A stretch of 64,000 bases of DNA from Kutzneria viridogrisea. Its GTDB lineage: Bacteria; Actinomycetota; Actinomycetes; Mycobacteriales; Pseudonocardiaceae. Of this stretch, positions 1 through 64,000 are shown piece by piece. Within the stretch, counting starts at the first letter, position 1, and each line of letters begins with the position of its first letter. A program made the translations under genes and the position numbers. The DNA lies in contig JACJID010000006.1 of the NCBI GenBank assembly GCA_014138725.1, forward strand, positions 494,001 through 558,000, in the 5' to 3' direction. A model generated the notes under the pieces. That model was not told the origin of the DNA. It saw nothing but the letters and a program-made list of their open reading frames with translations, and made no database searches.

Positions 1-238
1 GCAGTTCATCGCGATCTGGAACAACTTCCTGCTGCCCTTCGTGATGACCAGCGATGACGGGAAGTTCCCGCTCACCGTGGGCCTCTACAGCCTGCTGCGG
101 CACGGGGCCGCCGAGGCCTCGCTGTACTCGTTGGTCATCACGGGCACCCTGCTGGCCGTGCTGCCAGTGATCGTTCTTTTCCTTGCCCTGCAACGCTACT
201 GGCGGCTTGACCTGGTCAGTGGTGCGGTGCGCGGATAG
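1..238 (+). CDS. Carbohydrate ABC transporter permease (MalG type), C-terminal fragment
   Basis: Only the last 78 or so residues lie in the window; the gene starts upstream of base 1. The visible part reads FIAIWNNFLLPFVMT, then a short loop containing DDGKFPLTVGL, then a hydrophobic helix (about residues 45-65 of the fragment) and a basic tail. This is the usual end of a CUT1 sugar-importer inner-membrane permease, which pairs with a MalF-type permease and an ATPase such as MsiK. It reads in the same direction as the beta-glucosidase operon that follows, so two sugar importers may stand side by side. The substrate cannot be read from this fragment. Confidence 0.8.
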   Translation, partial: QFIAIWNNFLLPFVMTSDDGKFPLTVGLYSLLRHGAAEASLYSLVITGTLLAVLPVIVLFLALQRYWRLDLVSGAVRG

Positions 239-253
239 TTATCTCACGACTTA

Positions 254-268
254 AATTTAGCCTAAATT
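254..268. promoter_or_regulatory. AT-rich perfect palindrome upstream of the SBP/beta-glucosidase operon
   Basis: AATTTAGCCTAAATT is a perfect 7-bp inverted repeat around a single base, and it stands out in GC-rich surroundings. It lies about 115 bp upstream of the binding-protein start. A second inverted repeat, GTGACGGG (290-297) with CCCGTCAC (315-322), could form a hairpin in the leader. The palindrome looks like a repressor operator, but no regulator gene is visible here, so the link to sugar control is inference. Confidence 0.4.
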
Positions 269-382
269 CGTAACCTGTTCGTTATTGACGTGACGGGGGT
301 CACCGGGGTTGACTCCCGTCACTGATCCCGGGCAGGACGGCGCGGTGCGGACCGTCGCGGCTCGACGAGTAGGGAGAAGCCC

Positions 383-2041
383 ATGCGCGTCAAGCGATCG
401 GTTGTACTCGTGCTGGCGGGTGCGCTCGCGCTGACCGGCCTGGCCGCCTGCGGTGGCGGGGCCAAGCAGGCCAACACCGGGGCGGTGCTCAACGTGGGCA
501 TGCCCAACGGGCCACAGACCAACAACAGCAACCCGTTCATCGTCTCCTCGGCGGCCTTCTCGCTGGGGTACCGCCGAATGATCTACGAGCCGCTGGTGAT
601 GACCAACGCGGTCAGAGTCACCGAGCCGGGAAAGCCCTGGCTGGCGACCAAGTGGGACTGGTCGGAGAACTACCACAAGCTGGTGCTCGCCATCCGCGAC
701 GGGGTGAAGTTCTCCGACGGCCAGCCGATGACCGCCGAGGACGTGGCCTACACCTTCCAGTTGCTCAAGGACAACCCCGGGCTGAACTACGACGCGCTGC
801 GACTGGGCGGGATCAGTGTCAGCGGCAACCAGGTCACGCTGACCTTCGACAAGTCGCAGTTCGTCAACCAGGTCAAGATCCTGCGGACCTTCGTCGTGCC
901 CAAGCACGTCTGGTCCAAGGTGGCCAACCCCACCACCGACACCGTGGCCAACCCGGTGGGCACCGGGCCTTACACGCTGAAGTCCTTCACCCCGCAGACG
1001 GTGACGCTGACCGTGCGCGACAGCTACTGGCAGGACCTGCCGAAGGTCAAGGAACTGCGCTACACCTCGTACAACGACAACAACGCGCAGACCACCGCGC
1101 TGGGCAACGGTTCCTGCGAGTGGAGCTTCACCTTCATCCCGAACTACAAGGCGGTCTACACCAGCAAGGACCCCGAGCACTTCAAGCTGTGGTTCCCAGC
1201 GATGCTGGCCGTGCACGGCCTGTGGTTCAACACCGAGCGCAAGCCCTTCGACAACCCGGTGCTGCGCAGGGCGATGAGCATGGTGGTCAACCGTGACGAC
1301 ATCTTCAACCAGGGTGAGGCGGGGTACTTCTACCCCAAGGCGGACAACGTCACCGGCATCCCCACCCTGGCCGGCGACTCCTTCATCGCGCCCGAGTACC
1401 AGGGCAAGACGATGAAGGTCGACATCGCAGGCGCGAAGAAGCTGTTGACCGACAACGGATTCCGCTACCAGGGCGACACGCTGCTTGACACGACGGGCAA
1501 GCCGGTCACGCTCACCCTGAGCAACCCCTCGGGCTGGTCTGACTACATCACCGACCTGGAGATCCTCAGGGACAACTTCGCCAAGATCGGCATCACGGCA
1601 ACCGTGGACAAGGCCAACCAGGACGCGTGGCTCAAGGCCGTGGACACCGGGACCTTCGACGCCGTCATGCACTGGACCAACGACGGTGCCACCCCGTACG
1701 ACCTCTACCAGAACATCATGGACGCCAGCCTGTACAAGCCCGTGGGCACCGGCGGGGTCAGCGGCAACTACGGCCGGTTCTCCAGCCCGGAGGGGACCCA
1801 GGCGCTCCAGCGGTACGCCGAGGCCGCCGACGACGCGGGCCGCGCGGCGGCGCTGGCCACCGTGCAGAAGATCATGGTGGAGCAGCAGCCGGTCATCGTC
1901 ACCTCCGCGGCCAACGCGGGCGGGGAGTACAGCACTCGCAACTGGGTCGGCTGGCCCGACGAGCAGAACCCGTACGGTCCCGCGCAGCCCACGCTGATCA
2001 ACGCGCTGGACATCGTGCTGCACCTGAAGCCGGCGTCCTGA
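383..2041 (+). CDS. ABC transporter substrate-binding lipoprotein, family 5 (peptide/oligosaccharide type)
   Basis: A 552-residue extracytoplasmic binding lipoprotein of the SBP_bac_5 (DppA/OppA-like) family. The N-terminus has a basic start, a hydrophobic stretch and the lipobox LAAC, with Cys at about residue 23, so it should be lipid-anchored outside the membrane. ATG is chosen because AGGGAGAAG stands just before it. The mature part keeps family features such as YEPLV, the [12 protein letters not shown] segment and GTGPY. It starts an operon of two ATPases, two permeases and a GH1 beta-glucosidase, so the cargo is more likely a cello- or other beta-oligosaccharide than a peptide. Family 5 proteins are known to carry sugars in some thermophiles. 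Confidence 0.88.
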
Positions 2042-2042
2042 C

Positions 2043-3023
2043 ATGGGCGAGGTCGTGCTGGAAGTGGTGGAGCTGACCAAGCACTTCCCGGTGCGCAGGC
2101 GGGGCCGCGAGGCGCTGACCCGACTGCGCCGGGCGGTGCGGGCGGTGGACGGGGTCAGCTTCACCCTGCGCCGCGGCCGGGTCACCGCGATGGTGGGCGA
2201 GTCCGGCTCCGGCAAGTCCACGGTGGCCAAGGTGGTCGCGCAACTCGACCCGCCGACCGGGGGCGAGATCCGGCTGCACGGTCAGTCCGTGCGGGTACGC
2301 GGCGGGCGGGCGTTCCGTGCCTACTGCCGCCGGGTTCAGATGATTTTCCAGGACCCGTTCGCCTCGCTGAACCCCGTGCACACCGTGCGCTACCACCTGA
2401 CCAGGGCGCTGCGGGTGCACGGCAGGCCCGCTGCGGACCTGCCGGAACTGCTGGCACAGGTGCAGCTCAGCCCGCCGGAGCGCTACCTGGACAAGTTCCC
2501 GCACGAGCTGTCCGGTGGGCAGCGCCAGCGGGTGGCCATCGCCAGGGCGCTGGGCGCGGGCCCGGAGGTGCTGCTGGCCGACGAGCCGGTCTCCATGCTG
2601 GACGTCTCCATCCGGCTCGGCGTGCTCAACTTGCTTCGCGACTTGAAAGAACGGCTTGACCTGGCGATCCTCTACATCACGCACGACATAGCCTCGGCGC
2701 GCTACTTCGCCGACGACACGCTGGTGATGTACGCGGGCCGGGTAGTGGAGGGCGGGGACAGCGAGACCGTCACGCAGGCCCCGGCCCACCCCTACACCCA
2801 GTTGCTGATCGACTCCGCCCCCGACCCCGAGCGCAGGATCAGCCCGGACACCGTGGGCGGCGAACCACCGAGCCTGATCGACCCGCCCGCCGGGTGCCGG
2901 TTCCACCCGCGCTGCCCCAAGGCGATGGCCCGCTGTGGAGAGCAGGCCCCGCCCCGGCTGGAGGTCGGGGACCGGCCGGGCCACTGGGCGGCCTGCTGGC
3001 TGTACGAGGAGGCGGCCTCATGA
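2043..3023 (+). CDS. ABC transporter ATP-binding protein, DppF/OppF type
   Basis: 326 residues, starting one base after the binding-protein stop. Walker A is GESGSGKST (about residues 57-65), the signature is [15 protein letters not shown], Walker B is [11 protein letters not shown], and the H-loop lies in YITHD. The C-terminal part has the oligopeptide-type extension with the CRFHPRCP cysteine motif. In this family two different ATPases energise two different permeases; the partner is the ATPase at 4887-5882. Its stop overlaps the next ATG, indicating translational coupling. Confidence 0.92.
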
Positions 3024-4000
3024 GCTACCTGTTGCGGCGCACGGGTTTCTACCTGCTCACGGCCTGGATCGCGATCACGATCAACTTCCTGCTGCCCCGG
3101 CTGATCCCGGGCGACCCGGTGATGTCGCTGATCAACCGCGCGCAGGGACAGCTCAGCACCCAGGCGATCCAGTCCCTGTACGTGCTGTTCGGGCTGAACA
3201 AGGACGAGAGCATCTTCGTGCAGTACGGGCACTACTGGGCGCAACTGCTGCACGGGGACCTCGGCCTGTCCTTCGCGTTCTTCCCGACCCCGGTGGCCTC
3301 GGTGATCGCCGACAGCCTGCCGTGGACCCTGGCCCTGGTCGGCATCACCACGCTGGCCAGCTTCCTGCTCGGCACCGCGCTGGGCGTGTACGCCGGGTGG
3401 CGGCGCGGGTCCTGGCTGGACCTGGTCATCCCGGTGACCACGTTCCTGTCCTCGGTGCCCTACTTCTGGCTCGGGCTGATCGCCATCGCGCTGTTCGCCG
3501 GGGTCAACGGGATCTTCCCGTCCTCCGGGGGCTACGAGCCGGGACTGGTACCGGGCTGGGACCCGGACTTCCTGCTCAGCGCGGTGCAGCACAGCCTGCT
3601 GCCCGCCGTGACGATCCTGCTCTCCTCGATGAGCGGCTGGATCCTGAGCATGCGCAACATGATGGTGACGGTGGCCGCCGAGGACTACGTCACCGTGGCG
3701 CACGCCAAGGGCCTGTCCGAGCGCCGGGTGATGGTCAGCTACGCGGCGCGCAACGCCTTGCTGCCCAGCGTTTCCGGCTTCGCGCTCTCGCTGGGGCTGG
3801 TGGTCGGCGGCACCCTGTTGGTGGAGATCGTGTTCTCCTACCCCGGACTGGGCTTCGAGCTGTTCCAGGCGGTCGGGGCCAAGGACTACCCGCTGATGCA
3901 GGGCATCTTCCTGATCATCACCCTGTCCGTGCTGGCGGCCAACTTCGTGGCCGACCTGGCCTACCTGGTGCTGGATCCGCGCACCCGACGGGAGGGCTGA
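3020..4000 (+). CDS. ABC transporter permease, DppB/OppB type
   Basis: 326 residues beginning [13 protein letters not shown]. The ATG at 3020 overlaps the upstream TGA (ATGA), which fixes this start over longer in-frame possibilities. It has an N-terminal membrane segment, the family motif [10 protein letters not shown] directly after it, and about five further membrane segments. The coupling EAA-type loop lies in the stretch [15 protein letters not shown]. It forms the membrane channel with the DppC-like protein that follows. It belongs to the binding protein/beta-glucosidase operon and has no odd features. Confidence 0.92.
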
Positions 4001-4003
4001 CCG

Positions 4004-4886
4004 GTGCGGCTCAACGCGAAGACCAAGATCGGGCTGGTGCTGCTGGCGGGGTTCGCGCTGTTCGCGGTGATCGGCCCGTGGATCGCGCCGTACGACCCCA
4101 CCGAGCGCGGCGGGGACATGTTGCAGCCGCCTTCCGCCCAGCACTGGTTCGGCACCACACACCTGGGTCAGGACATCCTCAGCCAGGTGCTGACCGGGAC
4201 CCGTGGCGTGCTGCTGGTCGGCTTCGTGGCCGGTGTGGTGGCCACCGTGCTTGCCGTGCTGGTCGGCATCGCCTCCGGCTACCTCACCGGGCTCGCCGCC
4301 GAGGGGCTTTCCGCGGTGTCCAACGTCTTCCTGGTGATCCCGGCCCTGCCGCTGATCATCATCGTGGCCTCCACCCTGCCCGGGACCGGGGACTGGACGA
4401 TCGCGCTGGTGATCGGCCTGACCTCCTGGGCCTGGGGTGCGCGGGTGCTGCGCGCGCAGACCTTGTCCTTGCGCCGCAGGGACTACGTGCAGGCGGCGCG
4501 GGCCACCGGCGAGCCGACCTGGCGCATCATCGGGTTCGAGATCCTGCCCAACCTGACCGCGGTCATCGCCTCGGGCTTCGTCGGAACGGTGATCTTCGCG
4601 GTGCTGTCCGAGATCACCCTGGCGTTCATCGGGGTCTCCGACATCTCCGACTGGAACTGGGGCACGATCCTGTTCTGGGCGCAGAGTCAGCAGGCGCTGG
4701 CCCAGGGCGCCTGGTGGTGGTTCGTACCGGCCGGGCTGGCGATCGCCCTGCTGGGCACGGCCTTGTCCCTGCTCAACTTCGGCATCGACGAGTTCGTCAG
4801 CCCACGCCTGCGGGCCTGTGCGGGCACGGCCAAGGTGCGGATGCGCGTCGGCTTCACGCCCGTGCTGCGGCGCGAGGGAGGTCCCG

Positions 4887-4894
<8 letters not shown>
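4004..4894 (+). CDS. ABC transporter permease, DppC/OppC type
   Basis: 296 residues with a GTG start three bases after the DppB-like stop. It has the N-terminal membrane segment followed by the DppC-typical motif IAPYDPT and HWFGTTHLGQDILSQ (about residues 24-61), then five more hydrophobic segments and the coupling loop YVQAARATGEPTWRI. It pairs with the preceding permease. The last residues overlap the GTG start of the second ATPase by eight bases, so the whole importer is one tightly packed transcription unit. Confidence 0.92.
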
Positions 4895-5882
<988 letters not shown>

Positions 5883-5906
5883 CCGACACCACTGGAGGAG
5901 AAAGAC

Positions 5907-7310
5907 GTGGACACGACCGCAGAGTCAGTCGAAGCCCAGTACATCGACAGCCTTCCCGCGTCGTTCCGGTGGGGTGTGGCGACCTCCGCTTACCAGATCG
6001 AGGGGGCGGTGGCGGAGGACGGCAGGACACCGTCCATCTGGGACACCTACTGCCGGGTGCCCGGCATGGTCGACGGCGGGCACAACGGGGACGTGGCCTG
6101 CGACCACTACCACCGGATGCCCGAGGACGTGGCGCTGATCCGCGACCTCGGCGTGGACACGTACCGGTTCTCGGTGTCCTGGCCCAGGGTGCAGCCGGGC
6201 GGGCGCGGGCCGGTCAACCCGGCTGGGCTGGACTTCTACGACCGGCTGGTCGACGAACTGCTGCGCAACGGCATCGACCCCTGGCTGACGCTGTACCACT
6301 GGGACTTGCCTCAGGAGTTGGAAGAAGCCGGTGGCTGGCCCGCGCGGGACACCGCCTACCGGTTCGCCGACTACGCCATGTTGGTGTTCGACCGGTTGCA
6401 GGACCGGGTGCGTACCTGGACCACGCTGAACGAACCCTGGTGCTCGGCGATGCTGGGCTACGCCGAGGGCAGGCAGGCGCCGGGCAAGCAGCACCTGCCC
6501 TCGGCCATCGCCGCCGTGCACCACTTGCTGCTCGGGCACGGCCTTGCCACGCAACGGATGCGTGCCGCGGCGAGCAAGCCGGTGCAGCTGGGCATCACGC
6601 TGAACATGGGCACCGCGATCCCGAACACGGAGGCGGCGGTGGACCAGGACGCCGCGCGCCGGGCCGACGGCCTTGGCGCGAGGATCTACCTGGACCCGCT
6701 GGTGCACGCCCGCTACCCGGCCGACGTGGTCGAGGACCTGGCCAAGGTGGGCATCTCCCTGCCGGTGCAGGAGGGCGACCTGGCGATCATCGCCGCGCCG
6801 ATCGACGTGCTCGGCGTGAACTACTACTCCAGCCACTACTACTCCGGCACCGACGAGCAGGGCCGCACCGAGGACGCGCAGGGCCACCCGGTGAGCAGGC
6901 AGATCCCGCACGGCCACCCGGTGACCGACATGGGCTGGGAGATCATCCCGGAGGGCTTCACGGAGTTGCTGGTCCGGCTCGGCAGGGACTACCCGGGCCT
7001 GCCGATGGTGATCACTGAGAACGGCTCGGCCTTCGTGGACGAGCCGGACGCCACTGGCTTCGTCAACGACGTGGAGCGCACCGCCTACTTCGCCTCACAC
7101 ATCGGTGCCGTGGCCAAGGCGCGGGCGGCGGGTGCCGACGTGCGCGGCTACTTCGCGTGGTCGCTGATGGACAACTTCGAGTGGTCCTACGGCTACGCCA
7201 AGAGGTTCGGGATCGTGCGCGTGGACTACGAGACCCAGGTGCGCACGCCCAAGCGCAGTGCGCTGTGGTACCGGGACACGATCCGCAGGGTGCGCGGTTC
7301 TCAGTCTTAG
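5907..7310 (+). CDS. GH1 family beta-glucosidase
   Basis: 467 residues, the normal size for glycoside hydrolase family 1. It cleaves terminal beta-glucosides (cellobiose, cello-oligosaccharides or aryl-glucosides) with retention. The acid/base Glu lies in TLNEP (about residue 175) and the nucleophile Glu in ITENG (about residue 371). The N-terminal FRWGVATSAYQIEG and the C-terminal WSLMDNFEW are family hallmarks. There is no signal peptide, so it acts inside the cell on the sugar brought in by the preceding importer. GTG start, with GGAGGAG eight bases before it. It is the last gene of the operon and is followed by a strong hairpin. Confidence 0.95.
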   Translation: MDTTAESVEAQYIDSLPASFRWGVATSAYQIEGAVAEDGRTPSIWDTYCRVPGMVDGGHNGDVACDHYHRMPEDVALIRDLGVDTYRFSVSWPRVQPGGRGPVNPAGLDFYDRLVDELLRNGIDPWLTLYHWDLPQELEEAGGWPARDTAYRFADYAMLVFDRLQDRVRTWTTLNEPWCSAMLGYAEGRQAPGKQHLPSAIAAVHHLLLGHGLATQRMRAAASKPVQLGITLNMGTAIPNTEAAVDQDAARRADGLGARIYLDPLVHARYPADVVEDLAKVGISLPVQEGDLAIIAAPIDVLGVNYYSSHYYSGTDEQGRTEDAQGHPVSRQIPHGHPVTDMGWEIIPEGFTELLVRLGRDYPGLPMVITENGSAFVDEPDATGFVNDVERTAYFASHIGAVAKARAAGADVRGYFAWSLMDNFEWSYGYAKRFGIVRVDYETQVRTPKRSALWYRDTIRRVRGSQS

Positions 7311-7323
7311 TTCAAGACCTGAA

Positions 7324-7357
7324 GGTGGCGCTCCCGCAACGCTGGGGGAGCGCCACC
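7324..7357. terminator. Bidirectional terminator hairpin between beta-glucosidase and peptidase genes
   Basis: A perfect 12-bp stem, GGTGGCGCTCCC (7324-7335) with GGGAGCGCCACC (7346-7357), and a 10-base loop. It sits in the 54-bp gap between two convergent genes and can terminate both. There is no T-run, as is usual in actinomycetes. Confidence 0.8.
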
Positions 7358-7364
7358 GCCGGTA

Positions 7365-8993
7365 TCAGGGCTTGGCGGCCGGGAACGGCACCACGTTGGC
7401 GTTGCAGACCGTGCCCGGTGCGGGCAGGGCCAGGTCCACCAGGTACCTGGCGGCGATCTTGTCAGCGCAGGTGCTGCCGCCGAGGATGCAGTGGCCGAAC
7501 GCGTCCACGGTCAGCAGGCGGGCGTTGCCCAGCTCCTGGGACATGCGCTTGGCGAACTCGTACTGCGTGGCCGGGTCGTAGTAGTTGCCCACGACCAGCA
7601 CCGGGTTGGTGGTCTTCTTGTTCCACGGGCCCTCGTAGGGAACCGGGTTGTCCACCGGCCAGCTCGGGCACACCGCCGGGTCGGCCCAGGCCTGCACGCG
7701 GCCAAAGGTGGGCATCTGCTTCTCCCACTGGGCCGCGATACGCGGGGTCTGCGAGGCGGGCTGGCTGAACGGCTTGTCCGAGCAGTTCACGCCGTAGTAG
7801 GAGTCGTCGGCGGTGTAGAGCGCGTCGGGCAGCACGTCGAAGCGGTTGAGCTTGGCGTCGGCCACCAGCGCCGAGGTGTCCTCAGTGGACTGAACCGACA
7901 GCGCCTGCGCGGCCAGCGCGGGCTTGGGGTGCACCGCCTGGTAGACGTCCTGGAACAGCTTGGTCAGCGACTCCAGCTGCGCCGGGCGGTACAGGGTGCT
8001 CGCGGTGGTGTTGACCAGCTCCGGGTAGCCGATCTTGGTGCCGTTGGCCAGGGTCACCGGGCCCTTGGCCTTGAGCGTGTCGCGCATGTCGTCGAACTTG
8101 GCGCGGGCCCCACCGGAGAAGGCGCAGGCCGCACCGGCCGCGTCGCAGCGCTTGAGCAGCGCGTCCAGCGCGAACTCGAAGCCCTTGGTGCGCTGGCGGT
8201 CGTACTCCAGGCCGTCGGACAGCCGCAGCTTCGGGTCCACGTTGCCGTCGATGATGATGGCGCGCGCGTTGTTCGGGAACATGTTGGCGTAGGTGGCGCC
8301 GAGCAGGGTGCCGTAGGAGAAGCCGACGTAGTTCAGCTTGGTGTCACCCACGGCCGCGCGCATGCGGTCCAGGTCCCGCGCCACGTCGGCGGTGCTCATG
8401 TGCTCCTTGAGCGGGCCCGCGATGCGGCTGCAGAAATCGCCGTACTCGTCGTAGACGGCGAGGGTGTCCTTCTCCTCCTGGCGGCTGACCGGGACCGAGG
8501 CGGCCTTGGCGAAGACCCGGTCGTAGTCCTCCTGGGTGTTGAAGCAGCGCAGCGGGGTGCTGCGGCCGACACCGCGCGGGTCGAACCCGATCATGTCGAA
8601 GCGGTCGGCCACCTCGGAGGTGAAGTAGCGCGCCGCACCGCTGATCGGCATCTTGTAGCCGGAACCGCCCGGGCCGCCGGGGTTGAGGAACAGCGAGCCG
8701 ATCCGGTGTGCCTGGTCGTTGGCGGCCCTGCGCATCAGGGCGAGGTTGATCGAACCGGCGTCCGGGTGCTTGTAGTCCAACGGCACGGCGTAGACCGCGC
8801 AGGTGTACTTGTCCTTGTCCGCGGCGGGCACGGCGGTCAGATCGGCGGCCGCGCAGGCGCCCCAGGACACCGCCGGGACCGAGGTGGCGGCCGGGGCGGC
8901 GGTGGCCGTGGCGGGCATCGCCAGGCTCGCGCCCGCGGCCAGCGCGGCGACGGTCAGCACCAAACCACGTCTGCTGGTGGAGTTCCCTTGCAA
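7365..8993 (-). CDS. Secreted S33-family peptidase (tripeptidyl aminopeptidase-like alpha/beta hydrolase)
   Basis: 542 residues from a TTG start, chosen because GAGGGG lies five bases upstream and the start gives a good signal peptide (SRRGLVLTVAALAAG, then ATATAAPA). The mature enzyme has the oxyanion segment NPGGPGGSG, the nucleophile elbow GFSYGT (about residue 225) and the catalytic His in DAFGHC (about residue 500). This is the arrangement of Streptomyces Tap/SlpD-type exopeptidases, which remove N-terminal tripeptides from secreted proteins. It stands alone, convergent with the beta-glucosidase and divergent from the small operon at 9120. The exact substrate is not visible. Confidence 0.87.
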   Translation of the reverse strand: MQGNSTSRRGLVLTVAALAAGASLAMPATATAAPAATSVPAVSWGACAAADLTAVPAADKDKYTCAVYAVPLDYKHPDAGSINLALMRRAANDQAHRIGSLFLNPGGPGGSGYKMPISGAARYFTSEVADRFDMIGFDPRGVGRSTPLRCFNTQEDYDRVFAKAASVPVSRQEEKDTLAVYDEYGDFCSRIAGPLKEHMSTADVARDLDRMRAAVGDTKLNYVGFSYGTLLGATYANMFPNNARAIIIDGNVDPKLRLSDGLEYDRQRTKGFEFALDALLKRCDAAGAACAFSGGARAKFDDMRDTLKAKGPVTLANGTKIGYPELVNTTASTLYRPAQLESLTKLFQDVYQAVHPKPALAAQALSVQSTEDTSALVADAKLNRFDVLPDALYTADDSYYGVNCSDKPFSQPASQTPRIAAQWEKQMPTFGRVQAWADPAVCPSWPVDNPVPYEGPWNKKTTNPVLVVGNYYDPATQYEFAKRMSQELGNARLLTVDAFGHCILGGSTCADKIAARYLVDLALPAPGTVCNANVVPFPAAKP

Positions 8994-9074
8994 ATCGCAC
9001 CCCTCACTCGAGTAGGTATCGAGCCTCACAGAGCGCACGGGCGGGCAAAAGCGACGAACGGAGGGATTTGAGAA

Positions 9075-9114
9075 CAAAGCACTTTGCGGCAGCCGGTACT
9101 TTGTGTTACAAAGT
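9075..9114. promoter_or_regulatory. Double palindromic operator before the winged-helix operon
   Basis: ACTTTGTGTTACAAAGT (9098-9114) is a perfect 7-bp inverted repeat with a 3-base centre. Another inverted repeat, CAAAG-CA-CTTTG (9075-9086), lies 11 bases before it. The GTG start at 9120 follows five bases after the larger palindrome, so a bound regulator would cover the transcription or translation start. The winged-helix protein encoded second in the operon is the obvious candidate for autoregulation; that link is inference. Confidence 0.6.
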
Positions 9115-9119
9115 TGCAG

Positions 9120-9695
9120 GTGGGAGACTCGCCGGAAGAGATGCTGGCGCTCATCGCGCAGGAACGAGCCGAGCTCGGCCGACGCAGGGCGGTGAGCCCG
9201 GTGCCGACCTTCGCCGCGTGGGGACTGGCCTGGCTCGCCGGGTTCGGGGCCTGCTACCTGGCCGCGACCGGCCTGCTGCCCTGGCTGCTCGCGGGGCTGG
9301 TGCTGGGGGTGCTGGTCGCGGTGGCCGTCGTGGTGCCGATCGTGCGGGGAGCGCGGGCGGCCAGCGGGGTGCGGGGCCCGTCCCGGCAACTGGGCCTGAT
9401 GTACGGGCTGAGCTGGGTGGCCGGTCCGCTCGCCCTGTCGGCGATCAACTCCGGGCTCGGGGCCGGCACGGTGCCGTGGACCGCGAGCGCCATGTTCATG
9501 GTGGGCCTGCTCTACCTGGCGGGCGGCATGCTGTGGCGTGACCTCTCGCAGTACCTGCTGGGCCTGTGGGTGCTGCTGTTCGCGGCGATCAGCGTGCACC
9601 TCGGGTCGCCGGGCAACTTCCTGGTGCTGTCACTGGCCGGTGGCGGCGGCATGCTCGTGCAGGCCGGGTGGCTGGCGCTGCGGGGCAGGCGATGA
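9120..9695 (+). CDS. Polytopic membrane protein, first gene of a winged-helix operon
   Basis: 191 residues from GTG (MGDSPEEMLALIAQERAEL). A short charged cytoplasmic head of about 30 residues is followed by about six hydrophobic segments (for example FAAWGLAWLAGFGACYLAA and LPWLLAGLVLGVLV). I do not recognise a characterised family; it resembles the membrane proteins commonly encoded just before small winged-helix regulators in actinomycetes. A longer reading from TTG 9084 would start inside the operator and is disfavoured. Its stop overlaps the regulator's ATG, so the two are probably made together and the regulator may control membrane-protein dosage. Confidence 0.7.
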   Translation: MGDSPEEMLALIAQERAELGRRRAVSPVPTFAAWGLAWLAGFGACYLAATGLLPWLLAGLVLGVLVAVAVVVPIVRGARAASGVRGPSRQLGLMYGLSWVAGPLALSAINSGLGAGTVPWTASAMFMVGLLYLAGGMLWRDLSQYLLGLWVLLFAAISVHLGSPGNFLVLSLAGGGGMLVQAGWLALRGRR

Positions 9696-10012
9696 CCGAA
9701 CTCGACCCGGTGATCCACGCCCAGGCCCGGCTGCGGGTGATGGTGGCCCTGTGCGGGCTGCGACCCGGTGACCAGCTCACCTTCCCGCGCCTGCAACAAC
9801 TCCTGGACATGACGGCGGGCAACCTGTCCACGCACCTGCGCAAGCTGGAGGAGGCCGGGTATGTGCGGATCAGCAAGACGCACGAGCGCCGCACCCCGGT
9901 CACGCACGTGGCCGTCACCAGTTCCGGCCGGGCGGCGTTCGAGCGGTACACCGACGGCCTGCGCGCGTTGCTGGCCGGTCAGCAGGAGGGGGAAGGCATT
10001 GCGGATAGGTGA
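9692..10012 (+). CDS. Small winged-helix (MarR/HTH_34-like) transcriptional regulator
   Basis: 106 residues, essentially one winged-helix DNA-binding domain. Helix-turn-helix residues LTFPRLQQLLDMTAGNLSTH are followed by the LRKLEEAGYV helix and a wing that includes KTHERRTPVTHVAV. The size and the run TAGNLSTHL match the HTH_34 subgroup. The start overlaps the previous stop (ATGA). It is likely the repressor that binds the palindrome at 9098-9114 in front of its own operon. No ligand-binding domain is present, so the signal is unknown. Confidence 0.85.
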   Translation: MTELDPVIHAQARLRVMVALCGLRPGDQLTFPRLQQLLDMTAGNLSTHLRKLEEAGYVRISKTHERRTPVTHVAVTSSGRAAFERYTDGLRALLAGQQEGEGIADR

Positions 10013-10322
10013 ATCCGAGCGACAACAGGCACGTGAGGCGCTGGACCGGCATCTCGCCGACGGACGGCTCAGTGCCGAGGAGTACGGCGACCGCTCGGTG
10101 GCGGTCATGGTCGCCACCACCGAGGAGGACCTCGCGCCGGTCTTCGTCGACCTGCCTGGGTTGCCAGAACCCGTTGTCCAGCAACGAGTTCCGGTCTACG
10201 TCCTGGCCGGTGTCGGTGTCACGGCGATGATCGTGGCCACGACGACCGGCCTGTACCCGGTGTACCTGGTGGCCGGGCCGGTCATCTACGCGCTGATGAA
10301 GTGGCGGCGCCATAAGGGGTGA
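9999..10322 (+). CDS. DUF1707/SHOCT-like domain protein with C-terminal membrane segment
   Basis: 107 residues from TTG 9999 (MRIGESERQQAREALDRHL). TTG is chosen because the strong AGGAGGGGG ends just before it, and because DUF1707 proteins typically begin with RIGxxER. The domain (residues 1-55) contains HLADGRLSAEEYGDR and ends in DLPGLPEP. A hydrophobic hairpin of about 35 residues follows, then a basic end WRRHKG. It overlaps the regulator by 14 bases and is the third gene of the operon. DUF1707 proteins are common actinomycete membrane-associated proteins without assigned function. Confidence 0.8.
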   Translation: MRIGESERQQAREALDRHLADGRLSAEEYGDRSVAVMVATTEEDLAPVFVDLPGLPEPVVQQRVPVYVLAGVGVTAMIVATTTGLYPVYLVAGPVIYALMKWRRHKG

Positions 10323-10359
10323 GCGGTGTGGGTCGGGTGCTGGTGCGACTCGGCTGTCG

Positions 10360-11118
10360 CTGGGCGGGATTCGCGCGTTGGTGGGCGGGACTCGGGCGCA
10401 GTGGCCGGGACTGGCGCACGGCAGAGTTGGCCTGGCGCGCCAGCGGCCGGGACTCGGGCGTTGGTGGGCGGGACTCGTGTACGGCAGCGCGGGATTCGCG
10501 CACCGGTGGCCGGGACTGACGCGTCGGAGAACGGGATTCGCGCACGGTAGAGCGGGATTCGTGCGCAAGTGGGCGGGACTCGGGCGCAGTGGCCGGGATT
10601 CGCGCACGGCAGAGTGGGGCTGGCGCGCCAGCGGCCGGGACTCGGGCGCTGGTGGGCGGGATTCGCGTGCCTGACAGCGGGACTGGCGTGCCGGTGGGCG
10701 GGACTCGCCTACTGCTGGGCGGGATTCGCTTGCGGTTGAGCAGGACTCGTGCGCTGGTCGGCGGTACTGGCGCGCCGGAAAGCGGGATTCGCGCGCTGGT
10801 GGCCGGGATTCGCGTGCCGGTGGGCGGGACTCGCGCACGGCAGAGCGGGATTCGCGTGCCGGTGGCCGGGACTGGTGCGCCTGACAGCGGGATTCGCGCA
10901 CGGCTGGGCGGGACTCGAGCACGGTAGAACGGGACTCGGGCGCTGGTTGCCGGGATTCGCCCACGGCTGGGCGGGACTCGAGCACCAGCGGCCGGGACTC
11001 GCGCACCGGTGGGCGGGACTCGCCTACGGCTGGCTGGGACTGGCGCACGGCCGAGCGGAACTCGCGCGCCAGCGACCGGGACTCACGCACCCGACAGCGG
11101 AACTCGCGCACCACCGAA
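10360..11118. repeat. Array A: about 36 degenerate 21-nt tandem repeats
   Basis: Units follow the pattern GCGGGA(C/T)TCGCGCACGGYNG with a spacing of 21 bases (occasionally 20). They run from just after the DUF1707 gene almost to the terminator of the catalase gene. Because 21 is a multiple of three and the units contain no stop codons, all six frames stay open and give seven-residue periodic false proteins (for example RESRPAV repeats). The array is not coding. It lies at a convergent gene junction; related arrays are at 46996, 50738 and 63243. Confidence 0.85.
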
Positions 11119-11159
11119 CGTGACATGCCGGGGGCCGTCACAGCCCCCGGCGTGTCACG
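11119..11159. terminator. Long-stem terminator between repeat array A and the catalase gene
   Basis: A 17-bp stem: CGTGACA (11119-11125) with TGTCACG (11153-11159), a T-G wobble, then GCCGGGGGC (11127-11135) with GCCCCCGGC (11143-11151), and a 7-base loop. It ends four bases before the catalase stop codon and would terminate transcripts from both sides. Confidence 0.85.
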
Positions 11160-11162
11160 GGC

Positions 11163-12089
11163 TCAGGCGTCGTGGCTGCGCCGCTCGTAGGACACGGCGT
11201 AGGCGGCCTTGCGGATCGCCAGCACCGGGTCGTCGGACAGCTCGATGCCCGCGGTGACCCTGGTCGGGTCGAACACCTGCCCGGCCCAGTACGCCTGGTC
11301 GGCCACTGGGGCCTTGATCGTCAGGTGCCCGACCACCAGCTCCGGCCGGTCGGCGGGCCAGGCCTTCGTGCAGTCGTTGGTCGGGTCACCGGGCTCGGCC
11401 AGCTGCACGTGCAGGGTCAGCCGCACGGGGCCGTCGGCCAGCCTGCGCTCCAGCTCCTCGGTCAGGTAGGCCTCGTCCCAGTCGGCGGCCTCCTGCTCGG
11501 TCACCGACTGCTCGCCCAGGTCCGGCTCCCACCGGTAGCGCACCGACTGCCGCTGCCCCTGCGCGTTGACCCAGGTGAAGGCGTGGATCGCCCAGTAGCG
11601 CGCGGTGCCGTAGCTGGTCGGGATGGGCATGGTGCCCACCGCCTGGAAACCCGGTACGGCCTCGGGGTACTCGGCGAGGAAGCCCTGCAACTTGGCCGGG
11701 TCGCGCTGACCGTCCTCGCCCGGGGTCAGTGCCGCCAGCAGCTTGAGGAAGTGCTCGGGGGTGGCGGCGATGAACACCGGCAGGTTGACCCCGACCAGGT
11801 CGGTGTCGGTGCCGTCAGCCAGGTGGAACTTCACCGCGATGCCGCGTCCGCTGCGCGAGCCGTCGGGCACGTGCGGGCTGCCGCCCGCGTTGGAGAAGCG
11901 CACGGTCGCCGCCACCGGCTCGCCGGTCAGGTGCGCGGCCGTGGTCAGCTCGGCCACCTTGCCGGTGGGCTCGAAGGTCGCCTGGAAGCAGGCGCCCCTC
12001 GCGTGGGCCCGCCGGTAGCCGGGGAACTTGCCGCTCGCCTTCTCCATGTTGTCGACGATCTCGACCGCGAGTGGTGGTTGTGCAGTCAT
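11163..12089 (-). CDS. Small-subunit (SrpA-like) heme catalase/peroxidase
   Basis: 308 residues starting MTAQPPLAVEIVDN. It is a minimal catalase-fold protein, much shorter than the classical ~480-residue enzymes. It keeps the distal His region (RRAHARGACF), the heme-side VRFSNAGGSP with the conserved Asn, and the SGRGIAVKFHL stretch that follows in catalases. It probably decomposes peroxides using heme. It is single and divergent from the desaturase gene; the 133-bp gap should hold both promoters. The next in-frame start upstream would overrun the divergent promoter region, so the internal ATG is preferred. Whether it is a true catalase or an organic peroxidase cannot be told from sequence alone. 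Confidence 0.82.
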   Translation of the reverse strand: MTAQPPLAVEIVDNMEKASGKFPGYRRAHARGACFQATFEPTGKVAELTTAAHLTGEPVAATVRFSNAGGSPHVPDGSRSGRGIAVKFHLADGTDTDLVGVNLPVFIAATPEHFLKLLAALTPGEDGQRDPAKLQGFLAEYPEAVPGFQAVGTMPIPTSYGTARYWAIHAFTWVNAQGQRQSVRYRWEPDLGEQSVTEQEAADWDEAYLTEELERRLADGPVRLTLHVQLAEPGDPTNDCTKAWPADRPELVVGHLTIKAPVADQAYWAGQVFDPTRVTAGIELSDDPVLAIRKAAYAVSYERRSHDA

Positions 12090-12222
12090 GGGAGGTCCAA
12101 TCCTGGTGTCGCACGAGGTGGGGCTAGACCTACCCCACTTCGAGGTTCCAGGGTTCCTGACCAGCCCGTTGTGGGACGGCAGAGTCACCTATGACAGCAC
12201 GAACGTCCCTGGAGGTGGCGGC

Positions 12223-13170
12223 ATGACCGTTCAACCGGCACTCGCGAGACCCGACATCGACCCGCAACCCAAGGGCGCGGTCGAGCAGGTGCTGCTCGCG
12301 GTGTTCGTGGTGGTGCCTTTCCTGGCCCTGCTCGCCGCGGTGCCGCTGGCCTGGGGCTGGGGGCTGGGCTGGCACGACATCGTGATCGGCGTGGTCTTCT
12401 ACTTCGTGTCCGGGTTCGGCGTCACGGTCGGCTTCCACCGGCTGTTCACCCACGGCTCGTTCAAGGCCAAGCCCGCGCTGCGGGTGGGGCTGGCGGTGGC
12501 GGGCAGCCTCGCACTGGAGATGGGCGTGATCGACTGGGTGGCCACGCACCGCCGCCACCACAAGTACGCCGACCGCGAGGGCGACCCGCACTCGCCGTGG
12601 CGCTTCGGCTCGGACTGGAAGGCCCTGACCAAGGGACTGGCCTACGCCCACGTGGGCTGGATGTTCGACACCGAGGTGACCTCGGCCGCCAAGTTCTGCC
12701 CCGACCTGCTCGCCGACCGCCGGGTCCGCTGGGTGCACGACCGCTTCACCTGGTTCGTGGTCGCCTCCCTGCTGCTGCCCGCGGTGATCGGCGGCCTGTG
12801 GAGCATGTCCTGGCAGGGCGCGCTGACCGCCTTCTTCTGGGGCTCACTGGTTCGCATCGCGCTGCTGCACCACGTCACCTGGTCGATCAACTCGATCTGC
12901 CACACCTTCGGCGAGGAGACCTTCGAGGTGCGCGACAAGTCCCGCAACGTGTGGTGGCTGGCGATCCCCTCAATGGGCGAGTCCTGGCACAACCTGCACC
13001 ACAGCGACCCGACCTGCGCCAGGCACGGTGCCCTGCCCGGCCAGATCGACCCCAGCGCCGCGGTCATCAGGGCATTCGAACGCCTCGGTTGGGTCACCGA
13101 CGTGCGCTGGCCCAACCAGGAACGGCTGGCAGCGCGCAGGATCGACCACACCACGCACCGGGCCGCCTGA
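12223..13170 (+). CDS. Membrane acyl-CoA/acyl-lipid fatty acid desaturase
   Basis: 315 residues. The three histidine boxes of membrane diiron desaturases are present in order: HRLFTH (about residue 78), HRRHHKY (about residue 109) and HNLHHSD (about residue 251), with two pairs of membrane segments between them. It should introduce a delta-9 double bond into membrane fatty acids with oxygen and an external electron donor. ATG 12223 is chosen because GGAGGTGG is five bases upstream. No fused cytochrome b5 or ferredoxin and no adjacent reductase are visible, so the electron donor is encoded elsewhere. It is followed after 40 bp by the sensor kinase. Confidence 0.93.
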   Translation: MTVQPALARPDIDPQPKGAVEQVLLAVFVVVPFLALLAAVPLAWGWGLGWHDIVIGVVFYFVSGFGVTVGFHRLFTHGSFKAKPALRVGLAVAGSLALEMGVIDWVATHRRHHKYADREGDPHSPWRFGSDWKALTKGLAYAHVGWMFDTEVTSAAKFCPDLLADRRVRWVHDRFTWFVVASLLLPAVIGGLWSMSWQGALTAFFWGSLVRIALLHHVTWSINSICHTFGEETFEVRDKSRNVWWLAIPSMGESWHNLHHSDPTCARHGALPGQIDPSAAVIRAFERLGWVTDVRWPNQERLAARRIDHTTHRAA

Positions 13171-13210
13171 GCACCCGGCACAATTTACGAGGACGAGAGG
13201 AGAACCGGCC

Positions 13211-14488
13211 GTGACCACCACTGCGACGCGCCCGCTCACGGGACGGCCGGCACTGCTTGGACTGGCACTGTCGCTGGCGCTGCTCAGCCAACTCGGCATC
13301 GCCGTGTTCGTGTTCCAGGTGGTGTCGATCTCGCTGATCCCGGTCTGGATCGGCTTCCCGCTGCTGGCCGGGTCCATCGCGCTGTGCCGGTACTTCACCG
13401 ACCTGCACCGCACCATCTCGGGCACCGTGCTCGGCCAGCCCATCCAGCGCCCCTACCTGCCGCTGCCCGAGGGCGGCTGGTTCGGCAAGATCCGCACCGT
13501 GTTCACCGACCCGGCGACCTGGCGCGACCTGTTGTGGTTGATCGTCAACGCCGTGACCGGCCTGGTCTCCGGTGTGACGGTGGTGTCCTTCCTCGCTGGT
13601 TCGCTGTTCTACCTCACGTTCCCGTTCTGGTGGCCGCTGTTCCACGCGGACGACATCGACCCGATGCTGCTGGGCGTCATCTCGATGAGCACCTTCGGCG
13701 AGTCCTTCCGCGCGGTGCCCGCCGGCATGGTCCTGGTCGCGCTGTGGTGGTGGGGCGCCCCGAAGTTGTTGCGCGCCAACGCACACGTGGCCAAGTCCCT
13801 GTTGGCACCCACGGAGCGCACGCGCCTGGCGCTGCGCGTGCAGGAGCTGTCGGAGTCCCGCGCGGAGTCGGTGGACACCCACGCCGCCGAACTGCGCCGC
13901 ATCGAGCGCGACCTGCACGACGGGGCGCAGGCCAGGCTGGTGGCGCTGGGCATGAGCCTGGGCATGGCCGAGGAGGCCGTCGCCGGGGACCCGGCCGCCG
14001 CCAGGGAGTTGCTCGCCGAGGCCAGGCAGTCCACCTCCAAGGCACTGTCCGAGCTGCGTGACCTGGTGCGCGGCATCCACCCACCGGTGCTGGCCGACCG
14101 CGGGCTGGACGGCGCGCTGCGGGCACTGGCCCTGGCCAACCCGCTGCCCGTGGAGGTCACCGGGGAACTGCCCGGCAGGCCGCAGGCCCCGGTGGAGTCG
14201 GCGGTGTACTTCGCGGTGGCCGAGGCGCTGGCGAACATGCTCAAGCACAGCGGGGCCACCACCGGCTGGATCCGGATGTCCTACGAGGACGGCAGGTTGG
14301 GCGTCTCCATCGGGGACGACGGCAAGGGCGGCGCCTCGATCACGCCGGGCGGTGGGCTGCACGGCATCGAGCGCAGGCTGGCCGCCTTCGACGGCACGCT
14401 GATGGTCACCAGCCCGGTCGGCGGCCCGACCACCCTGTTCGTCACCCTGCCCTGTGAACTGCTCACCGGTCCGCAGCCTGCTCAGTGA
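13211..14488 (+). CDS. Sensor histidine kinase (NarL-type partner class), orphan
   Basis: 425 residues from GTG. Residues 1-200 form a 'putative sensor'-type membrane domain with four hydrophobic segments. The dimerisation helix follows with the phospho-acceptor in RIERDLHDGAQARLVAL (His at about residue 238), then a HATPase_c domain (EALANMLKHS, GDDGKG, GGGLHGIERRL). Such kinases normally stand directly before a LuxR-type response regulator, but here the next gene is a convergent SDR whose end overlaps this one by 26 bases. Its partner must be elsewhere. The close upstream desaturase may hint at membrane-fluidity sensing; that is speculation. Confidence 0.88.
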   Translation: MTTTATRPLTGRPALLGLALSLALLSQLGIAVFVFQVVSISLIPVWIGFPLLAGSIALCRYFTDLHRTISGTVLGQPIQRPYLPLPEGGWFGKIRTVFTDPATWRDLLWLIVNAVTGLVSGVTVVSFLAGSLFYLTFPFWWPLFHADDIDPMLLGVISMSTFGESFRAVPAGMVLVALWWWGAPKLLRANAHVAKSLLAPTERTRLALRVQELSESRAESVDTHAAELRRIERDLHDGAQARLVALGMSLGMAEEAVAGDPAAARELLAEARQSTSKALSELRDLVRGIHPPVLADRGLDGALRALALANPLPVEVTGELPGRPQAPVESAVYFAVAEALANMLKHSGATTGWIRMSYEDGRLGVSIGDDGKGGASITPGGGLHGIERRLAAFDGTLMVTSPVGGPTTLFVTLPCELLTGPQPAQ

Positions 14489-15320
14489 TCCGCTGGACGT
14501 AGGCGGCGCGGGCCGCGGTGTCCGGGGTGAGCGCCCTGCCGGAGTTCAGCAGCCGGTGGGCCAGGCGCAGCACCGGTTCCGGGGTGAGCGCCGCCAGCGG
14601 CCCCACCGGCCGTACCCAGCCGGGCACCGACACCTCCGCCGCCCTGGTGCGCAGCGTGCGCACCACGGCGGCGGCCACGTCCTCGGGGTCCACCGTGGGC
14701 ATGCCCGCACCGAGGTCGAAACCCGAGGCCAGCTCGGTGCGCACCGCGCTGGGCAGCACGGCGCTCACGCTCACCCCGCTGCCCGCCAGTTCCGCACGCA
14801 CCGCCGCGCTCAGGCCCACCACGCCGAACTTCGTGCCGCAGTACACCGCCAGCCCCGGGATCGGCAGCTTGCCCGCCATGGACGCGATGTTGACCACGTG
14901 GCCGCGACCCCGCGCCACCATGCCGGGCACCGCCAGTTGCATGCCGTGGATCGGCCCGAGCAGGTTCACCCGCACCTGGGCGCGCGTGATCGCCTCAACC
15001 TCGGCGAGGAATGCCCCCGAGGGCATGATGCCCGCGTTGTTGACCAGCACGTCCACCGGACCGAGTTCGTTCGACACTTGGTTCAAGAAGTCGGCGAAGG
15101 ACTGCCGTGAGGCCACGTCCACCGCGAAGGCGCGGGCCGACCGGCCGAGTTCGGTCAGCGCGGCGATGCCCGCGGGGCCGTCCAGGTCGCCGATCGCGAC
15201 TTTCGCCCCGACTCGAGAAAAGGCCCGAGCCGTGGCGAGGCCGATGCCCCTGGCCCCGCCGGTGATCGCCACGACCGTGTCGGCGGGCCGCAGCGCCGGG
15301 TAGCGCCTGAACAGGCTCAT
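14463..15320 (-). CDS. Short-chain dehydrogenase/reductase (classical SDR)
   Basis: 285 residues with a Rossmann fold. The cofactor motif is TGGARGIG (residues 20-27), the acidic residue after beta-2 lies in IGDLD (favouring NAD), then NNAG, the catalytic Ser in NIASMAG, and YCGTK as the YxxxK pair. The C-terminal 60 residues extend beyond the core, as in mycobacterial SDRs of lipid metabolism. It lies 46 bp after the patatin gene on the same strand, so the two may be co-transcribed under the TetR regulator encoded divergently. Substrate unknown. Confidence 0.9.
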   Translation of the reverse strand: MSLFRRYPALRPADTVVAITGGARGIGLATARAFSRVGAKVAIGDLDGPAGIAALTELGRSARAFAVDVASRQSFADFLNQVSNELGPVDVLVNNAGIMPSGAFLAEVEAITRAQVRVNLLGPIHGMQLAVPGMVARGRGHVVNIASMAGKLPIPGLAVYCGTKFGVVGLSAAVRAELAGSGVSVSAVLPSAVRTELASGFDLGAGMPTVDPEDVAAAVVRTLRTRAAEVSVPGWVRPVGPLAALTPEPVLRLAHRLLNSGRALTPDTAARAAYVQRITEQAADR

Positions 15321-15366
15321 CGCAGCACGTCGCTGGCGCTTCGCGTGGGCATCGTGCCGAATTCGC

Positions 15367-16308
15367 TCATCGCAGGACCACCTCGTTCCCGGTCAGTGCG
15401 GCGGCGACCGTGCGCCGCGCGGTCTGGAAGGTCGCCAGCCGCCGCCTCGGGTCCATCAGGTTCGGCCCCATCGCGGCCAGGTCCTCCGCGCACGGGTCCA
15501 GCCGCACCACCCTGGTTCCGGCCCGTTCCAGCGCCGCCACCTCCGTGTCCAGCCGGTGGTTCATGGCCCGGCGCAGCAGGCGTTCCACCCGGGCCGCCCC
15601 GCGAGCCGGTCCAGGCTCCGCCGAGGTCATCGGGGACAGTACGACCACCTCGTCCAGGCCCAGCGGCGCCACCAGGTCCGCCGAGGTCGGCGAGGCCACG
15701 CCGCCGTCCACGTAGTCCCTGCCACAGATCCGGGTAGCGGGGAACCAGCCCGGCACCCCGTAGGAGGCGCGCACCGCGTCCCGCAGCGCCGCCGGTGGCG
15801 CGCCCGGTGCGCCGAAGGCCACCCGTTCGCCCGTGACGCGGTCGCAGGCCACCACCCACACCGCCGGGTGCGGCGCCCACTGGCCAACCGGCACCACCGC
15901 GTCGATCGCCTCGGCGAAGGCCGACAGATCGCCGCGACCACGGGGCAGCAGCCCGCTCAGTGCGGTCATCGGCGCCACGCGGTCACGCCGCCACGGCAGT
16001 CCGCGCGCGGCCAGCCCCAGCGAGCCAGGCACCGGGTACGGCACCGGGGGCAGCGCACCGCCGGTCGCCACGCCGTGCTCGAAGCGGACCGAGTCCTGCG
16101 CGCCATCTGCTTGCCACGCAACGAGTTCGTCCACGCTGACGCCTGCGGCCAGCAGGGAGACCAGCAGGCCGCCCGCTGAGGTGCCGACCAGTGCCCTGGC
16201 GAACCTCGGGTCCCAGTCCAGGTGTTCGCGCAACGCCGCCAGCGCGCCCACCGACCAGGCCGCGCCGAGCACCCCGCCCGCCCCGATGACCAGACCACGG
16301 CTCGTCAC
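15367..16308 (-). CDS. Patatin-like phospholipase
   Basis: 313 residues from a GTG (MTSRGLVIGAGGVLGAAW) with GGGAGG four bases upstream; longer readings run into the promoter of the divergent TetR gene. The patatin catalytic dyad is present: Ser in GTSAGG (about residue 49) and Asp in YVDGGV (about residue 198), with the glycine-rich oxyanion loop at the N-terminus. There is no signal peptide, so it is a cytoplasmic or peripheral acyl hydrolase of lipids. Together with the SDR downstream and the TetR gene upstream, it forms a small lipid-related locus. Confidence 0.88.
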   Translation of the reverse strand: MTSRGLVIGAGGVLGAAWSVGALAALREHLDWDPRFARALVGTSAGGLLVSLLAAGVSVDELVAWQADGAQDSVRFEHGVATGGALPPVPYPVPGSLGLAARGLPWRRDRVAPMTALSGLLPRGRGDLSAFAEAIDAVVPVGQWAPHPAVWVVACDRVTGERVAFGAPGAPPAALRDAVRASYGVPGWFPATRICGRDYVDGGVASPTSADLVAPLGLDEVVVLSPMTSAEPGPARGAARVERLLRRAMNHRLDTEVAALERAGTRVVRLDPCAEDLAAMGPNLMDPRRRLATFQTARRTVAAALTGNEVVLR

Positions 16309-16381
16309 GGCGCCTCCCGGATACCGACGATATTCGAGTACCGAGAGAATCACGAGAGCGTCGGTTTGGTCAATACGTACG

Positions 16382-16987
16382 ATGTCCGCCATGCCGAGGC
16401 TGACCAGGGAGGAGAGCAAGGCCCGCACCCGAGCCGCGCTCGTGGAGACCGCGCGCGGGCTGTTCCTCGCCGAGGGCTACCACCAGACCTCGCTGGAGCG
16501 AGTGGCCGAGGCCGCGGGGTTCTCCAAGGGAGCGGTCTACTCCAACTTCCGCAACAAGGAGGAGCTCTGCCTCGCCGTGCTGGACCAGATCCAGCGTCGC
16601 GAGTACGCCGAGCTGCTCGACGCGCTCGCCCCGCCAGGGGACTTCGAGAGCAAGCTGGCGGCGTTGCAGGTCTGGGCCGAGCGCGTGCTCGGCAGCCCGA
16701 GCTGGACCGTGCTCGGCGTGGCGGCCATCGCCGCCGCACACCTGTCCGACCAGCTGCGCGCCCAGCTCGCCCGGCGGGACGCCGCCTTCTGTCACGTCGT
16801 GACCGAACTGCTCCGCGCGCAGGAGGCCGCCGGTGCGATCACGCTCGCGCTGCCCGCCGAGGACCTCGCCCCGATCCTGCTCGCCGTCGGCACCGGCCTC
16901 GGCTTGCAGCGCTCGGTCAACCCCGGCGCCAAGCCCAGCCTGCTCACCGACGCCGCCCGCGCCTTCGTGCGCCCGGCGATGTCCTGA
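16382..16987 (+). CDS. TetR family transcriptional regulator
   Basis: 201 residues (MSAMPRLTREESKARTRAAL), or 198 if the second ATG at 16391 is used. The N-terminal HTH reads TSLERVAEAAGFSKGAVYSNFRNKEEL, the standard TetR recognition helix with the YxxFxxKEEL tail. The helical ligand-binding domain follows. It has no Shine-Dalgarno and may be leaderless. It is divergent from the patatin-SDR pair with a 73-bp gap, so it most likely represses that pair and itself. Direct repeats of ACCGA in the gap are possible operator parts. Confidence 0.9.
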   Translation: MSAMPRLTREESKARTRAALVETARGLFLAEGYHQTSLERVAEAAGFSKGAVYSNFRNKEELCLAVLDQIQRREYAELLDALAPPGDFESKLAALQVWAERVLGSPSWTVLGVAAIAAAHLSDQLRAQLARRDAAFCHVVTELLRAQEAAGAITLALPAEDLAPILLAVGTGLGLQRSVNPGAKPSLLTDAARAFVRPAMS

Positions 16988-16996
16988 AGGCGTGCC

Positions 16997-17031
16997 GTGA
17001 AGGTGGCTTTCACCGCGCTGGACGCAGCGAA
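16997..17031. repeat. Copy of a dispersed palindromic element, one arm decayed
   Basis: These 35 bases (starting GTGAAGGTGGCTTT) are identical to the reverse complement of positions 35969-36003. Here the second arm is broken: the sequence continues with TGGTCC instead of the complementary arm. It lies between the convergent TetR and DUF2165 genes. Confidence 0.75.
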
Positions 17032-17077
17032 TGGTCCTTTCGCGGCAGGTCTCGGCGATGCCGCGAAGGTGTGCCCC

Positions 17078-17593
17078 TCAGGACACCGCTGCGGATTCGG
17101 CCTCGCGCCTGCTGCCGAGCAGGTGCACCAGCACCAGGCCCAACCCGGAGATGATCACGTGCGGCAGCGCGGAGGCGATGCCGTTCCACTTCGAGGACTG
17201 CCACATCTGGAAGTACTCACCGCCGATGGCCATGAACCCGCCCGCGAACAGCGCGAGCTCCATCAGCCAGCCCAGCGCGGACAGCTTGGGCGCGACCGGG
17301 CTGCGGCGCAGCCAGGCCACCAGCCCGGCGAGCAGCACCAGCGCGGCGAGCGCCTCCCAGGCGATGATCAGCACGTAGCCGGTGGTGACCAGTCCGGGGC
17401 TGGTGATCGCGCGCCACATCATGGCCGGGGACTTGAAGGTGGTGTCCATGGCGAACACGTGTTCCACGAAGGCGTGGTTGGTCTCGTAGTCGGTGAGGTT
17501 GCCGAACGCGATCAGACCGAGGTGCACGGTGCTGATCGCGGTGAGCACCGCCACGGCCAAATGCAGGCTGCCGAGCCCGGAAAGAACACGCAT
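17078..17593 (-). CDS. DUF2165-type small integral membrane protein
   Basis: 171 residues starting MRVLSGLGSLHLAVAV. It has four hydrophobic segments (near residues 5-27, 65-90, 100-120 and 140-160). The loop after the first contains NLTDYETNHAFVEHVFAMDT, which fits the DUF2165 family of predicted membrane proteins with unknown role. The start is the only ATG that gives a clean first membrane segment; no clear ribosome site is seen. It is single, convergent with the TetR gene and divergent from the glycosyltransferase pair. Confidence 0.75.
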   Translation of the reverse strand: MRVLSGLGSLHLAVAVLTAISTVHLGLIAFGNLTDYETNHAFVEHVFAMDTTFKSPAMMWRAITSPGLVTTGYVLIIAWEALAALVLLAGLVAWLRRSPVAPKLSALGWLMELALFAGGFMAIGGEYFQMWQSSKWNGIASALPHVIISGLGLVLVHLLGSRREAESAAVS

Positions 17594-17679
17594 GGCGGGT
17601 ACTCTACGCAGGGAGTTCGTGACTGCGAGGCAGTTTGAGCAGGGGATTCCACTAGTGCCGTCCGAACGGGAGCGAACCG

Positions 17680-18426
17680 ATGCCGCTGTTCTCCGTGCTG
17701 ACCGCGGCCATCGGGCAGTGGGCCGAGTACGTGGAGCTGGCCGGTGAGAGCCTGGCCGCGCAGCGGCTGCCCGAGGGCTGGCAGTTGGAGTGGGTCGTGC
17801 AGGAGGACGGGGACGAGCCGGTGCTGGCCGAGGTGGTCGGCCGCTTCGAGTTCGCCCGCTACCAGGCCAACGGCCAGCAGTTGGGCACGACGAGCACGCG
17901 CAACCTCGGGCTGACCAGGGTGTCCGGTGAACTGACCCACGTGTTCGACTGCGACGACCTGCTGCTGCCGGACGCACTGGCCACGGCCCTGGCGGCCTTC
18001 GAGCGGCACCCGGAGATCCACTGGTTCGCCGGTCAGGCGGACAACCTGATGCCCGATGGCAGCCGGGTGGCCTTCGACCCGATCTCGCCGACCGGCCCGG
18101 TCGCGCCGGGTGCGGTCAACGACTACCTGCTCAGCACCGACCGCGCCCCGTTCCTGCCGAACACCCTGGCCGTGCGCACCACCACGCTGCGCGCTCTCGG
18201 CGGCTGGTCGGCCACCCCCAACGGGGAGGACACCATGGTGCTGGCCGCGCTGGGCGAGCTGACCCCCGGCTACTACGCCCCCGAGGTGACCTGGCTGTAC
18301 CGCCAGCACGAACGACAGACCAGCCGCACGCAGGTGTGGGCGAACCGGTTGCCGGTGGCCCTGGACATGGTGCGCCAGCGCATCGCCGCGCTGCGCGAGC
18401 TGGGACTGCGGCTCGGGTCCGACTGA
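17680..18426 (+). CDS. GT2-family glycosyltransferase, first of a tandem pair
   Basis: 248 residues, a compact GT-A fold. It begins with the nucleotide-binding strand FSVLTAAIGQ, then WVVQEDGDEP, the conserved TRNLGLTRVSGELTH and the metal-binding motif FDCDDLLLP (DxDD at about residue 89), and a later acidic GED segment. There is no membrane segment or signal, so it is a cytoplasmic sugar transferase. The downstream gene encodes a paralogue with the same motifs in the same order, joined by a TGATG overlap. Acceptor and donor cannot be read from the sequence. Confidence 0.85.
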   Translation: MPLFSVLTAAIGQWAEYVELAGESLAAQRLPEGWQLEWVVQEDGDEPVLAEVVGRFEFARYQANGQQLGTTSTRNLGLTRVSGELTHVFDCDDLLLPDALATALAAFERHPEIHWFAGQADNLMPDGSRVAFDPISPTGPVAPGAVNDYLLSTDRAPFLPNTLAVRTTTLRALGGWSATPNGEDTMVLAALGELTPGYYAPEVTWLYRQHERQTSRTQVWANRLPVALDMVRQRIAALRELGLRLGSD

Positions 18427-19190
18427 TGCCGGTGCTCTCGGTGCTGACCGCGGCCCACGCCGGACGCGGCCCGCTGCTGGCGGCGGCCGGGGAAAGCCTT
18501 GCCGCGCAACAACTCCCGATCGGCTGGCGGTTGGAGTGGGTTGTCCAGGAGGACGGTCCGAGCCCGCACCTGGCCGAGGTCCTCGGGCAGTTCCCGTTCG
18601 CTCGGCTGGGGACCAACAACGGCCAGCTCGGCATCGCCATGACCCGCAACCTGGCGCTGACCAGGGTGTCCGGCGAGCTCGTGCACGTGCTGGACTCCGA
18701 CGACCTGCTCTTGCCGGGTGCGCTCGCCACGGCGCTGGCGGCCTTCGAGCGGCACCCGGAGATCCACTGGGTGGCGGCGCAGGCCGACGACCTGATGCCC
18801 GACGGCGCGCGAGTGCCCTACCCGCTGGCCTTCCGCACCGGCTACGTGCGGGCAGGTGAGATCAACACGTTCACCGCCGAGCACGACGAGCCGCCGATCT
18901 CCTGCGCCGGGCTGACCGCGCGCACGGCCACGCTGCGCGCGCTCGGCGGGTACGCGGCCAACCCCTGCTCCGAGGACGTGGCCCTGTTCACGGCGATGGC
19001 CGAGCTGACCCCCGGCTGGATCACCCCGGAGATCACCTGGCTGATCCGCCAGCACGAGCGGCGCACCACGCGCGGCGAGGGCTGGCGACGGCTGCGCGCG
19101 GCCTCGGTGGCCATGGTGCACCAACGCCTGGCCGCCCAGCGCTCGGTCGGCCTGCGACTGGGCGCGGCTCAGCCGCAGGGCGGGTTGTAG
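18426..19190 (+). CDS. GT2-family glycosyltransferase, second of a tandem pair
   Basis: 254 residues starting MPVLSVLTAAHAGRG. It aligns with the preceding protein over its whole length: SLAAQQLPIGW/SLAAQRLPEGW, WVVQEDG, TRVSGELVHVLDSDDLLLP, AALAAFERHPEIHW and LTPGWITPEITWLIRQHER. The metal motif is LDSDD. The pair is a clear tandem duplication with divergence in the acceptor half (residues 130-180). Its last 22 bases overlap the end of the convergent WD40 gene, which leaves no room for an intergenic terminator. Confidence 0.85.
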   Translation: MPVLSVLTAAHAGRGPLLAAAGESLAAQQLPIGWRLEWVVQEDGPSPHLAEVLGQFPFARLGTNNGQLGIAMTRNLALTRVSGELVHVLDSDDLLLPGALATALAAFERHPEIHWVAAQADDLMPDGARVPYPLAFRTGYVRAGEINTFTAEHDEPPISCAGLTARTATLRALGGYAANPCSEDVALFTAMAELTPGWITPEITWLIRQHERRTTRGEGWRRLRAASVAMVHQRLAAQRSVGLRLGAAQPQGGL

Positions 19191-22100
19191 GCCAGCTGTG
19201 GCAGGTGCAGGTGCCATACCTGCTCGGTCAGCACACCGCGGGTGACCGCGCAGATCCGGCTCTCCGCGTGCGCGGGGTCCAGGTCCCACAGCCGCACGGC
19301 CTTGTCCTCGCCGAAGCTGGCCACGGTGCCGCCGCCCGGGCTGAGGGCCACCGTGTAGTACGTGCCGGGCCGGGCGGCCAGCGAGGAGCCGATCGGCGCG
19401 GGAGCGGCCGGGTTCGACACGTCCCACAGCCGGATCGACTGGTCACCGGAGCCGGTGGCCAGCACGTGCCCGTCGGCGCTGAACGACAGCGAGGGGATGC
19501 CCTTGGTGTAGCCGTCCAGCGAGGGGCCCAGCGGCCGCAGTCGGGTCGGGTCGGTCACGTCCCACAGCCGCACCTGCTTGTCCTCGCCGCCGGTGGCCAG
19601 CACCCGGCCGTCCGGGGACAGCGCGAAAGCCAGCACCCCGCCGCCGTGTGCCCGCACCGAGGGGCCCCGCGGGTGGGGGTGCGTCGGGTCGCTGAGGTCC
19701 CAGGCCTGGATGTCGTTGGCCGCGTACCCGGTGAACAGGGTGCGGCTGTCGCTGCTGAAGGCCGCGGCGTAGATGTAGCCGTGCCTGCTGGGCATGGGGG
19801 CGCCGACCTTCCTCGGCGCGGTGCGGTCGCTGATGTCCCACAGCTGCACGTTGGCGTCGTCCACGTCGGCGGCCAGCAGGCGACCGTCCGGGCTGAGCGC
19901 CAGCGAGGAGGAGTACCGGGTGCCGAGCGGGATCGGCGGGGCCCAGCGCGTGGGGTGCACGGGATCGGTGAGGTTCCACAGCTGGAGCTGCTTGTCGGAG
20001 GTGGTCGCCGCGAGCAGGCGGCCGTCCCGGCTGAAGGCCAGCTTGTCGGCCCCGCCCGCGCCGGTGGCCAGCGGCGGGCCCAGCGGCTTGGGGTCCCGCT
20101 GGTCGCTGGTGTCCCACAGCCCCACGGTGCCGTCCGGCGAGCCGGTGGCCAGCAGCTTGCCGCCCGGCTGGTACACGATCGGGCCGGGGCCCCGGCCGTG
20201 CCGCACCAGCACCTGCTCGGGCAGCGACCACAGCCGCACCGTGCCCTCGTTGGCCCCGACCGCCAGCAGGCTGTCGTCGGGGTTGAAGCCCACGGCGAAC
20301 TGGCTGGAGCCCGAGGCCAGTGCGGGGCCGAGCTGCTCGGGTTCGGTCGGGTCGGCGATGTTCCACAGCCGGGCGGCGCCGTCGGACCCCGAGCTGGCCA
20401 GCACCGGCTCGGTACTGGCGAAGGCCACCGACCAGACGGGACCCGCGCCCGGGGCCAGCGGCAGGCCCAGTGCGCCGACCTGGCCCGGGTTGGTCACGTC
20501 GAACAGCCGGATCGTGCCGTCCTCGCAGCCGCTGGCCAGCATCCGGCCGTCCCTGCTGAAGGCGACCGAGTGCACGGTGCCGCCGAACCCGCCGATCGGC
20601 TCCCCGATCTTGACCGGGTTCGCGGGATCGCGCACGTCCCACAGCTGCACGGACTTGTCGTCCCCGCCGGCGGCCAGCAGGTGGCCGTCCGGGCTGAACG
20701 CCACCGAGCGCACCGGGGTGGTCCTGCTGCCGAACGGCGGGCTGTAGGCCACCGCGTGCGCCGGGTCGCGCACGTCCCACAGCCGCACGTCGTGGAACTC
20801 GTCGGCGCTGGCCAGCGTGTGCCCGTCCGGGCTGAAGGCCACCAGGTAGATCGTGCCGTCCGTGCCGCCCAGCGGCTGCCCCAGTTCGCGGGGGTGCGCC
20901 GGGTCTGAGACGTCGAACAGCCGGATCAGGTGGTTGTCCCCGGCGGCGGCCAGCACCGTGCCGTCCGGGCTGAACACCGCGGAGCTGACCCAGCTGCTGA
21001 ACCCGGTGATCGGCTCACCGATCGGGGTGGGCGCGGAACGGTCGGTCACGTCCCACAGCCGCACCGTGTTGTCGTAGCTGGCGGTGGCCAGCACCTTGCC
21101 GTTCGGGCTGAACGTGGTCAGGTACACCGCGCCCCGGTGCGCCGCCAGGGTGCTGGACAGCGGGGTGAACTGGGTGGACAGCACCCGGCTTCGCACGGCC
21201 TGGTCCTCGGGGCGCAGTCGGCGGGCCACCAGGTCCAGCTGGGCCGACAGCGAGGGGTCGGTGGCGGCCAGCCGGTCGGCCTCGGCCACCACCTGGGCGT
21301 ACTGCGCCTCATCGCGCTGCTGCTGGGCCACCGCCGCCATGGTCGCCGCGAACAGGGCGAACACCACCAGCAGCAGCACCGCGCTGCGGGTGAACCACTT
21401 CATCCGCCTGCGGTGCCGGGCCGAGGAGCCCAGGAAGTCGCGGCCCACGGCGCTGAGCGTGGCGGCCCCCGTCTGCTGGGACCACTGCAACGCGGTCTCC
21501 AGCCGCCCACCCCGGTACAGCAGGGAGTTGTCCCTGTTCTCGGCGTCCCAGCCCGCCGAGTCCTCCTCGATCCGCTGCCGCAGCACGTTGCCCGCGCGGT
21601 CGCGGTCGATCCAGCCGCGCAACCGGGGCCAGGCCTGCAACAGCGCCTCGTGGGTGATCTCCACCGACTCGGCGTCCAGGGTCACCAGCCGGGCCCTGGC
21701 CAGCACCTCCAGTGCCGACTCCGTGGGCCGGGGACTGACCGCCTGGCCGATCACCTCCTGGCGGGTGGACCTGCGCCGGGTGTCCTGGCTGTCCTGGCCG
21801 ACGTGCACCAGCCGCAGCAGCACCAGGCGGGCCGCCTCCTGCCCGGCCCTGTCCAGGTCGGCCCAGGCCCGTTCGGCGGTGGCGGCCACCGCGCCCTGGA
21901 TGCCGCCCGCCGCCCGGTACCCGGCCACGGTCAGCCGGCCGCCCTGCCTGCGCTGCCAGGTGGCCAGCAGGGCGTGCGACAGCAGCGGCAGCGCGCCCGC
22001 GTCGTAGGCCCCCTGACCGGCCCGGACCCGCCCGCGCCCGGTGCTCACGCCCAGGTCCCGCAGCATCAGGTCGACCAGCCCGCTCTCCAGTTGCAGGCCG

Positions 22101-23200
22101 ACCGCCCGCGCCGGGCGGGCCACCGCCTCCCGCAGCTCGGCCGAGGTCATCGCGCCCAGCACCATCTGGCGCTCCTGCAACGCCTCGGCCAGCACCGGGT
22201 AGTCCAGGCAGCGGCCGTAGAAGTCCGCGCGCACGCCCAGCACCACCAGGGCGGGCGCCACCCCGCCGGGCACCGCCGCCGTGCTCGCCGCGTGCAGCAG
22301 CTCCACGTAGGCCCGCCGCTCGGCCTCGTCCCGGGCCAGCGTGAAGGTCTCCTCGAACTGGTCGACCACCAGCACCGGCCGTGGGCCACCGGGGCAGGTC
22401 CGCGCGCCGAAGGCCGTCAGTGCCTCGCGCACACCGCTGGTGAACCGTTCGTCTGTGGTGAACCCCTCCTCCCCGTCCTCGGCCGTCGAACCCAGTACCG
22501 CCCCCAGCTCGGGCACCGCCCTGGCCAGCTCCTTGACCGGGTCCGCGGTGGGCGTCACCAGCACCACCGCCCGCCCGGGCCCGCCCTCGGTCAGCGCGGG
22601 CAGCAACCCCGCCCGCAGCAGCGAGGACTTGCCCGCGCCCGAGGCGCCGACCAGCACCACGATGCCGCCGGTGTCCGAGGCCGCGCCGAGCCGGGCCACC
22701 AGCGCCGAGGTGCTGCGCTCCCGGCCGAAGAACCACCGCGTGTCCTCCTGCCGGAACACCGCGAGTCCACGGTAGGGGCAGGCACTGACATCCTCGGCGG
22801 GTTCCTCGGCGGGCGGCGGCTGCGCCTCGGGCCCGGCAGCCTTGCCGGCCTCGGCCACGGCCGGGCTGGCCAGGGCCTGCTCCCACAGGACCCGCCAGTC
22901 GTCCAGGTCGTACAGGCCGTCCAGCACGGGTTGGGCGCGCAGCTTGCGGGCCTCGCCGACGAGCACCTCCAGCACCACGGCCAGCGCCGAGAACCGGGCG
23001 GGCACGTTGCGGCCGCGCCGCCAGTCGCTGACCCGCTGGGCGGGCACCCGCAGCGGCCTGCCCCGCTCGTCGACCCTGCGCGCCCTGGCCACCGACTCGG
23101 TCACCCGCTTGAGGGGTGGGTCGCCCGCCTCGGCGTAGAGCAGCGCGAACCGCTCCGCGAACATCCCGCGAGGACCCTTGCCGGGAGCGGGAGTACCCAT
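19169..23200 (-). CDS. Giant HTH-nSTAND1-WD40 signalling protein
   Basis: 1343 residues. Residues 1-100 are an XRE-like HTH region (VPAQRVSDWRRGRNVPARFS). Residues 145-560 hold an nSTAND1-type NTPase with Walker A GASGAGKSS (185-193) and Walker B VLVVDQFEE. A single membrane segment lies at about 600-623 (SAVLLLVVFALFAATMAAVA). From about residue 690 to the end there are fourteen WD40 repeats, most ending in LWDV or a variant plus a DPxxP linker; this suits two seven-bladed propellers. Many repeats share the FSPDGxLLA signature, so internal duplication is recent. Such proteins are thought to be ligand-triggered switches. The target is unknown; the neighbouring GT2 pair is convergent, not co-transcribed. 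Confidence 0.9.
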   Translation of the reverse strand: MGTPAPGKGPRGMFAERFALLYAEAGDPPLKRVTESVARARRVDERGRPLRVPAQRVSDWRRGRNVPARFSALAVVLEVLVGEARKLRAQPVLDGLYDLDDWRVLWEQALASPAVAEAGKAAGPEAQPPPAEEPAEDVSACPYRGLAVFRQEDTRWFFGRERSTSALVARLGAASDTGGIVVLVGASGAGKSSLLRAGLLPALTEGGPGRAVVLVTPTADPVKELARAVPELGAVLGSTAEDGEEGFTTDERFTSGVREALTAFGARTCPGGPRPVLVVDQFEETFTLARDEAERRAYVELLHAASTAAVPGGVAPALVVLGVRADFYGRCLDYPVLAEALQERQMVLGAMTSAELREAVARPARAVGLQLESGLVDLMLRDLGVSTGRGRVRAGQGAYDAGALPLLSHALLATWQRRQGGRLTVAGYRAAGGIQGAVAATAERAWADLDRAGQEAARLVLLRLVHVGQDSQDTRRRSTRQEVIGQAVSPRPTESALEVLARARLVTLDAESVEITHEALLQAWPRLRGWIDRDRAGNVLRQRIEEDSAGWDAENRDNSLLYRGGRLETALQWSQQTGAATLSAVGRDFLGSSARHRRRMKWFTRSAVLLLVVFALFAATMAAVAQQQRDEAQYAQVVAEADRLAATDPSLSAQLDLVARRLRPEDQAVRSRVLSTQFTPLSSTLAAHRGAVYLTTFSPNGKVLATASYDNTVRLWDVTDRSAPTPIGEPITGFSSWVSSAVFSPDGTVLAAAGDNHLIRLFDVSDPAHPRELGQPLGGTDGTIYLVAFSPDGHTLASADEFHDVRLWDVRDPAHAVAYSPPFGSRTTPVRSVAFSPDGHLLAAGGDDKSVQLWDVRDPANPVKIGEPIGGFGGTVHSVAFSRDGRMLASGCEDGTIRLFDVTNPGQVGALGLPLAPGAGPVWSVAFASTEPVLASSGSDGAARLWNIADPTEPEQLGPALASGSSQFAVGFNPDDSLLAVGANEGTVRLWSLPEQVLVRHGRGPGPIVYQPGGKLLATGSPDGTVGLWDTSDQRDPKPLGPPLATGAGGADKLAFSRDGRLLAATTSDKQLQLWNLTDPVHPTRWAPPIPLGTRYSSSLALSPDGRLLAADVDDANVQLWDISDRTAPRKVGAPMPSRHGYIYAAAFSSDSRTLFTGYAANDIQAWDLSDPTHPHPRGPSVRAHGGGVLAFALSPDGRVLATGGEDKQVRLWDVTDPTRLRPLGPSLDGYTKGIPSLSFSADGHVLATGSGDQSIRLWDVSNPAAPAPIGSSLAARPGTYYTVALSPGGGTVASFGEDKAVRLWDLDPAHAESRICAVTRGVLTEQVWHLHLPQLAYNPPCG

Positions 23201-23419
23201 CGGCTGGCCTGCCGTCCTTCCTGCGAACCTGGTGCGCGGATCCGGACCGGAAAACTCCGGAACTACAGCTGATCAGGCATTTTACGGGCTCCGGACGGGC
23301 CCGTCGGGTGGGGTCCCCGCCGGTCGTTGACATCATCTCTGCGTGCCGCGGGGACAGCGTCGAGGTGGGGAAACCGGAGCCGGAACGGCGGCACGAGACG
23401 GCCTGGAGTCCAGTAGCTT

Positions 23420-23515
23420 CTGAGGAACAGAGGGGTTTCCTCAGCAGAGGGTTCCCGGTCGTCAGGAGGGGGCCACCGGGGGGAGGAAGACCCGCGGCGC
23501 GGCGGGTCCTCCCCC
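23420..23515. promoter_or_regulatory. Two leader hairpins upstream of the PPOX flavoprotein gene
   Basis: CTGAGGAA (23420-23427) pairs with TTCCTCAG (23437-23444). Further on, a G-rich arm (23479-23495, ending GACCCGC) pairs with GCGGGTCCTCCCCC (23502-23515). The second lies about 40 bp before the GTG start and could be an attenuator, or a terminator for an unknown upstream transcript. A TTGACA-like box at about 23324 may be the -35 element. The 320 bp between the divergent WD40 and PPOX genes contain no convincing gene. Confidence 0.4.
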
Positions 23516-23554
23516 TGTGTAGTGCCCGCTCGACAAGAGGGGGCGGTGGCACTC

Positions 23555-24184
23555 GTGGACACAACCGGACTGGTCGAGATCACCACGCGCGACGAGCTGG
23601 AGAGCGTGGTGGGGCTGCCGATCAAGCGGGTGGCCGAGAAGGGCCGTGACCACCTGCACGAGGTGGACCGCGCCTGGCTGGCGCACTCGCCGTTCTGCCT
23701 GGTCGCCACCTCCGCCGCGGACGGCAGCTGCGACGTGTCCCCGAAGGGCGATCCGCCCGGGTTCACCCTGGTGCTCGACGAGCGCACGATCGTGCTGCCC
23801 GAGCGTCCCGGCAACCGCAGGGCCGACGGCTTCCACAACCTGCTGACCAACCCGCACATCGGCCTGATCTACCTGCTGCCCGGCCGTGGGGACACGCTGC
23901 GCGTCAACGGCCGGGCCAGGCTGCTGCGCGAGGCCCCGTTCTTCGACCGGATGGTGGTCAAGGGGCACCGGCCCGAGCTGGCGGTGCTGGTGGAGATCGA
24001 GGAGGTCTTCCACCACTGCGCGAAGGCGTTCCTGCGGTCGGCCCTGTGGCGGCCGGAGACCTGGGGCGCCGGGCAGGTGCCCAGCCGTGCGGTCATCGCC
24101 AAGCTGCTGGAACGGCCCGAGGACTCGCTGGCCGAACTGGAGTCCTACTACGGCCCCGACTACGCGTCGAAGCTGTACGGCTGA
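23555..24184 (+). CDS. PPOX-type FMN-binding flavoprotein (MSMEG_1061-like)
   Basis: 209 residues from GTG 23555; GTG 23546 is an alternative, but the ribosome site AGAGGGGG nearly touches it. The split-barrel flavin domain is recognisable in AHSPFCLVATSAADGSCDVSPKGDPPGF, LPERPGNRRADGF (phosphate-binding loop) and NPHIGLIYLLPGRGDTLRVNG. The C-terminal FLRSALWRPETWG segment is typical of the MSMEG_1061 subgroup of pyridoxamine-phosphate-oxidase-like proteins. It is probably a cytoplasmic FMN- or F420-dependent reductase. It stands alone, just upstream of the carboxylase/thioesterase cassette. Confidence 0.83.
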   Translation: MDTTGLVEITTRDELESVVGLPIKRVAEKGRDHLHEVDRAWLAHSPFCLVATSAADGSCDVSPKGDPPGFTLVLDERTIVLPERPGNRRADGFHNLLTNPHIGLIYLLPGRGDTLRVNGRARLLREAPFFDRMVVKGHRPELAVLVEIEEVFHHCAKAFLRSALWRPETWGAGQVPSRAVIAKLLERPEDSLAELESYYGPDYASKLYG

Positions 24185-24218
24185 TTTTGGGAATTCACTC
24201 GAAACCTGACCGCATCCC

Positions 24219-24290
24219 TTGACAGTCATATTGGGCCGATAAGACATTCGTAGGGGCTCCCACGTGCGAAGATAGGGGTTGTTGACCCCT
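24219..24290 (+). promoter_or_regulatory. Promoter and inverted-repeat operator of the carboxylase-thioesterase unit
   Basis: TTGACA (24219-24224) is a consensus -35 box; TAAGAC (24240-24245) or AGACAT (24242-24247) is the likely -10. Downstream, AGGGGT (24274-24279) and ACCCCT (24285-24290) form a 6-bp inverted repeat within GATAGGGGTTGTTGACCC. Nearly the same sequence (GATAGGGGTTGT, two bases, ACCC) recurs at 27627-27644 before the two-component genes, so one regulator may bind both. The ATG of the carboxylase gene is 85 bp further on. Confidence 0.5.
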
Positions 24291-24374
24291 GCCGTGCTGG
24301 TTAGCCTCGCATTGTTTCTGCCGGTCTGGAACAGCTGCCCGAATGCTGTTTCTCATCCTGAAGGGGTGGGATGG

Positions 24375-25808
24375 ATGACTGTCCTCGCTGGTCAACCGGA
24401 GGTCACCGGCGAACTGGACCCGCGTGATCCACTCGCCCGGCTGGGACAGCTGCTCGACGTGGGGTCCATCGAGGACCTCAAGCCGCGCGACTCCAGCACC
24501 ATTCACGTGGTGCGCGGGCGTATCGACGGCAGCCCGGTGATCGCGTACTGCTCGGACGCCACCCGGGTGGGCGGCGCGCTGGGCTGGGGCGACGCCATGC
24601 ACATCGTGGACGCGATCAATCGGGCGGTGCACGACCGCGTGCCGGTGATCGGCGTCTGGCACTCCGGCGGGGCCAAGCTCACCGAGGGCGTGCTGTCCAT
24701 GGACGGGGTGGGCCAGATGTTCGCGGCCATGACCCGTGCCTCGGGCAAGGTGCCGCAGATCTCCGTGGTGCTCGGGCCCGCCGCCGGTGCCGCCGCCTAC
24801 GGTCCCGCGCTGACCGACCTGGTGATCATGTCGGAGACCGGGCGCATGTTCGTGACCGGCCCGGACGTGGTCCGCACGGTCACCGGCGAGGAGATCGACA
24901 TGCCCGGCCTCGGCGGTGTCGAGGCGCACGGCAAGCGCTCCGGGGTGGTGCACGTGACCACCGCCACCGAGCAGGAGGCGTTCACCAGGACCCGGCGCAT
25001 CGTGGGCATGTTCGCCCGGCCCGGCGTGTTCGACCTGAAGGACGCCGCGGACACCGGCACCGACCTGTCCGCGCTGCTGCCGGACAACCCGCGCCGCGCC
25101 TACGACGTGCGCGTGCTGCTGCGGGAACTGCTCGACACCGACATCAACGGCGTGGTCTTCGAGGAGCTCCAGGCCAAGTGGGCGGCCAACGTGGTGATCG
25201 GCCTGGGCCGCCTCGCCGGGCGCACCGTGGGCGTCATCGCGAACAACCCGATGCGCAAGGGCGGCTGCCTGGACTCGCTGTCGGCGGAGAAGGCGGCCCG
25301 CTTCGTGCGGCTGTGCGACAGCTTCGGCATCCCGCTGGCCGTGGTCGTGGACGTGCCCGGCTACCTGCCCGGGGTCGGCCAGGAGTGGGGCGGGGTCATC
25401 CGGCGCGGCGCCAAGCTGCTCTACGCCTTCGCCGAGGCCGTGGTCCCCAGGGTGACGCTGGTGACCCGCAAGTCCTACGGCGGGGCCTACATCGCGATGA
25501 ACTCCCGCTCGCTGGGCGCCACCACGGTGCTGGCCTGGCCCGCGGCCGAGGTGGCCGTGATGGGCGCCGAGGCGGCGGTGGGCATCCTGCACCGCAAGAA
25601 GCTCGCGGCCGTGCCAGAGTCGGAGCGTGAGGCGCTGCGCGCCGAGCTGATCGCCGAGCACACCCGCATCGCGGGCGGGGTGGAGCGCGGCATGGAGATC
25701 GGTGTGATCGACGAGGTGATCGAGCCCGCACAGACCAGGCACCGGCTGGCCGAGGCGCTGGCGACCGCGCCAGCGGGCCGGGGCCACCACGGCAACATCC
25801 CGCTCTGA
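24375..25808 (+). CDS. Acyl-CoA carboxylase carboxyltransferase (beta) subunit
   Basis: 477 residues, slightly shorter than the usual 510-530 of PccB/AccD-type subunits, with a short N-terminus (MTVLAGQPEVTGELDPRDP). It has both crotonase-like halves. The N-half contains WHSGGAKLTEG and LGPAAGAAAYGPAL; the C-half has NNPMRKGGCLD, VVVDVPGYLPG, TLVTRKSYGGAYIAM, and AWPAAEVAVMGAEAAVGI with the conserved Asp/Glu environment for acyl-CoA selectivity. It moves carboxyl groups from biotin to propionyl- or acetyl-CoA, making (methyl)malonyl extender units. The biotin subunit is not nearby. It is followed after 27 bp by a type II thioesterase, an arrangement suited to polyketide supply. Confidence 0.87.
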   Translation: MTVLAGQPEVTGELDPRDPLARLGQLLDVGSIEDLKPRDSSTIHVVRGRIDGSPVIAYCSDATRVGGALGWGDAMHIVDAINRAVHDRVPVIGVWHSGGAKLTEGVLSMDGVGQMFAAMTRASGKVPQISVVLGPAAGAAAYGPALTDLVIMSETGRMFVTGPDVVRTVTGEEIDMPGLGGVEAHGKRSGVVHVTTATEQEAFTRTRRIVGMFARPGVFDLKDAADTGTDLSALLPDNPRRAYDVRVLLRELLDTDINGVVFEELQAKWAANVVIGLGRLAGRTVGVIANNPMRKGGCLDSLSAEKAARFVRLCDSFGIPLAVVVDVPGYLPGVGQEWGGVIRRGAKLLYAFAEAVVPRVTLVTRKSYGGAYIAMNSRSLGATTVLAWPAAEVAVMGAEAAVGILHRKKLAAVPESEREALRAELIAEHTRIAGGVERGMEIGVIDEVIEPAQTRHRLAEALATAPAGRGHHGNIPL

Positions 25809-25835
25809 CCGCCGATCAAGAGGAAAACCACAGCC

Positions 25836-26582
25836 ATGACCACCCAACTGGACAGCGGCCTGTGGCTGCGCAGGTACCACCCCGCCGAGCCGGGCGCGGT
25901 GCGCCTGGTCTGCCTGCCGCACGCGGGCGGCTCGGCCAGCTTCTTCTTCCCGGTGTCCAAGGCACTGGCGCCGAAGCTGGACGTGATCTCCGTGCAGTAC
26001 CCGGGCCGCCAGGACCGCAGGGCCGACCCCTGCATCGACTCCATCGCGGAGCTGGCCGACCGGGTGTACGAGGAGCTGGTCCCGCAGACCGAGCAGCCCT
26101 TCGCCTTCTTCGGCCACAGCATGGGCGCGACCCTGGCCTTCGAGGTGGCGCTGCGGCTGGAGCAGCGGCTGGGCCGCGTGCCGGTGGCCCTGTTCGCCTC
26201 GGGCAGGCGGGCGCCCTCGGCGCACCGCGAGGAGTTCGTGCACCTGCGCGACGACGACGGGCTGGTGGCCGAGCTCAAGCAGCTCAGCGGCACCGACTCG
26301 AAGGTGCTCGGCGACGAGGAGGTGCTGCGCATGGTGCTGCCCGCCATCCGCGGCGACTACAAGGCCGCCGAGACCTACCGCTACCAGCCGGGGCCCAAGC
26401 TGAGCTGCCCGGTCACGGTGCTGGTTGGCGACGCGGACCCGAAGGTGGACCTGGCCGAGGCGCGGGCCTGGCAGGAGCACACCACCGGGGACTTCGAGCT
26501 GAAGGTCTACCCGGGCGGGCACTTCTACCTGGCCTCCCGCCAGGCCGAGGTGCTCGGCGTGATCTCCGCCCAGCTGGGCTGA
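25836..26582 (+). CDS. Type II thioesterase, intact catalytic triad
   Basis: 248 residues of the alpha/beta-hydrolase editing thioesterase family. N-terminal LVCLPHAGGSA is the oxyanion strand; nucleophile Ser in GHSMGA; Asp in GDADPKV; His in PGGHFYL. YPGRQDR is also typical. Such enzymes remove wrong or stalled acyl groups from carrier proteins of PKS and NRPS lines. It is co-transcribed with the carboxyltransferase. A paralogue with altered triad is encoded at 34062-34871. No PKS or NRPS gene is in the window, so the line it serves lies elsewhere. Confidence 0.93.
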   Translation: MTTQLDSGLWLRRYHPAEPGAVRLVCLPHAGGSASFFFPVSKALAPKLDVISVQYPGRQDRRADPCIDSIAELADRVYEELVPQTEQPFAFFGHSMGATLAFEVALRLEQRLGRVPVALFASGRRAPSAHREEFVHLRDDDGLVAELKQLSGTDSKVLGDEEVLRMVLPAIRGDYKAAETYRYQPGPKLSCPVTVLVGDADPKVDLAEARAWQEHTTGDFELKVYPGGHFYLASRQAEVLGVISAQLG

Positions 26583-26737
26583 GTGGGCCGTTCGGGCCGC
26601 CCCGCCTAGACGAAAGTCGCTGCGGGGCGTCCCTCGTCGCACTTTGGTCAGCCATATCGCCGACCTTCGTGGACTGGCGCGGCAACGGTCCCCGGCGATT
26701 GAATCCGCTGCATGCGGAAATGTGCCGGGGCAATGCC

Positions 26738-26765
26738 GGTTCGCGTGAACCTCAGTTCCGTGAAC
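26738..26765. promoter_or_regulatory. Two adjacent inverted repeats in the gap before the ABC ATPase gene
   Basis: GGTTC-gcgt-GAACC (26738-26751) and GTTC-cgt-GAAC (26755-26765) stand side by side three bases apart and look like a double operator. The 312 bp between the thioesterase stop and the ATPase start hold no convincing gene. Confidence 0.4.
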
Positions 26766-26894
26766 CGGCGTGTACTGGCTCGTCTCATGCAACCCCCCGC
26801 ATCCCTGGCAGGTCGGTGCGCGGTCCGCACCCGCGGGGGGCACGACGCAGAACGGACTTTGCGCGCTGTGGGGGAACGCGATCCGAACGGCGGT

Positions 26895-27569
26895 GTGGCC
26901 GTGATCCGGCCGGCCCTGGTGCTGTCCAGGGTGCTGCACCGCTACGACGGGACCACCGCGGTGGAGCACCTCACGCTGAGCGTGCCGACCCGGTCCCTGT
27001 ACGGGCTGCTCGGCCCCCGCGGCGCGGGCAAGAGCACCGTGCTGGACATCGCCGCCGGGCTGCGCCAGCCCACCTCGGGCCGGGTCCGGGTCTTCGGCGT
27101 CGACCCGTCCAGCGACCCCACCGCGGTGACCGGGCTGGTCGGCTCCTCCCCGAGGCACACCCCGGAACTGGCCGCGTTGACCGCCCGTGAGCTGCTGGTC
27201 CGCGCGGGCACCCGGCGCGGGCTGGAGGCCGAGGTTGCCGCCAGGCACGCCCAGGAGCTGCTGCACGCCTTCGCGCTCGGCGAGGTCGCCGACCGGGTGA
27301 TCGCGGACAGCCCGGCGGGCACCTGGCAGCGCCTCGCGGTGGCCGCCGCGATGCCGCACTTCCCGCGCCTGCTGGTGCTGGACGATCCCTTCGCCGGTGC
27401 GGGCGCGCACGACGTGGAGATCATCACGACCCTGCTGCGCCGGTACGTCTCGGCGGGCCGGACCGTGCTGCTGGCCACCGACTCGCGGGCGCTGGCCGAG
27501 CGGACCTGCACGCACCTGGCCGTGCTGGATCGGGGCAGGCTCACTGGGCAGCGAATCCTGCCCGCCTGA
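26895..27569 (+). CDS. Degenerate ABC-type ATPase domain protein, no permease
   Basis: 224 residues from GTG 26895; GTG 26868 or 26901 are possible, as no ribosome site is clear. The fold is that of a DrrA/CcmA-like ATPase. Walker A is GPRGAGKST (Arg where Asn is usual), but the LSGGQ signature is replaced by SPAGTWQRLAVA. Walker B reads LLVLDDPFAGAG, with Asp in place of the catalytic Glu, and the H-loop His is absent (VLLATDSRALAE, where ATHD is expected). No transmembrane partner is encoded nearby. It can probably bind ATP, but hydrolysis is doubtful. It may be a decaying export ATPase or a regulatory NTP-binding protein. Confidence 0.75.
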   Translation: MAVIRPALVLSRVLHRYDGTTAVEHLTLSVPTRSLYGLLGPRGAGKSTVLDIAAGLRQPTSGRVRVFGVDPSSDPTAVTGLVGSSPRHTPELAALTARELLVRAGTRRGLEAEVAARHAQELLHAFALGEVADRVIADSPAGTWQRLAVAAAMPHFPRLLVLDDPFAGAGAHDVEIITTLLRRYVSAGRTVLLATDSRALAERTCTHLAVLDRGRLTGQRILPA

Positions 27570-27626
27570 GCGCGTCACCCGCGAGGACCGGGGTGAGGAT
27601 CGTCATGGTCACGCAACAGGGGGATG

Positions 27627-27644
27627 GATAGGGGTTGTGTACCC
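27627..27644 (+). promoter_or_regulatory. Second copy of the GATAGGGGTTGT-NN-ACCC motif
   Basis: GATAGGGGTTGT followed after two bases by ACCC, with the same spacing as at 24271-24288. The core GGGT-N5-ACCC is an inverted repeat. It lies about 165 bp upstream of the two-component genes. Shared control with the carboxylase/thioesterase unit is a hypothesis; a match of this size can also arise by chance in 64 kb. Confidence 0.35.
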
Positions 27645-27687
27645 GATCGGGTGGACATAGTGTCTGCGGCAACGCACCGCGAGGGCA

Positions 27688-27736
27688 GCGACTCAAAATC
27701 GCCAGCCGGGCGGACCGGGTACCGACTCAAAATCGG
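27688..27736 (+). other. Two anticodon-arm-like hairpins (tRNA-Leu(CAA)-like) as a 34-bp direct repeat
   Basis: The 13-mer CGACTCAAAATCG occurs at 27689-27701 and again at 27723-27735. Each copy folds as a 4-bp stem with a seven-base loop CTCAAAA, that is U33, anticodon CAA and a purine at 37, exactly as in a tRNA-Leu(CAA) anticodon arm. No acceptor stem or TTC-type T-loop could be fitted around either, so this is not a complete tRNA gene. It may be tRNA debris or a regulatory repeat for the adjacent two-component genes. Confidence 0.4.
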
Positions 27737-27745
27737 ACATCCGGC

Positions 27746-27779
27746 AGAACGGGTGGACTCCGCGGAGTCCACCCGTTCT
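27746..27779. terminator. Perfect 34-bp palindrome, terminator-like
   Basis: The left half begins AGAACGGGTGGACTCCG and the right half is its exact complement, giving a 17-bp stem without loop bases, followed by TCGTTG. It lies directly after the tRNA-like repeats, as terminators do after tRNA genes, and 30 bp before the kinase start. Confidence 0.65.
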
Positions 27780-27808
27780 TCGTTGTCGGCCCACTACGCT
27801 GACCGGTT

Positions 27809-28945
27809 GTGCGGCAGTCCTCCCGGTGGTGGCCCACCTCGCTCTGGTTCACCATGTGGGCGCTGGGCACCGTGTTCCTCGCGGGCACGCTGGCCACCGC
27901 GCGGGTGGGGGACCGATACTGGCTGTGGATCGGCTACGGGCTGTGCGCCGTGCTCTGGCTCGTCTTCGTGCTGGGCGACAACCGCGCCCCGCTGGTGGCC
28001 AGGTCGGCGCTCGTGGCCAACGCCCTGCTGGCCGCCGCGCTGATCGGACCGGCGCCGGAGGGCACGCCGGTGATCCTGGCCTGCCTGGGCATGACGGCCT
28101 TCGCCTCGCTGGCGGAGATCCGCCTGCCGGTGATCGTCCTGCTGCTGCTCACCGTGCTGGCGGTGACCACCCTGAGCTGGTGGACCAGCACCCAGGAGCT
28201 GGAGTCGCTGGTGGCCGACCTGGCCGCGCTGGTGATCGTCGCGCTGCTCGGGCTCAACCGCAGGCTGTACCTGGTGCAGGTGCGGCAGAGCCGGGAACTG
28301 GTGGAGCAGACGCGCCTGGCGCAGGCCGAGCACGCCCGCGCCGCGGCACTGGACGAACGCGCGCGCATCGCCAGGGAACTGCACGACGTGCTGGCCCACT
28401 CGCTGGGCGCGCTGACCGTGCAGCTGGAGGTCGCCGAGGCCGTGCTCAGCGAGCGCGGGGACGTCGAGGCGGCGCGCAAGCTGGTGCTCCGTTCGCGCAA
28501 GCTCGCGGTGCAGGGGCTGGTCGAGGCGCGCAGCGCGGTGACCGCGTTGCGCGAGGACGTGCCCGCGCTGGCCGAGGCCCTGGCCGAGAAGGTCGCCGAG
28601 CACGGCCGTGACCACGGGGTGCGCGCCGGGTTCACCACCGTGGGCCCGGAGCGCGCGATCGGCTCACCGGCCGCGGTCGCACTGCTGCGCACGGCCCGTG
28701 AGGCGCTGACCAACGCCGCCAGGCACGCCCCCGGCGCGGCGGTCGAGGTGCGGCTGAGCTTCCTGGACGGCCTGCTCCGGTTGGAGGTCGGCAACGACCC
28801 GCCCGCGCGGGCGCCCGAGGCCGAGCCGGGTGGGCACGGGCTGGTCGGTATGCGGGAACGGCTCACCCTGGCCGGCGGCACGCTGACCACCGGGCCGCGT
28901 GCGGGCGGTACCGGCTGGCTGGTCACGGCGGAGGTGCCCGGATGA
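27809..28945 (+). CDS. Sensor histidine kinase (NarL/DesK class)
   Basis: 378 residues from GTG. No Shine-Dalgarno is present, but TACGCT ends eight bases upstream, so a leaderless transcript is likely. Residues 1-150 contain about five membrane segments with very short loops, suggesting a signal sensed within the membrane. The HisKA_3 helix carries RIARELHDVLAHSLGALTVQLE (His at about residue 193). The ATPase domain has EALTNAARHA, a weak N-box and HGLVGMRERL. Its stop overlaps the start of the response regulator. It sits between assembly-line support genes and may control them. Confidence 0.9.
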   Translation: MRQSSRWWPTSLWFTMWALGTVFLAGTLATARVGDRYWLWIGYGLCAVLWLVFVLGDNRAPLVARSALVANALLAAALIGPAPEGTPVILACLGMTAFASLAEIRLPVIVLLLLTVLAVTTLSWWTSTQELESLVADLAALVIVALLGLNRRLYLVQVRQSRELVEQTRLAQAEHARAAALDERARIARELHDVLAHSLGALTVQLEVAEAVLSERGDVEAARKLVLRSRKLAVQGLVEARSAVTALREDVPALAEALAEKVAEHGRDHGVRAGFTTVGPERAIGSPAAVALLRTAREALTNAARHAPGAAVEVRLSFLDGLLRLEVGNDPPARAPEAEPGGHGLVGMRERLTLAGGTLTTGPRAGGTGWLVTAEVPG

Positions 28946-29595
28946 TCGAGTTGATCAAGGTGCTCGTGGTGGACGACCAGCAGCTCATCCGCGAGGGACT
29001 GGTCGCGCTGCTGGAGCTGCTGGCCGACGTCCAGGTGCTGGGCACCGCCGCGGACGGGGAGCAGGCGCTGCGCCTGGTCGCGCAGGAGCGGCCGGACGTG
29101 GTGCTGATGGACCTGCGCATGCCGGTGCTGGACGGGGTGGCGGCCACCGGGCTGCTGGCCAAGCGGTACCCGGAGGTGGCCGTGGTGGTGCTGACCACCT
29201 ACGCCGACGACGAGTCGATCAGCGCGGCCCTGCTGGCCGGGGCGCGCGGCTACCTGACCAAGGACGCGGGCCGGGTGGAGATCGCGGCGGCGGTGCGCTC
29301 GGCGGCGGCCGGGCAGTCCACCTTCGACGCCGAGGTCTCGCGCCGGCTGGTCGCCGCGCTGGCCGCGCCGCGACCGGCACCGAAGCGGCCCGCGCCGGAC
29401 GGGCTGACCGCCCGCGAGGCGGAGGTGCTCACGCTGATCGCGCAGGGCCTGAGCAACGGGCAGATCGCCGAGCGGTTGGTGATCGGCGAGACCACCGTCA
29501 AGACGCACATCAACAACGCGTTCGCCAAGATCGGCGCCCGCAGCCGGGGCGAGGCGATCCGCTACGCCTACCGGGAGGGCCTGGCTCAGGACTGA
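28942..29595 (+). CDS. LuxR/NarL-family response regulator
   Basis: 217 residues. The receiver domain has the acidic pair in VVDDQQ, phospho-Asp in VLMDLRMPVLDG (about residue 56), Thr in LTTYADD and Lys in LTKDAG. The C-terminal LuxR HTH reads LTAREAEVLTLIAQGLSNGQIAERL followed by TTVKTHINNAF. It is translationally coupled to the preceding kinase (ATGA). It overlaps the end of the convergent PPTase gene by ten bases. Likely targets include the repeat-rich promoter region upstream of the kinase. Confidence 0.93.
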   Translation: MIELIKVLVVDDQQLIREGLVALLELLADVQVLGTAADGEQALRLVAQERPDVVLMDLRMPVLDGVAATGLLAKRYPEVAVVVLTTYADDESISAALLAGARGYLTKDAGRVEIAAAVRSAAAGQSTFDAEVSRRLVAALAAPRPAPKRPAPDGLTAREAEVLTLIAQGLSNGQIAERLVIGETTVKTHINNAFAKIGARSRGEAIRYAYREGLAQD

Positions 29596-30263
29596 GCCGG
29601 GACCGCGATCGCGGTCTGCACCAGGCCGCCGCGCACCTGCCAGCGCCCGGCGAACCCGGTCAGCTCGCGGCCCGCCACCCGCGGCCCCGGCACCAGCAGC
29701 CGCGCGGTGAACGTGCCGTCCTCGGGGTCCACCAGCAGGCTGGCCTCCTCGAAGCCCAGCATCCTGCGGGCCAGCGGGAACCAGGCCTTGTACACGCTCT
29801 CCTTGGCGCTGAACAGCAGCCGGTCCCAGTGCACGCTCCGGTCGGCGGCGGCCAACCGGCGCAGCCACATCCGCTCCTCGGGCAGGGACACCGCGTCCAG
29901 CACGCCCTCGGGCAGCGGCTCGTTCGGTTCGGCGTCCACCCCGACCGTGCGCAGGTCGCGCGCGTGGGCCAGCACGGCGGCCCGGTAGCCCGCGCAGTGC
30001 GTGATGCTGCCCACCACACCCTCGGGCCACTGCGGGGCGCCGCGGTCCCCGGGCAGCACGGGGCTGGCGGGCAGGCCGAGTTCGGCCATCGCCTTGCGCG
30101 CGCACAACCTCGCGGTGGTGAATTCCCGGCGGCGCTTGTCCACGCTGGCGCCCAGCACGGCCAGCTCCTCGGCGAACAGCTCGCCCTGCTCGGAGTCGTC
30201 GAACGCTTCCGCGCAGGCGACCTCGGCGGGCAGTATGTCCTCGATCACGATTGCTCCATGCAT
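29586..30263 (-). CDS. 4'-phosphopantetheinyl transferase (Sfp/EntD type)
   Basis: 225 residues from ATG (MHGAIVIEDILPAEVA). It attaches the CoA phosphopantetheine arm to carrier proteins of PKS, NRPS and fatty acid systems. Motifs: RLCARKAMAELG, GSITHCAGYRAA, the magnesium-binding VGVDAEPNEPLP, and FSAKESVYKAW with the conserved WxxKES-type glutamate and lysine. These match the EntD-like subgroup of actinomycete enzymes. A long empty region follows on its 5' side towards the LAL regulator. Being a general activator, its presence here supports the view that these genes serve an assembly line not in the window. Confidence 0.9.
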   Translation of the reverse strand: MHGAIVIEDILPAEVACAEAFDDSEQGELFAEELAVLGASVDKRRREFTTARLCARKAMAELGLPASPVLPGDRGAPQWPEGVVGSITHCAGYRAAVLAHARDLRTVGVDAEPNEPLPEGVLDAVSLPEERMWLRRLAAADRSVHWDRLLFSAKESVYKAWFPLARRMLGFEEASLLVDPEDGTFTARLLVPGPRVAGRELTGFAGRWQVRGGLVQTAIAVPAQS

Positions 30264-31148
30264 CGGCTCGGACTTCGACGCTATTGCGTGTGGATCACGA
30301 CACGCAACCGGCAAAGTCGAGGCGCGTACCCCTGTCGGACGCTTGCGATTCACACTGGGTTGAATTCACATTCCGAGAAAGCGTGACTGGTCATACCATG
30401 CTCTCTCGTGAGCGGCAAGAGTCCTTGACGTTTCATGGATGTTTCGGCGCACGGCGAGGTTCGGGCAAGAGTCCCGCACATTTCCTTGACATGTCGGCCC
30501 GGTTGTGAGTGGACCTCGTCCAGGTGGCTGCGGCCATTCAGTCCAACGTACTGGGGCATGAGCACCACGAGTGCTGCTCCGGTTGCGCATGGAGACCGGT
30601 CACACGTGACTTCACCGCGTGTGCACGTGCCCGTCCGTGCGCTCCCGGGTGTGTGGCGGGGCATTGTCCGATTGGCATCGATCTGCCCGGGATTTGACTA
30701 CGTCACGCAGTGGTCCAACCGCCACCGGTGATCGACAACCTGGGCCATGTCTGATTTTGTCACAGGTGCTGAGCTGTGTCTTTGCTCATTGCTTGGCGAG
30801 GCGTCATCACCCGATCACCTGTGGTGATTATTACTTTGCGTGTCCAAACGCAGGTACGGACTGGGCCGGGTGGCCCTTGCGACCGGTGCCTGGGCGGGTA
30901 CCGACGGTGTATGCGAGGGCAGTGTTTTACGGCCCTGCCCGCCGTAGCCGGTTGCGGGCTATCTGGTCGGTCGATAAATTAGCCCCGGACCGCATTGGTG
31001 TGCTGCCTGGGGACGGCTGGGGGTTCCCGGTGGCCGCGGCCGGGGTTGCCGGTGTCGCCGCGTGTCGGTGTTCACCTGCTCTGGCTGTCGGCCGCTCAGG
31101 GACCGTGTCGGTCGCGACCCTGGCTTGCCGGGGGGTGAGGACACTGCT
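30264..31148 (+). promoter_or_regulatory. 885-bp gene-free control region before the LAL regulator
   Basis: This is a large gap with lower GC than its surroundings and no convincing gene. It contains ATCACC-TGT-GGTGAT (30814-30828), preceded by another ATCACC at 30805-30810, as an operator candidate. A good promoter lies at TTGCGG (30952-30957), 17 bases, TAAATT (30975-30980), predicting a leader of about 160 bases. A 57-codon frame from 30558 (MSTTSAAPVAHG) has no ribosome site and atypical composition. Such long control regions are common before pathway-specific LAL genes. Confidence 0.5.
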
Positions 31149-33935
31149 ATGGCGCTGCCTTTTGAATTGGTCGACCTGACTGACACGTCACCATTGGAAT
31201 TGGTCGAGCGCGACGCGGAACTGAATCATCTTGACTGCCTGGTGCGTGATTGTGCGGACGGCCGGGGTGGGGTCGTGCTGGTCGCCGGTGGGGTGGCGAC
31301 GGGCAAGACGGAGCTGTTGTACGCGTTCGCCGAGCGGGCTGCCGAGCGGGCGGTGGTGCTGACGGCGACGGGGTCGCGGGTGGAGCGGACGCTGCCGTTG
31401 GGTGTGGTGTCGCAGTTGTTCCACTCGGTGGCGGTGCCGGCTGGGGTGTGGGAGCGGGTGACGGGCCTGCTGGAGGAGGGCATGTTCACCGCGGCGCTGT
31501 CGGATCCGGAGTCGGAGACGGTGGAGCACGTCCGGGCGAATGTGGTCAACGGGTTGTGCTCGGCGCTGGTGGAGGTCGCGGGTGGGCGTCCGCTGGTGAT
31601 CGTGGTGGATGACCTGCAGTACGTGGATGTGCCCTCGTTGCAGTTGTTGTTGTTCCTGGTGCGGCGGGTGCGTACGGCGCGGGTGGGTGTGGTGCTGGCC
31701 GAGGGGGTGGGTCCGGTGCAGGCCCGTCCGTTGTTCCACGGGGAGCTGACCCGCCAGGCCCGGTTCCGCCGTGTGCAGGTCGCCCCGCTGACCGAGGCCG
31801 GGGTCGAGCGGCTGCTCAGCGGCCGGATCGACACCGGGCTGGCCGGGGCCGTGCACCGGATCAGCGGGGGCAACCCGCTGCTGGTGCGCGCGCTGGTCGA
31901 GGACCACGAGAACGCCACCACGCACCCGGCGGGGCGGCCCGCCGTGGGCAAGACCTTCGGGCGCGCGGTGGTCAGCTGCCTGCGCCGCGGCGACCCGGTG
32001 CTGCTGGAGGTGGCCCGCGGCCTGGCGGTGACCGGTCCGGACACGCCCGTCACCGTGCTCTCGCAGCTGCTGGACGTGGAGACTGACACGGTCGCCAACG
32101 CACTGGAAGTCCTCGCCTGGTCGGGCATCCTCACCGCGGACGGTGAGTTCCGGCACGAGCAGGCCGTGGCCGCCGTGGTGGAGGACATGCCCGCACGGGT
32201 GCTGGCGGACCTGCACCACCGGGTCGCCGGTCTGCTGCACGACCGGGGCGAGCCCGCTGCCGCGGTGGCCCGTCACCTGGTCGCCGCGGGGCGCGCCGAC
32301 GACCCGTGGGGCGTGCAGGTGCTGCGCGAGGCCGCCGAGCAGGCGCTGGTCGCCGACCAGGTGCAGCCCGCGGTGGACTGCCTCGAGCTGACCACGAAGG
32401 TCTGCGCCGACGGGCCGCAGCGCGCGTCGATCACGACGCAGTTGTCGGGGCTGGAGTGGCGGCTGAACCCGGCCAGCGGGGCGCGGCACCTCAACCGGCT
32501 GACCGCGGCGATGCGCGCGGGCCACCTGGCCGGTGCCGACGCGAGCACCCTGGTGCGCAACCTGCTGTGGCACGGCCGGATGGACGACGCCGGGGACATG
32601 CTGGAGCTGCTGGACGGCGCCGAGGAGCAGCACATCACCGCCCTGTGGCTGTCCGCCTCCTACCCCACACTGCGCAACCGCGTACCCCCGATCGAGCCGC
32701 ACGCGCAGCTCGCGCCCGCGGTCTGCTCGGACCCGCGCCTGCAGGCCGCGCTGGCGTTGACCACCGTGCTGACCCACGGGGCCACCGAGGAGGCCATCTC
32801 CGGGGCCGAGCAGGTCCTGCAGTCCACCCGGCTGGACGCCACGACCCTCGAACCCCTCAAGTGCGCCCTGTTGGCGTTGATCTACGCGGACCGGTTGGAC
32901 AAGGCCGCGCCCTGGTGCGACCTGCTCCTGCAGGAAGCCGCCGCCCGCCGCGCCCCCGGCTGGCAGGCCCCCTTCGCCGCGATCCGCGCCGAGATCTGCA
33001 TCCGCCAGGGCGACCTGCCCCAGGCCGAACGACACGCCCGCGCCGCACTGGACCACATGTCCCCGCAAGCCTGGGGCGTGGCCATCGGCGTGCCCCTGGC
33101 CACCCTGCTCATGGCCACCACCGCCATGGGCAAACTGGAGGACACCGCGGCCCTGTTCACCCAGCCCGTGCCCCCCGCCATGCTGCAAACCCGCCACGGC
33201 CTGCACTACCTGCACGCCCGCGGCCACTACCACCTGGCCACCAACCGCCTGCACGCCGCACTCGGGGACTTCCTGTACTGCGGGGAACTCATGCGCGCCT
33301 GGGACCTGGACCTGCCCGCCCTGGTGCCCTGGCGGACCAGCGCGGCCGAGGTCTACCTGCGGCTGGGCAAACGCGACCAGGCCCGCGACCTGGTCGAGGA
33401 ACAGTTGGGCATGCTCGCCGCCGGGCCCTCCCGCAGCCGGGGCATCTCGCTGCGGCTCAAGGCCGCCACCAGCGAGGAACCCCACCGTCCCGCCCTGCTC
33501 AAGGACGCCGTGGACCAGCTCCAGGCCGCCGGTGACCGGCTGGAACTGGCCCGCGCCCTGGCCGACCTGTCCACCGTGCACCAGGCACTGGGCGAGCCCA
33601 GCCGTGCCCGCATGGCCGCCCGCCGCGCCTGGCACGTCGCCAAGGGCTGCCGCGCCGAAACCCTGCTGCCGAACTGGAACACCGAGGAACTGCCCACCCC
33701 GGTGGAGCAGGCCGAGGTGGCCGATGCCGAGGCGATCACGGCGCTGAGCGAGGCGGAGCGGCGCGTCGCGGCGCTGGCCGCGGTGGGGCACACCAACCGC
33801 GAGATCGCGGGCAAGCTCTACATCACCGTGTCCACCGTCGAGCAGCACCTGACCCGGGTCTACCGCAAGCTCAACGTCAACCGGCGCAAGGACCTGCCCG
33901 CCGGGCTGCAGCTGACCATCGCGAATTCGGCGTGA
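31149..33935 (+). CDS. Large ATP-binding LuxR-family (LAL) transcriptional regulator
   Basis: 928 residues. N-terminal AAA-type ATPase with Walker A GGVATGKTE (about residues 51-59) and Walker B VIVVDDLQYVD (about residue 155). A long helical TPR-like middle follows (residues 330-830). A C-terminal LuxR HTH begins at ALSEAERRVAALAAVG and includes HTNREIAGKLYITVSTVEQH and YRKLNVNRRKDL. LAL proteins are typical pathway-specific activators of polyketide and other secondary clusters and need ATP for activity. ATG 31149 follows GGGGGTGAGG. It is followed by a strong terminator and then the second thioesterase, its probable first target. Confidence 0.93.
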   Translation: MALPFELVDLTDTSPLELVERDAELNHLDCLVRDCADGRGGVVLVAGGVATGKTELLYAFAERAAERAVVLTATGSRVERTLPLGVVSQLFHSVAVPAGVWERVTGLLEEGMFTAALSDPESETVEHVRANVVNGLCSALVEVAGGRPLVIVVDDLQYVDVPSLQLLLFLVRRVRTARVGVVLAEGVGPVQARPLFHGELTRQARFRRVQVAPLTEAGVERLLSGRIDTGLAGAVHRISGGNPLLVRALVEDHENATTHPAGRPAVGKTFGRAVVSCLRRGDPVLLEVARGLAVTGPDTPVTVLSQLLDVETDTVANALEVLAWSGILTADGEFRHEQAVAAVVEDMPARVLADLHHRVAGLLHDRGEPAAAVARHLVAAGRADDPWGVQVLREAAEQALVADQVQPAVDCLELTTKVCADGPQRASITTQLSGLEWRLNPASGARHLNRLTAAMRAGHLAGADASTLVRNLLWHGRMDDAGDMLELLDGAEEQHITALWLSASYPTLRNRVPPIEPHAQLAPAVCSDPRLQAALALTTVLTHGATEEAISGAEQVLQSTRLDATTLEPLKCALLALIYADRLDKAAPWCDLLLQEAAARRAPGWQAPFAAIRAEICIRQGDLPQAERHARAALDHMSPQAWGVAIGVPLATLLMATTAMGKLEDTAALFTQPVPPAMLQTRHGLHYLHARGHYHLATNRLHAALGDFLYCGELMRAWDLDLPALVPWRTSAAEVYLRLGKRDQARDLVEEQLGMLAAGPSRSRGISLRLKAATSEEPHRPALLKDAVDQLQAAGDRLELARALADLSTVHQALGEPSRARMAARRAWHVAKGCRAETLLPNWNTEELPTPVEQAEVADAEAITALSEAERRVAALAAVGHTNREIAGKLYITVSTVEQHLTRVYRKLNVNRRKDLPAGLQLTIANSA

Positions 33936-33937
33936 GC

Positions 33938-33965
33938 GGTGGCCCGGGGTACCGCCCGGGCCACC
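33938..33965 (+). terminator. Terminator after the LAL regulator gene
   Basis: A perfect 11-bp stem, GGTGGCCCGGG (33938-33948) with CCCGGGCCACC (33955-33965), and a six-base loop. It begins three bases after the stop codon and separates the regulator from the thioesterase gene. Confidence 0.85.
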
Positions 33966-34061
33966 ACCGGCGCACACAATTCACGAACAGTTCGGTAACA
34001 CGTGTTGTGGGCCACATTTCCTCGTTTTTCCCGGGTGACTGATCGGGGAATAGGGGTGCTG

Positions 34062-34871
34062 ATGATCAATTCGCACCAGTACGATTCCGGTATCGGCACC
34101 GGAGAGGATCACACCACCGTCATGGCTGGACACACGCTCGACAGCCGCTGGATACGGCGATTCCACCCCTCGCCGAACAGCGCGGTCCGACTGCTGTGCC
34201 TGCCGCATGCCGGGGGCACCGCTAACTGCTTCTACCCGATGTCCGAATTGCTCTCCCCGCGCATTGAGGTGCTGTCGGTGCAGTACCCGGGCCGCCAGGA
34301 CCGGGTGCACGAGCCCTGTCTGACCGAGCTGTCCGCGCTGGCCGACTCGCTCTACGAGGAGCTGACCGGCTGGCTGGACCGGCCGCTGGCGCTGTTCGGC
34401 CACTGCATGGGCGCGCTGGTGGCCTTCGAGGTGGCCATGCGGCTGGAGCGCAGGTCACAGGTGGTGCCCGCGGCCCTGTTCGCCTCCGGCAGCCCGGGGC
34501 CCTGCGCGTTCCCGACCACCGGCAGCGACTACGGCCTGCTGGAGGACCTGCTGATGGTGGAGCGCGCCCCGCGCGGGGGCCGCTGCGTGCAGCGCACCGC
34601 CTCGGCCGCCATCCGCGCCGACTACGCCGCCGTGCTGGCCTACCAGATGCCCGCGGGCGGCGGGGTCAGCTGCCCGGTGACCGCCCTGCTCGGTGATCGC
34701 GATCCGGCCGTTGGTGTGGCCCAGGGCCGTTCCTGGAGCGAGCACACCACCGGGGTCTTCGACTTCCAGGTGTACCCGGGCGGTCGTTTCTACTTCGACT
34801 CCTGTCGCCTCGAGGTCGCCGAGGCGATCAGCGGCCAGCTGTTGCAGGACAACGCGGTGGCCCGCCGCTGA
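34062..34871 (+). CDS. Type II thioesterase paralogue with altered catalytic triad
   Basis: 269 residues from ATG 34062 (AGGGG five bases upstream). It is clearly homologous to the thioesterase at 25836 (LLCLPHAGGTA, VLSVQYPGRQDR, SWSEHTTG). Two triad positions differ: the nucleophile elbow is GHCMGA with Cys instead of Ser (codon TGC at 34404), and the catalytic His is Arg (PGGRFYF, codon CGT at 34784). The Asp in GDRDPAV is kept. Cysteine nucleophiles occur in some thioesterases, but loss of His should cripple hydrolysis. It also has about 35 extra N-terminal residues. It may be a binding or scaffold protein, or a decaying copy. Confidence 0.88.
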   Translation: MINSHQYDSGIGTGEDHTTVMAGHTLDSRWIRRFHPSPNSAVRLLCLPHAGGTANCFYPMSELLSPRIEVLSVQYPGRQDRVHEPCLTELSALADSLYEELTGWLDRPLALFGHCMGALVAFEVAMRLERRSQVVPAALFASGSPGPCAFPTTGSDYGLLEDLLMVERAPRGGRCVQRTASAAIRADYAAVLAYQMPAGGGVSCPVTALLGDRDPAVGVAQGRSWSEHTTGVFDFQVYPGGRFYFDSCRLEVAEAISGQLLQDNAVARR

Positions 34872-34893
34872 TCGACGATTCCCTGGATGGCGC

Positions 34894-35853
34894 TTACCGC
34901 TGCGGGCCGAATTCCGGGTGTTCGACGAGCCAGCTCTCATAACGGTCGTTGCGGCCAACGGATTCGCGATAGGCGTGCAGGGCGTGCCCGCTCAACCGCT
35001 CGACCAGGTCCGGCGACACGCTGCCCGGCCGCCAGCCCAGTTGGTGCCGCCAGCTCAGCGGAGCCCCCGCCAGCGGCATCACCACCAGCCCCGGGGTGTA
35101 GCGGAACGTCGCCTGGCACAGCACGACCGCCTGCCCGTCCTGAGCCATGCCCACGCAGGAGGCCACGTCCACCTCGTACACCGCGCGCGGGCTGAACCCC
35201 GCCTTGGCGCACTCTCTGGCGAAGCAGTCGCCGAAGCAGCCGTCCCCCGGGGTGACCGCCCACCGGCTGTCCGCCAGCTCGGCCAGCGCCACCTCCGAGC
35301 GCCCCGCCAGCGGGTGCGACTCCGCCAGCAGCACGAAAACCGGGTCCAGGGCCAGCGTGGTCCAGGTCAGCGGCCGCTCGCTCGGCGCGTCCCCGTCCCC
35401 GCAGGTGCCGATCAGCGCGAAGTCCGCGCCGCCCTCGAACACCACCTCCGCCAGCTCCGCGGCCGACCAGGACACCTGCGTGATCACCTCGGCCTGCGGC
35501 TCCGCCTCGGTGAGCCGCTGCACCAGCCCGGACAGGAAGGGGCCGTTCACCGAGCCGACCCGGTAGCGCGGCACCGCCCGCTCCTGCTCCGCGATCCGGC
35601 TCGCCTCCTCCTGTAGGCCGTCCACCGCGGGCAGCACCACCCGTGCCCGCTCCAGCACCAGTTGGCCCAGCTGCGTCGGCCGCACGCCCCGCCGGTCGCG
35701 CTCGAACAGTGGTGCCCCCAGCGTGGACTCGATCCGTTGCAGCTGTGCGGTCAGCGCGGGCTGGGCTATGCCGAGCACCGATGCCGCCTTCGAGACGCTG
35801 CCGGTGTCGGCGATCGTGCACACCGCCCGCAGGTGCCGCAGTTCCAGGCGCAT
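34894..35853 (-). CDS. LysR-family transcriptional regulator
   Basis: 319 residues. The HTH at the N-terminus reads LRHLRAVCTIADTGSVSKAASVLGIAQPALTAQL in short overlapping blocks, with the LysR-typical PLFERDRRGVRPT after it. The effector-binding domain has two subdomains. The four cysteines near DGCFGDCFARECAKA and VASCVG are more than usual and could sense redox state. It is convergent with the second thioesterase, not divergent from any gene, so its target is unclear. ATG is preceded directly by GGAGG, so initiation may be weak or leaderless. Confidence 0.88.
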   Translation of the reverse strand: MRLELRHLRAVCTIADTGSVSKAASVLGIAQPALTAQLQRIESTLGAPLFERDRRGVRPTQLGQLVLERARVVLPAVDGLQEEASRIAEQERAVPRYRVGSVNGPFLSGLVQRLTEAEPQAEVITQVSWSAAELAEVVFEGGADFALIGTCGDGDAPSERPLTWTTLALDPVFVLLAESHPLAGRSEVALAELADSRWAVTPGDGCFGDCFARECAKAGFSPRAVYEVDVASCVGMAQDGQAVVLCQATFRYTPGLVVMPLAGAPLSWRHQLGWRPGSVSPDLVERLSGHALHAYRESVGRNDRYESWLVEHPEFGPQR

Positions 35854-35956
35854 CCTCCGGACGTTACGGGCGTGCCAGCGCCCGGTGAAGGTGCGCTTCA
35901 CAGATTTTCGGCCCAATCCCTGTTAGCGACCGGCCGAACGGGGCAGGCGAAGCGCC

Positions 35957-36003
35957 GTGAAGGTGGCTTTCGCTGCGTCCAGCGCGGTGAAAGCCACCTT
36001 CAC
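35957..36003. repeat. Intact dispersed palindromic element (terminator-like)
   Basis: A 14-bp perfect stem, GTGAAGGTGGCTTT (35957-35970) with AAAGCCACCTTCAC (35990-36003), encloses a 19-base centre that has its own CGCTG/CAGCG stem. The reverse complement of 35 bases recurs exactly at 16997-17031. It ends one base before the stop of the ParA-like gene and can serve as its terminator. Confidence 0.8.
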
Positions 36004-36004
36004 G

Positions 36005-37159
36005 TCACAGGCCGTTGGCCACGGCGGCGGCGACACGGAGCCAGGCGCCGCGGGTGGAGCTGGACAGCGCCCGGTAGATGATCCGGTCACCAGGCACCAG
36101 CAGCGGGTCGTACGGCACCGGCACGACGGCCCTGGTGAGCTGCCCGAAGTGCTGGCGCAGCGCGGCGGACAGCCGGGGGTCGGGCTTGGGGTCGGGCGCG
36201 GACAGCACGGTGACGGCGTTGCGCACCAGGGCGGTGTGGCCCGCGTTGTGCAGCCCGTCGCACAGCCAGGCGGCGGAGGCCCCGGTGTCCTCGCGCACGG
36301 TGGACACGATCACCAGCTGGTCGGCGGACTCCAGCGCCGCCAACCAGTTGGGGGCCCGCATGTTGTTGCCGGTGTCCACGACGATGACCCGGTAGAAGCG
36401 GGCCAGCACCCGGTGCAGCCGTTGGAAGGCCGCCCCGTCGAGCACGGTGGCCGAGGTCGGGTCCTCGTCGGAGGCGAGCACGTCGAACTGGGCCTCGCCC
36501 TGACCGCGCACGTAGTTGTCCAGGTCGCCGACGCGGGCCGAGCGCAGGTCGGTGAACCGGTCGAGGTCGCGCAGCAGGCCGAGCGCGGTGTTGGAGTGCC
36601 GGGCCGCCTGCGCGCGCCAGCCCAGGGTGCCCCGGGTCTCGTTGTTGTCCCAGGCCAGGGTCCAGCCGCCGCGGAACACGCCGAAGGTCGCGCCGAGCAG
36701 GTACGTGGCGACGGTCTTGTTGGCCCCGCCCTTGGGGTTGACCACGACCACGGTCTTGGGGCCGTCCAGCGAGCGCTGCACGGACAGCACCGACTCGCGG
36801 TGCACCCGCTCGTGCTCGGACATCCTCGGCGTGATCCGGCCACCGGTCAGCTTGCGGACCTTGCCCTGCCAGCCCCACTCGGCGGGGCCGAGCGCGTTGC
36901 GCTGCGGACGGGAGGCCAGCAGGTCCGCCGTGGTCGGCGGCAGGGCGGGCGGCATTGGCAGGACGGGCGGCGGCGCCGGGGTGGGCGGCAGCGGGGGAGT
37001 GTGCCCGTGCCAGAGCGGCGGCGTGCGCTGCACCGGCGGTTGCGTGGGCGCGGGCCACCGCACCGGCAGGGTGCCCGCGAGCACGGTGTCCGGCGGCCTG
37101 CTGTGCTTGCCGATCGGGTGCTGTGCGACGCCGTTGCTGACCGATGGGTCGTTCCCCAC
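36005..37159 (-). CDS. ParA/MinD-like ATPase with proline-rich N-terminus
   Basis: 384 residues from GTG (GGGAGG four bases upstream). Residues 40-90 are proline-rich and probably disordered. Residues 90-130 are a basic linker. The ATPase domain follows, with the deviant Walker A VVNPKGGANKTVATYLLG, a switch region in FYRVIVVDTGNNMRAP, and the later VIVSTVREDTG. Similar proteins occur beside type VII secretion and chromosome-partitioning genes of actinomycetes, but no ParB or ESX gene is visible here. It is monocistronic, with a 244-bp upstream gap. Role in positioning or secretion is inferred from the family only. Confidence 0.85.
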   Translation of the reverse strand: MGNDPSVSNGVAQHPIGKHSRPPDTVLAGTLPVRWPAPTQPPVQRTPPLWHGHTPPLPPTPAPPPVLPMPPALPPTTADLLASRPQRNALGPAEWGWQGKVRKLTGGRITPRMSEHERVHRESVLSVQRSLDGPKTVVVVNPKGGANKTVATYLLGATFGVFRGGWTLAWDNNETRGTLGWRAQAARHSNTALGLLRDLDRFTDLRSARVGDLDNYVRGQGEAQFDVLASDEDPTSATVLDGAAFQRLHRVLARFYRVIVVDTGNNMRAPNWLAALESADQLVIVSTVREDTGASAAWLCDGLHNAGHTALVRNAVTVLSAPDPKPDPRLSAALRQHFGQLTRAVVPVPYDPLLVPGDRIIYRALSSSTRGAWLRVAAAVANGL

Positions 37160-37403
37160 TTGCCCTCCCTGGACTAGGACAAGGATCCGACTGCTGGTTG
37201 CCGCCATTACGCCACGCGAGTGGTGGACGCGCCACCGGCAGTTTGTGTCCACGCCCTGCTCAGGGACCGTTCCGGGGTCGTCCACCACGGGCCGGAACGG
37301 AAACTGGAGACGTGGGTCACAATGCTCGGGTCAATTGTGGGAACAGCATTTCTGGCGCATTCGTGCCAGCACCGCTTGATCTATTTGTGCGGGGGCGACA
37401 AAG

Positions 37404-37766
37404 TCAGCGGGCGGTGCGGATCGCCGGGGGCCGGGGGCTGCCGGTGCCGCCGTGGGTGCCCCTGCGATGGGTGAACGGCTTCTTCTCGATCAGTTTGCCG
37501 CCCAGGAAGCAGAGCCGGTAACCGCTGCCCGCCTGGCTGGCGCGGTAGAACCGGCAGTGCGAGCCGACGGGCTGCCGCCCGCCGTTGCCGCGCAGGCTCA
37601 GACTCGCCGAGGGCAGGCGCCGCAGCACCTCGGACTCGGTCTGACCGCGGTGGATCGAATCGAAGGTGGACGCGGACACGGCGGTCCTCGGCGCGGGCTT
37701 GGGCAGTAGCCAGGCCGCGCCGGTCAGGGTCAGGCAGAAGCCGATGACCAGCACCGCGATGCGCAC
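37404..37766 (-). CDS. Small membrane-anchored protein sharing a domain with the nearby kinase
   Basis: 120 residues from GTG (GAGAGGGGG upstream). The N-terminal hydrophobic segment (IAVLVIGFCLTLTGAAWLL) is a signal anchor. The rest holds a domain reading FDSIHRGQTESEVLRRL, then a Cys (SHCRFYRAS) and GYRLCFLGGKLIEKKPF. The same pattern (LDALHVGQSEQDVLAAL, QCDVFAAS, GYRLCFADGVLTEKRRF) forms the C-terminus of the histidine kinase at 38554-40134. The layout resembles the BamE/SmpA fold (GQT-EV-L, paired Cys). It lies 122 bp after the response regulator on the same strand. It is probably an extracytoplasmic partner or competitor of the kinase; function not known. Confidence 0.75.
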   Translation of the reverse strand: MRIAVLVIGFCLTLTGAAWLLPKPAPRTAVSASTFDSIHRGQTESEVLRRLPSASLSLRGNGGRQPVGSHCRFYRASQAGSGYRLCFLGGKLIEKKPFTHRRGTHGGTGSPRPPAIRTAR

Positions 37767-37888
37767 GATGCCCCCTCTCCCTGTTCGGCAACGCCCTTCT
37801 GACGTTACTGACCCGGGCGGGGTTGCCCCAGCGTTCGAAAGGCGATTCCACGCTGACGAAAGTCGAGTTCTCGCGGGACCTCGTGCCC

Positions 37889-38557
37889 TCAGCGCAGGCC
37901 CGCCTCGTGGGCCATGATCGCGGCCTGGACCCGGTTGGTGCAGTTGAGCTTGGTGAGCACTCGGCTGACGTACATCTTCACGGTGGCCTCGCTGGCGTGC
38001 AGCCGGCTGCTGATGTCGGCGTTGGACAGGCCCTGCGCCAGCAGCCGCAGCACGTCGGTCTCCCGCTCGGTCAGGGAGGCCAGCCTGTTGTGCGCCGAGG
38101 CCGCGCTGACCGGGGCCGCGGACCGGGCCCGCTTCATCACCCAGGTCGTCACCGAGGGGGACAGGTAGGACTCGCCCGCGGCGACCACCCGCACCGCGCG
38201 GCCCAGTTCCTCGGGGGCGGAGTCCTTGAGCAGGAAGCCCGCGGCGCCGCCGTCCAGCGCCCTGGTGATGTACTCGCCCTCCCCGAAGGTGGTCAGGAAC
38301 ACCACCCTGGTCGACGGGGCGACCCTGGCCACCTCGCCCAGCGCGGTCAGCCCGTCCATGCCCGGCATGCGGATGTCCAGCAGCAGCACGTCCACCGAGT
38401 GCTTGCCCACCACCTCCACTGCGGCCCGCCCGTCACCGGCCTCGGCGACCACCTCGATGTCCGGCGAGGCCGAGAGCACCAGCTTGATGCCCGCCCGCAC
38501 CAGGGGCTCGTCGTCGGCGATGGCGACGCGGACCACCGCACCCTCCTCACGGCTCAT
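37889..38557 (-). CDS. LuxR/NarL-family response regulator
   Basis: 222 residues. Receiver: acidic pair in IADDEP, phospho-Asp in LLLDIRMPGMDG (about residue 59), Thr in LTTFGEG, Lys in LLKDSA. DNA-binding: LTERETDVLRLLAQGLSNADISSRL followed by ATVKMYVSRVLTKL. The start overlaps the kinase stop (ATGA), so the pair is translationally coupled. The kinase carries an unusual C-terminal extracytoplasmic domain, and the regulator may also control the small protein gene downstream. Confidence 0.93.
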   Translation of the reverse strand: MSREEGAVVRVAIADDEPLVRAGIKLVLSASPDIEVVAEAGDGRAAVEVVGKHSVDVLLLDIRMPGMDGLTALGEVARVAPSTRVVFLTTFGEGEYITRALDGGAAGFLLKDSAPEELGRAVRVVAAGESYLSPSVTTWVMKRARSAAPVSAASAHNRLASLTERETDVLRLLAQGLSNADISSRLHASEATVKMYVSRVLTKLNCTNRVQAAIMAHEAGLR

Positions 38558-40134
38558 CGCGGCGGCACGGGGATGTCGAACCGGCGCTTCTCGGTCAGCA
38601 CACCGTCAGCGAAGCACAACCGGTAGCCGTAGCGCGGCTCGGGATCGGTCGGGTTGCTCGCGGCGAACACGTCGCACTGGGCGCTGTGCGGGTCGGCCAG
38701 CTTGGTCAGCCGGTGTTGCTCGGCGGTCGCCGGGTCGTCCAGCGCGGCCAGCACGTCCTGCTCGGACTGGCCCACGTGCAGCGCGTCCAGGGTCCTCGCG
38801 TCGACCTCGCTGGTGCCGTGCCACAGGGCCTGCACCGCGATGAACCCGGTCATCAGGGCGACCGCCAGCGCGAGCAGCGCCACGATCCACGCGGTGAGCA
38901 CGCTGGTGCGCGGTCGCAGCGACTTGATCAGCGTGGCCACGTCGGTGGTGCCCGGCGCCAGGTCGGCGCCCGGCTCCTCGGGCACCACCTGCTCGGGCTC
39001 GTCCGTGGCGGGCAGCGCCTCGCTGTTGTAGGGCAGCACGATCGCCAGCCGGAAGCCCTCGTCCTCGGTGGCCGCGTGGTGCAGCACGCCACCGGCCAGC
39101 CGGGCGCGCTCGCGCAGGCCCACCAGTCCCTTGCCGCCGCCCTCGGCGGGCAGCGGCGGCACCAGCGGGGCGGTGTTGGTCACCTCGGCGATCACCGCGT
39201 CCGGCTCGAAGGTCAGCCGGACCCGCACCCGCGCGCCCGGTGCGTGCCGCAGCGCGTTGGTCAGGCCCTCCTGAAGCACCCGGTACACGGCGTGCTCGGA
39301 CCTGCTGCCGACCGACACCCGGTCGCCGATCTCGGTGTACTCCACGTGCGCGCCCGCCGACCGCGCCGTCTCCAGCAGTTCGGGCAGGTGCGCCAGGCCC
39401 TTCGCCTCGTGCGGGCGGCTGTCCTGGGCCCCCTCGTTGAGCACGCCCACGATGCCGCGCAGCTCGGCCATCGCCCGGCGAGCCGTGTCGTGCAGGACCA
39501 CCGCGGTCTGCGCCTGCTCGGACCCGGGTTCGGTGGCCACGGTCAACCCGCCCGCGTGCAGGGAGATCAGGGTCAGCTGGTGGCCCAGCGTGTCGTGCAT
39601 GTCCACGGCGATCCGGGTGCGCTCGCGCATCCTGGTCTCCGCCACGATCGAGCGCCGCTCGCGCTCCAGCCGGAACGCGCGGTCGCGCAGGGCGGTCACC
39701 AGCAGGCGGCGCTGCGCCACGTTGCGGCCGATCACCACCGGCACGACGACCAGCAACAGGGCGAAGGCCAGCAGCAGGCTCCACGTACCGAAGTCGTGCG
39801 GCATCTGCTGGCTGACCGCCAGGTAGATCCCGCTGCTGACCAGCAGCCCGAGCAGGCCGCCCAGCAGCCGGGGAATCGCGGGCACCCGCAGGCCCGCCCA
39901 GTAGCTGACCACCGCGAGCGGCAGGTAGGAGCCGAGCCCGACCAGTACCAGCGCGGTCGTCGGGAAGCGCAGTCGCAGCACCACGGCCAGCACGCCGACC
40001 GCCAGGTAGGCGGGCCAGGTCGGGTCGGTCTCCAGCGTGGGGGTGGTCAGCACGGTGAGCGTGATCAGCACGACCTCGCGCACGACCTGGCGCCAGCCCG
40101 TCACGCCCCAAAGCCGCAGCAGGCGTTCGAGCAT
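38554..40134 (-). CDS. Histidine kinase with C-terminal membrane segment and extracytoplasmic domain
   Basis: 526 residues. No Shine-Dalgarno precedes ATG 40134, but TATGAT lies six bases upstream, suggesting a leaderless mRNA. Residues 15-160 hold about five membrane segments. The HisKA_3 box is RIAVDMHDTLGHQLTLISL; the ATPase domain has EGLTNALRHA and GKGLVGLRERARLAGG, ending near residue 370. After an acidic linker there is another membrane segment (about 413-438, LTAWIVALLALAVALMTGF) and then an 80-residue domain with GQSEQDVL, QCDVF and GYRLCFADG. A kinase with a sensor domain after the catalytic core is unusual. The same domain is in the small protein at 37404. Confidence 0.88.
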   Translation of the reverse strand: MLERLLRLWGVTGWRQVVREVVLITLTVLTTPTLETDPTWPAYLAVGVLAVVLRLRFPTTALVLVGLGSYLPLAVVSYWAGLRVPAIPRLLGGLLGLLVSSGIYLAVSQQMPHDFGTWSLLLAFALLLVVVPVVIGRNVAQRRLLVTALRDRAFRLERERRSIVAETRMRERTRIAVDMHDTLGHQLTLISLHAGGLTVATEPGSEQAQTAVVLHDTARRAMAELRGIVGVLNEGAQDSRPHEAKGLAHLPELLETARSAGAHVEYTEIGDRVSVGSRSEHAVYRVLQEGLTNALRHAPGARVRVRLTFEPDAVIAEVTNTAPLVPPLPAEGGGKGLVGLRERARLAGGVLHHAATEDEGFRLAIVLPYNSEALPATDEPEQVVPEEPGADLAPGTTDVATLIKSLRPRTSVLTAWIVALLALAVALMTGFIAVQALWHGTSEVDARTLDALHVGQSEQDVLAALDDPATAEQHRLTKLADPHSAQCDVFAASNPTDPEPRYGYRLCFADGVLTEKRRFDIPVPPR

Positions 40135-40212
40135 GGCGCGATCATAGGAACGGCCCGCGGCGGGCGGCGACCGCAGAAAGTCGGCGCGGCCGTGTCGAAA
40201 GTTCGGTGTCAT

Positions 40213-40247
40213 GTGCCGTTCGTTGTGTCAGGTGCCACGAACGGCAC
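40213..40247. repeat. Degenerate dispersed palindromic element
   Basis: GTGCCGTTCG (40213-40222) pairs with CGAACGGCAC (40238-40247) around a 15-base loop. The right arm continues as ACGGCACTTTCAC, matching the arm of the element at 56048-56102. It sits three bases before the stop of the SMP-30 gene and may terminate it. Confidence 0.65.
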
Positions 40248-40249
40248 TT

Positions 40250-41263
40250 TCACGACAGGTCGATCACCGCGACCGCGCGCTCGCGCAGGCTGCCCAGGTA
40301 GAGCTTGCCCTCGTGTTCGCGCATGCCCGTCACCATGTGGAACCGCGAGCCGTCGCCCTGTAGGTCGCAGACGACCTGCCCGGTGCCGTCCACGGCGAGC
40401 ACCCAGCTGGTCCTGATCTCCAGGCGGGTCAGCAGCGCGGGCGGCAGCGCCCAGATCCCCTTGCGCAGCACGGGATGCTTCGGGGCGACCCAGTCCAGCG
40501 CCGGGTTGCGCGGGCTGGCCAGCGCCACCCAGATCCGGCCACCGGTGCCGGTGCTCAGGTTGTCCGGGAAGCCCGGCAGGTTCTCCGCGAGCACCTCGTC
40601 CTGCCCGGTCCTCGGCCCGGTCAGCCAGACCCGGCGCAGCCGGTACGCCCCGGTCTCGGCGACCACCACGTAGGACTCGTCCTGGGCCAGCGCCACCCCG
40701 TTGGCGAACTGCAACCCGCCCAGCAGTTCGGTGACCTCCCCGCTGGCGTCCCGGCGCAGCAGGCGGCCCGTGCCGCTGTGCTCCAGCAGGTCGGCGGTGT
40801 AGTGCTCCAGGCCGAACCGCTGCGAGGAGTCGGTGAAGTAGATCGTGCCGTCCGAGCCGACCGCCGCGTTGTTGCAGACCACCAGCGGCTTGCCCGCGAC
40901 CCGCTCGGCGCCCGCGGCGAGCACCTCGACCCCGCCGCCGACCGGGTCCACCGCGAGCAGCCCCCGGTAGGCGTCGCAGACCAGCAGCCTGCCGTCGGCC
41001 AGCAGCTCGACCCCCAGCGGGCGGCCCCCGGTCTCGGCCACCCGCGTCACGGTCCGGCCGTCCGGGCTGACCCGCAGGATGCCGCCGTCCGCCACGCCGG
41101 TGACCACGTGGCCCTCGTGGTCGAGCACCACGTCCTCGGTGCCGACCCCGGTCACCGGCAGCAGCCGGGGCCGGTCCATCGGCGGGGTGCTCAGCCGCTG
41201 TGCCGCGCGCGGGCTCGCGGTCGGGGGCTGCCACATCACGGGCTGGATCGGGGGACGCTGCAC
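40250..41263 (-). CDS. SMP-30/strictosidine synthase-like beta-propeller protein
   Basis: 337 residues from GTG (AGGAG eight bases upstream). After a proline-rich N-terminus of about 35 residues comes a six-bladed propeller of the SMP-30/gluconolactonase/strictosidine-synthase type: GTEDVVLDHEGHVVTGVADGG, NNAAVGSDGTIYFTDSS, FANGVALAQDESYVVVAETGA and LPGFPDNLSTGTGG are typical blades with metal-site Asn/Asp. It probably hydrolyses a lactone or ester. It lies five bases after the asparaginase gene and closes a three-gene unit (APH, asparaginase, SMP-30). Confidence 0.88.
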   Translation of the reverse strand: MQRPPIQPVMWQPPTASPRAAQRLSTPPMDRPRLLPVTGVGTEDVVLDHEGHVVTGVADGGILRVSPDGRTVTRVAETGGRPLGVELLADGRLLVCDAYRGLLAVDPVGGGVEVLAAGAERVAGKPLVVCNNAAVGSDGTIYFTDSSQRFGLEHYTADLLEHSGTGRLLRRDASGEVTELLGGLQFANGVALAQDESYVVVAETGAYRLRRVWLTGPRTGQDEVLAENLPGFPDNLSTGTGGRIWVALASPRNPALDWVAPKHPVLRKGIWALPPALLTRLEIRTSWVLAVDGTGQVVCDLQGDGSRFHMVTGMREHEGKLYLGSLRERAVAVIDLS

Positions 41264-41268
41264 GGGGG

Positions 41269-42258
41269 CTACTCCTCGCCGTTGAACGCCTTGCGGATGT
41301 CCTCGGTGCCCGCACGGGCCGCGAGCAGCTGGCGCAACAGGATGCGCGCCTTGACCGGGGCCAGGAAACCGGCGCCGACCAGGCCCCTGCGCAGCAGGTC
41401 CTGCTCGGAGCCGGGAAAGCCGTAGGTCGAGGTGAGCACCGGACCGGCCCCGGTGCGGGAGGCCAGCACCACGGGAACCCGTTCGGCCAGCTTGGCCAGC
41501 GGCTCCACCAGGGCCACGGGCACGTGCCCGGCCCCGAACGCGGCGACGACCAGCCCGTCCACGGTGTCGCCGAGGCAGTCCAGCACCGCGCCGTCCTCAC
41601 CCAGCGTGACCGTGAGCAGGGCGACCCTGGGCTCCGGCGCACCCGGCGGCACGTACACCTTGAGCACGTCCTCGGGCCGGTTGAGCAGCCGGGGCACGCC
41701 CTCCACCACGTAGCCGAGCGGGCCGCTGCCCGGGGACACGAAGGCGGCCGTGCTCGTGGTGTGCACCTTGCTGACGTAGCGGGCCGCGTGCACCTCGTCG
41801 GACATGACCACCAGGCAGCCCATGCCCCCGGCCTGCTCGCAGGCGGCCACCCGGACCGCCGACAGCAGGTTGGCGGGCCCGTCCGCCCCGGCCATGCCCG
41901 CGTGCCGCATCGCCCCGGTGACCACCACCGGCACGCTCTCCAGCACGGACAGATCCAGGTAGAACGCGGTCTCCTCGATCGTGTCGGTGCCCTGGGTGAT
42001 CACCACGCCCCTGGCGCCCCGGTCCACCTCCTCGGTGATCAGCGCCGCCAGCTCGGCCAGGTCCCGGAAGCCCAGGTTGGCGCCGGGTTGGGAGCGGAAC
42101 GCCCGCGCGCGCAGTTGCACGCCAACGGAGTCCAGTTCGGGCACCGCGTCGAGCAGGTCGAAGGCGTCCAGGGCGGGTACCGCCCCGGTCTCACCCCCGT
42201 TCGGCCGCGTCATGGCGATGGTGCCGCCCATCGAGATCACCGACACGAATTCGGTCAC
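41269..42258 (-). CDS. Asparaginase family protein
   Basis: 329 residues from GTG overlapping the stop of the APH gene (GTGA). The two catalytic threonine motifs are present: SMGGTIAM near the N-terminus and VITQGTDTIEE in the middle, followed by VVVTGAMRHAG and DGPANLLSAV. These give the classical bacterial L-asparaginase fold, which hydrolyses asparagine to aspartate and ammonia. There is no signal peptide, so it is a cytoplasmic (type I-like) enzyme. The usual short C-terminal domain is present (FGAGHVP, RTGAGPVL). Confidence 0.9.
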   Translation of the reverse strand: MTEFVSVISMGGTIAMTRPNGGETGAVPALDAFDLLDAVPELDSVGVQLRARAFRSQPGANLGFRDLAELAALITEEVDRGARGVVITQGTDTIEETAFYLDLSVLESVPVVVTGAMRHAGMAGADGPANLLSAVRVAACEQAGGMGCLVVMSDEVHAARYVSKVHTTSTAAFVSPGSGPLGYVVEGVPRLLNRPEDVLKVYVPPGAPEPRVALLTVTLGEDGAVLDCLGDTVDGLVVAAFGAGHVPVALVEPLAKLAERVPVVLASRTGAGPVLTSTYGFPGSEQDLLRRGLVGAGFLAPVKARILLRQLLAARAGTEDIRKAFNGEE

Positions 42259-43100
42259 ACCTTGTGGCGTACCACATCTGCCAGCCAGCGAGCCAGCACG
42301 GAGTCGGCCTCCGCCGCGCGTTCGGGTGCTCGTTGCGCGGAAGCCAGCACCCAGACCAGTCCCTGCAAGGTTCGCAAGCGTTTGCACACGGCCACCGCCT
42401 CGGGGTTCACCGGCAGCGGATAGGCGGCCAGCGCGGCCGCCCCGTCCAGCCTGCTGGTGCCCGCGAGCACCGCGAGGTCCCACTCCACCGGGCCGCACCA
42501 GGTGTCCTCGAAGTCGTTCCACACCAGGCCGCGGGCGGTGCGCAGGGTGTTACCGGGGTGCGCGTCCCCGTGCAGTGCCTGCCGGGGCGGGTCCAGCCGG
42601 TCCAGCTCGGCGGCCAGCCGGTCGCGCTCGGCCCGCATGAGCCCCGCGTGCCGCCCGCCGACCAGGTCGATGCCCAGGCTCATGTCGACCAGCGGCCCGC
42701 AGGCGGCCAGTTCGCCGGGGTAGTCACGCAGCGCGAGGTGCAGCTGGGCCATCGCCTGGGCGAATTCACCCGGTGCGGGCACCGCGTCGGTGTGCGCGAC
42801 GTGCGTCCAGAAGCCGAAGACCACGCCGTCCACCTCGTGCGGTCCGGGTGGCAGCTCCGCGCTGGGCGGCACCACCGGGCAGCCCCGCCCGGCCAGGTAC
42901 CCGGCCAGTGCGACCTCGCGGGCGAACCAGGGCCGCACGTTCTGCCTGACCAGGGCCGTGGTGGCGGCGATCCGGGCCACCACCGGGGCGGGTCGCAGGT
43001 GCAGCAGGAGGTTGCTGCCGTCCTTGAGCACCGCGGGGTCGGAGCACCGCACGCCGTGCCCGGCGGCGAACCGCAGGACTGTCCGAATGGCGGCTTCCAT
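42255..43100 (-). CDS. APH-family small-molecule kinase
   Basis: 281 residues from ATG 43100 (a GTG six codons upstream is an alternative). The aminoglycoside phosphotransferase-like kinase fold is shown by the catalytic loop [10 protein letters not shown] and the metal-binding [17 protein letters not shown]. The N-lobe contains [12 protein letters not shown] and VARIA. Such genes phosphorylate small hydroxyl compounds or antibiotics; the substrate is not indicated. It is coupled to the asparaginase gene and divergent from ctaD (130-bp gap). Resistance should not be assumed from the family alone. Confidence 0.85.
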
Positions 43101-43230
43101 GCCCGCAAATGCTGTCACGTGCGGTGACGGTGGTCACCTGAGTATCGATCAGGGGCGGCCCAAGCAAGCTGACCGGAACCCGGCGGTCTACGATCCGGAG
43201 CGTTCCCGAAGTGACACTGCTGGAGGCATC

Positions 43231-44946
43231 GTGACGGCCGTAGCCCCGCAGCCGATCGCTACGCGCCCCTACCCGGCGCGCACGACGGTGAAGGGTTCCT
43301 TCCTGCTGCGGATGTTCCGCACGACGGACCACAAGCAGATCGGAATCCTGTACCTGGTCACCTCGTTCGCCTTCTTCATGGTGGGCGGGGCGATGGCGCT
43401 GCTGATGCGTACCGAGCTGGCCGCACCTGGTTTGCAGTTCCTGTCCCAGGAGCAGTTCAACCAGCTGTTCACCATGCACGGCACGATCATGCTGCTGCTG
43501 TACGCGACCCCGATCGTGTTCGGCTTCGCGAACTTCGTGATGCCGTTGCAGATCGGTTCGCCCGACGTGGCCTTCCCCCGGTTGAACGCCTTCTCGTACT
43601 GGCTGTACGTGTTCGGCGGCATCATCGTGGTGGCGGGCTTCCTGACCCCGGGTGGCGCCGCCGACTTCGGCTGGTTCGCCTACACCCCGCTGTCGGACAT
43701 GATCCACTCGCCGGGCGTCGGCGCCGACATGTGGATCTGCGGTCTGATCGTCGGTGGTCTCGGCACCATCCTCGGCGCCGTGAACATGATCACCACGATC
43801 GTCTGCCTGCGGGCCCCCGGTATGACCATGTTCCGGATGCCGATCTTCACCTGGAACATCCTGGTGACCAGCATCCTGGTGCTGCTGGCCTTCCCGATCC
43901 TGACCGCCGCGCTGTTCGGCCTGGTGGCCGACCGGCACCTGGGCGCCCACGTGTTCGACTCCGCCAACGGCGGTGTGATCCTGTGGCAGCACCTGTTCTG
44001 GTTCTTCGGCCACCCCGAGGTCTACATCGTCGCGCTGCCCTTCTTCGGCATCGTGTCGGAGATCTTCCCGGTGTTCAGCCGCAAGCCGATGTTCGGCTAC
44101 AAGGGCCTGGTCTACGCCACCCTGGGCATCGCGGCCCTGTCGGTGACCGTGTGGGCGCACCACATGTACGCCACCGGCGCCGTGCTGCTGCCCTTCTTCT
44201 CCTTCATGACCTTCCTGATCGCGGTCCCGACCGGTGTGAAGTTCTTCAACTGGATCGGCACCATGTGGAAGGGGCAGCTGACCTTCGAGACCCCGATGCT
44301 GTTCAGCGTCGGCTTCCTGATCACCTTCCTCTTCGGTGGTCTGACCGGTGTGCTGCTGGCCGCCCCGGCCATCGACTTCCACCTGTCGGACTCCTACTTC
44401 GTGGTGGCGCACTTCCACTACGTGCTGTTCGGCACGATCGTGTTCGCCACCTACGCCGGGATCTACTTCTGGTTCCCGAAGATCACCGGCCGGATGATGG
44501 ACGAGGGCCTGGGCAAGCTGCACTTCTGGACCACGTTCATCGGCTTCCACACCACCTTCCTGGTGCAGCACTGGCTGGGTGCCAACGGCTTCCCGCGCCG
44601 CTACGCCGACTACCTGGACATGGACGGGTTCACCGCGCTGAACACGGTGTCCACCATCGGTGCGTACGTGCTGGGCGCCTCCACGCTGCCGTTCATCTGG
44701 AACGTGTTCCGCAGCTACCGGTACGGCGAGGTCGTCGAGGTGGACGACCCGTGGGGCTACGGCAACTCGCTGGAGTGGGCGACCTCCTGCCCGCCGCCGC
44801 GGCACAACTTCACCTCGCTGCCCCGGATCCGCTCCGAGCGCCCGGCCTTCGAGCTGCACTACCCGCACATGACCGAGCGGATGCGGCTGGAGGCCACCGT
44901 GGGCCACCACGGCGCCGAGGTGGCCAAGGAACTGGCTGAGAAGTAG
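43231..44946 (+). CDS. ctaD: Cytochrome c oxidase subunit I (aa3 type)
   Basis: 571 residues from GTG with GGAGGCATC upstream. Twelve membrane helices of the heme-copper oxidase core. Low-spin heme His in [10 protein letters not shown]; CuB site in [11 protein letters not shown] (His-Tyr pair) and [10 protein letters not shown]; heme a3 and a His in [11 protein letters not shown]. It reduces oxygen to water and pumps protons in the plasma membrane with subunits II and III encoded elsewhere, as is usual in actinomycetes, where ctaD stands next to serB. A strong terminator follows. Confidence 0.97.
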
Positions 44947-44960
44947 GTCACGACCACTCG

Positions 44961-46981
<2,021 letters not shown>

Positions 46982-46995
46982 CCCGCCCCCACCCG

Positions 46996-47163
46996 CGAGT
47001 CCCGCCCAGCCGCACGCGAGTCCCGCTCTGGCGCACGCGAGTCCCGCTCTGGCGCACGCGAGTCCCGCTCTGGCGCACGCGAGTCCCGCTCACCGGTGGC
47101 CGAGTCCCGCTCTGGCGCGGCCGAGTCCCGGCCACCGGCATGCGAGTCCCGCTCAGCCGCGCA
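46996..47163. repeat. Array B: eight 21-nt tandem repeats
   Basis: Eight exact 21-base periods beginning CGAGTCCCGC. Units 2-4 are identical (CGAGTCCCGCTCTGGCGCACG, shown here only as the unit). The array fills the gap between the convergent PTH2 and aldehyde dehydrogenase genes and runs 11 bases into the 3' end of the latter. It is the reverse-complement orientation of array A. Confidence 0.9.
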
Positions 47164-48451
47164 GCACGGCCTTGCGGTGGCTGAACGTCTCGATCGAGTA
47201 CAGCCCGTGGTACCGGCCCATGCCGCTCTCGCCGACCCCGCCGAACGGCAGGTCCGACACGCGCAGGTGCGACACGGTCAGCTCGAAGCTCAGCGCGCCC
47301 GAGGAGGTCTCCTGCTGAAGGCGTTCCCGGGTACGGTCGGACTTGGTGAACGCGTAGAGCGCCAGCGGCTTGCCCCTGCCGGTGATGAACTCGATCGCCG
47401 CGTCCAGGTCGGCCACCTCCACGATCGGCAGGATCGGGCCGAAGATCTCCTCGGCCATCACGGGGTCCTCCGCCCTGACCCCGGCGAGCACGGTCGGCGC
47501 GATGTACTTGCTGTCCCGGTCGTGCTGCCCGCCGACCACCGTGCGGCCCGCGCCGAGCAGCCCGGTGAGCCGGTCGAAGTGCCGGTGGTTCACGATCCGG
47601 CCGTACTCTGTGCTGGTTGCCGGGTCCTCGCCGAACAGGTCGCGCAGCGCCTGGGGCAGCGCCTGCTCCAGCGCGCGGGCCGTGGCCGGGTCGGTCAGCA
47701 CGTAGTCGGGGGCAACGCAGGTTTGCCCCGCGTTGAGGAACTTGCCCGCCACGATGCGCTTGGCGACCTCCACCGGGTCGACGTCACCGTCCACGAACAC
47801 CGGGGACTTGCCGCCCAGCTCCAGCGCCACGGGCGTCAGGTGCTTGGCCGCCGCCGTCATCACGATCCTGCCGACCACGCCGTTGCCGGTGTAGAAGATG
47901 TGGTCGAAGCGCTGCTCCAGCAGTGCGGTGGTCTCCGGGATCGCGCCCTCGACGACCGCCACGCCCTGCACGTAGCCCGGCAGGTGCTTCGCGATCGCCG
48001 CCGAGGTGGCCGGTGCCAGCTCGCTCGGCTTGACCACGGCACAGTTGCCCGAGGCCAGCGCGCCCGCCAGTGGAGCCATCAGCAACTGCACGGGGTAGTT
48101 CCACGGCGCGATGACCAGCACCACGCCCAGCGGGTCGTACACCGTCCAGGCACTCGCGCCCGGCAGCGAGTCGGGCACCGCCGCGGGCTGCGGCTCCAGC
48201 CAGCCCGCCAGGTGGGCCAGGGTGTGGTCGATCTCGTTGACCACGAAGCCGAGTTCGGTGCGGTCCACCTCCGCCCGGCTCTTGCCCAGATCGCTGTGCA
48301 GCGCCGCCGCGAACTCGTCCGCCTGCTCGGTGAGCATCGCTCGCAAACCGCGCAGCTGGGTCAGCCGCCAGTCCAGCGACTTGGTCGTCCCAGTGCGGAA
48401 CGTCTCGCGCAGCCGCGCGACGGTCGCGGGGATCTCTTCCACCGTGCTCAT
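47153..48451 (-). CDS. Aldehyde dehydrogenase (class 3-like)
   Basis: 432 residues, shorter than the 480-500 of classical ALDHs and typical of class 3/coniferyl-aldehyde-type enzymes. NAD-binding APWNYP and KPSELAP; catalytic Glu in ALELGGKSP; catalytic Cys in NAGQTCVAPDY; closing motif PFGGVGESGMG. It oxidises aldehydes to acids with NAD(P). ATG follows GAGAGGACG. A TetR-type palindrome lies 34-50 bp upstream of the start. The 3' end is invaded by the repeat array. Confidence 0.93.
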   Translation of the reverse strand: MSTVEEIPATVARLRETFRTGTTKSLDWRLTQLRGLRAMLTEQADEFAAALHSDLGKSRAEVDRTELGFVVNEIDHTLAHLAGWLEPQPAAVPDSLPGASAWTVYDPLGVVLVIAPWNYPVQLLMAPLAGALASGNCAVVKPSELAPATSAAIAKHLPGYVQGVAVVEGAIPETTALLEQRFDHIFYTGNGVVGRIVMTAAAKHLTPVALELGGKSPVFVDGDVDPVEVAKRIVAGKFLNAGQTCVAPDYVLTDPATARALEQALPQALRDLFGEDPATSTEYGRIVNHRHFDRLTGLLGAGRTVVGGQHDRDSKYIAPTVLAGVRAEDPVMAEEIFGPILPIVEVADLDAAIEFITGRGKPLALYAFTKSDRTRERLQQETSSGALSFELTVSHLRVSDLPFGGVGESGMGRYHGLYSIETFSHRKAVLRG

Positions 48452-48484
48452 GGCGTCCTCTCTCGACGGGCCTGGGCCACAAAC

Positions 48485-48501
48485 TTAGCGCTGCTCACTA
48501 A
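48485..48501. promoter_or_regulatory. Putative TetR-type operator upstream of the aldehyde dehydrogenase
   Basis: TTAGCG-CTGCT-CACTAA is an imperfect inverted repeat with five of six arm pairs (TTAGCG against TTAGTG). It lies in the otherwise gene-free 203-bp gap and overlaps an AT-rich stretch that could be the promoter. No regulator gene is adjacent. Confidence 0.4.
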
Positions 48502-48654
48502 ATTTATGCAATGTGACACGGCGCTACCCATATAGGTAAGCACTGCGGTTTCCGCTGGTCGGGGAGGGTATCGGTGACAGGCCTCCATGGCGCGCCGAAC
48601 CAGGCTTCGGTGCGCTGGAGTACGCCGAGATCGTGGCCAGTCGTGCCAGGACGG

Positions 48655-50685
48655 CTAGCTCGCCGCCGCGTCCAACCGCTTCAGGGCGGCGCGCACGACC
48701 TCAGGGTCCGAGGTGGTCCAGAACGGGGGCAGCGAGGCGCGCAGGAAACCGCCGTAGCGGGCGGTGGCCAGCCGGGGGTCGAGAATGGCCACGACGCCCT
48801 TGTCGTTGGTGGCGCGCAGCAACCGCCCGGCGCCCTGGGCGAGCAGCAGGGCGGCGTGCGTGGCGGCCACAGTGAGGAAGCCGTTGCCGCCGCGGGAGGT
48901 GACGGCGCGCTGCCGGGCGGAGGCGAGCGGATCGTCGGGGCGGGGGAACGGGATCCGGTCCACGATGACCAGTTGCAGCGAGTCACCGGGCACGTCCACG
49001 CCCTGCCACAGCGAGAGCGTGCCGAACAGGCAGCAGCGCGCGTCCTCGGCGAACTTCTTGACCAGCTGCGAGGTCGAGTCCTCGCCCTGGCACAGCACCG
49101 GGTACTCGATGCGCTCACGCACGGCCTCGGCGGCCTGCTTGGCGGCCCGCATGGAGGAGAACAGGCCCAGCGAGCGCCCACCGGCCGCGTTGACCAGCTC
49201 CACGATCTCGTCCACATAGGACGGTGGGAGCCCGTCCCGTCCCGGTGTGGGCAGATGCCTTGCCAGGTAGAGGATGGCGCTCTTGCTGTGCTCGAACGGG
49301 GAACCCACGTCCAGGCCGCTCCAGCGCGGACCGTCCAGATCGGACGGTGGTTCCTTCTCGGTCGCGGTGTCCTCGATCGTGCGCACCTGCGTGGACGCGG
49401 GCAGGCCCCACTGCCTGGCCAGCGTGTCGAAGGTGCCGCCGAGGGTGAGCGTGGCCGAGGTCAGCACGGTGGTGCGCGGACCGAACAGCCGCTCGCGCAG
49501 CAGCCCGCCCACGCCCAGCGGGGCCACCTTGATCGTCGGGGGCCTGCTGTCGTCGCGGAAGTCCCCGGCCAGCCACACCACGTCGCGCCGCTTGCTCTCG
49601 TCCTCGTCGAACGCCTCCAGCAGCCGCACCGCCGTGTCGTGCACCTCGTCCAGCACGGCCTTGGCCAGCTTGCGGTCGGTGGCCCCGTCCGGGTCCTCCT
49701 TGCGCTCGGGCCCCAGCGCGGTCATGCACCGGTGCGCGGCGTCGCGCACGGCGGCCAGCGCACCGCCCAGCGCCCTGGGCATCGCGTCCATCCTGCCGAC
49801 CGGCAGATCGGACACGATCATCGCCAGGCCCTCGCCCGCCTCGGAGAGCTGGTCGGCCACGTCCTCCTCGATCTGCCGCCCGCAACGCCGCACCGCGATC
49901 GCGATCGCGGTGGTGCTCAGCTCCTCGGTGGCCACCGAGGTCACCCGGTCCACCAGGTCGTGCGCCTCGTCCACGACGACCACGTCGTGCTCGGGCAGCA
50001 CCTTGTAGCCCTCCAGCGCGTCGATGGCCAGCAGCGCGTGGTTGGTGACCACCACGTCCGCGCGCCCCGCCTCCGCCCTGGCCCGCTCCGCGAAGCAGTC
50101 GGTGCCGATCGGGCACTTCGCCGCGCCGAGGCACTCCCGGGCCGTCACCGACACCTGCCGCCATGCCTGGTCGGTGACCCCGGGCACCAGCTCGTCGCGG
50201 TCACCGGTCTCGGTGTCGGAGGACCAGTCGTGCAGGCGCTTGACGTCCCGGCCCAGCCGCGAGACCGCGAACGGGTCGAACAGGCCCGGCTCCTCGGGTT
50301 CCTCGGGCGCCCCGGAGTGCAGCCGGTGCATGCACAGGTAGTTGCGGCGCCCCTTGAGGATCGCGAAGGTCGGCGCCCTGCCCAGCGCGCCCTTGAGCGC
50401 CTTGGCCAACCGGGGCAGGTCCCGGTCCACCAGTTGGCGTTGCAGGGCGATCGTGGCCGTGGACACCACCACGGTGGAGCCCTCGCCGACCGCGTGCCGG
50501 ATCGCGGGCACCAGGTACGCCAACGACTTGCCGGTGCCGGTGCCCGCCTGCACGGCCAGGTGCTCGCCGGTGCGGATGGCGCGCTCCACGGCCTGCGCCA
50601 TCTCCACCTGGCCTGGGCGCTCGGCACCGCCCACGGCGCTGACGGCCTCGGCGAGCAGCTCTTCGGTTGACGGCAGTTCCGGCAC
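48655..50685 (-). CDS. DinG/XPD-type ATP-dependent DNA helicase with Fe-S cluster
   Basis: 676 residues from GTG. Superfamily 2 motifs: Walker A QAGTGTGKSLAYLVP (about residue 47), DEAH box VVVDEAHDLVDR (about residue 239), motif III VLTSATLTLGG, and motif VI QGAGRLLR. Four Cys for an iron-sulphur cluster lie between motifs Ia and II: NYLCMHR, then ECLGAAKCPIGTDCFAE. This matches DinG, which unwinds R-loops and G-quadruplexes. In mycobacteria the dinG gene is next to pncB; here an eight-gene stretch with the anchoring locus separates them. Its 5' side borders repeat array D. Confidence 0.93.
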   Translation of the reverse strand: MPELPSTEELLAEAVSAVGGAERPGQVEMAQAVERAIRTGEHLAVQAGTGTGKSLAYLVPAIRHAVGEGSTVVVSTATIALQRQLVDRDLPRLAKALKGALGRAPTFAILKGRRNYLCMHRLHSGAPEEPEEPGLFDPFAVSRLGRDVKRLHDWSSDTETGDRDELVPGVTDQAWRQVSVTARECLGAAKCPIGTDCFAERARAEAGRADVVVTNHALLAIDALEGYKVLPEHDVVVVDEAHDLVDRVTSVATEELSTTAIAIAVRRCGRQIEEDVADQLSEAGEGLAMIVSDLPVGRMDAMPRALGGALAAVRDAAHRCMTALGPERKEDPDGATDRKLAKAVLDEVHDTAVRLLEAFDEDESKRRDVVWLAGDFRDDSRPPTIKVAPLGVGGLLRERLFGPRTTVLTSATLTLGGTFDTLARQWGLPASTQVRTIEDTATEKEPPSDLDGPRWSGLDVGSPFEHSKSAILYLARHLPTPGRDGLPPSYVDEIVELVNAAGGRSLGLFSSMRAAKQAAEAVRERIEYPVLCQGEDSTSQLVKKFAEDARCCLFGTLSLWQGVDVPGDSLQLVIVDRIPFPRPDDPLASARQRAVTSRGGNGFLTVAATHAALLLAQGAGRLLRATNDKGVVAILDPRLATARYGGFLRASLPPFWTTSDPEVVRAALKRLDAAAS

Positions 50686-50737
50686 GCCCAGAACCGTACC
50701 TCTGACCCCCGACAGGTCTCGTTCCGGCGCGGGCAGA

Positions 50738-50800
50738 GCGGGATTCGCGCTGCACAGAGCGGGACTTGCCGTCGCCAGGGCGGGACTCGCGGGGGTCAGT
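50738..50800. repeat. Array D: three 21-nt repeats
   Basis: Three units starting GCGGGATTCG (50738), GCGGGACTTG (50759) and GCGGGACTCG (50780), exactly 21 bases apart, the same family and orientation as array A. They lie in the 159-bp gap between two genes on the minus strand. Confidence 0.8.
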
Positions 50801-50844
50801 GACCTCAGCGAACCCGCCGCGCGAACGGAGAGAGCGCCAAGAAC

Positions 50845-51576
50845 TCAGTGGTCGGTCATGTCGCCGAGGATGCGGCGGCCCACCTCGTGCACGGCGGCGG
50901 CGTGCACCTCGGTCACCGGGATGGACCGGTCCGCGCGCACGGCGGTGAGCTCGCGCAGCGGCGCCGCCAGGTCCGGCCACACCAACCCGGCCAGCTCGGC
51001 GCCGCGGGTCTTGCTGACGATCTCGCCGGTGCGGGCGGTGTGCCAGACCCGGGGCATGCCCAGGCCGGTCCACAGCAGCACCGGCGTGGTCTGCGCCATC
51101 GAGGCGGCCTGCGCCAGCAGCGGCTGCCAGTAGCTGTGCAGGGTGTGGCGGCACGCCTCCCGCGCGGCGGGCACGTCGGCGGGGCTGGCGGGCCGGTCCC
51201 CGCGCACCGTGACGGCCGTGGTCGCCAGCTGGAGCCAGGTCACGGCGTCGGGCTGGTAGGTCGGGCGGCTGTCGCGCAGCTCGCCCTCCCGTGCCCACCA
51301 GGCCGTTGCCGCCTCACGCCACGGCTTGGCCAGCTCGCCGGGCAGGAAGTAGAGCGCGTCCACGTCCACGCCGGCCCCGTGCGCGTCGGCGATCGCGAGC
51401 AGGTCCTCGGTGTCCGGTACGCGGTCCAGCTCGACGACCAGGTCCAGGTCGGAGCTGGCCGGGTTGTGGTCGCCCAGCGCGGCTGATCCGACCACGTGCA
51501 CGGCCCGGACCAGCTCGGGCGCCGCTTGCTCGATCTTGCTCAGGTGTCCCTCGACGGCCTCCGGGATCATGATCAC
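50845..51576 (-). CDS. Nucleotidyltransferase-domain protein (AadA-like)
   Basis: 243 residues from GTG 51576 (TAGGCT seven bases upstream suggests a leaderless message; ATG 51570 is the alternative). Residues 25-50 carry the pol-beta-type nucleotidyltransferase motif VVGSAALGDHNPASSDLDLVVE, with G-S and D-x-D. The C-terminal helical part includes WQPLLAQAAS and WTGLGMPRVWH, and resembles the DUF4111-type domain of aminoglycoside adenylyltransferases. It may modify a small molecule; substrate unknown. Monocistronic. Confidence 0.78.
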   Translation of the reverse strand: MIMIPEAVEGHLSKIEQAAPELVRAVHVVGSAALGDHNPASSDLDLVVELDRVPDTEDLLAIADAHGAGVDVDALYFLPGELAKPWREAATAWWAREGELRDSRPTYQPDAVTWLQLATTAVTVRGDRPASPADVPAAREACRHTLHSYWQPLLAQAASMAQTTPVLLWTGLGMPRVWHTARTGEIVSKTRGAELAGLVWPDLAAPLRELTAVRADRSIPVTEVHAAAVHEVGRRILGDMTDH

Positions 51577-51603
51577 GCAGCGCAGCCTACTGGAGCGTAA
51601 AGC

Positions 51604-52977
51604 TCAGGCGTCGAGCGCGATCACCCCCGCCGCGACCTCCGTGTTGCGCCTGGTCTTCGCCCACCCGTTGCGACCGCGAACCAGCCTGCTCACGGCCCGC
51701 CAGGAGGTGATGTAGAAGGTGTAGATGTACAGCGCGTAGCCGAACCCGTAGGCGATGCCGCGCAGGAAGCCCGCCTCGGGGTGGCAGCGGCTGCGGTAGA
51801 TCGGGCCCCACACCAGGAACGGCAGCAGGCCGAAGCAGCCGTAGACGGCGAACAGGATCCAGGCCCCGCCGGTGAACCACTGCCACACCGCCGAGGGGTC
51901 GCCCACCGTGCGCGCGGCCAGCATCGCGAACGGGATCGGGTAGATCAGGCTGCCGAGCAACTGCATCCACGGCTGGGACAGGTAGTACATCATCTCCGCG
52001 GCGCCCAGGGTGGTCAGGTGCTCGGAGTCCCAGATGCGCCGCACGTAGCGCGCGCACTGCATCGTGCCCTGGCCCCAGCGGGTGCGCTGGGCGAGGAACC
52101 GGCGCAGGCTGTAGAGCGCCTCCTGGTCGACGTGGGTGTCCCTGCTGTAGCCGGTCTTCCAGCCCTCGGTGAGCAGGTGCACGCCCAGCTCGAAGTCCTC
52201 CAGCAGCGAGCCGCGCCAGGGCGTGCCGTCCGCACCCGCGATGGAGTCCAGCGCGGACAACCGGGTGAACTGCCCGTTGCCGCCCATGGAGATCGTGCCG
52301 GTGTAGCCGCGGGAGAGCTGGATCGCCGAGATCGCGGTGCGGAACTCCAGGTCCTGCATGCGCACCAGGTACGCCCCGGTCCACCGCTTGAACCGGCTCG
52401 CGCCCGGCTGCCTGCGGCCCGCGTTGATCATCCGCACGTCGATCTGCACCGCGCCCACACGCGGATCCCCGAACAGGTGCTCGGCCGCGCACACGGTCAG
52501 GCAGTTGGCCGCGGGCCTGCCGTCGGCGTCCACCACGACGACCACCGCGCGATCCGGGTCGGCGTGCCTGCCCATCCAGTGCCTGAGCGCCCGGTACGCC
52601 GCGTTGAGCGCGTCCCCCTTGCCGGTGCGGGCGTAGGGCCGGTACCGCTGCACGAGGTGGATGTGCTTGTCGGCGCTGCCCTCGTTGCGCCGCATCGCGC
52701 GGACCACGCTGGCGGTGCGGTCGTCCGAGTCGTCATCGATGATCCACACGTGGGCCAGCGGGAAGGTCCCGCGCAGGTAGCGGATCGTGTCCCCGATGAC
52801 CGCCTCCTCGTCCCGGCAGGGCACCAGGAAGTGCCACTCCAGCAGGGACGGGTCGCCGACGGGGGCAGGTTTGTGCCGCAGGAAGGGCACCACGATGAGG
52901 AACACGTAGGTGAGGAAGGCCACGCTCATGGTCAGCGCGAGGGCCTGGGTGAAGCCCAGCAGCACCTGGAGGTTCAC
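51604..52977 (-). CDS. Membrane GT2 glycosyltransferase (processive, cellulose-synthase-like)
   Basis: 457 residues from GTG overlapping the stop of the exosortase-like gene. One N-terminal membrane segment, then a GT-A domain with IIDDDSDD, VVDADGRP (DxD), a second acidic LLEDFELG and the processivity motif QRTRWGQG (Q/RxxRW). About four membrane segments follow (for example LLGSLIYPIPFAMLAAR, WILFAVYGCFGLLPFLVW). It should make a polysaccharide from a nucleotide sugar and push it across the membrane. Coupling to an exosortase homologue and nearness to a UDP-GlcNAc epimerase suggest a surface glycan to which anchored proteins may be joined. Confidence 0.88.
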   Translation of the reverse strand: MNLQVLLGFTQALALTMSVAFLTYVFLIVVPFLRHKPAPVGDPSLLEWHFLVPCRDEEAVIGDTIRYLRGTFPLAHVWIIDDDSDDRTASVVRAMRRNEGSADKHIHLVQRYRPYARTGKGDALNAAYRALRHWMGRHADPDRAVVVVVDADGRPAANCLTVCAAEHLFGDPRVGAVQIDVRMINAGRRQPGASRFKRWTGAYLVRMQDLEFRTAISAIQLSRGYTGTISMGGNGQFTRLSALDSIAGADGTPWRGSLLEDFELGVHLLTEGWKTGYSRDTHVDQEALYSLRRFLAQRTRWGQGTMQCARYVRRIWDSEHLTTLGAAEMMYYLSQPWMQLLGSLIYPIPFAMLAARTVGDPSAVWQWFTGGAWILFAVYGCFGLLPFLVWGPIYRSRCHPEAGFLRGIAYGFGYALYIYTFYITSWRAVSRLVRGRNGWAKTRRNTEVAAGVIALDA

Positions 52978-53525
52978 GCGGCGCGCTCCGACTTCGGCCC
53001 GCGGGTGGCCAGCCAGACGAACAGCACCAGGGCCGCTGCGCCGCCGATGACGCTGACCATCGAGCCGAGCAGCGTGTGGCCCAGGTAGTAGCCCTGGTCG
53101 ATGCCCAGCCAGTTGACCAGGCCGACCAGGGTGAGGATGCGCAGCTGGTTGACGACCACCAGGGCCAACGCGGCCACCCCCAGCGAGAACAGCACGCGGC
53201 GGGCGATGCGCGGGCGCAGCGCGATCATCACCGCGGCCACCACGATCAACGGCACCAGCAGGAACGCCGAGGTGCACTCGGGAGTCATCTGCAGGCCGAG
53301 CGGGGTGTCGGTGGTGAGTCCGAAGTAGACGGTCTGGCGGTCGGGCACCACCCGCACGCCCGAACTGGTGACCAGGCTGATCACCCCGCCCGCCAGGGCG
53401 ATCTCGGCGGTGCGGTAGATCCGGTGGCCCAGCACGAGCGCCACGGCGAGAGCCGCGAGCAGCAGGACGAGCACTCTGGCCACGCCGCGGTTCGCGGGCA
53501 TCGGCAGGGGATGAACGGCCGTCAC
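52974..53525 (-). CDS. Exosortase/archaeosortase-family membrane protein
   Basis: 183 residues from GTG (AAAGGA six bases upstream). About five membrane segments. The exosortase signature is visible: TPECTSAF with Cys84, NQLR with Arg129 and GYYLGH with His150, each beside a membrane helix. The spacing between Arg and His is shorter than in the long bacterial exosortases, as in compact actinomycete forms. These enzymes are transpeptidases that recognise C-terminal signals (short motif, membrane helix, basic tail) and attach the protein to the surface. A protein with such an end is encoded divergently at 53875. Confidence 0.72.
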   Translation of the reverse strand: MTAVHPLPMPANRGVARVLVLLLAALAVALVLGHRIYRTAEIALAGGVISLVTSSGVRVVPDRQTVYFGLTTDTPLGLQMTPECTSAFLLVPLIVVAAVMIALRPRIARRVLFSLGVAALALVVVNQLRILTLVGLVNWLGIDQGYYLGHTLLGSMVSVIGGAAALVLFVWLATRGPKSERAA

Positions 53526-53673
53526 ACCTGGTCCTTTCCGGTTCAGTGCATCCAGCGAGGTATCGGAGCACTCCTCGGTCCGCTGAACGGCCGGAACGGG
53601 TGGCTGGTTGACGCCGGGAAGAATGAATCAGGCACCCTGAGTAGCGATCACTGGGCGATCCGGGTGCACCTAG

Positions 53674-53767
53674 TCCCTCCACAGGGGGACGGATCTTTGC
53701 CTGGTTCGGGTGAACCGCAATAGTCATCGCCGCAAGCCGTGAGTACCCACGGAGCTGAGCAAAGCTC
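53674..53767 (+). promoter_or_regulatory. Leader region with four consecutive hairpins
   Basis: Hairpins: TCCCTC-CACA-GGGGGA (53674-53689), GGTTC-GGGT-GAACC (53703-53716), CCGTG-AGTACC-CACGG (53737-53752) and GAGCT-GAGCAA-AGCTC (53752-53767). They lie 100-200 bp before the anchored-protein gene in the 349-bp divergent gap and are followed by a second copy of GGATCTTT (53691 and 53821). GGGGGAC followed by CGGGTGAACC is reminiscent of the c-di-AMP (ydaO) riboswitch, but its 3' core is not recognisable. A structured 5' leader is likely; its ligand, if any, is unknown. Confidence 0.4.
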
Positions 53768-53874
53768 GGATATCCCGGTGCGCGGTCATGCCAGTGCCCT
53801 CGACGTCGCAATGGATGCGGGGATCTTTCGCGTCTAGGTGGCCTGGACAGGTAACGACTACTGGAGGGAAACAC

Positions 53875-54651
53875 ATGCGGATGCGCATGCTGCGACGGGG
53901 CGGGCTGATCGGTCTGGCCGCCACCGCCGCGCTGCTCGCCGGCACGGCCCCGGCCTGGGCGGACGCCGGTGACGGCACCGCCAAGGGTGCCACCGTGGAC
54001 GTCAAGCTGCTCGGCGCGGACGCGGTGAAGGCCGGTCCGTTCGCCTCGGCCCAGGCCAACTCCTCGCCCAAGAACAGCTTCCTCGGTGTGAAGCTGAACG
54101 GTGTGCTCAGCACCGGTGTGATCAACGCCTCGGCGCACCGCGACGAGGACAGCGGCGAGGTGGACGCGGCCGCCAGCATCGTCGGCGCCAAGGTCGACCT
54201 GCTCAAGGCGCTCGGAGCCCCGATCTCCGCGGACGTCATCGAGGCCAGGTGCACCGCCACCCAGCAGGGGCAGCACGGTTCGGCCAAGCTGGCCGGGGTC
54301 AACCTCGGCGCGCTGGGCAAGGTCGCCGCCGACCCGGCCCCGAACACCGAGCTCGCACTGGGCCTGGCGGGCGTCAACATCGCCAAGGTCGTGTTCAACG
54401 AGCAGGTCCGCGGCGAGGACGGCAGCCTGACCGTGAACGCCGTGCACATCCGGCTGCTCGGCGGGGTGCTCGGCTCGATCGGTTCCGGTGACGTCGTACT
54501 GGCCTCGGCCACCTGCGGCCCCGCCGGGCTGCCCATCCCGATGGCCTCCGGCGCCGGTCTGTGGATCGGCCTCGGACTGCTCGGCGCGGCGGCGGTGCCC
54601 GCGGCGCTGGTGGTCACCCGCCGTCGCCGCCTCGCCACCGCGACGGCCTGA
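53875..54651 (+). CDS. Secreted surface protein with C-terminal sorting signal (choice-of-anchor type)
   Basis: 258 residues, ATG with GGAGGG six bases upstream. Signal peptide with LIGLAATAALLAGTAPAWA (cleavage near residue 32). The mature domain has two halves with a cysteine each (EARCTATQQG and ASATCGPAG) and the stretch IAKVVFNEQVRGEDGSLTVN. The end is LPIPMASGAG, a membrane helix and RRRR, the layout of an exosortase or sortase target. It is divergent from the exosortase-like gene. A protein at 56229 shares the domain but lacks the anchor. I recall similar actinomycete proteins being described as 'choice-of-anchor' families; the role is unknown. Confidence 0.78.
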   Translation: MRMRMLRRGGLIGLAATAALLAGTAPAWADAGDGTAKGATVDVKLLGADAVKAGPFASAQANSSPKNSFLGVKLNGVLSTGVINASAHRDEDSGEVDAAASIVGAKVDLLKALGAPISADVIEARCTATQQGQHGSAKLAGVNLGALGKVAADPAPNTELALGLAGVNIAKVVFNEQVRGEDGSLTVNAVHIRLLGGVLGSIGSGDVVLASATCGPAGLPIPMASGAGLWIGLGLLGAAAVPAALVVTRRRRLATATA

Positions 54652-54668
54652 GCCCGGAGGACTTCGCT

Positions 54669-54842
54669 GTGTACAAGGTTCCGGGCGCCACCGGCACCAT
54701 CGGCGGAGCTGGGGCGCTGGCCATGACCGGTGCCGATCTCGTGTGGTGGATCGCGTTCGGCGTCGTGCTGCTGGTGGCCGGACTGCTGTTGGTGCACGCC
54801 TCGCGCCGCAGGCGCAGGTTGTCCGCGAAATCGGTGCGGTGA
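54669..54842 (+). CDS. 57-residue mini-protein consisting of a sortase-like signal
   Basis: 57 residues from GTG (GGAGG eight bases upstream). The first 17 residues (VYKVPGATGTIGGAGA) are small and Gly-rich. They are followed by LAMTGAD, a membrane helix (LVWWIAFGVVLLVAGLLLV) and the basic tail RRRRR. LAxTG is the motif of class E sortases of actinomycetes. There is no signal peptide and almost no mature part, so the gene encodes little more than a sorting signal. It stands 17 bases after the anchored protein and 56 before the epimerase, in one operon. It may guide assembly or serve as an anchor decoy; that is speculation. Confidence 0.65.
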   Translation: MYKVPGATGTIGGAGALAMTGADLVWWIAFGVVLLVAGLLLVHASRRRRRLSAKSVR

Positions 54843-54898
54843 AACAGGTGCCGGTGGGTCTGGCAGGGCCCACCGGCACCGCGCGAGAGGAGAACGCG

Positions 54899-56047
54899 GT
54901 GACCGACGAGGTGCTGCTGCTGGCCGGGACCAGGCCCGAGGCGCTCAAGGTGGCCCCGGTGGCCCTGGCGCTGGAGGAGGTGCCCTGGCTGCGCCCCGTG
55001 ATAGTCCACAGTGGACAGCACGTGGGCATGGTCGAACAGGCGTTGGTGCCCTTCGGGCTTCGCCCCGACGTGTTCCTGCCGCTGCGCAGGGAGATCGGCA
55101 GCCAGGCGGAGCTGGTCTCCGCGCTGCTGCCCCGGCTGGACGAGCTGATCGTGCGCCGTGGCCCGGCCGCCGTGCTGGTGCAGGGTGACACCTCCACCGC
55201 GCTGGCGGGTGCGCTGGCCGGGTACTGGCGTGGTGTGCCCGTGGCGCACCTGGAGGCCGGGCTGCGCACCGGGGACCTGGGTTCGCCCTTCCCCGAGGAG
55301 GGCAACCGGCAGATGATCGCCAGGATCGCCGCGCTGCACCTGGCGCCGACCGAGGCCGCCGCGCGGGCCTTGCGGTCGGAGTCCTTGCCGGGCAAGCAGA
55401 TCGTGGTCACCGGCAACACCGTGGTCGACGCGCTGACCCACGTGGCCGGTGCCGGGCTGCCCGCGCGCAGCCCGGTGCTCGCCGGGCTGGAGCGTCAGCT
55501 GGACGCCGAGGGCGGTCGGCTCGTGCTGACCACCTTGCACCGCAGGGAGTCCTGGGGGTTGCCCGCCGACCGGGTGCTCGCCGCGGTGCGGTCGGTGGTG
55601 GACCGGCACCGGGACGTGCACGTGCTGCTGCCCGTACACCCCAACCCGGCGGTGCGCGCGCAGGTGCTCGGCGCGTTGCAGGGCCACGACCGGATCTGGA
55701 TCTGCGAGCCGCTGGACTACCCGGACCTGGTGCGCGCCCTGCGCCGCAGCGCGCTGGTGATCACCGACTCCGGGGGCATCCAGGAGGAGGCGCCCAGCTT
55801 CGGCGTGCCGGTACTGGTGGTGCGGGACAGCACGGAGCGGACCGAGGCCGTGGACGCGGGCTACGCGTGGCTGGTCGGCACCGATGACACGCGGATCGTC
55901 GCCGAGGCCGACTGGGTGCTCAGCTCCGGCCTGCGCCTGCCCACCGGCCGCAACCCCTTCGGCGACGGCCAGGCCGCCGGCCGCGTGGTGTCCGCCCTGC
56001 GCCGCCTGCTCGGCGCCCGCGAACGGGAACTGGTCGGGGCTGGGTGA
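54899..56047 (+). CDS. wecB: UDP-N-acetylglucosamine 2-epimerase (non-hydrolysing)
   Basis: 382 residues from GTG (GAGAGGAGAA upstream). GT-B-like fold with family motifs: LLAGTRPEALKVAPV, IVHSGQHVGM, VLVQGDTSTALAGAL, HLEAGLRTGD, FPEEGNRQMIARIA, GNTVVDAL, TLHRRESWG and ITDSGGIQEEAPSFGVPVLVVRDSTERTEA in successive blocks. It converts UDP-GlcNAc to UDP-ManNAc for surface polysaccharides. Its place after the anchored-protein genes and opposite a membrane GT2 suggests that it supplies sugar for the glycan of this surface system. A palindromic element directly follows. Confidence 0.93.
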   Translation: MTDEVLLLAGTRPEALKVAPVALALEEVPWLRPVIVHSGQHVGMVEQALVPFGLRPDVFLPLRREIGSQAELVSALLPRLDELIVRRGPAAVLVQGDTSTALAGALAGYWRGVPVAHLEAGLRTGDLGSPFPEEGNRQMIARIAALHLAPTEAAARALRSESLPGKQIVVTGNTVVDALTHVAGAGLPARSPVLAGLERQLDAEGGRLVLTTLHRRESWGLPADRVLAAVRSVVDRHRDVHVLLPVHPNPAVRAQVLGALQGHDRIWICEPLDYPDLVRALRRSALVITDSGGIQEEAPSFGVPVLVVRDSTERTEAVDAGYAWLVGTDDTRIVAEADWVLSSGLRLPTGRNPFGDGQAAGRVVSALRRLLGARERELVGAG

Positions 56048-56102
56048 TGCCATGAAAGTGCCGTTGCTGGCACTCAACGCCAGGAACGGCACTTTCATGG
56101 CA
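56048..56102. repeat. Dispersed palindromic element, intact
   Basis: An 18-bp perfect stem: TGCCATGAAAGTGCCGTT (56048-56065) with its complement at 56085-56102. The 19-base centre has a CTGGC/GCCAG inner stem. Architecture and centre length equal those of the element at 35957-36003, with different stem sequence. It begins at the wecB stop and can serve as its terminator. Confidence 0.8.
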
Positions 56103-56228
56103 CGCCGGGGGTGTCACCCGACCGGGTAAGGATTGCGGCTTTTGGGTTACGACCTTGCGGCCGTTTGCAGATGATCGGAGCCGTGGAGTGCCCGCGGGAG
56201 GGTGGGCACGGGTACCGGAAGGACGAAG

Positions 56229-56873
56229 ATGCGGAGCAGGAGCGTGCGGCGGATCGGGGCCGGGGCGGTCGTGGTGGCCACGGCGCTGGTGGTCAGTGCG
56301 GTCCCCGCCCAGGCGACACCGCAGGGCCAGACCTCGCTGGGTTCGGTCAAGGTGGTGCGCGGCAACCAGCCGATGACCCTGGAGCCGCTGGCCCAGTGCG
56401 ACGTCACCGGCACGCAGGACAACTCCAGCCAGGGTGCCGCGGTGCGCAACGTGGCCAGCTTCGGCAGCGGCACCACGAAGTGCACCCAGGACACCGCGAA
56501 CAAGACGGCCAAGATGGAGGCCACCGGCTCGAAGTTCGCGTTCACCGCGCTGGTGCCCTACGGCGGCCCGCGCATCGAGCTGGCCAACTACACGGCCAGC
56601 TGCGCGGCGAGCACCAACGGCACCCAGGCCAGCTTCCAGTTCAGTGGGCTCAGGGGCGTCACGGTGGACACCCCGATCCCGCAGAACACCGCCGTGCTGG
56701 TCGGTCCGGCCGACAAGCCCCAGGCGAAGGTGATCTTCAACGAGATCACCCTCGCCCAGCCCAGCGACGGCAGCGTGTCGATCAACATGATGCACATCGT
56801 GCTGTTCCCCAACGGGGGGCCGCTCAGCGGCGACGTCCTCGTGGGCGCGGCGGCCTGCTCACCGGTGAAGTGA
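56229..56873 (+). CDS. Secreted protein, anchorless paralogue of the surface protein
   Basis: 214 residues from ATG (GGAAGGA five bases upstream). Signal peptide GAGAVVVATALVVSAVPAQA. The mature domain ends in KVIFNEITLAQPSDGSVSIN, MMHIVLFPNGG and VLVGAAACSPVK. This repeats the pattern KVVFNE, DGSLTVN, HIRL and ASATCGP of the protein at 53875, with about four Cys in total. It stops right after the domain, without membrane helix or basic tail, so it should be released. Together the two give a bound and a free version of one extracellular domain. Function unknown. Confidence 0.75.
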   Translation: MRSRSVRRIGAGAVVVATALVVSAVPAQATPQGQTSLGSVKVVRGNQPMTLEPLAQCDVTGTQDNSSQGAAVRNVASFGSGTTKCTQDTANKTAKMEATGSKFAFTALVPYGGPRIELANYTASCAASTNGTQASFQFSGLRGVTVDTPIPQNTAVLVGPADKPQAKVIFNEITLAQPSDGSVSINMMHIVLFPNGGPLSGDVLVGAAACSPVK

Positions 56874-56893
56874 GCCGGCGCTCGTCGGCTCAG
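56872..56893. terminator. Short bidirectional hairpin between convergent genes
   Basis: TGAGCCG (56872-56878) with CGGCTCA (56887-56893); the arms contain or touch both stop codons of the convergent secreted-protein and pncA genes. Confidence 0.6.
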
Positions 56894-57459
56894 CCCAGCT
56901 TGGGCGAGCCGACGAGCCGTACGCCCGCCGAGCGCAGTTCCTCCAGCGCGGAGTCCACGGTGTGCCCGGCCACGCCCGCGGTCAGTTCCAGCAGCACGGT
57001 GGTCTGGAAGCCCTCGCGCCGCGCGTCCAGCGCGGTGGCCCGCACGCAGTGGTCGGTGGCGATGCCCACCACGTCCACCCGGTCCACCCCGTGCTCGCGC
57101 AGCCAGCCCGCCAGCGTGCTGCCCTGCGGACCGGTGCCCTCGAACCCGGAGTAGGCCGCGGCGAACGCGCCCTTGGAGAACACCGCCTGCACCCCGGCCA
57201 CGTCCAGCTCGGGGTGGAACGAGGCGCCCGCCGTGCCCGCCACGCAGTGCACCGGCCAGCTCGTCACGAAGTCGGGCTCGGAGCTGAAGTGCTCGCCGGG
57301 ATCCACGTGGTAGTCGCGGGTGGCCACCACGTGGTCGTAACCGCCCGCCGCGATGTGCGCGGAGACCTGCACCGCGACGGCCGAGCCACCGGTCACCGCC
57401 AGCGAGCCGCCCTCGCAGAAGTCGTTCTGCACGTCCACGACGATCAGTGCGTTGGCCAT
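56890..57459 (-). CDS. pncA: Nicotinamidase (PncA-like isochorismatase-fold amidase)
   Basis: 189 residues. Catalytic triad Asp in LIVVDVQNDFCEGG, Lys in FSKGAFAAAY and Cys in IATDHCVRATA; metal-binding DYHVDPGEHF. It deamidates nicotinamide to nicotinic acid in NAD salvage. It is 13 bases after pncB, whose product uses nicotinic acid, so the two form a salvage operon. In mycobacteria pncA is unlinked to pncB; here they are adjacent. Confidence 0.93.
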   Translation of the reverse strand: MANALIVVDVQNDFCEGGSLAVTGGSAVAVQVSAHIAAGGYDHVVATRDYHVDPGEHFSSEPDFVTSWPVHCVAGTAGASFHPELDVAGVQAVFSKGAFAAAYSGFEGTGPQGSTLAGWLREHGVDRVDVVGIATDHCVRATALDARREGFQTTVLLELTAGVAGHTVDSALEELRSAGVRLVGSPKLG

Positions 57460-57472
57460 CAGGGGTACCTCC

Positions 57473-58756
57473 TCAGCCGAACACGGTCGGGATCGCGGGT
57501 TCGCCGTGCGAGAGCTTCAGGCCCTCCCACGGCACGCTGACCAGCGCCTGGCGGAGCCGGTCGCGGCTCTGCTCGATGGTCGGCAGCCCGTCCACCTGTT
57601 GTCCAGCCCGCAGCAGGGGGATCTGCAGCTCGCGGTCGTGCTCCCCGGGCTGCGGCCGTGCCCCGGCCTGGTAGACGACCTCCTCCACGGCGGTGCCGGT
57701 CTGCTTGTACCGGCGCAGCGCGCCCTTGCGCCCGCCGCGCGACTCCTTGTGCGAGCTGCGCTTGGCCACCGGCCTGCCGTCCACCTCGACCAGCTTGTAG
57801 ACCATGCCCGCCGTGGGCGCCCCGGAACCGGTGACCAGTGAGGTGCCCACCCCGTAGGCGTCCACCGGCTCGGCCCGCAGCGCGGCGATCGCGAACTCGT
57901 CCAGGTCCCCGGACACGACGATCTTGGTGTTGCGCGCGCCGAGCGAGTCCAGCTGCTCGCGGGCCTGCCTGGCCAGCGGCCCCACGTCCCCGGAGTCGAT
58001 GCGCACCGCGCCCAGTTCGGGACCGGCCACCTGCACGGCGGTGGCGATGCCCTGGGTGATGTCGTAGGTGTCCACCAGCAGCGTGGTGCCCGCGCCGAGC
58101 TTGTCCACCTGCGCGCGGAAGGCCGCGGCCTCGCTGTCGTGCAGCAGGGTGAAGGCGTGCGCCGAGGTGCCCGCGGTGGGGATGCCCCAGCGGCGGCCCG
58201 CCTCCAGGTTCGAGGTGGCGGTGAACCCGGCCAGGTAGGCGGCCCGCGCGCAGGCCACGGCGGCCTCCTCGTGGGTGCGGCGCGAGCCCATCTCGATCAT
58301 GCGACGGCCGTTGGCCGCGGTCACCATGCGGGCCGCCGCGGAGGCGATCGCGCTGTCGTGGTTGAGGACGGACAGGGCCAGGGTCTCCAGCACCACACCC
58401 GCGGCGAAGGGCGCCCGCACGGTCAGGATCGGCGAGCCGGGGAAGTACAGCTCACCCTCCGGGTAGCCGTCCACCTCGCCGGTGAACTCGTAGTCCGCGA
58501 GCCAGTCCAGCGCCTCCCGGTCCACGACCCCCGCAGCGGCCAGTTGGCTCAGCTCGGCCTCGCCGAACCGGAACGCCTCGATAGCTGCGAGTAGTCGTCC
58601 GGTGCCCGCGACTACCCCGTACCGGCGGCCGTCGGGCAGCCTGCGGGCGAACACCTCGAACACGCAGGGGCGGTCTGCCGTGCCGTCGCGCAGGGCGCTG
58701 GACAGCATCGTCAGCTCGTAGTGGTCGGTGAGCAGCGCGGTGCTCGGACTGGTCAT
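57473..58756 (-). CDS. pncB: Nicotinate phosphoribosyltransferase
   Basis: 427 residues. N-terminal LLTDHYELTML is the family signature; the catalytic His region lies in GSRRTHEEAA with TAGTSAHAFTLLH; phosphate binding in VRIDSGD and GVGTSLVTGSGAPTAGMVYKLV in successive segments. It joins nicotinic acid to PRPP to make NaMN. It is divergent from clpS with a 79-bp gap, as in mycobacteria, where pncB1 borders clpS. Confidence 0.95.
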   Translation of the reverse strand: MTSPSTALLTDHYELTMLSSALRDGTADRPCVFEVFARRLPDGRRYGVVAGTGRLLAAIEAFRFGEAELSQLAAAGVVDREALDWLADYEFTGEVDGYPEGELYFPGSPILTVRAPFAAGVVLETLALSVLNHDSAIASAAARMVTAANGRRMIEMGSRRTHEEAAVACARAAYLAGFTATSNLEAGRRWGIPTAGTSAHAFTLLHDSEAAAFRAQVDKLGAGTTLLVDTYDITQGIATAVQVAGPELGAVRIDSGDVGPLARQAREQLDSLGARNTKIVVSGDLDEFAIAALRAEPVDAYGVGTSLVTGSGAPTAGMVYKLVEVDGRPVAKRSSHKESRGGRKGALRRYKQTGTAVEEVVYQAGARPQPGEHDRELQIPLLRAGQQVDGLPTIEQSRDRLRQALVSVPWEGLKLSHGEPAIPTVFG

Positions 58757-58835
58757 GACCGATCAGCCTAGGCGGTGCTGGTAAGAGGTAACGCTATGTC
58801 GTACACCACGCCGCGTGACGTGACACCATTGGCGT

Positions 58836-59123
58836 ATGAGCACGCCCGTGGAACAGGAGCGGACGCTGGGTGACCCGGTGAGCAGCCAGGACAAGCCCTG
58901 GCTCACGATCGTCTGGAACGACCCGGTGAACCTGATGTCCTACGTCACGTACGTGTTCCAGAAGGTCTTCGGTTACAGCCGGGACCAGGCGACCAAGCTG
59001 ATGCTCGACGTCCACCACAAGGGCAGGGCGATCGTGTCGTCCGGATCGAAGGAGAAGGTCGAGGCGGACGTGGCGAAACTCCATGCGGCCGGGCTGTGGG
59101 CGACCATGCAGCACGACTCATGA
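58836..59123 (+). CDS. clpS: ATP-dependent Clp protease adaptor ClpS (first copy)
   Basis: 95 residues: a 20-residue flexible N-terminus, then the ClpS core [20 protein letters not shown], the helix [16 protein letters not shown] and [18 protein letters not shown]. The conserved ND pair and the His equivalent to E. coli ClpS His66 (VHHKG) are kept, so it should bind N-degron substrates and deliver them to ClpC or ClpA. Its stop overlaps the DUF2017 gene (ATGA). A second, altered ClpS is encoded at 60678. Confidence 0.93.
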
Positions 59124-59677
59124 ACGGCTGGCAGCGGTGCGGCGAGGAGGTGCTGGCCTCGCTGGACCGGCAGGAGGCGGCCATCCTGCGCGGACTGGTC
59201 GGCCAGGTGCTGGACATGCTGGAGGCCAGGGCGGCGGAGGCCCCCGAGGACGAGCTCGCCGAGCTGACCGGCATCCAGGTGGGGTCCTCGCAGGCGCCGG
59301 ACGACCCGATCCTGGGCCGGTTGCTGCCCGACTTCCACCGGCTCGACGACGACGCGCCCGCCAAGGCCGACCAGGACTCCGCCGCCGCCCTGCGCTCGCT
59401 GCACGAGCCCGGGCTGCTGCGGTCCAAGTCGCTGGTGGCCGAGACGGTGCTGAGCACCTGCCCGCCCGAGGGCGGGGACGTGGTGCTGAGCCTGGCGCAG
59501 GCCGAGGCCTGGCTGTCGGCGATCAACGACGTGCGGCTGGCCCTGGGCACCGCGCTGGACGTCACCGAGGACATGCCCGACGAGCTGCCCGAGGACGACC
59601 CGCGCTCCTCACACCTGGGCGTCTACCACTGGCTGACCTGGGTCCAGGAGAGCCTGGTCAGCGCGGTGCTCACGTGA
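59120..59677 (+). CDS. DUF2017 protein (first copy)
   Basis: 185 residues. An acidic helical protein with [15 protein letters not shown] at the start, then [15 protein letters not shown], and C-terminal [18 protein letters not shown] and [15 protein letters not shown]. It is the family member that follows clpS in nearly all actinomycetes; its function is unassigned, but the constant neighbour suggests that it acts with ClpS. A paralogue follows the second clpS at 60908. Confidence 0.88.
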
Positions 59678-60681
59678 GCGTTCCCGCGCCAGGGGCGAAC
59701 TCGATCACCGACGTGCCCGGGGTGCTGGTCGGTCACCACCAGCGGCTGGAGCCCGGCTGGGCCACCGGCACGACCGTGGTGCTGGTGCCGCACGGCGCGG
59801 TGGCCGGGGTGGACCAGCGCGGCGGGGCGCCCGGCACGCGGGAGACCGACCTGCTCGCGCCCTCCCGGCTGGTGCAGCGGGTGCAGGCGATCTGCCTGAC
59901 CGGGGGCAGCGCGTACGGGCTGGCCGCCGCCGACGGGGTGATGCGCTGGCTGGCCGAGCGCGGTCACGGCGTGGCCGTCGGGCAGCTGCCGCACGAGGTG
60001 GTGCCGATCGTGCCCACCGCGGTGCTGTTCGACCTCAAGCTGAGCGACTGGGGCAACCGGCCGGATCCCGGGTTCGGCTACGCGGCCTGCGAGGCGGCCA
60101 GTGCCGACCCGGTGGTGCAGGGCTGCGTCGGTGCCGGGACGGGGGCGCGTGCGGGCTCGCTCAAGGGCGGCATCGGCACGGCGAGCACCCTCGTGAACGG
60201 GCACACCGTGGGCGCCGTGGTGGCGCTGAACGCGGCGGGTGAGGCCGTGAACCTGGCGACCGGGTTGCCCTGGGCGGTGGACCACGAGGTCGGCGGGGAG
60301 TTCGGGCTGACCACGCCCGGGGCGCCCGCGGTGGCACTGGCGCCCAAGGTGTCCCCGCTCAACACCACGATCGGCGTGGTGGCCACCGACGCGGCACTGG
60401 ACAAGGCCGAGTGCGGGCGCATGGCCACGATCTCCCACGACGGCATGGCCAGGGCGATCCGGCCCGCGCACGGCATGTTCGACGGGGACACGATCTTCTC
60501 CCTGGCCACCGGCGCCCGCGAGCTGGGCCCGGCGCGGCCAGTGGAGCTCAACGCCCTGTACGAGGCCGCGGCCGAGGTGCTCGCGCGGGCCGTGGTGCAC
60601 GCACTGCTGGCCGCTTCGACCGTCGGCGGGGTACCGGCCTACCGTGATGCCTGGCCCGACGCGGTGGGGAGGAAGCGGTGA
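59674..60681 (+). CDS. P1-family (DmpA/BapA-like) aminopeptidase
   Basis: 335 residues from GTG overlapping the DUF2017 stop. An N-terminal nucleophile hydrolase of the DmpA family: ITDVPGVLVGHHQ at the start, CLTGGSAYGLAAADGVMRWL in the middle, GGIGTAS, and the self-cleavage site at SPLNTTIGVVATDA, where the Thr becomes the nucleophile. It removes N-terminal residues or beta-peptides. Position between two ClpS/DUF2017 pairs fits a role in N-terminal peptide turnover. Confidence 0.92.
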   Translation: MSVPAPGANSITDVPGVLVGHHQRLEPGWATGTTVVLVPHGAVAGVDQRGGAPGTRETDLLAPSRLVQRVQAICLTGGSAYGLAAADGVMRWLAERGHGVAVGQLPHEVVPIVPTAVLFDLKLSDWGNRPDPGFGYAACEAASADPVVQGCVGAGTGARAGSLKGGIGTASTLVNGHTVGAVVALNAAGEAVNLATGLPWAVDHEVGGEFGLTTPGAPAVALAPKVSPLNTTIGVVATDAALDKAECGRMATISHDGMARAIRPAHGMFDGDTIFSLATGARELGPARPVELNALYEAAAEVLARAVVHALLAASTVGGVPAYRDAWPDAVGRKR

Positions 60682-60911
60682 CCTGGCGGGTGCTGGTGCA
60701 CAACGACGCGATCAACTCGTTCGCCACCGTGGCGTACGCGCTGGTCCGCGTGCTGTCCATGCCGGTGGAACACGCGGCCGCGGCCGCGCGGCAGGCGTAC
60801 GAGTCGGGAGTTGCCGAGATCGGCGCCTACACCGAGCGGGAGCCCGCCGAGGCGATCACCGCGCGGTTGCAGGCCTTCGGGCTGAACGCGTCGATCGAGG
60901 TGGCGGCATGA
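60678..60911 (+). CDS. ClpS-like adaptor (second copy) lacking the conserved histidine
   Basis: 77 residues: only the ClpS core, without the flexible N-terminal extension. WRVLVHNDAINSFATVAYAL matches the ND-x-x-N segment, followed by the helix and AYESGVAEIG, AEAITARLQAFGLNASIEV. The His of the N-degron pocket (VHHKG in the first copy) is Tyr here (AYESG). It may bind different N-termini or have lost them. ATG overlaps the peptidase stop, and its own stop overlaps the next ATG, so it is fully embedded in the operon. ClpS-fold identity is from motif reading, not from a search. Confidence 0.83.
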   Translation: MTWRVLVHNDAINSFATVAYALVRVLSMPVEHAAAAARQAYESGVAEIGAYTEREPAEAITARLQAFGLNASIEVAA

Positions 60912-61423
60912 CCGGGGACATCGAGCTGTTCGTGGACGAGGAGACCGTCTACCTCAAGCTCTCCGAGCAGGCCAGGCAGACCTTGCGCGAGGCGGTCGGC
61001 TGGCTGCTGCACTACGTGGGGCCCTGGCCGGAGGGGCAGAAGTTCCTGGAGCGGCTGCGCTACCCCGGCCAGCGCATGTCCATGCTCGCCAGGATGTTCC
61101 CGCAGGCCTACCCGTACGGGCCGACCGCGGCCGAGTTCCACCAGCGCTTCGGCGAGCTGCTGCGGTTCAACCTGGTCTCCGCAGCGCAGCGCCTGCTGGC
61201 CTCGCTGGACGGGCCCGGGCCGGTGCGCTGCGACCTGGACGCGGTGGACGAGTGGGTCATGGTGCTCGGCCAGACCCGGCTGGTCTACGGGCCCAGGGAG
61301 CGCCCGGCCGTCGAGGTGGCCGCCTGGCTGACTCGCGTCCAGCAGGAACTGGTGCTCGCCGTGCAGCCGGAACTGGCGACCTGGTCTTTCCCAACCACCG
61401 GGACGACTTCCGCCACCCCTTAG
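60908..61423 (+). CDS. DUF2017 paralogue (second copy)
   Basis: 171 residues. It matches the protein at 59120 in order: SEQARQTLREAVGWLLHYV with [32 protein letters not shown] with [31 protein letters not shown] with [19 protein letters not shown]; and AAWLTRVQQELVLAV with [15 protein letters not shown]. It therefore belongs to DUF2017, although diverged. It is coupled to the second ClpS (ATGA) as the first copy is to the first ClpS. This repeats the pair exactly and supports a ClpS-DUF2017 partnership. Confidence 0.78.
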   Translation: MTGDIELFVDEETVYLKLSEQARQTLREAVGWLLHYVGPWPEGQKFLERLRYPGQRMSMLARMFPQAYPYGPTAAEFHQRFGELLRFNLVSAAQRLLASLDGPGPVRCDLDAVDEWVMVLGQTRLVYGPRERPAVEVAAWLTRVQQELVLAVQPELATWSFPTTGTTSATP

Positions 61424-61424
61424 G

Positions 61425-61889
61425 ATGGTGCACGTGCTGGTGATCCGTCGTGACCTGGTCGAGGCGATGGTCGCGCACGCCCGTCGTGACCACCCCGACG
61501 AGGCGTGCGGGGTGATCGCGGGCCCGGCCGCCACCGGCCGCCCCGAGCGCTTCGTGCCGATGCTCAACGCGGCCCGGTCCCCGACCTTCTACGAGTTCGA
61601 GTCCGGCGACCTGCTCAGGCTCTACCGCGAGATGGACGCCAACGACGAGGTGCCGGTGGTCGTCTACCACTCGCACACCGCCACCGAGGCGTACCCCTCG
61701 CGCACCGACGTGTCCTACGCGGGTGAGCCCGAGGCGCACTACGTGCTGGTGTCCACCCGTGACCCCGAGGAGCACGAGCTGCGCTCCTACCGGATCGTCG
61801 ACGGCGAGGTCACCGAGGAGCCCGTGCAGGTCGTCGAGTCGTACATGTTCTCCCACACCGGCGCCGACGACGTGCCCGACGCGGGCTGA
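61425..61889 (+). CDS. mec: JAMM/Mov34 metalloprotease (Mec-type, CysO-cysteine peptidase)
   Basis: 154 residues. JAMM metal site: Glu in HPDEACGVIAG, then VVVYHSHTATEAYPSRTD (H-x-H-x10-D), the zinc-binding signature of deubiquitinase-like peptidases. In mycobacteria Mec releases cysteine from the CysO carrier; the cysO and cysM genes follow here in the same order. Its start lies one base after the DUF2017-like stop. Confidence 0.93.
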   Translation: MVHVLVIRRDLVEAMVAHARRDHPDEACGVIAGPAATGRPERFVPMLNAARSPTFYEFESGDLLRLYREMDANDEVPVVVYHSHTATEAYPSRTDVSYAGEPEAHYVLVSTRDPEEHELRSYRIVDGEVTEEPVQVVESYMFSHTGADDVPDAG

Positions 61890-61974
61890 ACCACCCAGTT
61901 CCGCGCCGGGAATAGCGTGTGGTCCCCGCGCGTCTGCACCAACAGTCCAGGCCGATCGCGGAGGTTTACCAACA

Positions 61975-63212
<1,238 letters not shown>

Positions 63213-63214
<2 letters not shown>

Positions 63215-63251
63215 GTCCCCGGGACTCGCCGCCAGGCCGACGGCGAGTCCC
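63213..63251 (+). terminator. cysM terminator made of oppositely oriented repeat units
   Basis: GAGTCCC-C-GGGACTC (63213-63227) is a perfect palindrome directly at the cysM stop. GGGACTCGCCG (63221-63231) also pairs with CGGCGAGTCCC (63241-63251), an 11-bp stem with a nine-base loop. Both use the GAGTCCC core of the 21-nt repeats, so repeat units in opposite orientation form the terminator. Confidence 0.75.
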
Positions 63252-63413
63252 GCCCAGCGGCGCGCGAGTCCCGTTCACCGGTGCGCGAGTCCCGTTCTGT
63301 GGTGCGTGAGTCCCGCCCACCGCCGGTGCGTGAGTTCCGCTCTGTGGTGCGTGAGTCCCGCTTACCGGTGGGCGAGTCCCGCTGAGCCGTGCGTGAGTCC
63401 CGCCCAGACACCG
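63243..63413. repeat. Array C, first part: 21-nt tandem repeats
   Basis: About eight units of the GAGTCCCGC family (for example GCGAGTCCCGTTCACCGGT), with spacing 21 and one insertion near 63320. They start inside the cysM terminator and stop where the 22-nt array begins. Confidence 0.85.
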
Positions 63414-63546
63414 CGTGTCGGCGCTTCGCGCACCGCGTGTTCGTCGGTCCGGAACGGTGTGTCGGCGTTTCCGGGGCCGCGTGTCGGACGTTCCGGAGTG
63501 GTGTGTCGGCGCTTCCGGTAGGCCGTGTTCGCGCTCCCCGTATCCC
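63414..63546. repeat. Six 22-nt repeats of a second family, embedded in array C
   Basis: Units starting GTGTCGGCGCTTC (63414), GTGTTCGTCGG (63436), GTGTCGGCGTTTC (63459), GTGTCGGACGTTC (63481), GTGTCGGCGCTTC (63503) and GTGTTCGCGC (63525), spaced 22-23 bases. The core GTGTCGGCGYTTCCGG differs from the 21-nt family on both sides. Confidence 0.75.
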
Positions 63547-63877
63547 GCGAGTCCCGCTGAGCCGTGCGTGAGTCCCGCCCAGCTGCGGGCGAGTCCCGCT
63601 GAGCCGTGCGTGAGTCCCGCCCAGCTGCGGGCGAGTCCCGCTGAGCCGTGCGTGAGTCCCGCCCAGCTGCGGGCGAGTCCCGTTCACCGGTGCGTGAGTC
63701 CCGTCCTGTGGCCCGCGTGTCCCGCTTACCGGCTGGCGAGTCTCGTCCTGCGGTGCGCGGGTCCTGTCCTGCGGTGCGCGAGCCCTCCCAGCTGCCCGCG
63801 TGTCCCGCTTACCGGCTGGCGAGTCCCGCCCAGCCGCCTGCCAGTCCCGCCCAGCGCGTGCTGCGCAGTCCCGTCAG
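63547..63877. repeat. Array C, second part: 21-nt tandem repeats
   Basis: About 15 units. A 42-base pair of units (GAGTCCCGCTGAGCCGTGCGT plus a CCAGCTGCGG unit) is repeated three times nearly exactly between 63549 and 63672, showing recent amplification; later units are more degenerate. It ends just before the stop codon of the convergent SMP-30 gene. Confidence 0.85.
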
Positions 63878-63884
63878 GCCACGA

Positions 63885-64000
63885 TCAGCCCGTGAACACC
63901 GTGCCCGGCTGGCCCACGCCGATGCCCGGCAGCACCAGCACCGAACCGTCCAGCTCACCGGGCTCGTCCAGGCCCACACGGGCCGAGGTCACGTACAGGT
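63885..64000 (-). CDS. SMP-30/gluconolactonase-like protein, C-terminal fragment
   Basis: Only the last 38 or so residues are in the window; the gene begins beyond base 64000. The visible end reads LYVTSARVGLDEPGELDG, then VLVLPGIGVGQP and TVFTG before the stop. This is the typical last blade of SMP-30/gluconolactonase/LRE proteins (calcium-dependent lactonases). It is convergent with cysM across the repeat arrays. It is unrelated in position to the SMP-30 gene at 40250. Confidence 0.7.
   Translation of the reverse strand, partial: LYVTSARVGLDEPGELDGSVLVLPGIGVGQPGTVFTG

Follow-up and report, generated by a model that had tools for sequence, protein, structure and literature searches.

Downstream of its canonical clpS and aosR genes, an operon of Kutzneria viridogrisea carries a second, strongly diverged ClpS–AosR pair, here called ClpS2 and AosR2. 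It lies in a 64,000-nucleotide stretch of DNA (the window). There is good support for regarding the pair as the unit, because the two genes co-occur in the operon, have been relocated jointly to eight other sites, group concordantly in trees and are naturally fused in three cases; the same observations bear out the proposal of the initial annotation that ClpS and DUF2017 proteins work as a pair. In the reading we consider most likely, with a probability of roughly one half, ClpS2 and AosR2 function as a single unit: they are a diversified second copy of the ClpS–AosR pair, cassette-like in character, and act together as a bipartite adaptor. Some soil actinobacteria hold an extra, fast-changing ClpS copy that almost always lies beside an AosR2 and in three species is fused to it. 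Fusion and the paired, fast-diverging copies link AosR to ClpS, and a joint action of the two on ClpC1 is directly testable.

The gene order in the window, all on the + strand, is clpS1–aosR1 (DUF2017)–P1 peptidase–clpS2–aosR2–mec–cysO–cysM, the second pair preceding the CysO/CysM sulfur genes of the family operon:

58836..59123, + strand: clpS1, canonical actinobacterial ClpS (Pfam ClpS 85.3 bits; NCBIfam ClpS 153.6 bits, cut-off 86)
59120..59677, + strand: aosR1 (DUF2017; Pfam DUF2017 177.9 bits; NCBIfam AosR 226.3 bits, below the equivalog cut-off of 260)
59674..60681, + strand: P1 / S58 peptidase, GTG start read from the sequence (Pfam Peptidase_S58 239.7 bits for 59677-60678)
60678..60911, + strand: clpS2, a 77-aa ClpS core, GTG start (Pfam ClpS 34.9 bits; alignments)
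60908..61423, + strand: aosR2, second DUF2017/AosR-like protein, 171 aa (Pfam DUF2017 51.6 bits; profile of relatives)
61425..61889, + strand: mec (JAB family), first downstream sulfur gene (Pfam Prok-JAB 102.2 bits)
61975..62253, + strand: cysO, ThiS-like sulfur carrier (Pfam ThiS 65.9 bits)
62264..63214, + strand: cysM, PLP-dependent cysteine synthase (Pfam PALP 241.7 bits)

The clpS1/aosR1, aosR1/P1, P1/clpS2 and clpS2/aosR2 junctions are each 4-bp overlaps (ATGA or GTGA), and aosR2 is followed by mec after 1 bp. Coordinates, Pfam matches and junctions together confirm what the initial annotation had described, a duplicated ClpS–DUF2017 module within one operon. Its suggested Pfam search assigned 60678-60911 to ClpS (PF02617; 34.9 bits, gathering cut-off 23) and 60908-61423 to DUF2017 (PF09438; 51.6 bits, gathering cut-off 25, as compared to 177.9 for AosR1). 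The NCBIfam ClpS equivalog cut-off of 86 bits was exceeded by ClpS1 (153.6) but not by ClpS2 (30.9). NCBIfam lists DUF2017 as AosR, named an oxidative stress transcriptional regulator; its AosR model (NF051854, equivalog cut-off 260 bits) gave no match to AosR2, and AosR1 reached 226.3 bits, below the cut-off. Two Pfam ClpS matches and three DUF2017 matches above cut-off were found in the source genome. The third DUF2017 protein (contig C9:208036-208548; L004:1471-2040, L175; 50.4 bits) is an orphan without ClpS, located beside a Methyltransf_19 gene, and DUF2017 genes that lie neither in the operon nor close to ClpS were also found in other Kutzneria and in other genera.

Both families are present in nearly every sampled genome of the Kutzneria family (Pfam ClpS in 149/150, Pfam DUF2017 likewise), and per-genome Pfam counts gave at least two ClpS matches in 43 of the 150. 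The 61 operon loci compared consisted of the window, 42 other genomes with at least two ClpS matches and 18 of the remaining 107; in 53 of them the first clpS and aosR genes share a 4-bp overlap. ClpS2 follows the P1 peptidase gene in 28 of these loci and is absent from 33. In the co-occurrence survey proposed by the initial annotation, performed with a profile that was built iteratively, starting from AosR2 of the window, AosR2 was found after ClpS2 in 28/28 loci and without ClpS2 in 0/33 (Fisher p 5e-18, with related loci treated as independent); these pairing counts leave out the weak third ClpS match of G085 (19.7 bits) and the third matches of G111, G129 and G145, genomes in which the operon (L066, L070 and L074) accounts for the other two and a lone extra ClpS is possible. 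A profile of alignment A1, run against all 6364 reading frames, produced 31 matches scoring 120-206 bits and a weaker group of 55 scoring 23-38 bits, which were taken as AosR1. Three Kutzneria loci contain two extra modules in tandem. Spacing in other operon loci reaches ~1.2 kb between P1 and ClpS2 or 4.6 kb between AosR2 and mec, and at locus L050 the contig stops short of mec.

In total the second pair was detected in 42 of 150 family genomes, 28 times in the operon and 14 times at eight other sites, with one copy apparently broken, a count that would miss divergent copies below Pfam's reach. Outside the family, two ClpS matches were found in 1/294 genomes of the class sample, a MAG of 68% completeness, at a threshold of E 0.001 (E 0.01 within the family). 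The initial annotation had named a second pair standard across actinomycetes as the finding that would speak against it; these numbers show that the pair is not standard in actinomycetes, and its statement that mycobacteria lack the pair agrees with the class survey. The best AosR2 profile score outside the family was 77.6 bits, compared to 176.6 for the window, the profile being family-trained and the class draw including only three family genomes.

A second ClpS match outside the operon was present in 15 genomes. In 14 of the 15, AosR2 adjoins it on the same strand; the remaining case is a weak ClpS match within a RecQ-like frame. Pfam detects DUF2017 beside nine of the 14 relocated ClpS2 genes. 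The relocated pairs fall into eight flanking-gene groups, any two of which have at most one protein in common, and one of the modules (L164) appears broken. Directly upstream of one relocated pair (L162:8495-9495), on the same strand, are genes for a MOSC-domain protein and a peptide methionine sulfoxide reductase. A Clp_N protein of ~235 aa was observed near relocated ClpS2–AosR2 in two genomes of one genus (L164:9845-10552 and L161:5962-6666; Pfam for L164 only).

To follow the descent of the copies, ClpS and AosR trees of 104 sequences each were used, from which L164 and L172 (broken or too divergent) and the additional genomes of the fusion-genus search were omitted. In both trees copies 2 and 3 form one clade with support 100; the trees contain family sequences only, leave the age of the duplication unfixed and may be affected by long branches. 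Mean path lengths, which mix the rate and the age of the copies, were 0.35 for ClpS1 and 2.83 for ClpS2/3, and 0.75 for AosR1 and 3.62 for AosR2/3, so that copies 2/3 are 5–8 times as distant from one another as copy 1. Between the window and five congeners, identity was 86-88% for ClpS1 and 78-79% for AosR1, as compared to 30-41% for ClpS2 and 31-41% for AosR2. In close pairs dN/dS (NG86) was below 1 in 16/17 comparisons for ClpS2, the exception having a dS of 0.016, and in 17/17 for AosR2, yet it exceeded that of copy 1 of the same genomes in 10/10 comparisons for each protein. Both proteins of the second pair are therefore maintained but fast-changing. Their divergence is also coordinated: in the 31 operon modules ClpS2 and AosR2 distances remain correlated once AosR1 distance is taken into account (partial r 0.61; 0/5000 permutations), the nearest neighbour is identical for 26 of 43, and 19 of 41 clades are common to both trees, three of them within the Kutzneria copies, although shared descent inflates both this correlation and the co-occurrence.

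In one genus the two proteins are joined. ClpS2 and AosR2 make up a single 251-aa open frame in G157, and frames without a stop, 70% and 68% identical to it, are present in G554 and G568, that is in 3/24 genomes (13/24 with a match), all three fusions being confined to this genus. The ClpS part passes the Pfam cut-off in 3/3 fusions; the AosR part has a Pfam match in only one (18.6 bits, below cut-off) and scores 38-50 bits against the AosR2 profile. There are exceptions to the pairing, which count against a bipartite adaptor: the only AosR frame found in G562 is truncated and has no ClpS with it, and, in addition to the broken L164, ClpS is split over frames and apparently broken in L186 and in the first L185 copy.

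Places in ClpS are numbered below as in E. coli, based in part on the residue lists in PMC12493166; N9, D10, Tyr41 and Glu58 are positions in the window protein itself. As the initial annotation had stated, alignment places an ND pair (N9 D10) in the window ClpS2 and a tyrosine (Tyr41) at the His66 place; Glu58 occupies the Glu82 place. Compared to ClpS1, Met40 is changed to Phe, Met62 to Ala and Val65 to Ala. The full pocket (N34, D35, M40 and H66) is present in 61/61 ClpS1 and in only 1/43 ClpS2; the window copy, with N, D, F and Y at these places, does not have it. Over the 43 ClpS2 sequences, Asp35 is invariant, while Asn34 is kept in 16, Met40 in 5 and His66 in 20, and Tyr at the His66 place occurs in the window copy alone. 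A new specificity of ClpS2, as suggested initially, is thus plausible in that the pocket varies, but the tyrosine does not define the pair.

The more specific form of that suggestion, in which ClpS2 would serve as an N-degron adaptor and use its changed pocket to recognise novel or modified N-termini such as products of the P1 peptidase, we regard as improbable. The ClpS family match with its altered pocket agrees with it, and Leptospira ClpS1, in which Asp replaces the pocket His (PMC12493166), provides a precedent. However, the pocket differs from module to module, with Tyr in only 1/43; the pair lies away from the P1-holding operon in 14 genomes; and Leu/Phe-transferase (PF03588) had no match in the source genome and was found in only 6/150 family genomes. 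Nothing we found pointed to P1-peptidase products, or to modified N-termini, as the cargo.

The docking places behave differently from the pocket. The Glu82 place is Glu in 61/61 ClpS1 and 43/43 ClpS2, and the Gly69 place is conserved in 41/43 ClpS2. The Lys84 place is never Lys, being T, V, M, I, F or L in all 43 ClpS2 and Asp in 60/61 ClpS1. In E. coli, Glu82 and Lys84 of ClpS form salt bridges with ClpA, the contact including a Glu82-Arg86 salt bridge, and the N-terminal extension contacts the pore and takes part in delivery (PMC12493166). M. tuberculosis ClpS has been modelled to dock on ClpC1 via Asp35, a different face (PMC6274998). Given the absent Lys84, docking of ClpS2 may differ from that in E. 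coli, and its invariant Glu82 could be structural. Only 2 residues precede the ClpS2 core in the window, with no alternative ATG or GTG start; taking the nearest start, the median extension is 4 residues in the 31 operon ClpS2/3 and 20 in ClpS1. Since 15 of these 31 could start more than 12 residues further upstream, not every one of them need have a short N-terminus.

If the pair is a bipartite adaptor, ClpS2 would be its ClpC-facing half, docking through the retained Glu82 as E. coli ClpS does on the N-domain of the Clp unfoldase, and AosR2 would be the partner that supplies or gates cargo, analogous to ClpF as proposed for plant ClpS1. The physical complex, its docking on ClpC1 and cargo selection by AosR2 are inferred, and likewise a proteolytic function and its cargo; on the complex the natural fusions bear only indirectly. 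The presumed ClpC of the source genome is a 1025-aa open frame on contig C8 that contains two Clp_N domains. Counting against a bipartite adaptor are that Lys84 is kept in none, with M. tuberculosis docking modelled through Asp35, and that some DUF2017 genes stand alone, with no ClpS beside them.

One other possible explanation is that AosR2 is itself the cargo, handed by ClpS2 to ClpC1P, so that the pair would regulate itself as a closed unit, with proteolysis setting its level, and each ClpS2 pocket would co-evolve with its own AosR2. The pairing, the correlated divergence and the difference in pocket between modules are all in keeping with this, but fusion in one chain fits a stable complex better than the destruction of a partner, and the window ClpS2 is without the N-terminal extension used for delivery in E. 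coli (PMC12493166). We therefore favour AosR2 as a co-adaptor because fusions exist, and consider its role as cargo rather unlikely.

A further objection to a bipartite adaptor comes from the AosR literature. AosR of M. tuberculosis (Rv1332) was reportedly described by Khan in 2021 as a redox transcription factor acting with SigH, and AosR has an intramolecular disulfide. The 2021 work of Khan on AosR is cited in PMC10501769. ClpS2 could accordingly stand outside proteolysis, as a small subunit of an AosR-type regulator; the published role and the NCBIfam name point in this direction, as do the pocket decay, short N-terminus and missing Lys84 of ClpS2, and we rate this, too, as a minor possibility. 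The window AosR2 has one cysteine and thus no intramolecular disulfide, and among AosR1 at the 61 loci 20 have no cysteine and 37 have one, so that a disulfide switch within AosR is not general in the family.

The bipartite adaptor can also be set beside known systems. ClpS2 resembles ClpS (PF02617), the N-degron adaptor of ClpAP/ClpCP, in its Pfam match, its invariant Asp35 and Glu82 places and its largely conserved Gly69, and differs from canonical ClpS in the variable N34, M40 and H66 places, the lack of Lys84, the near absence of residues before the core in the window and the AosR2 that follows. AosR2 is similar to AosR in its DUF2017 match and in its operon neighbourhood before mec-cysO-cysM; it differs in having no NCBIfam AosR match, a single cysteine in the window and a group mean tree distance about five times that of AosR1. 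The plant chloroplast ClpS1–ClpF binary adaptor (PMC7966870) likewise consists of a small ClpS core and its dedicated partner, but ClpF, as described there, carries UVR and YccV domains rather than DUF2017, and the ClpS2–AosR2 complex and delivery are putative. Leptospira (PMC12493166) and cyanobacteria (PMC7966870), with their paired ClpS1/ClpS2 paralogues, also have a second ClpS whose pocket or specificity is changed; the passages of these papers on the paralogues mention no DUF2017-like partner. A broader scenario, which we put forward tentatively, is that DUF2017/AosR proteins in general are ClpS co-adaptors: ClpS–AosR would be a bacterial binary adaptor for ClpC1P, the reported transcriptional effects of AosR would arise via regulated proteolysis, and the second modules of the Kutzneria family would be cassettes that set specificity and undergo duplication, swapping, relocation and fusion as whole units.

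The family of Kutzneria is rich in antibiotic producers. ClpC1 is regarded as a promising antibacterial target (PMC10433963). Several fields would have an interest in a diversified set of adaptors acting on this unfoldase. Actinomycete ClpS itself is described as a putative N-degron adaptor with an unclear role (PMC5515868); Leu/Phe-transferase is rare in the family though the ClpS1 pocket is kept in all 61 loci. Kutzneria genomes contain 8 to 15 Clp_N matches each (7 in a 4.7-Mb genome), for example C2:941501-941848 in the source genome. Several of these lie in open frames of ~250 aa that hold two Clp_N domains but are too short to include an ATPase, and such proteins are possible adaptor-binding decoys.
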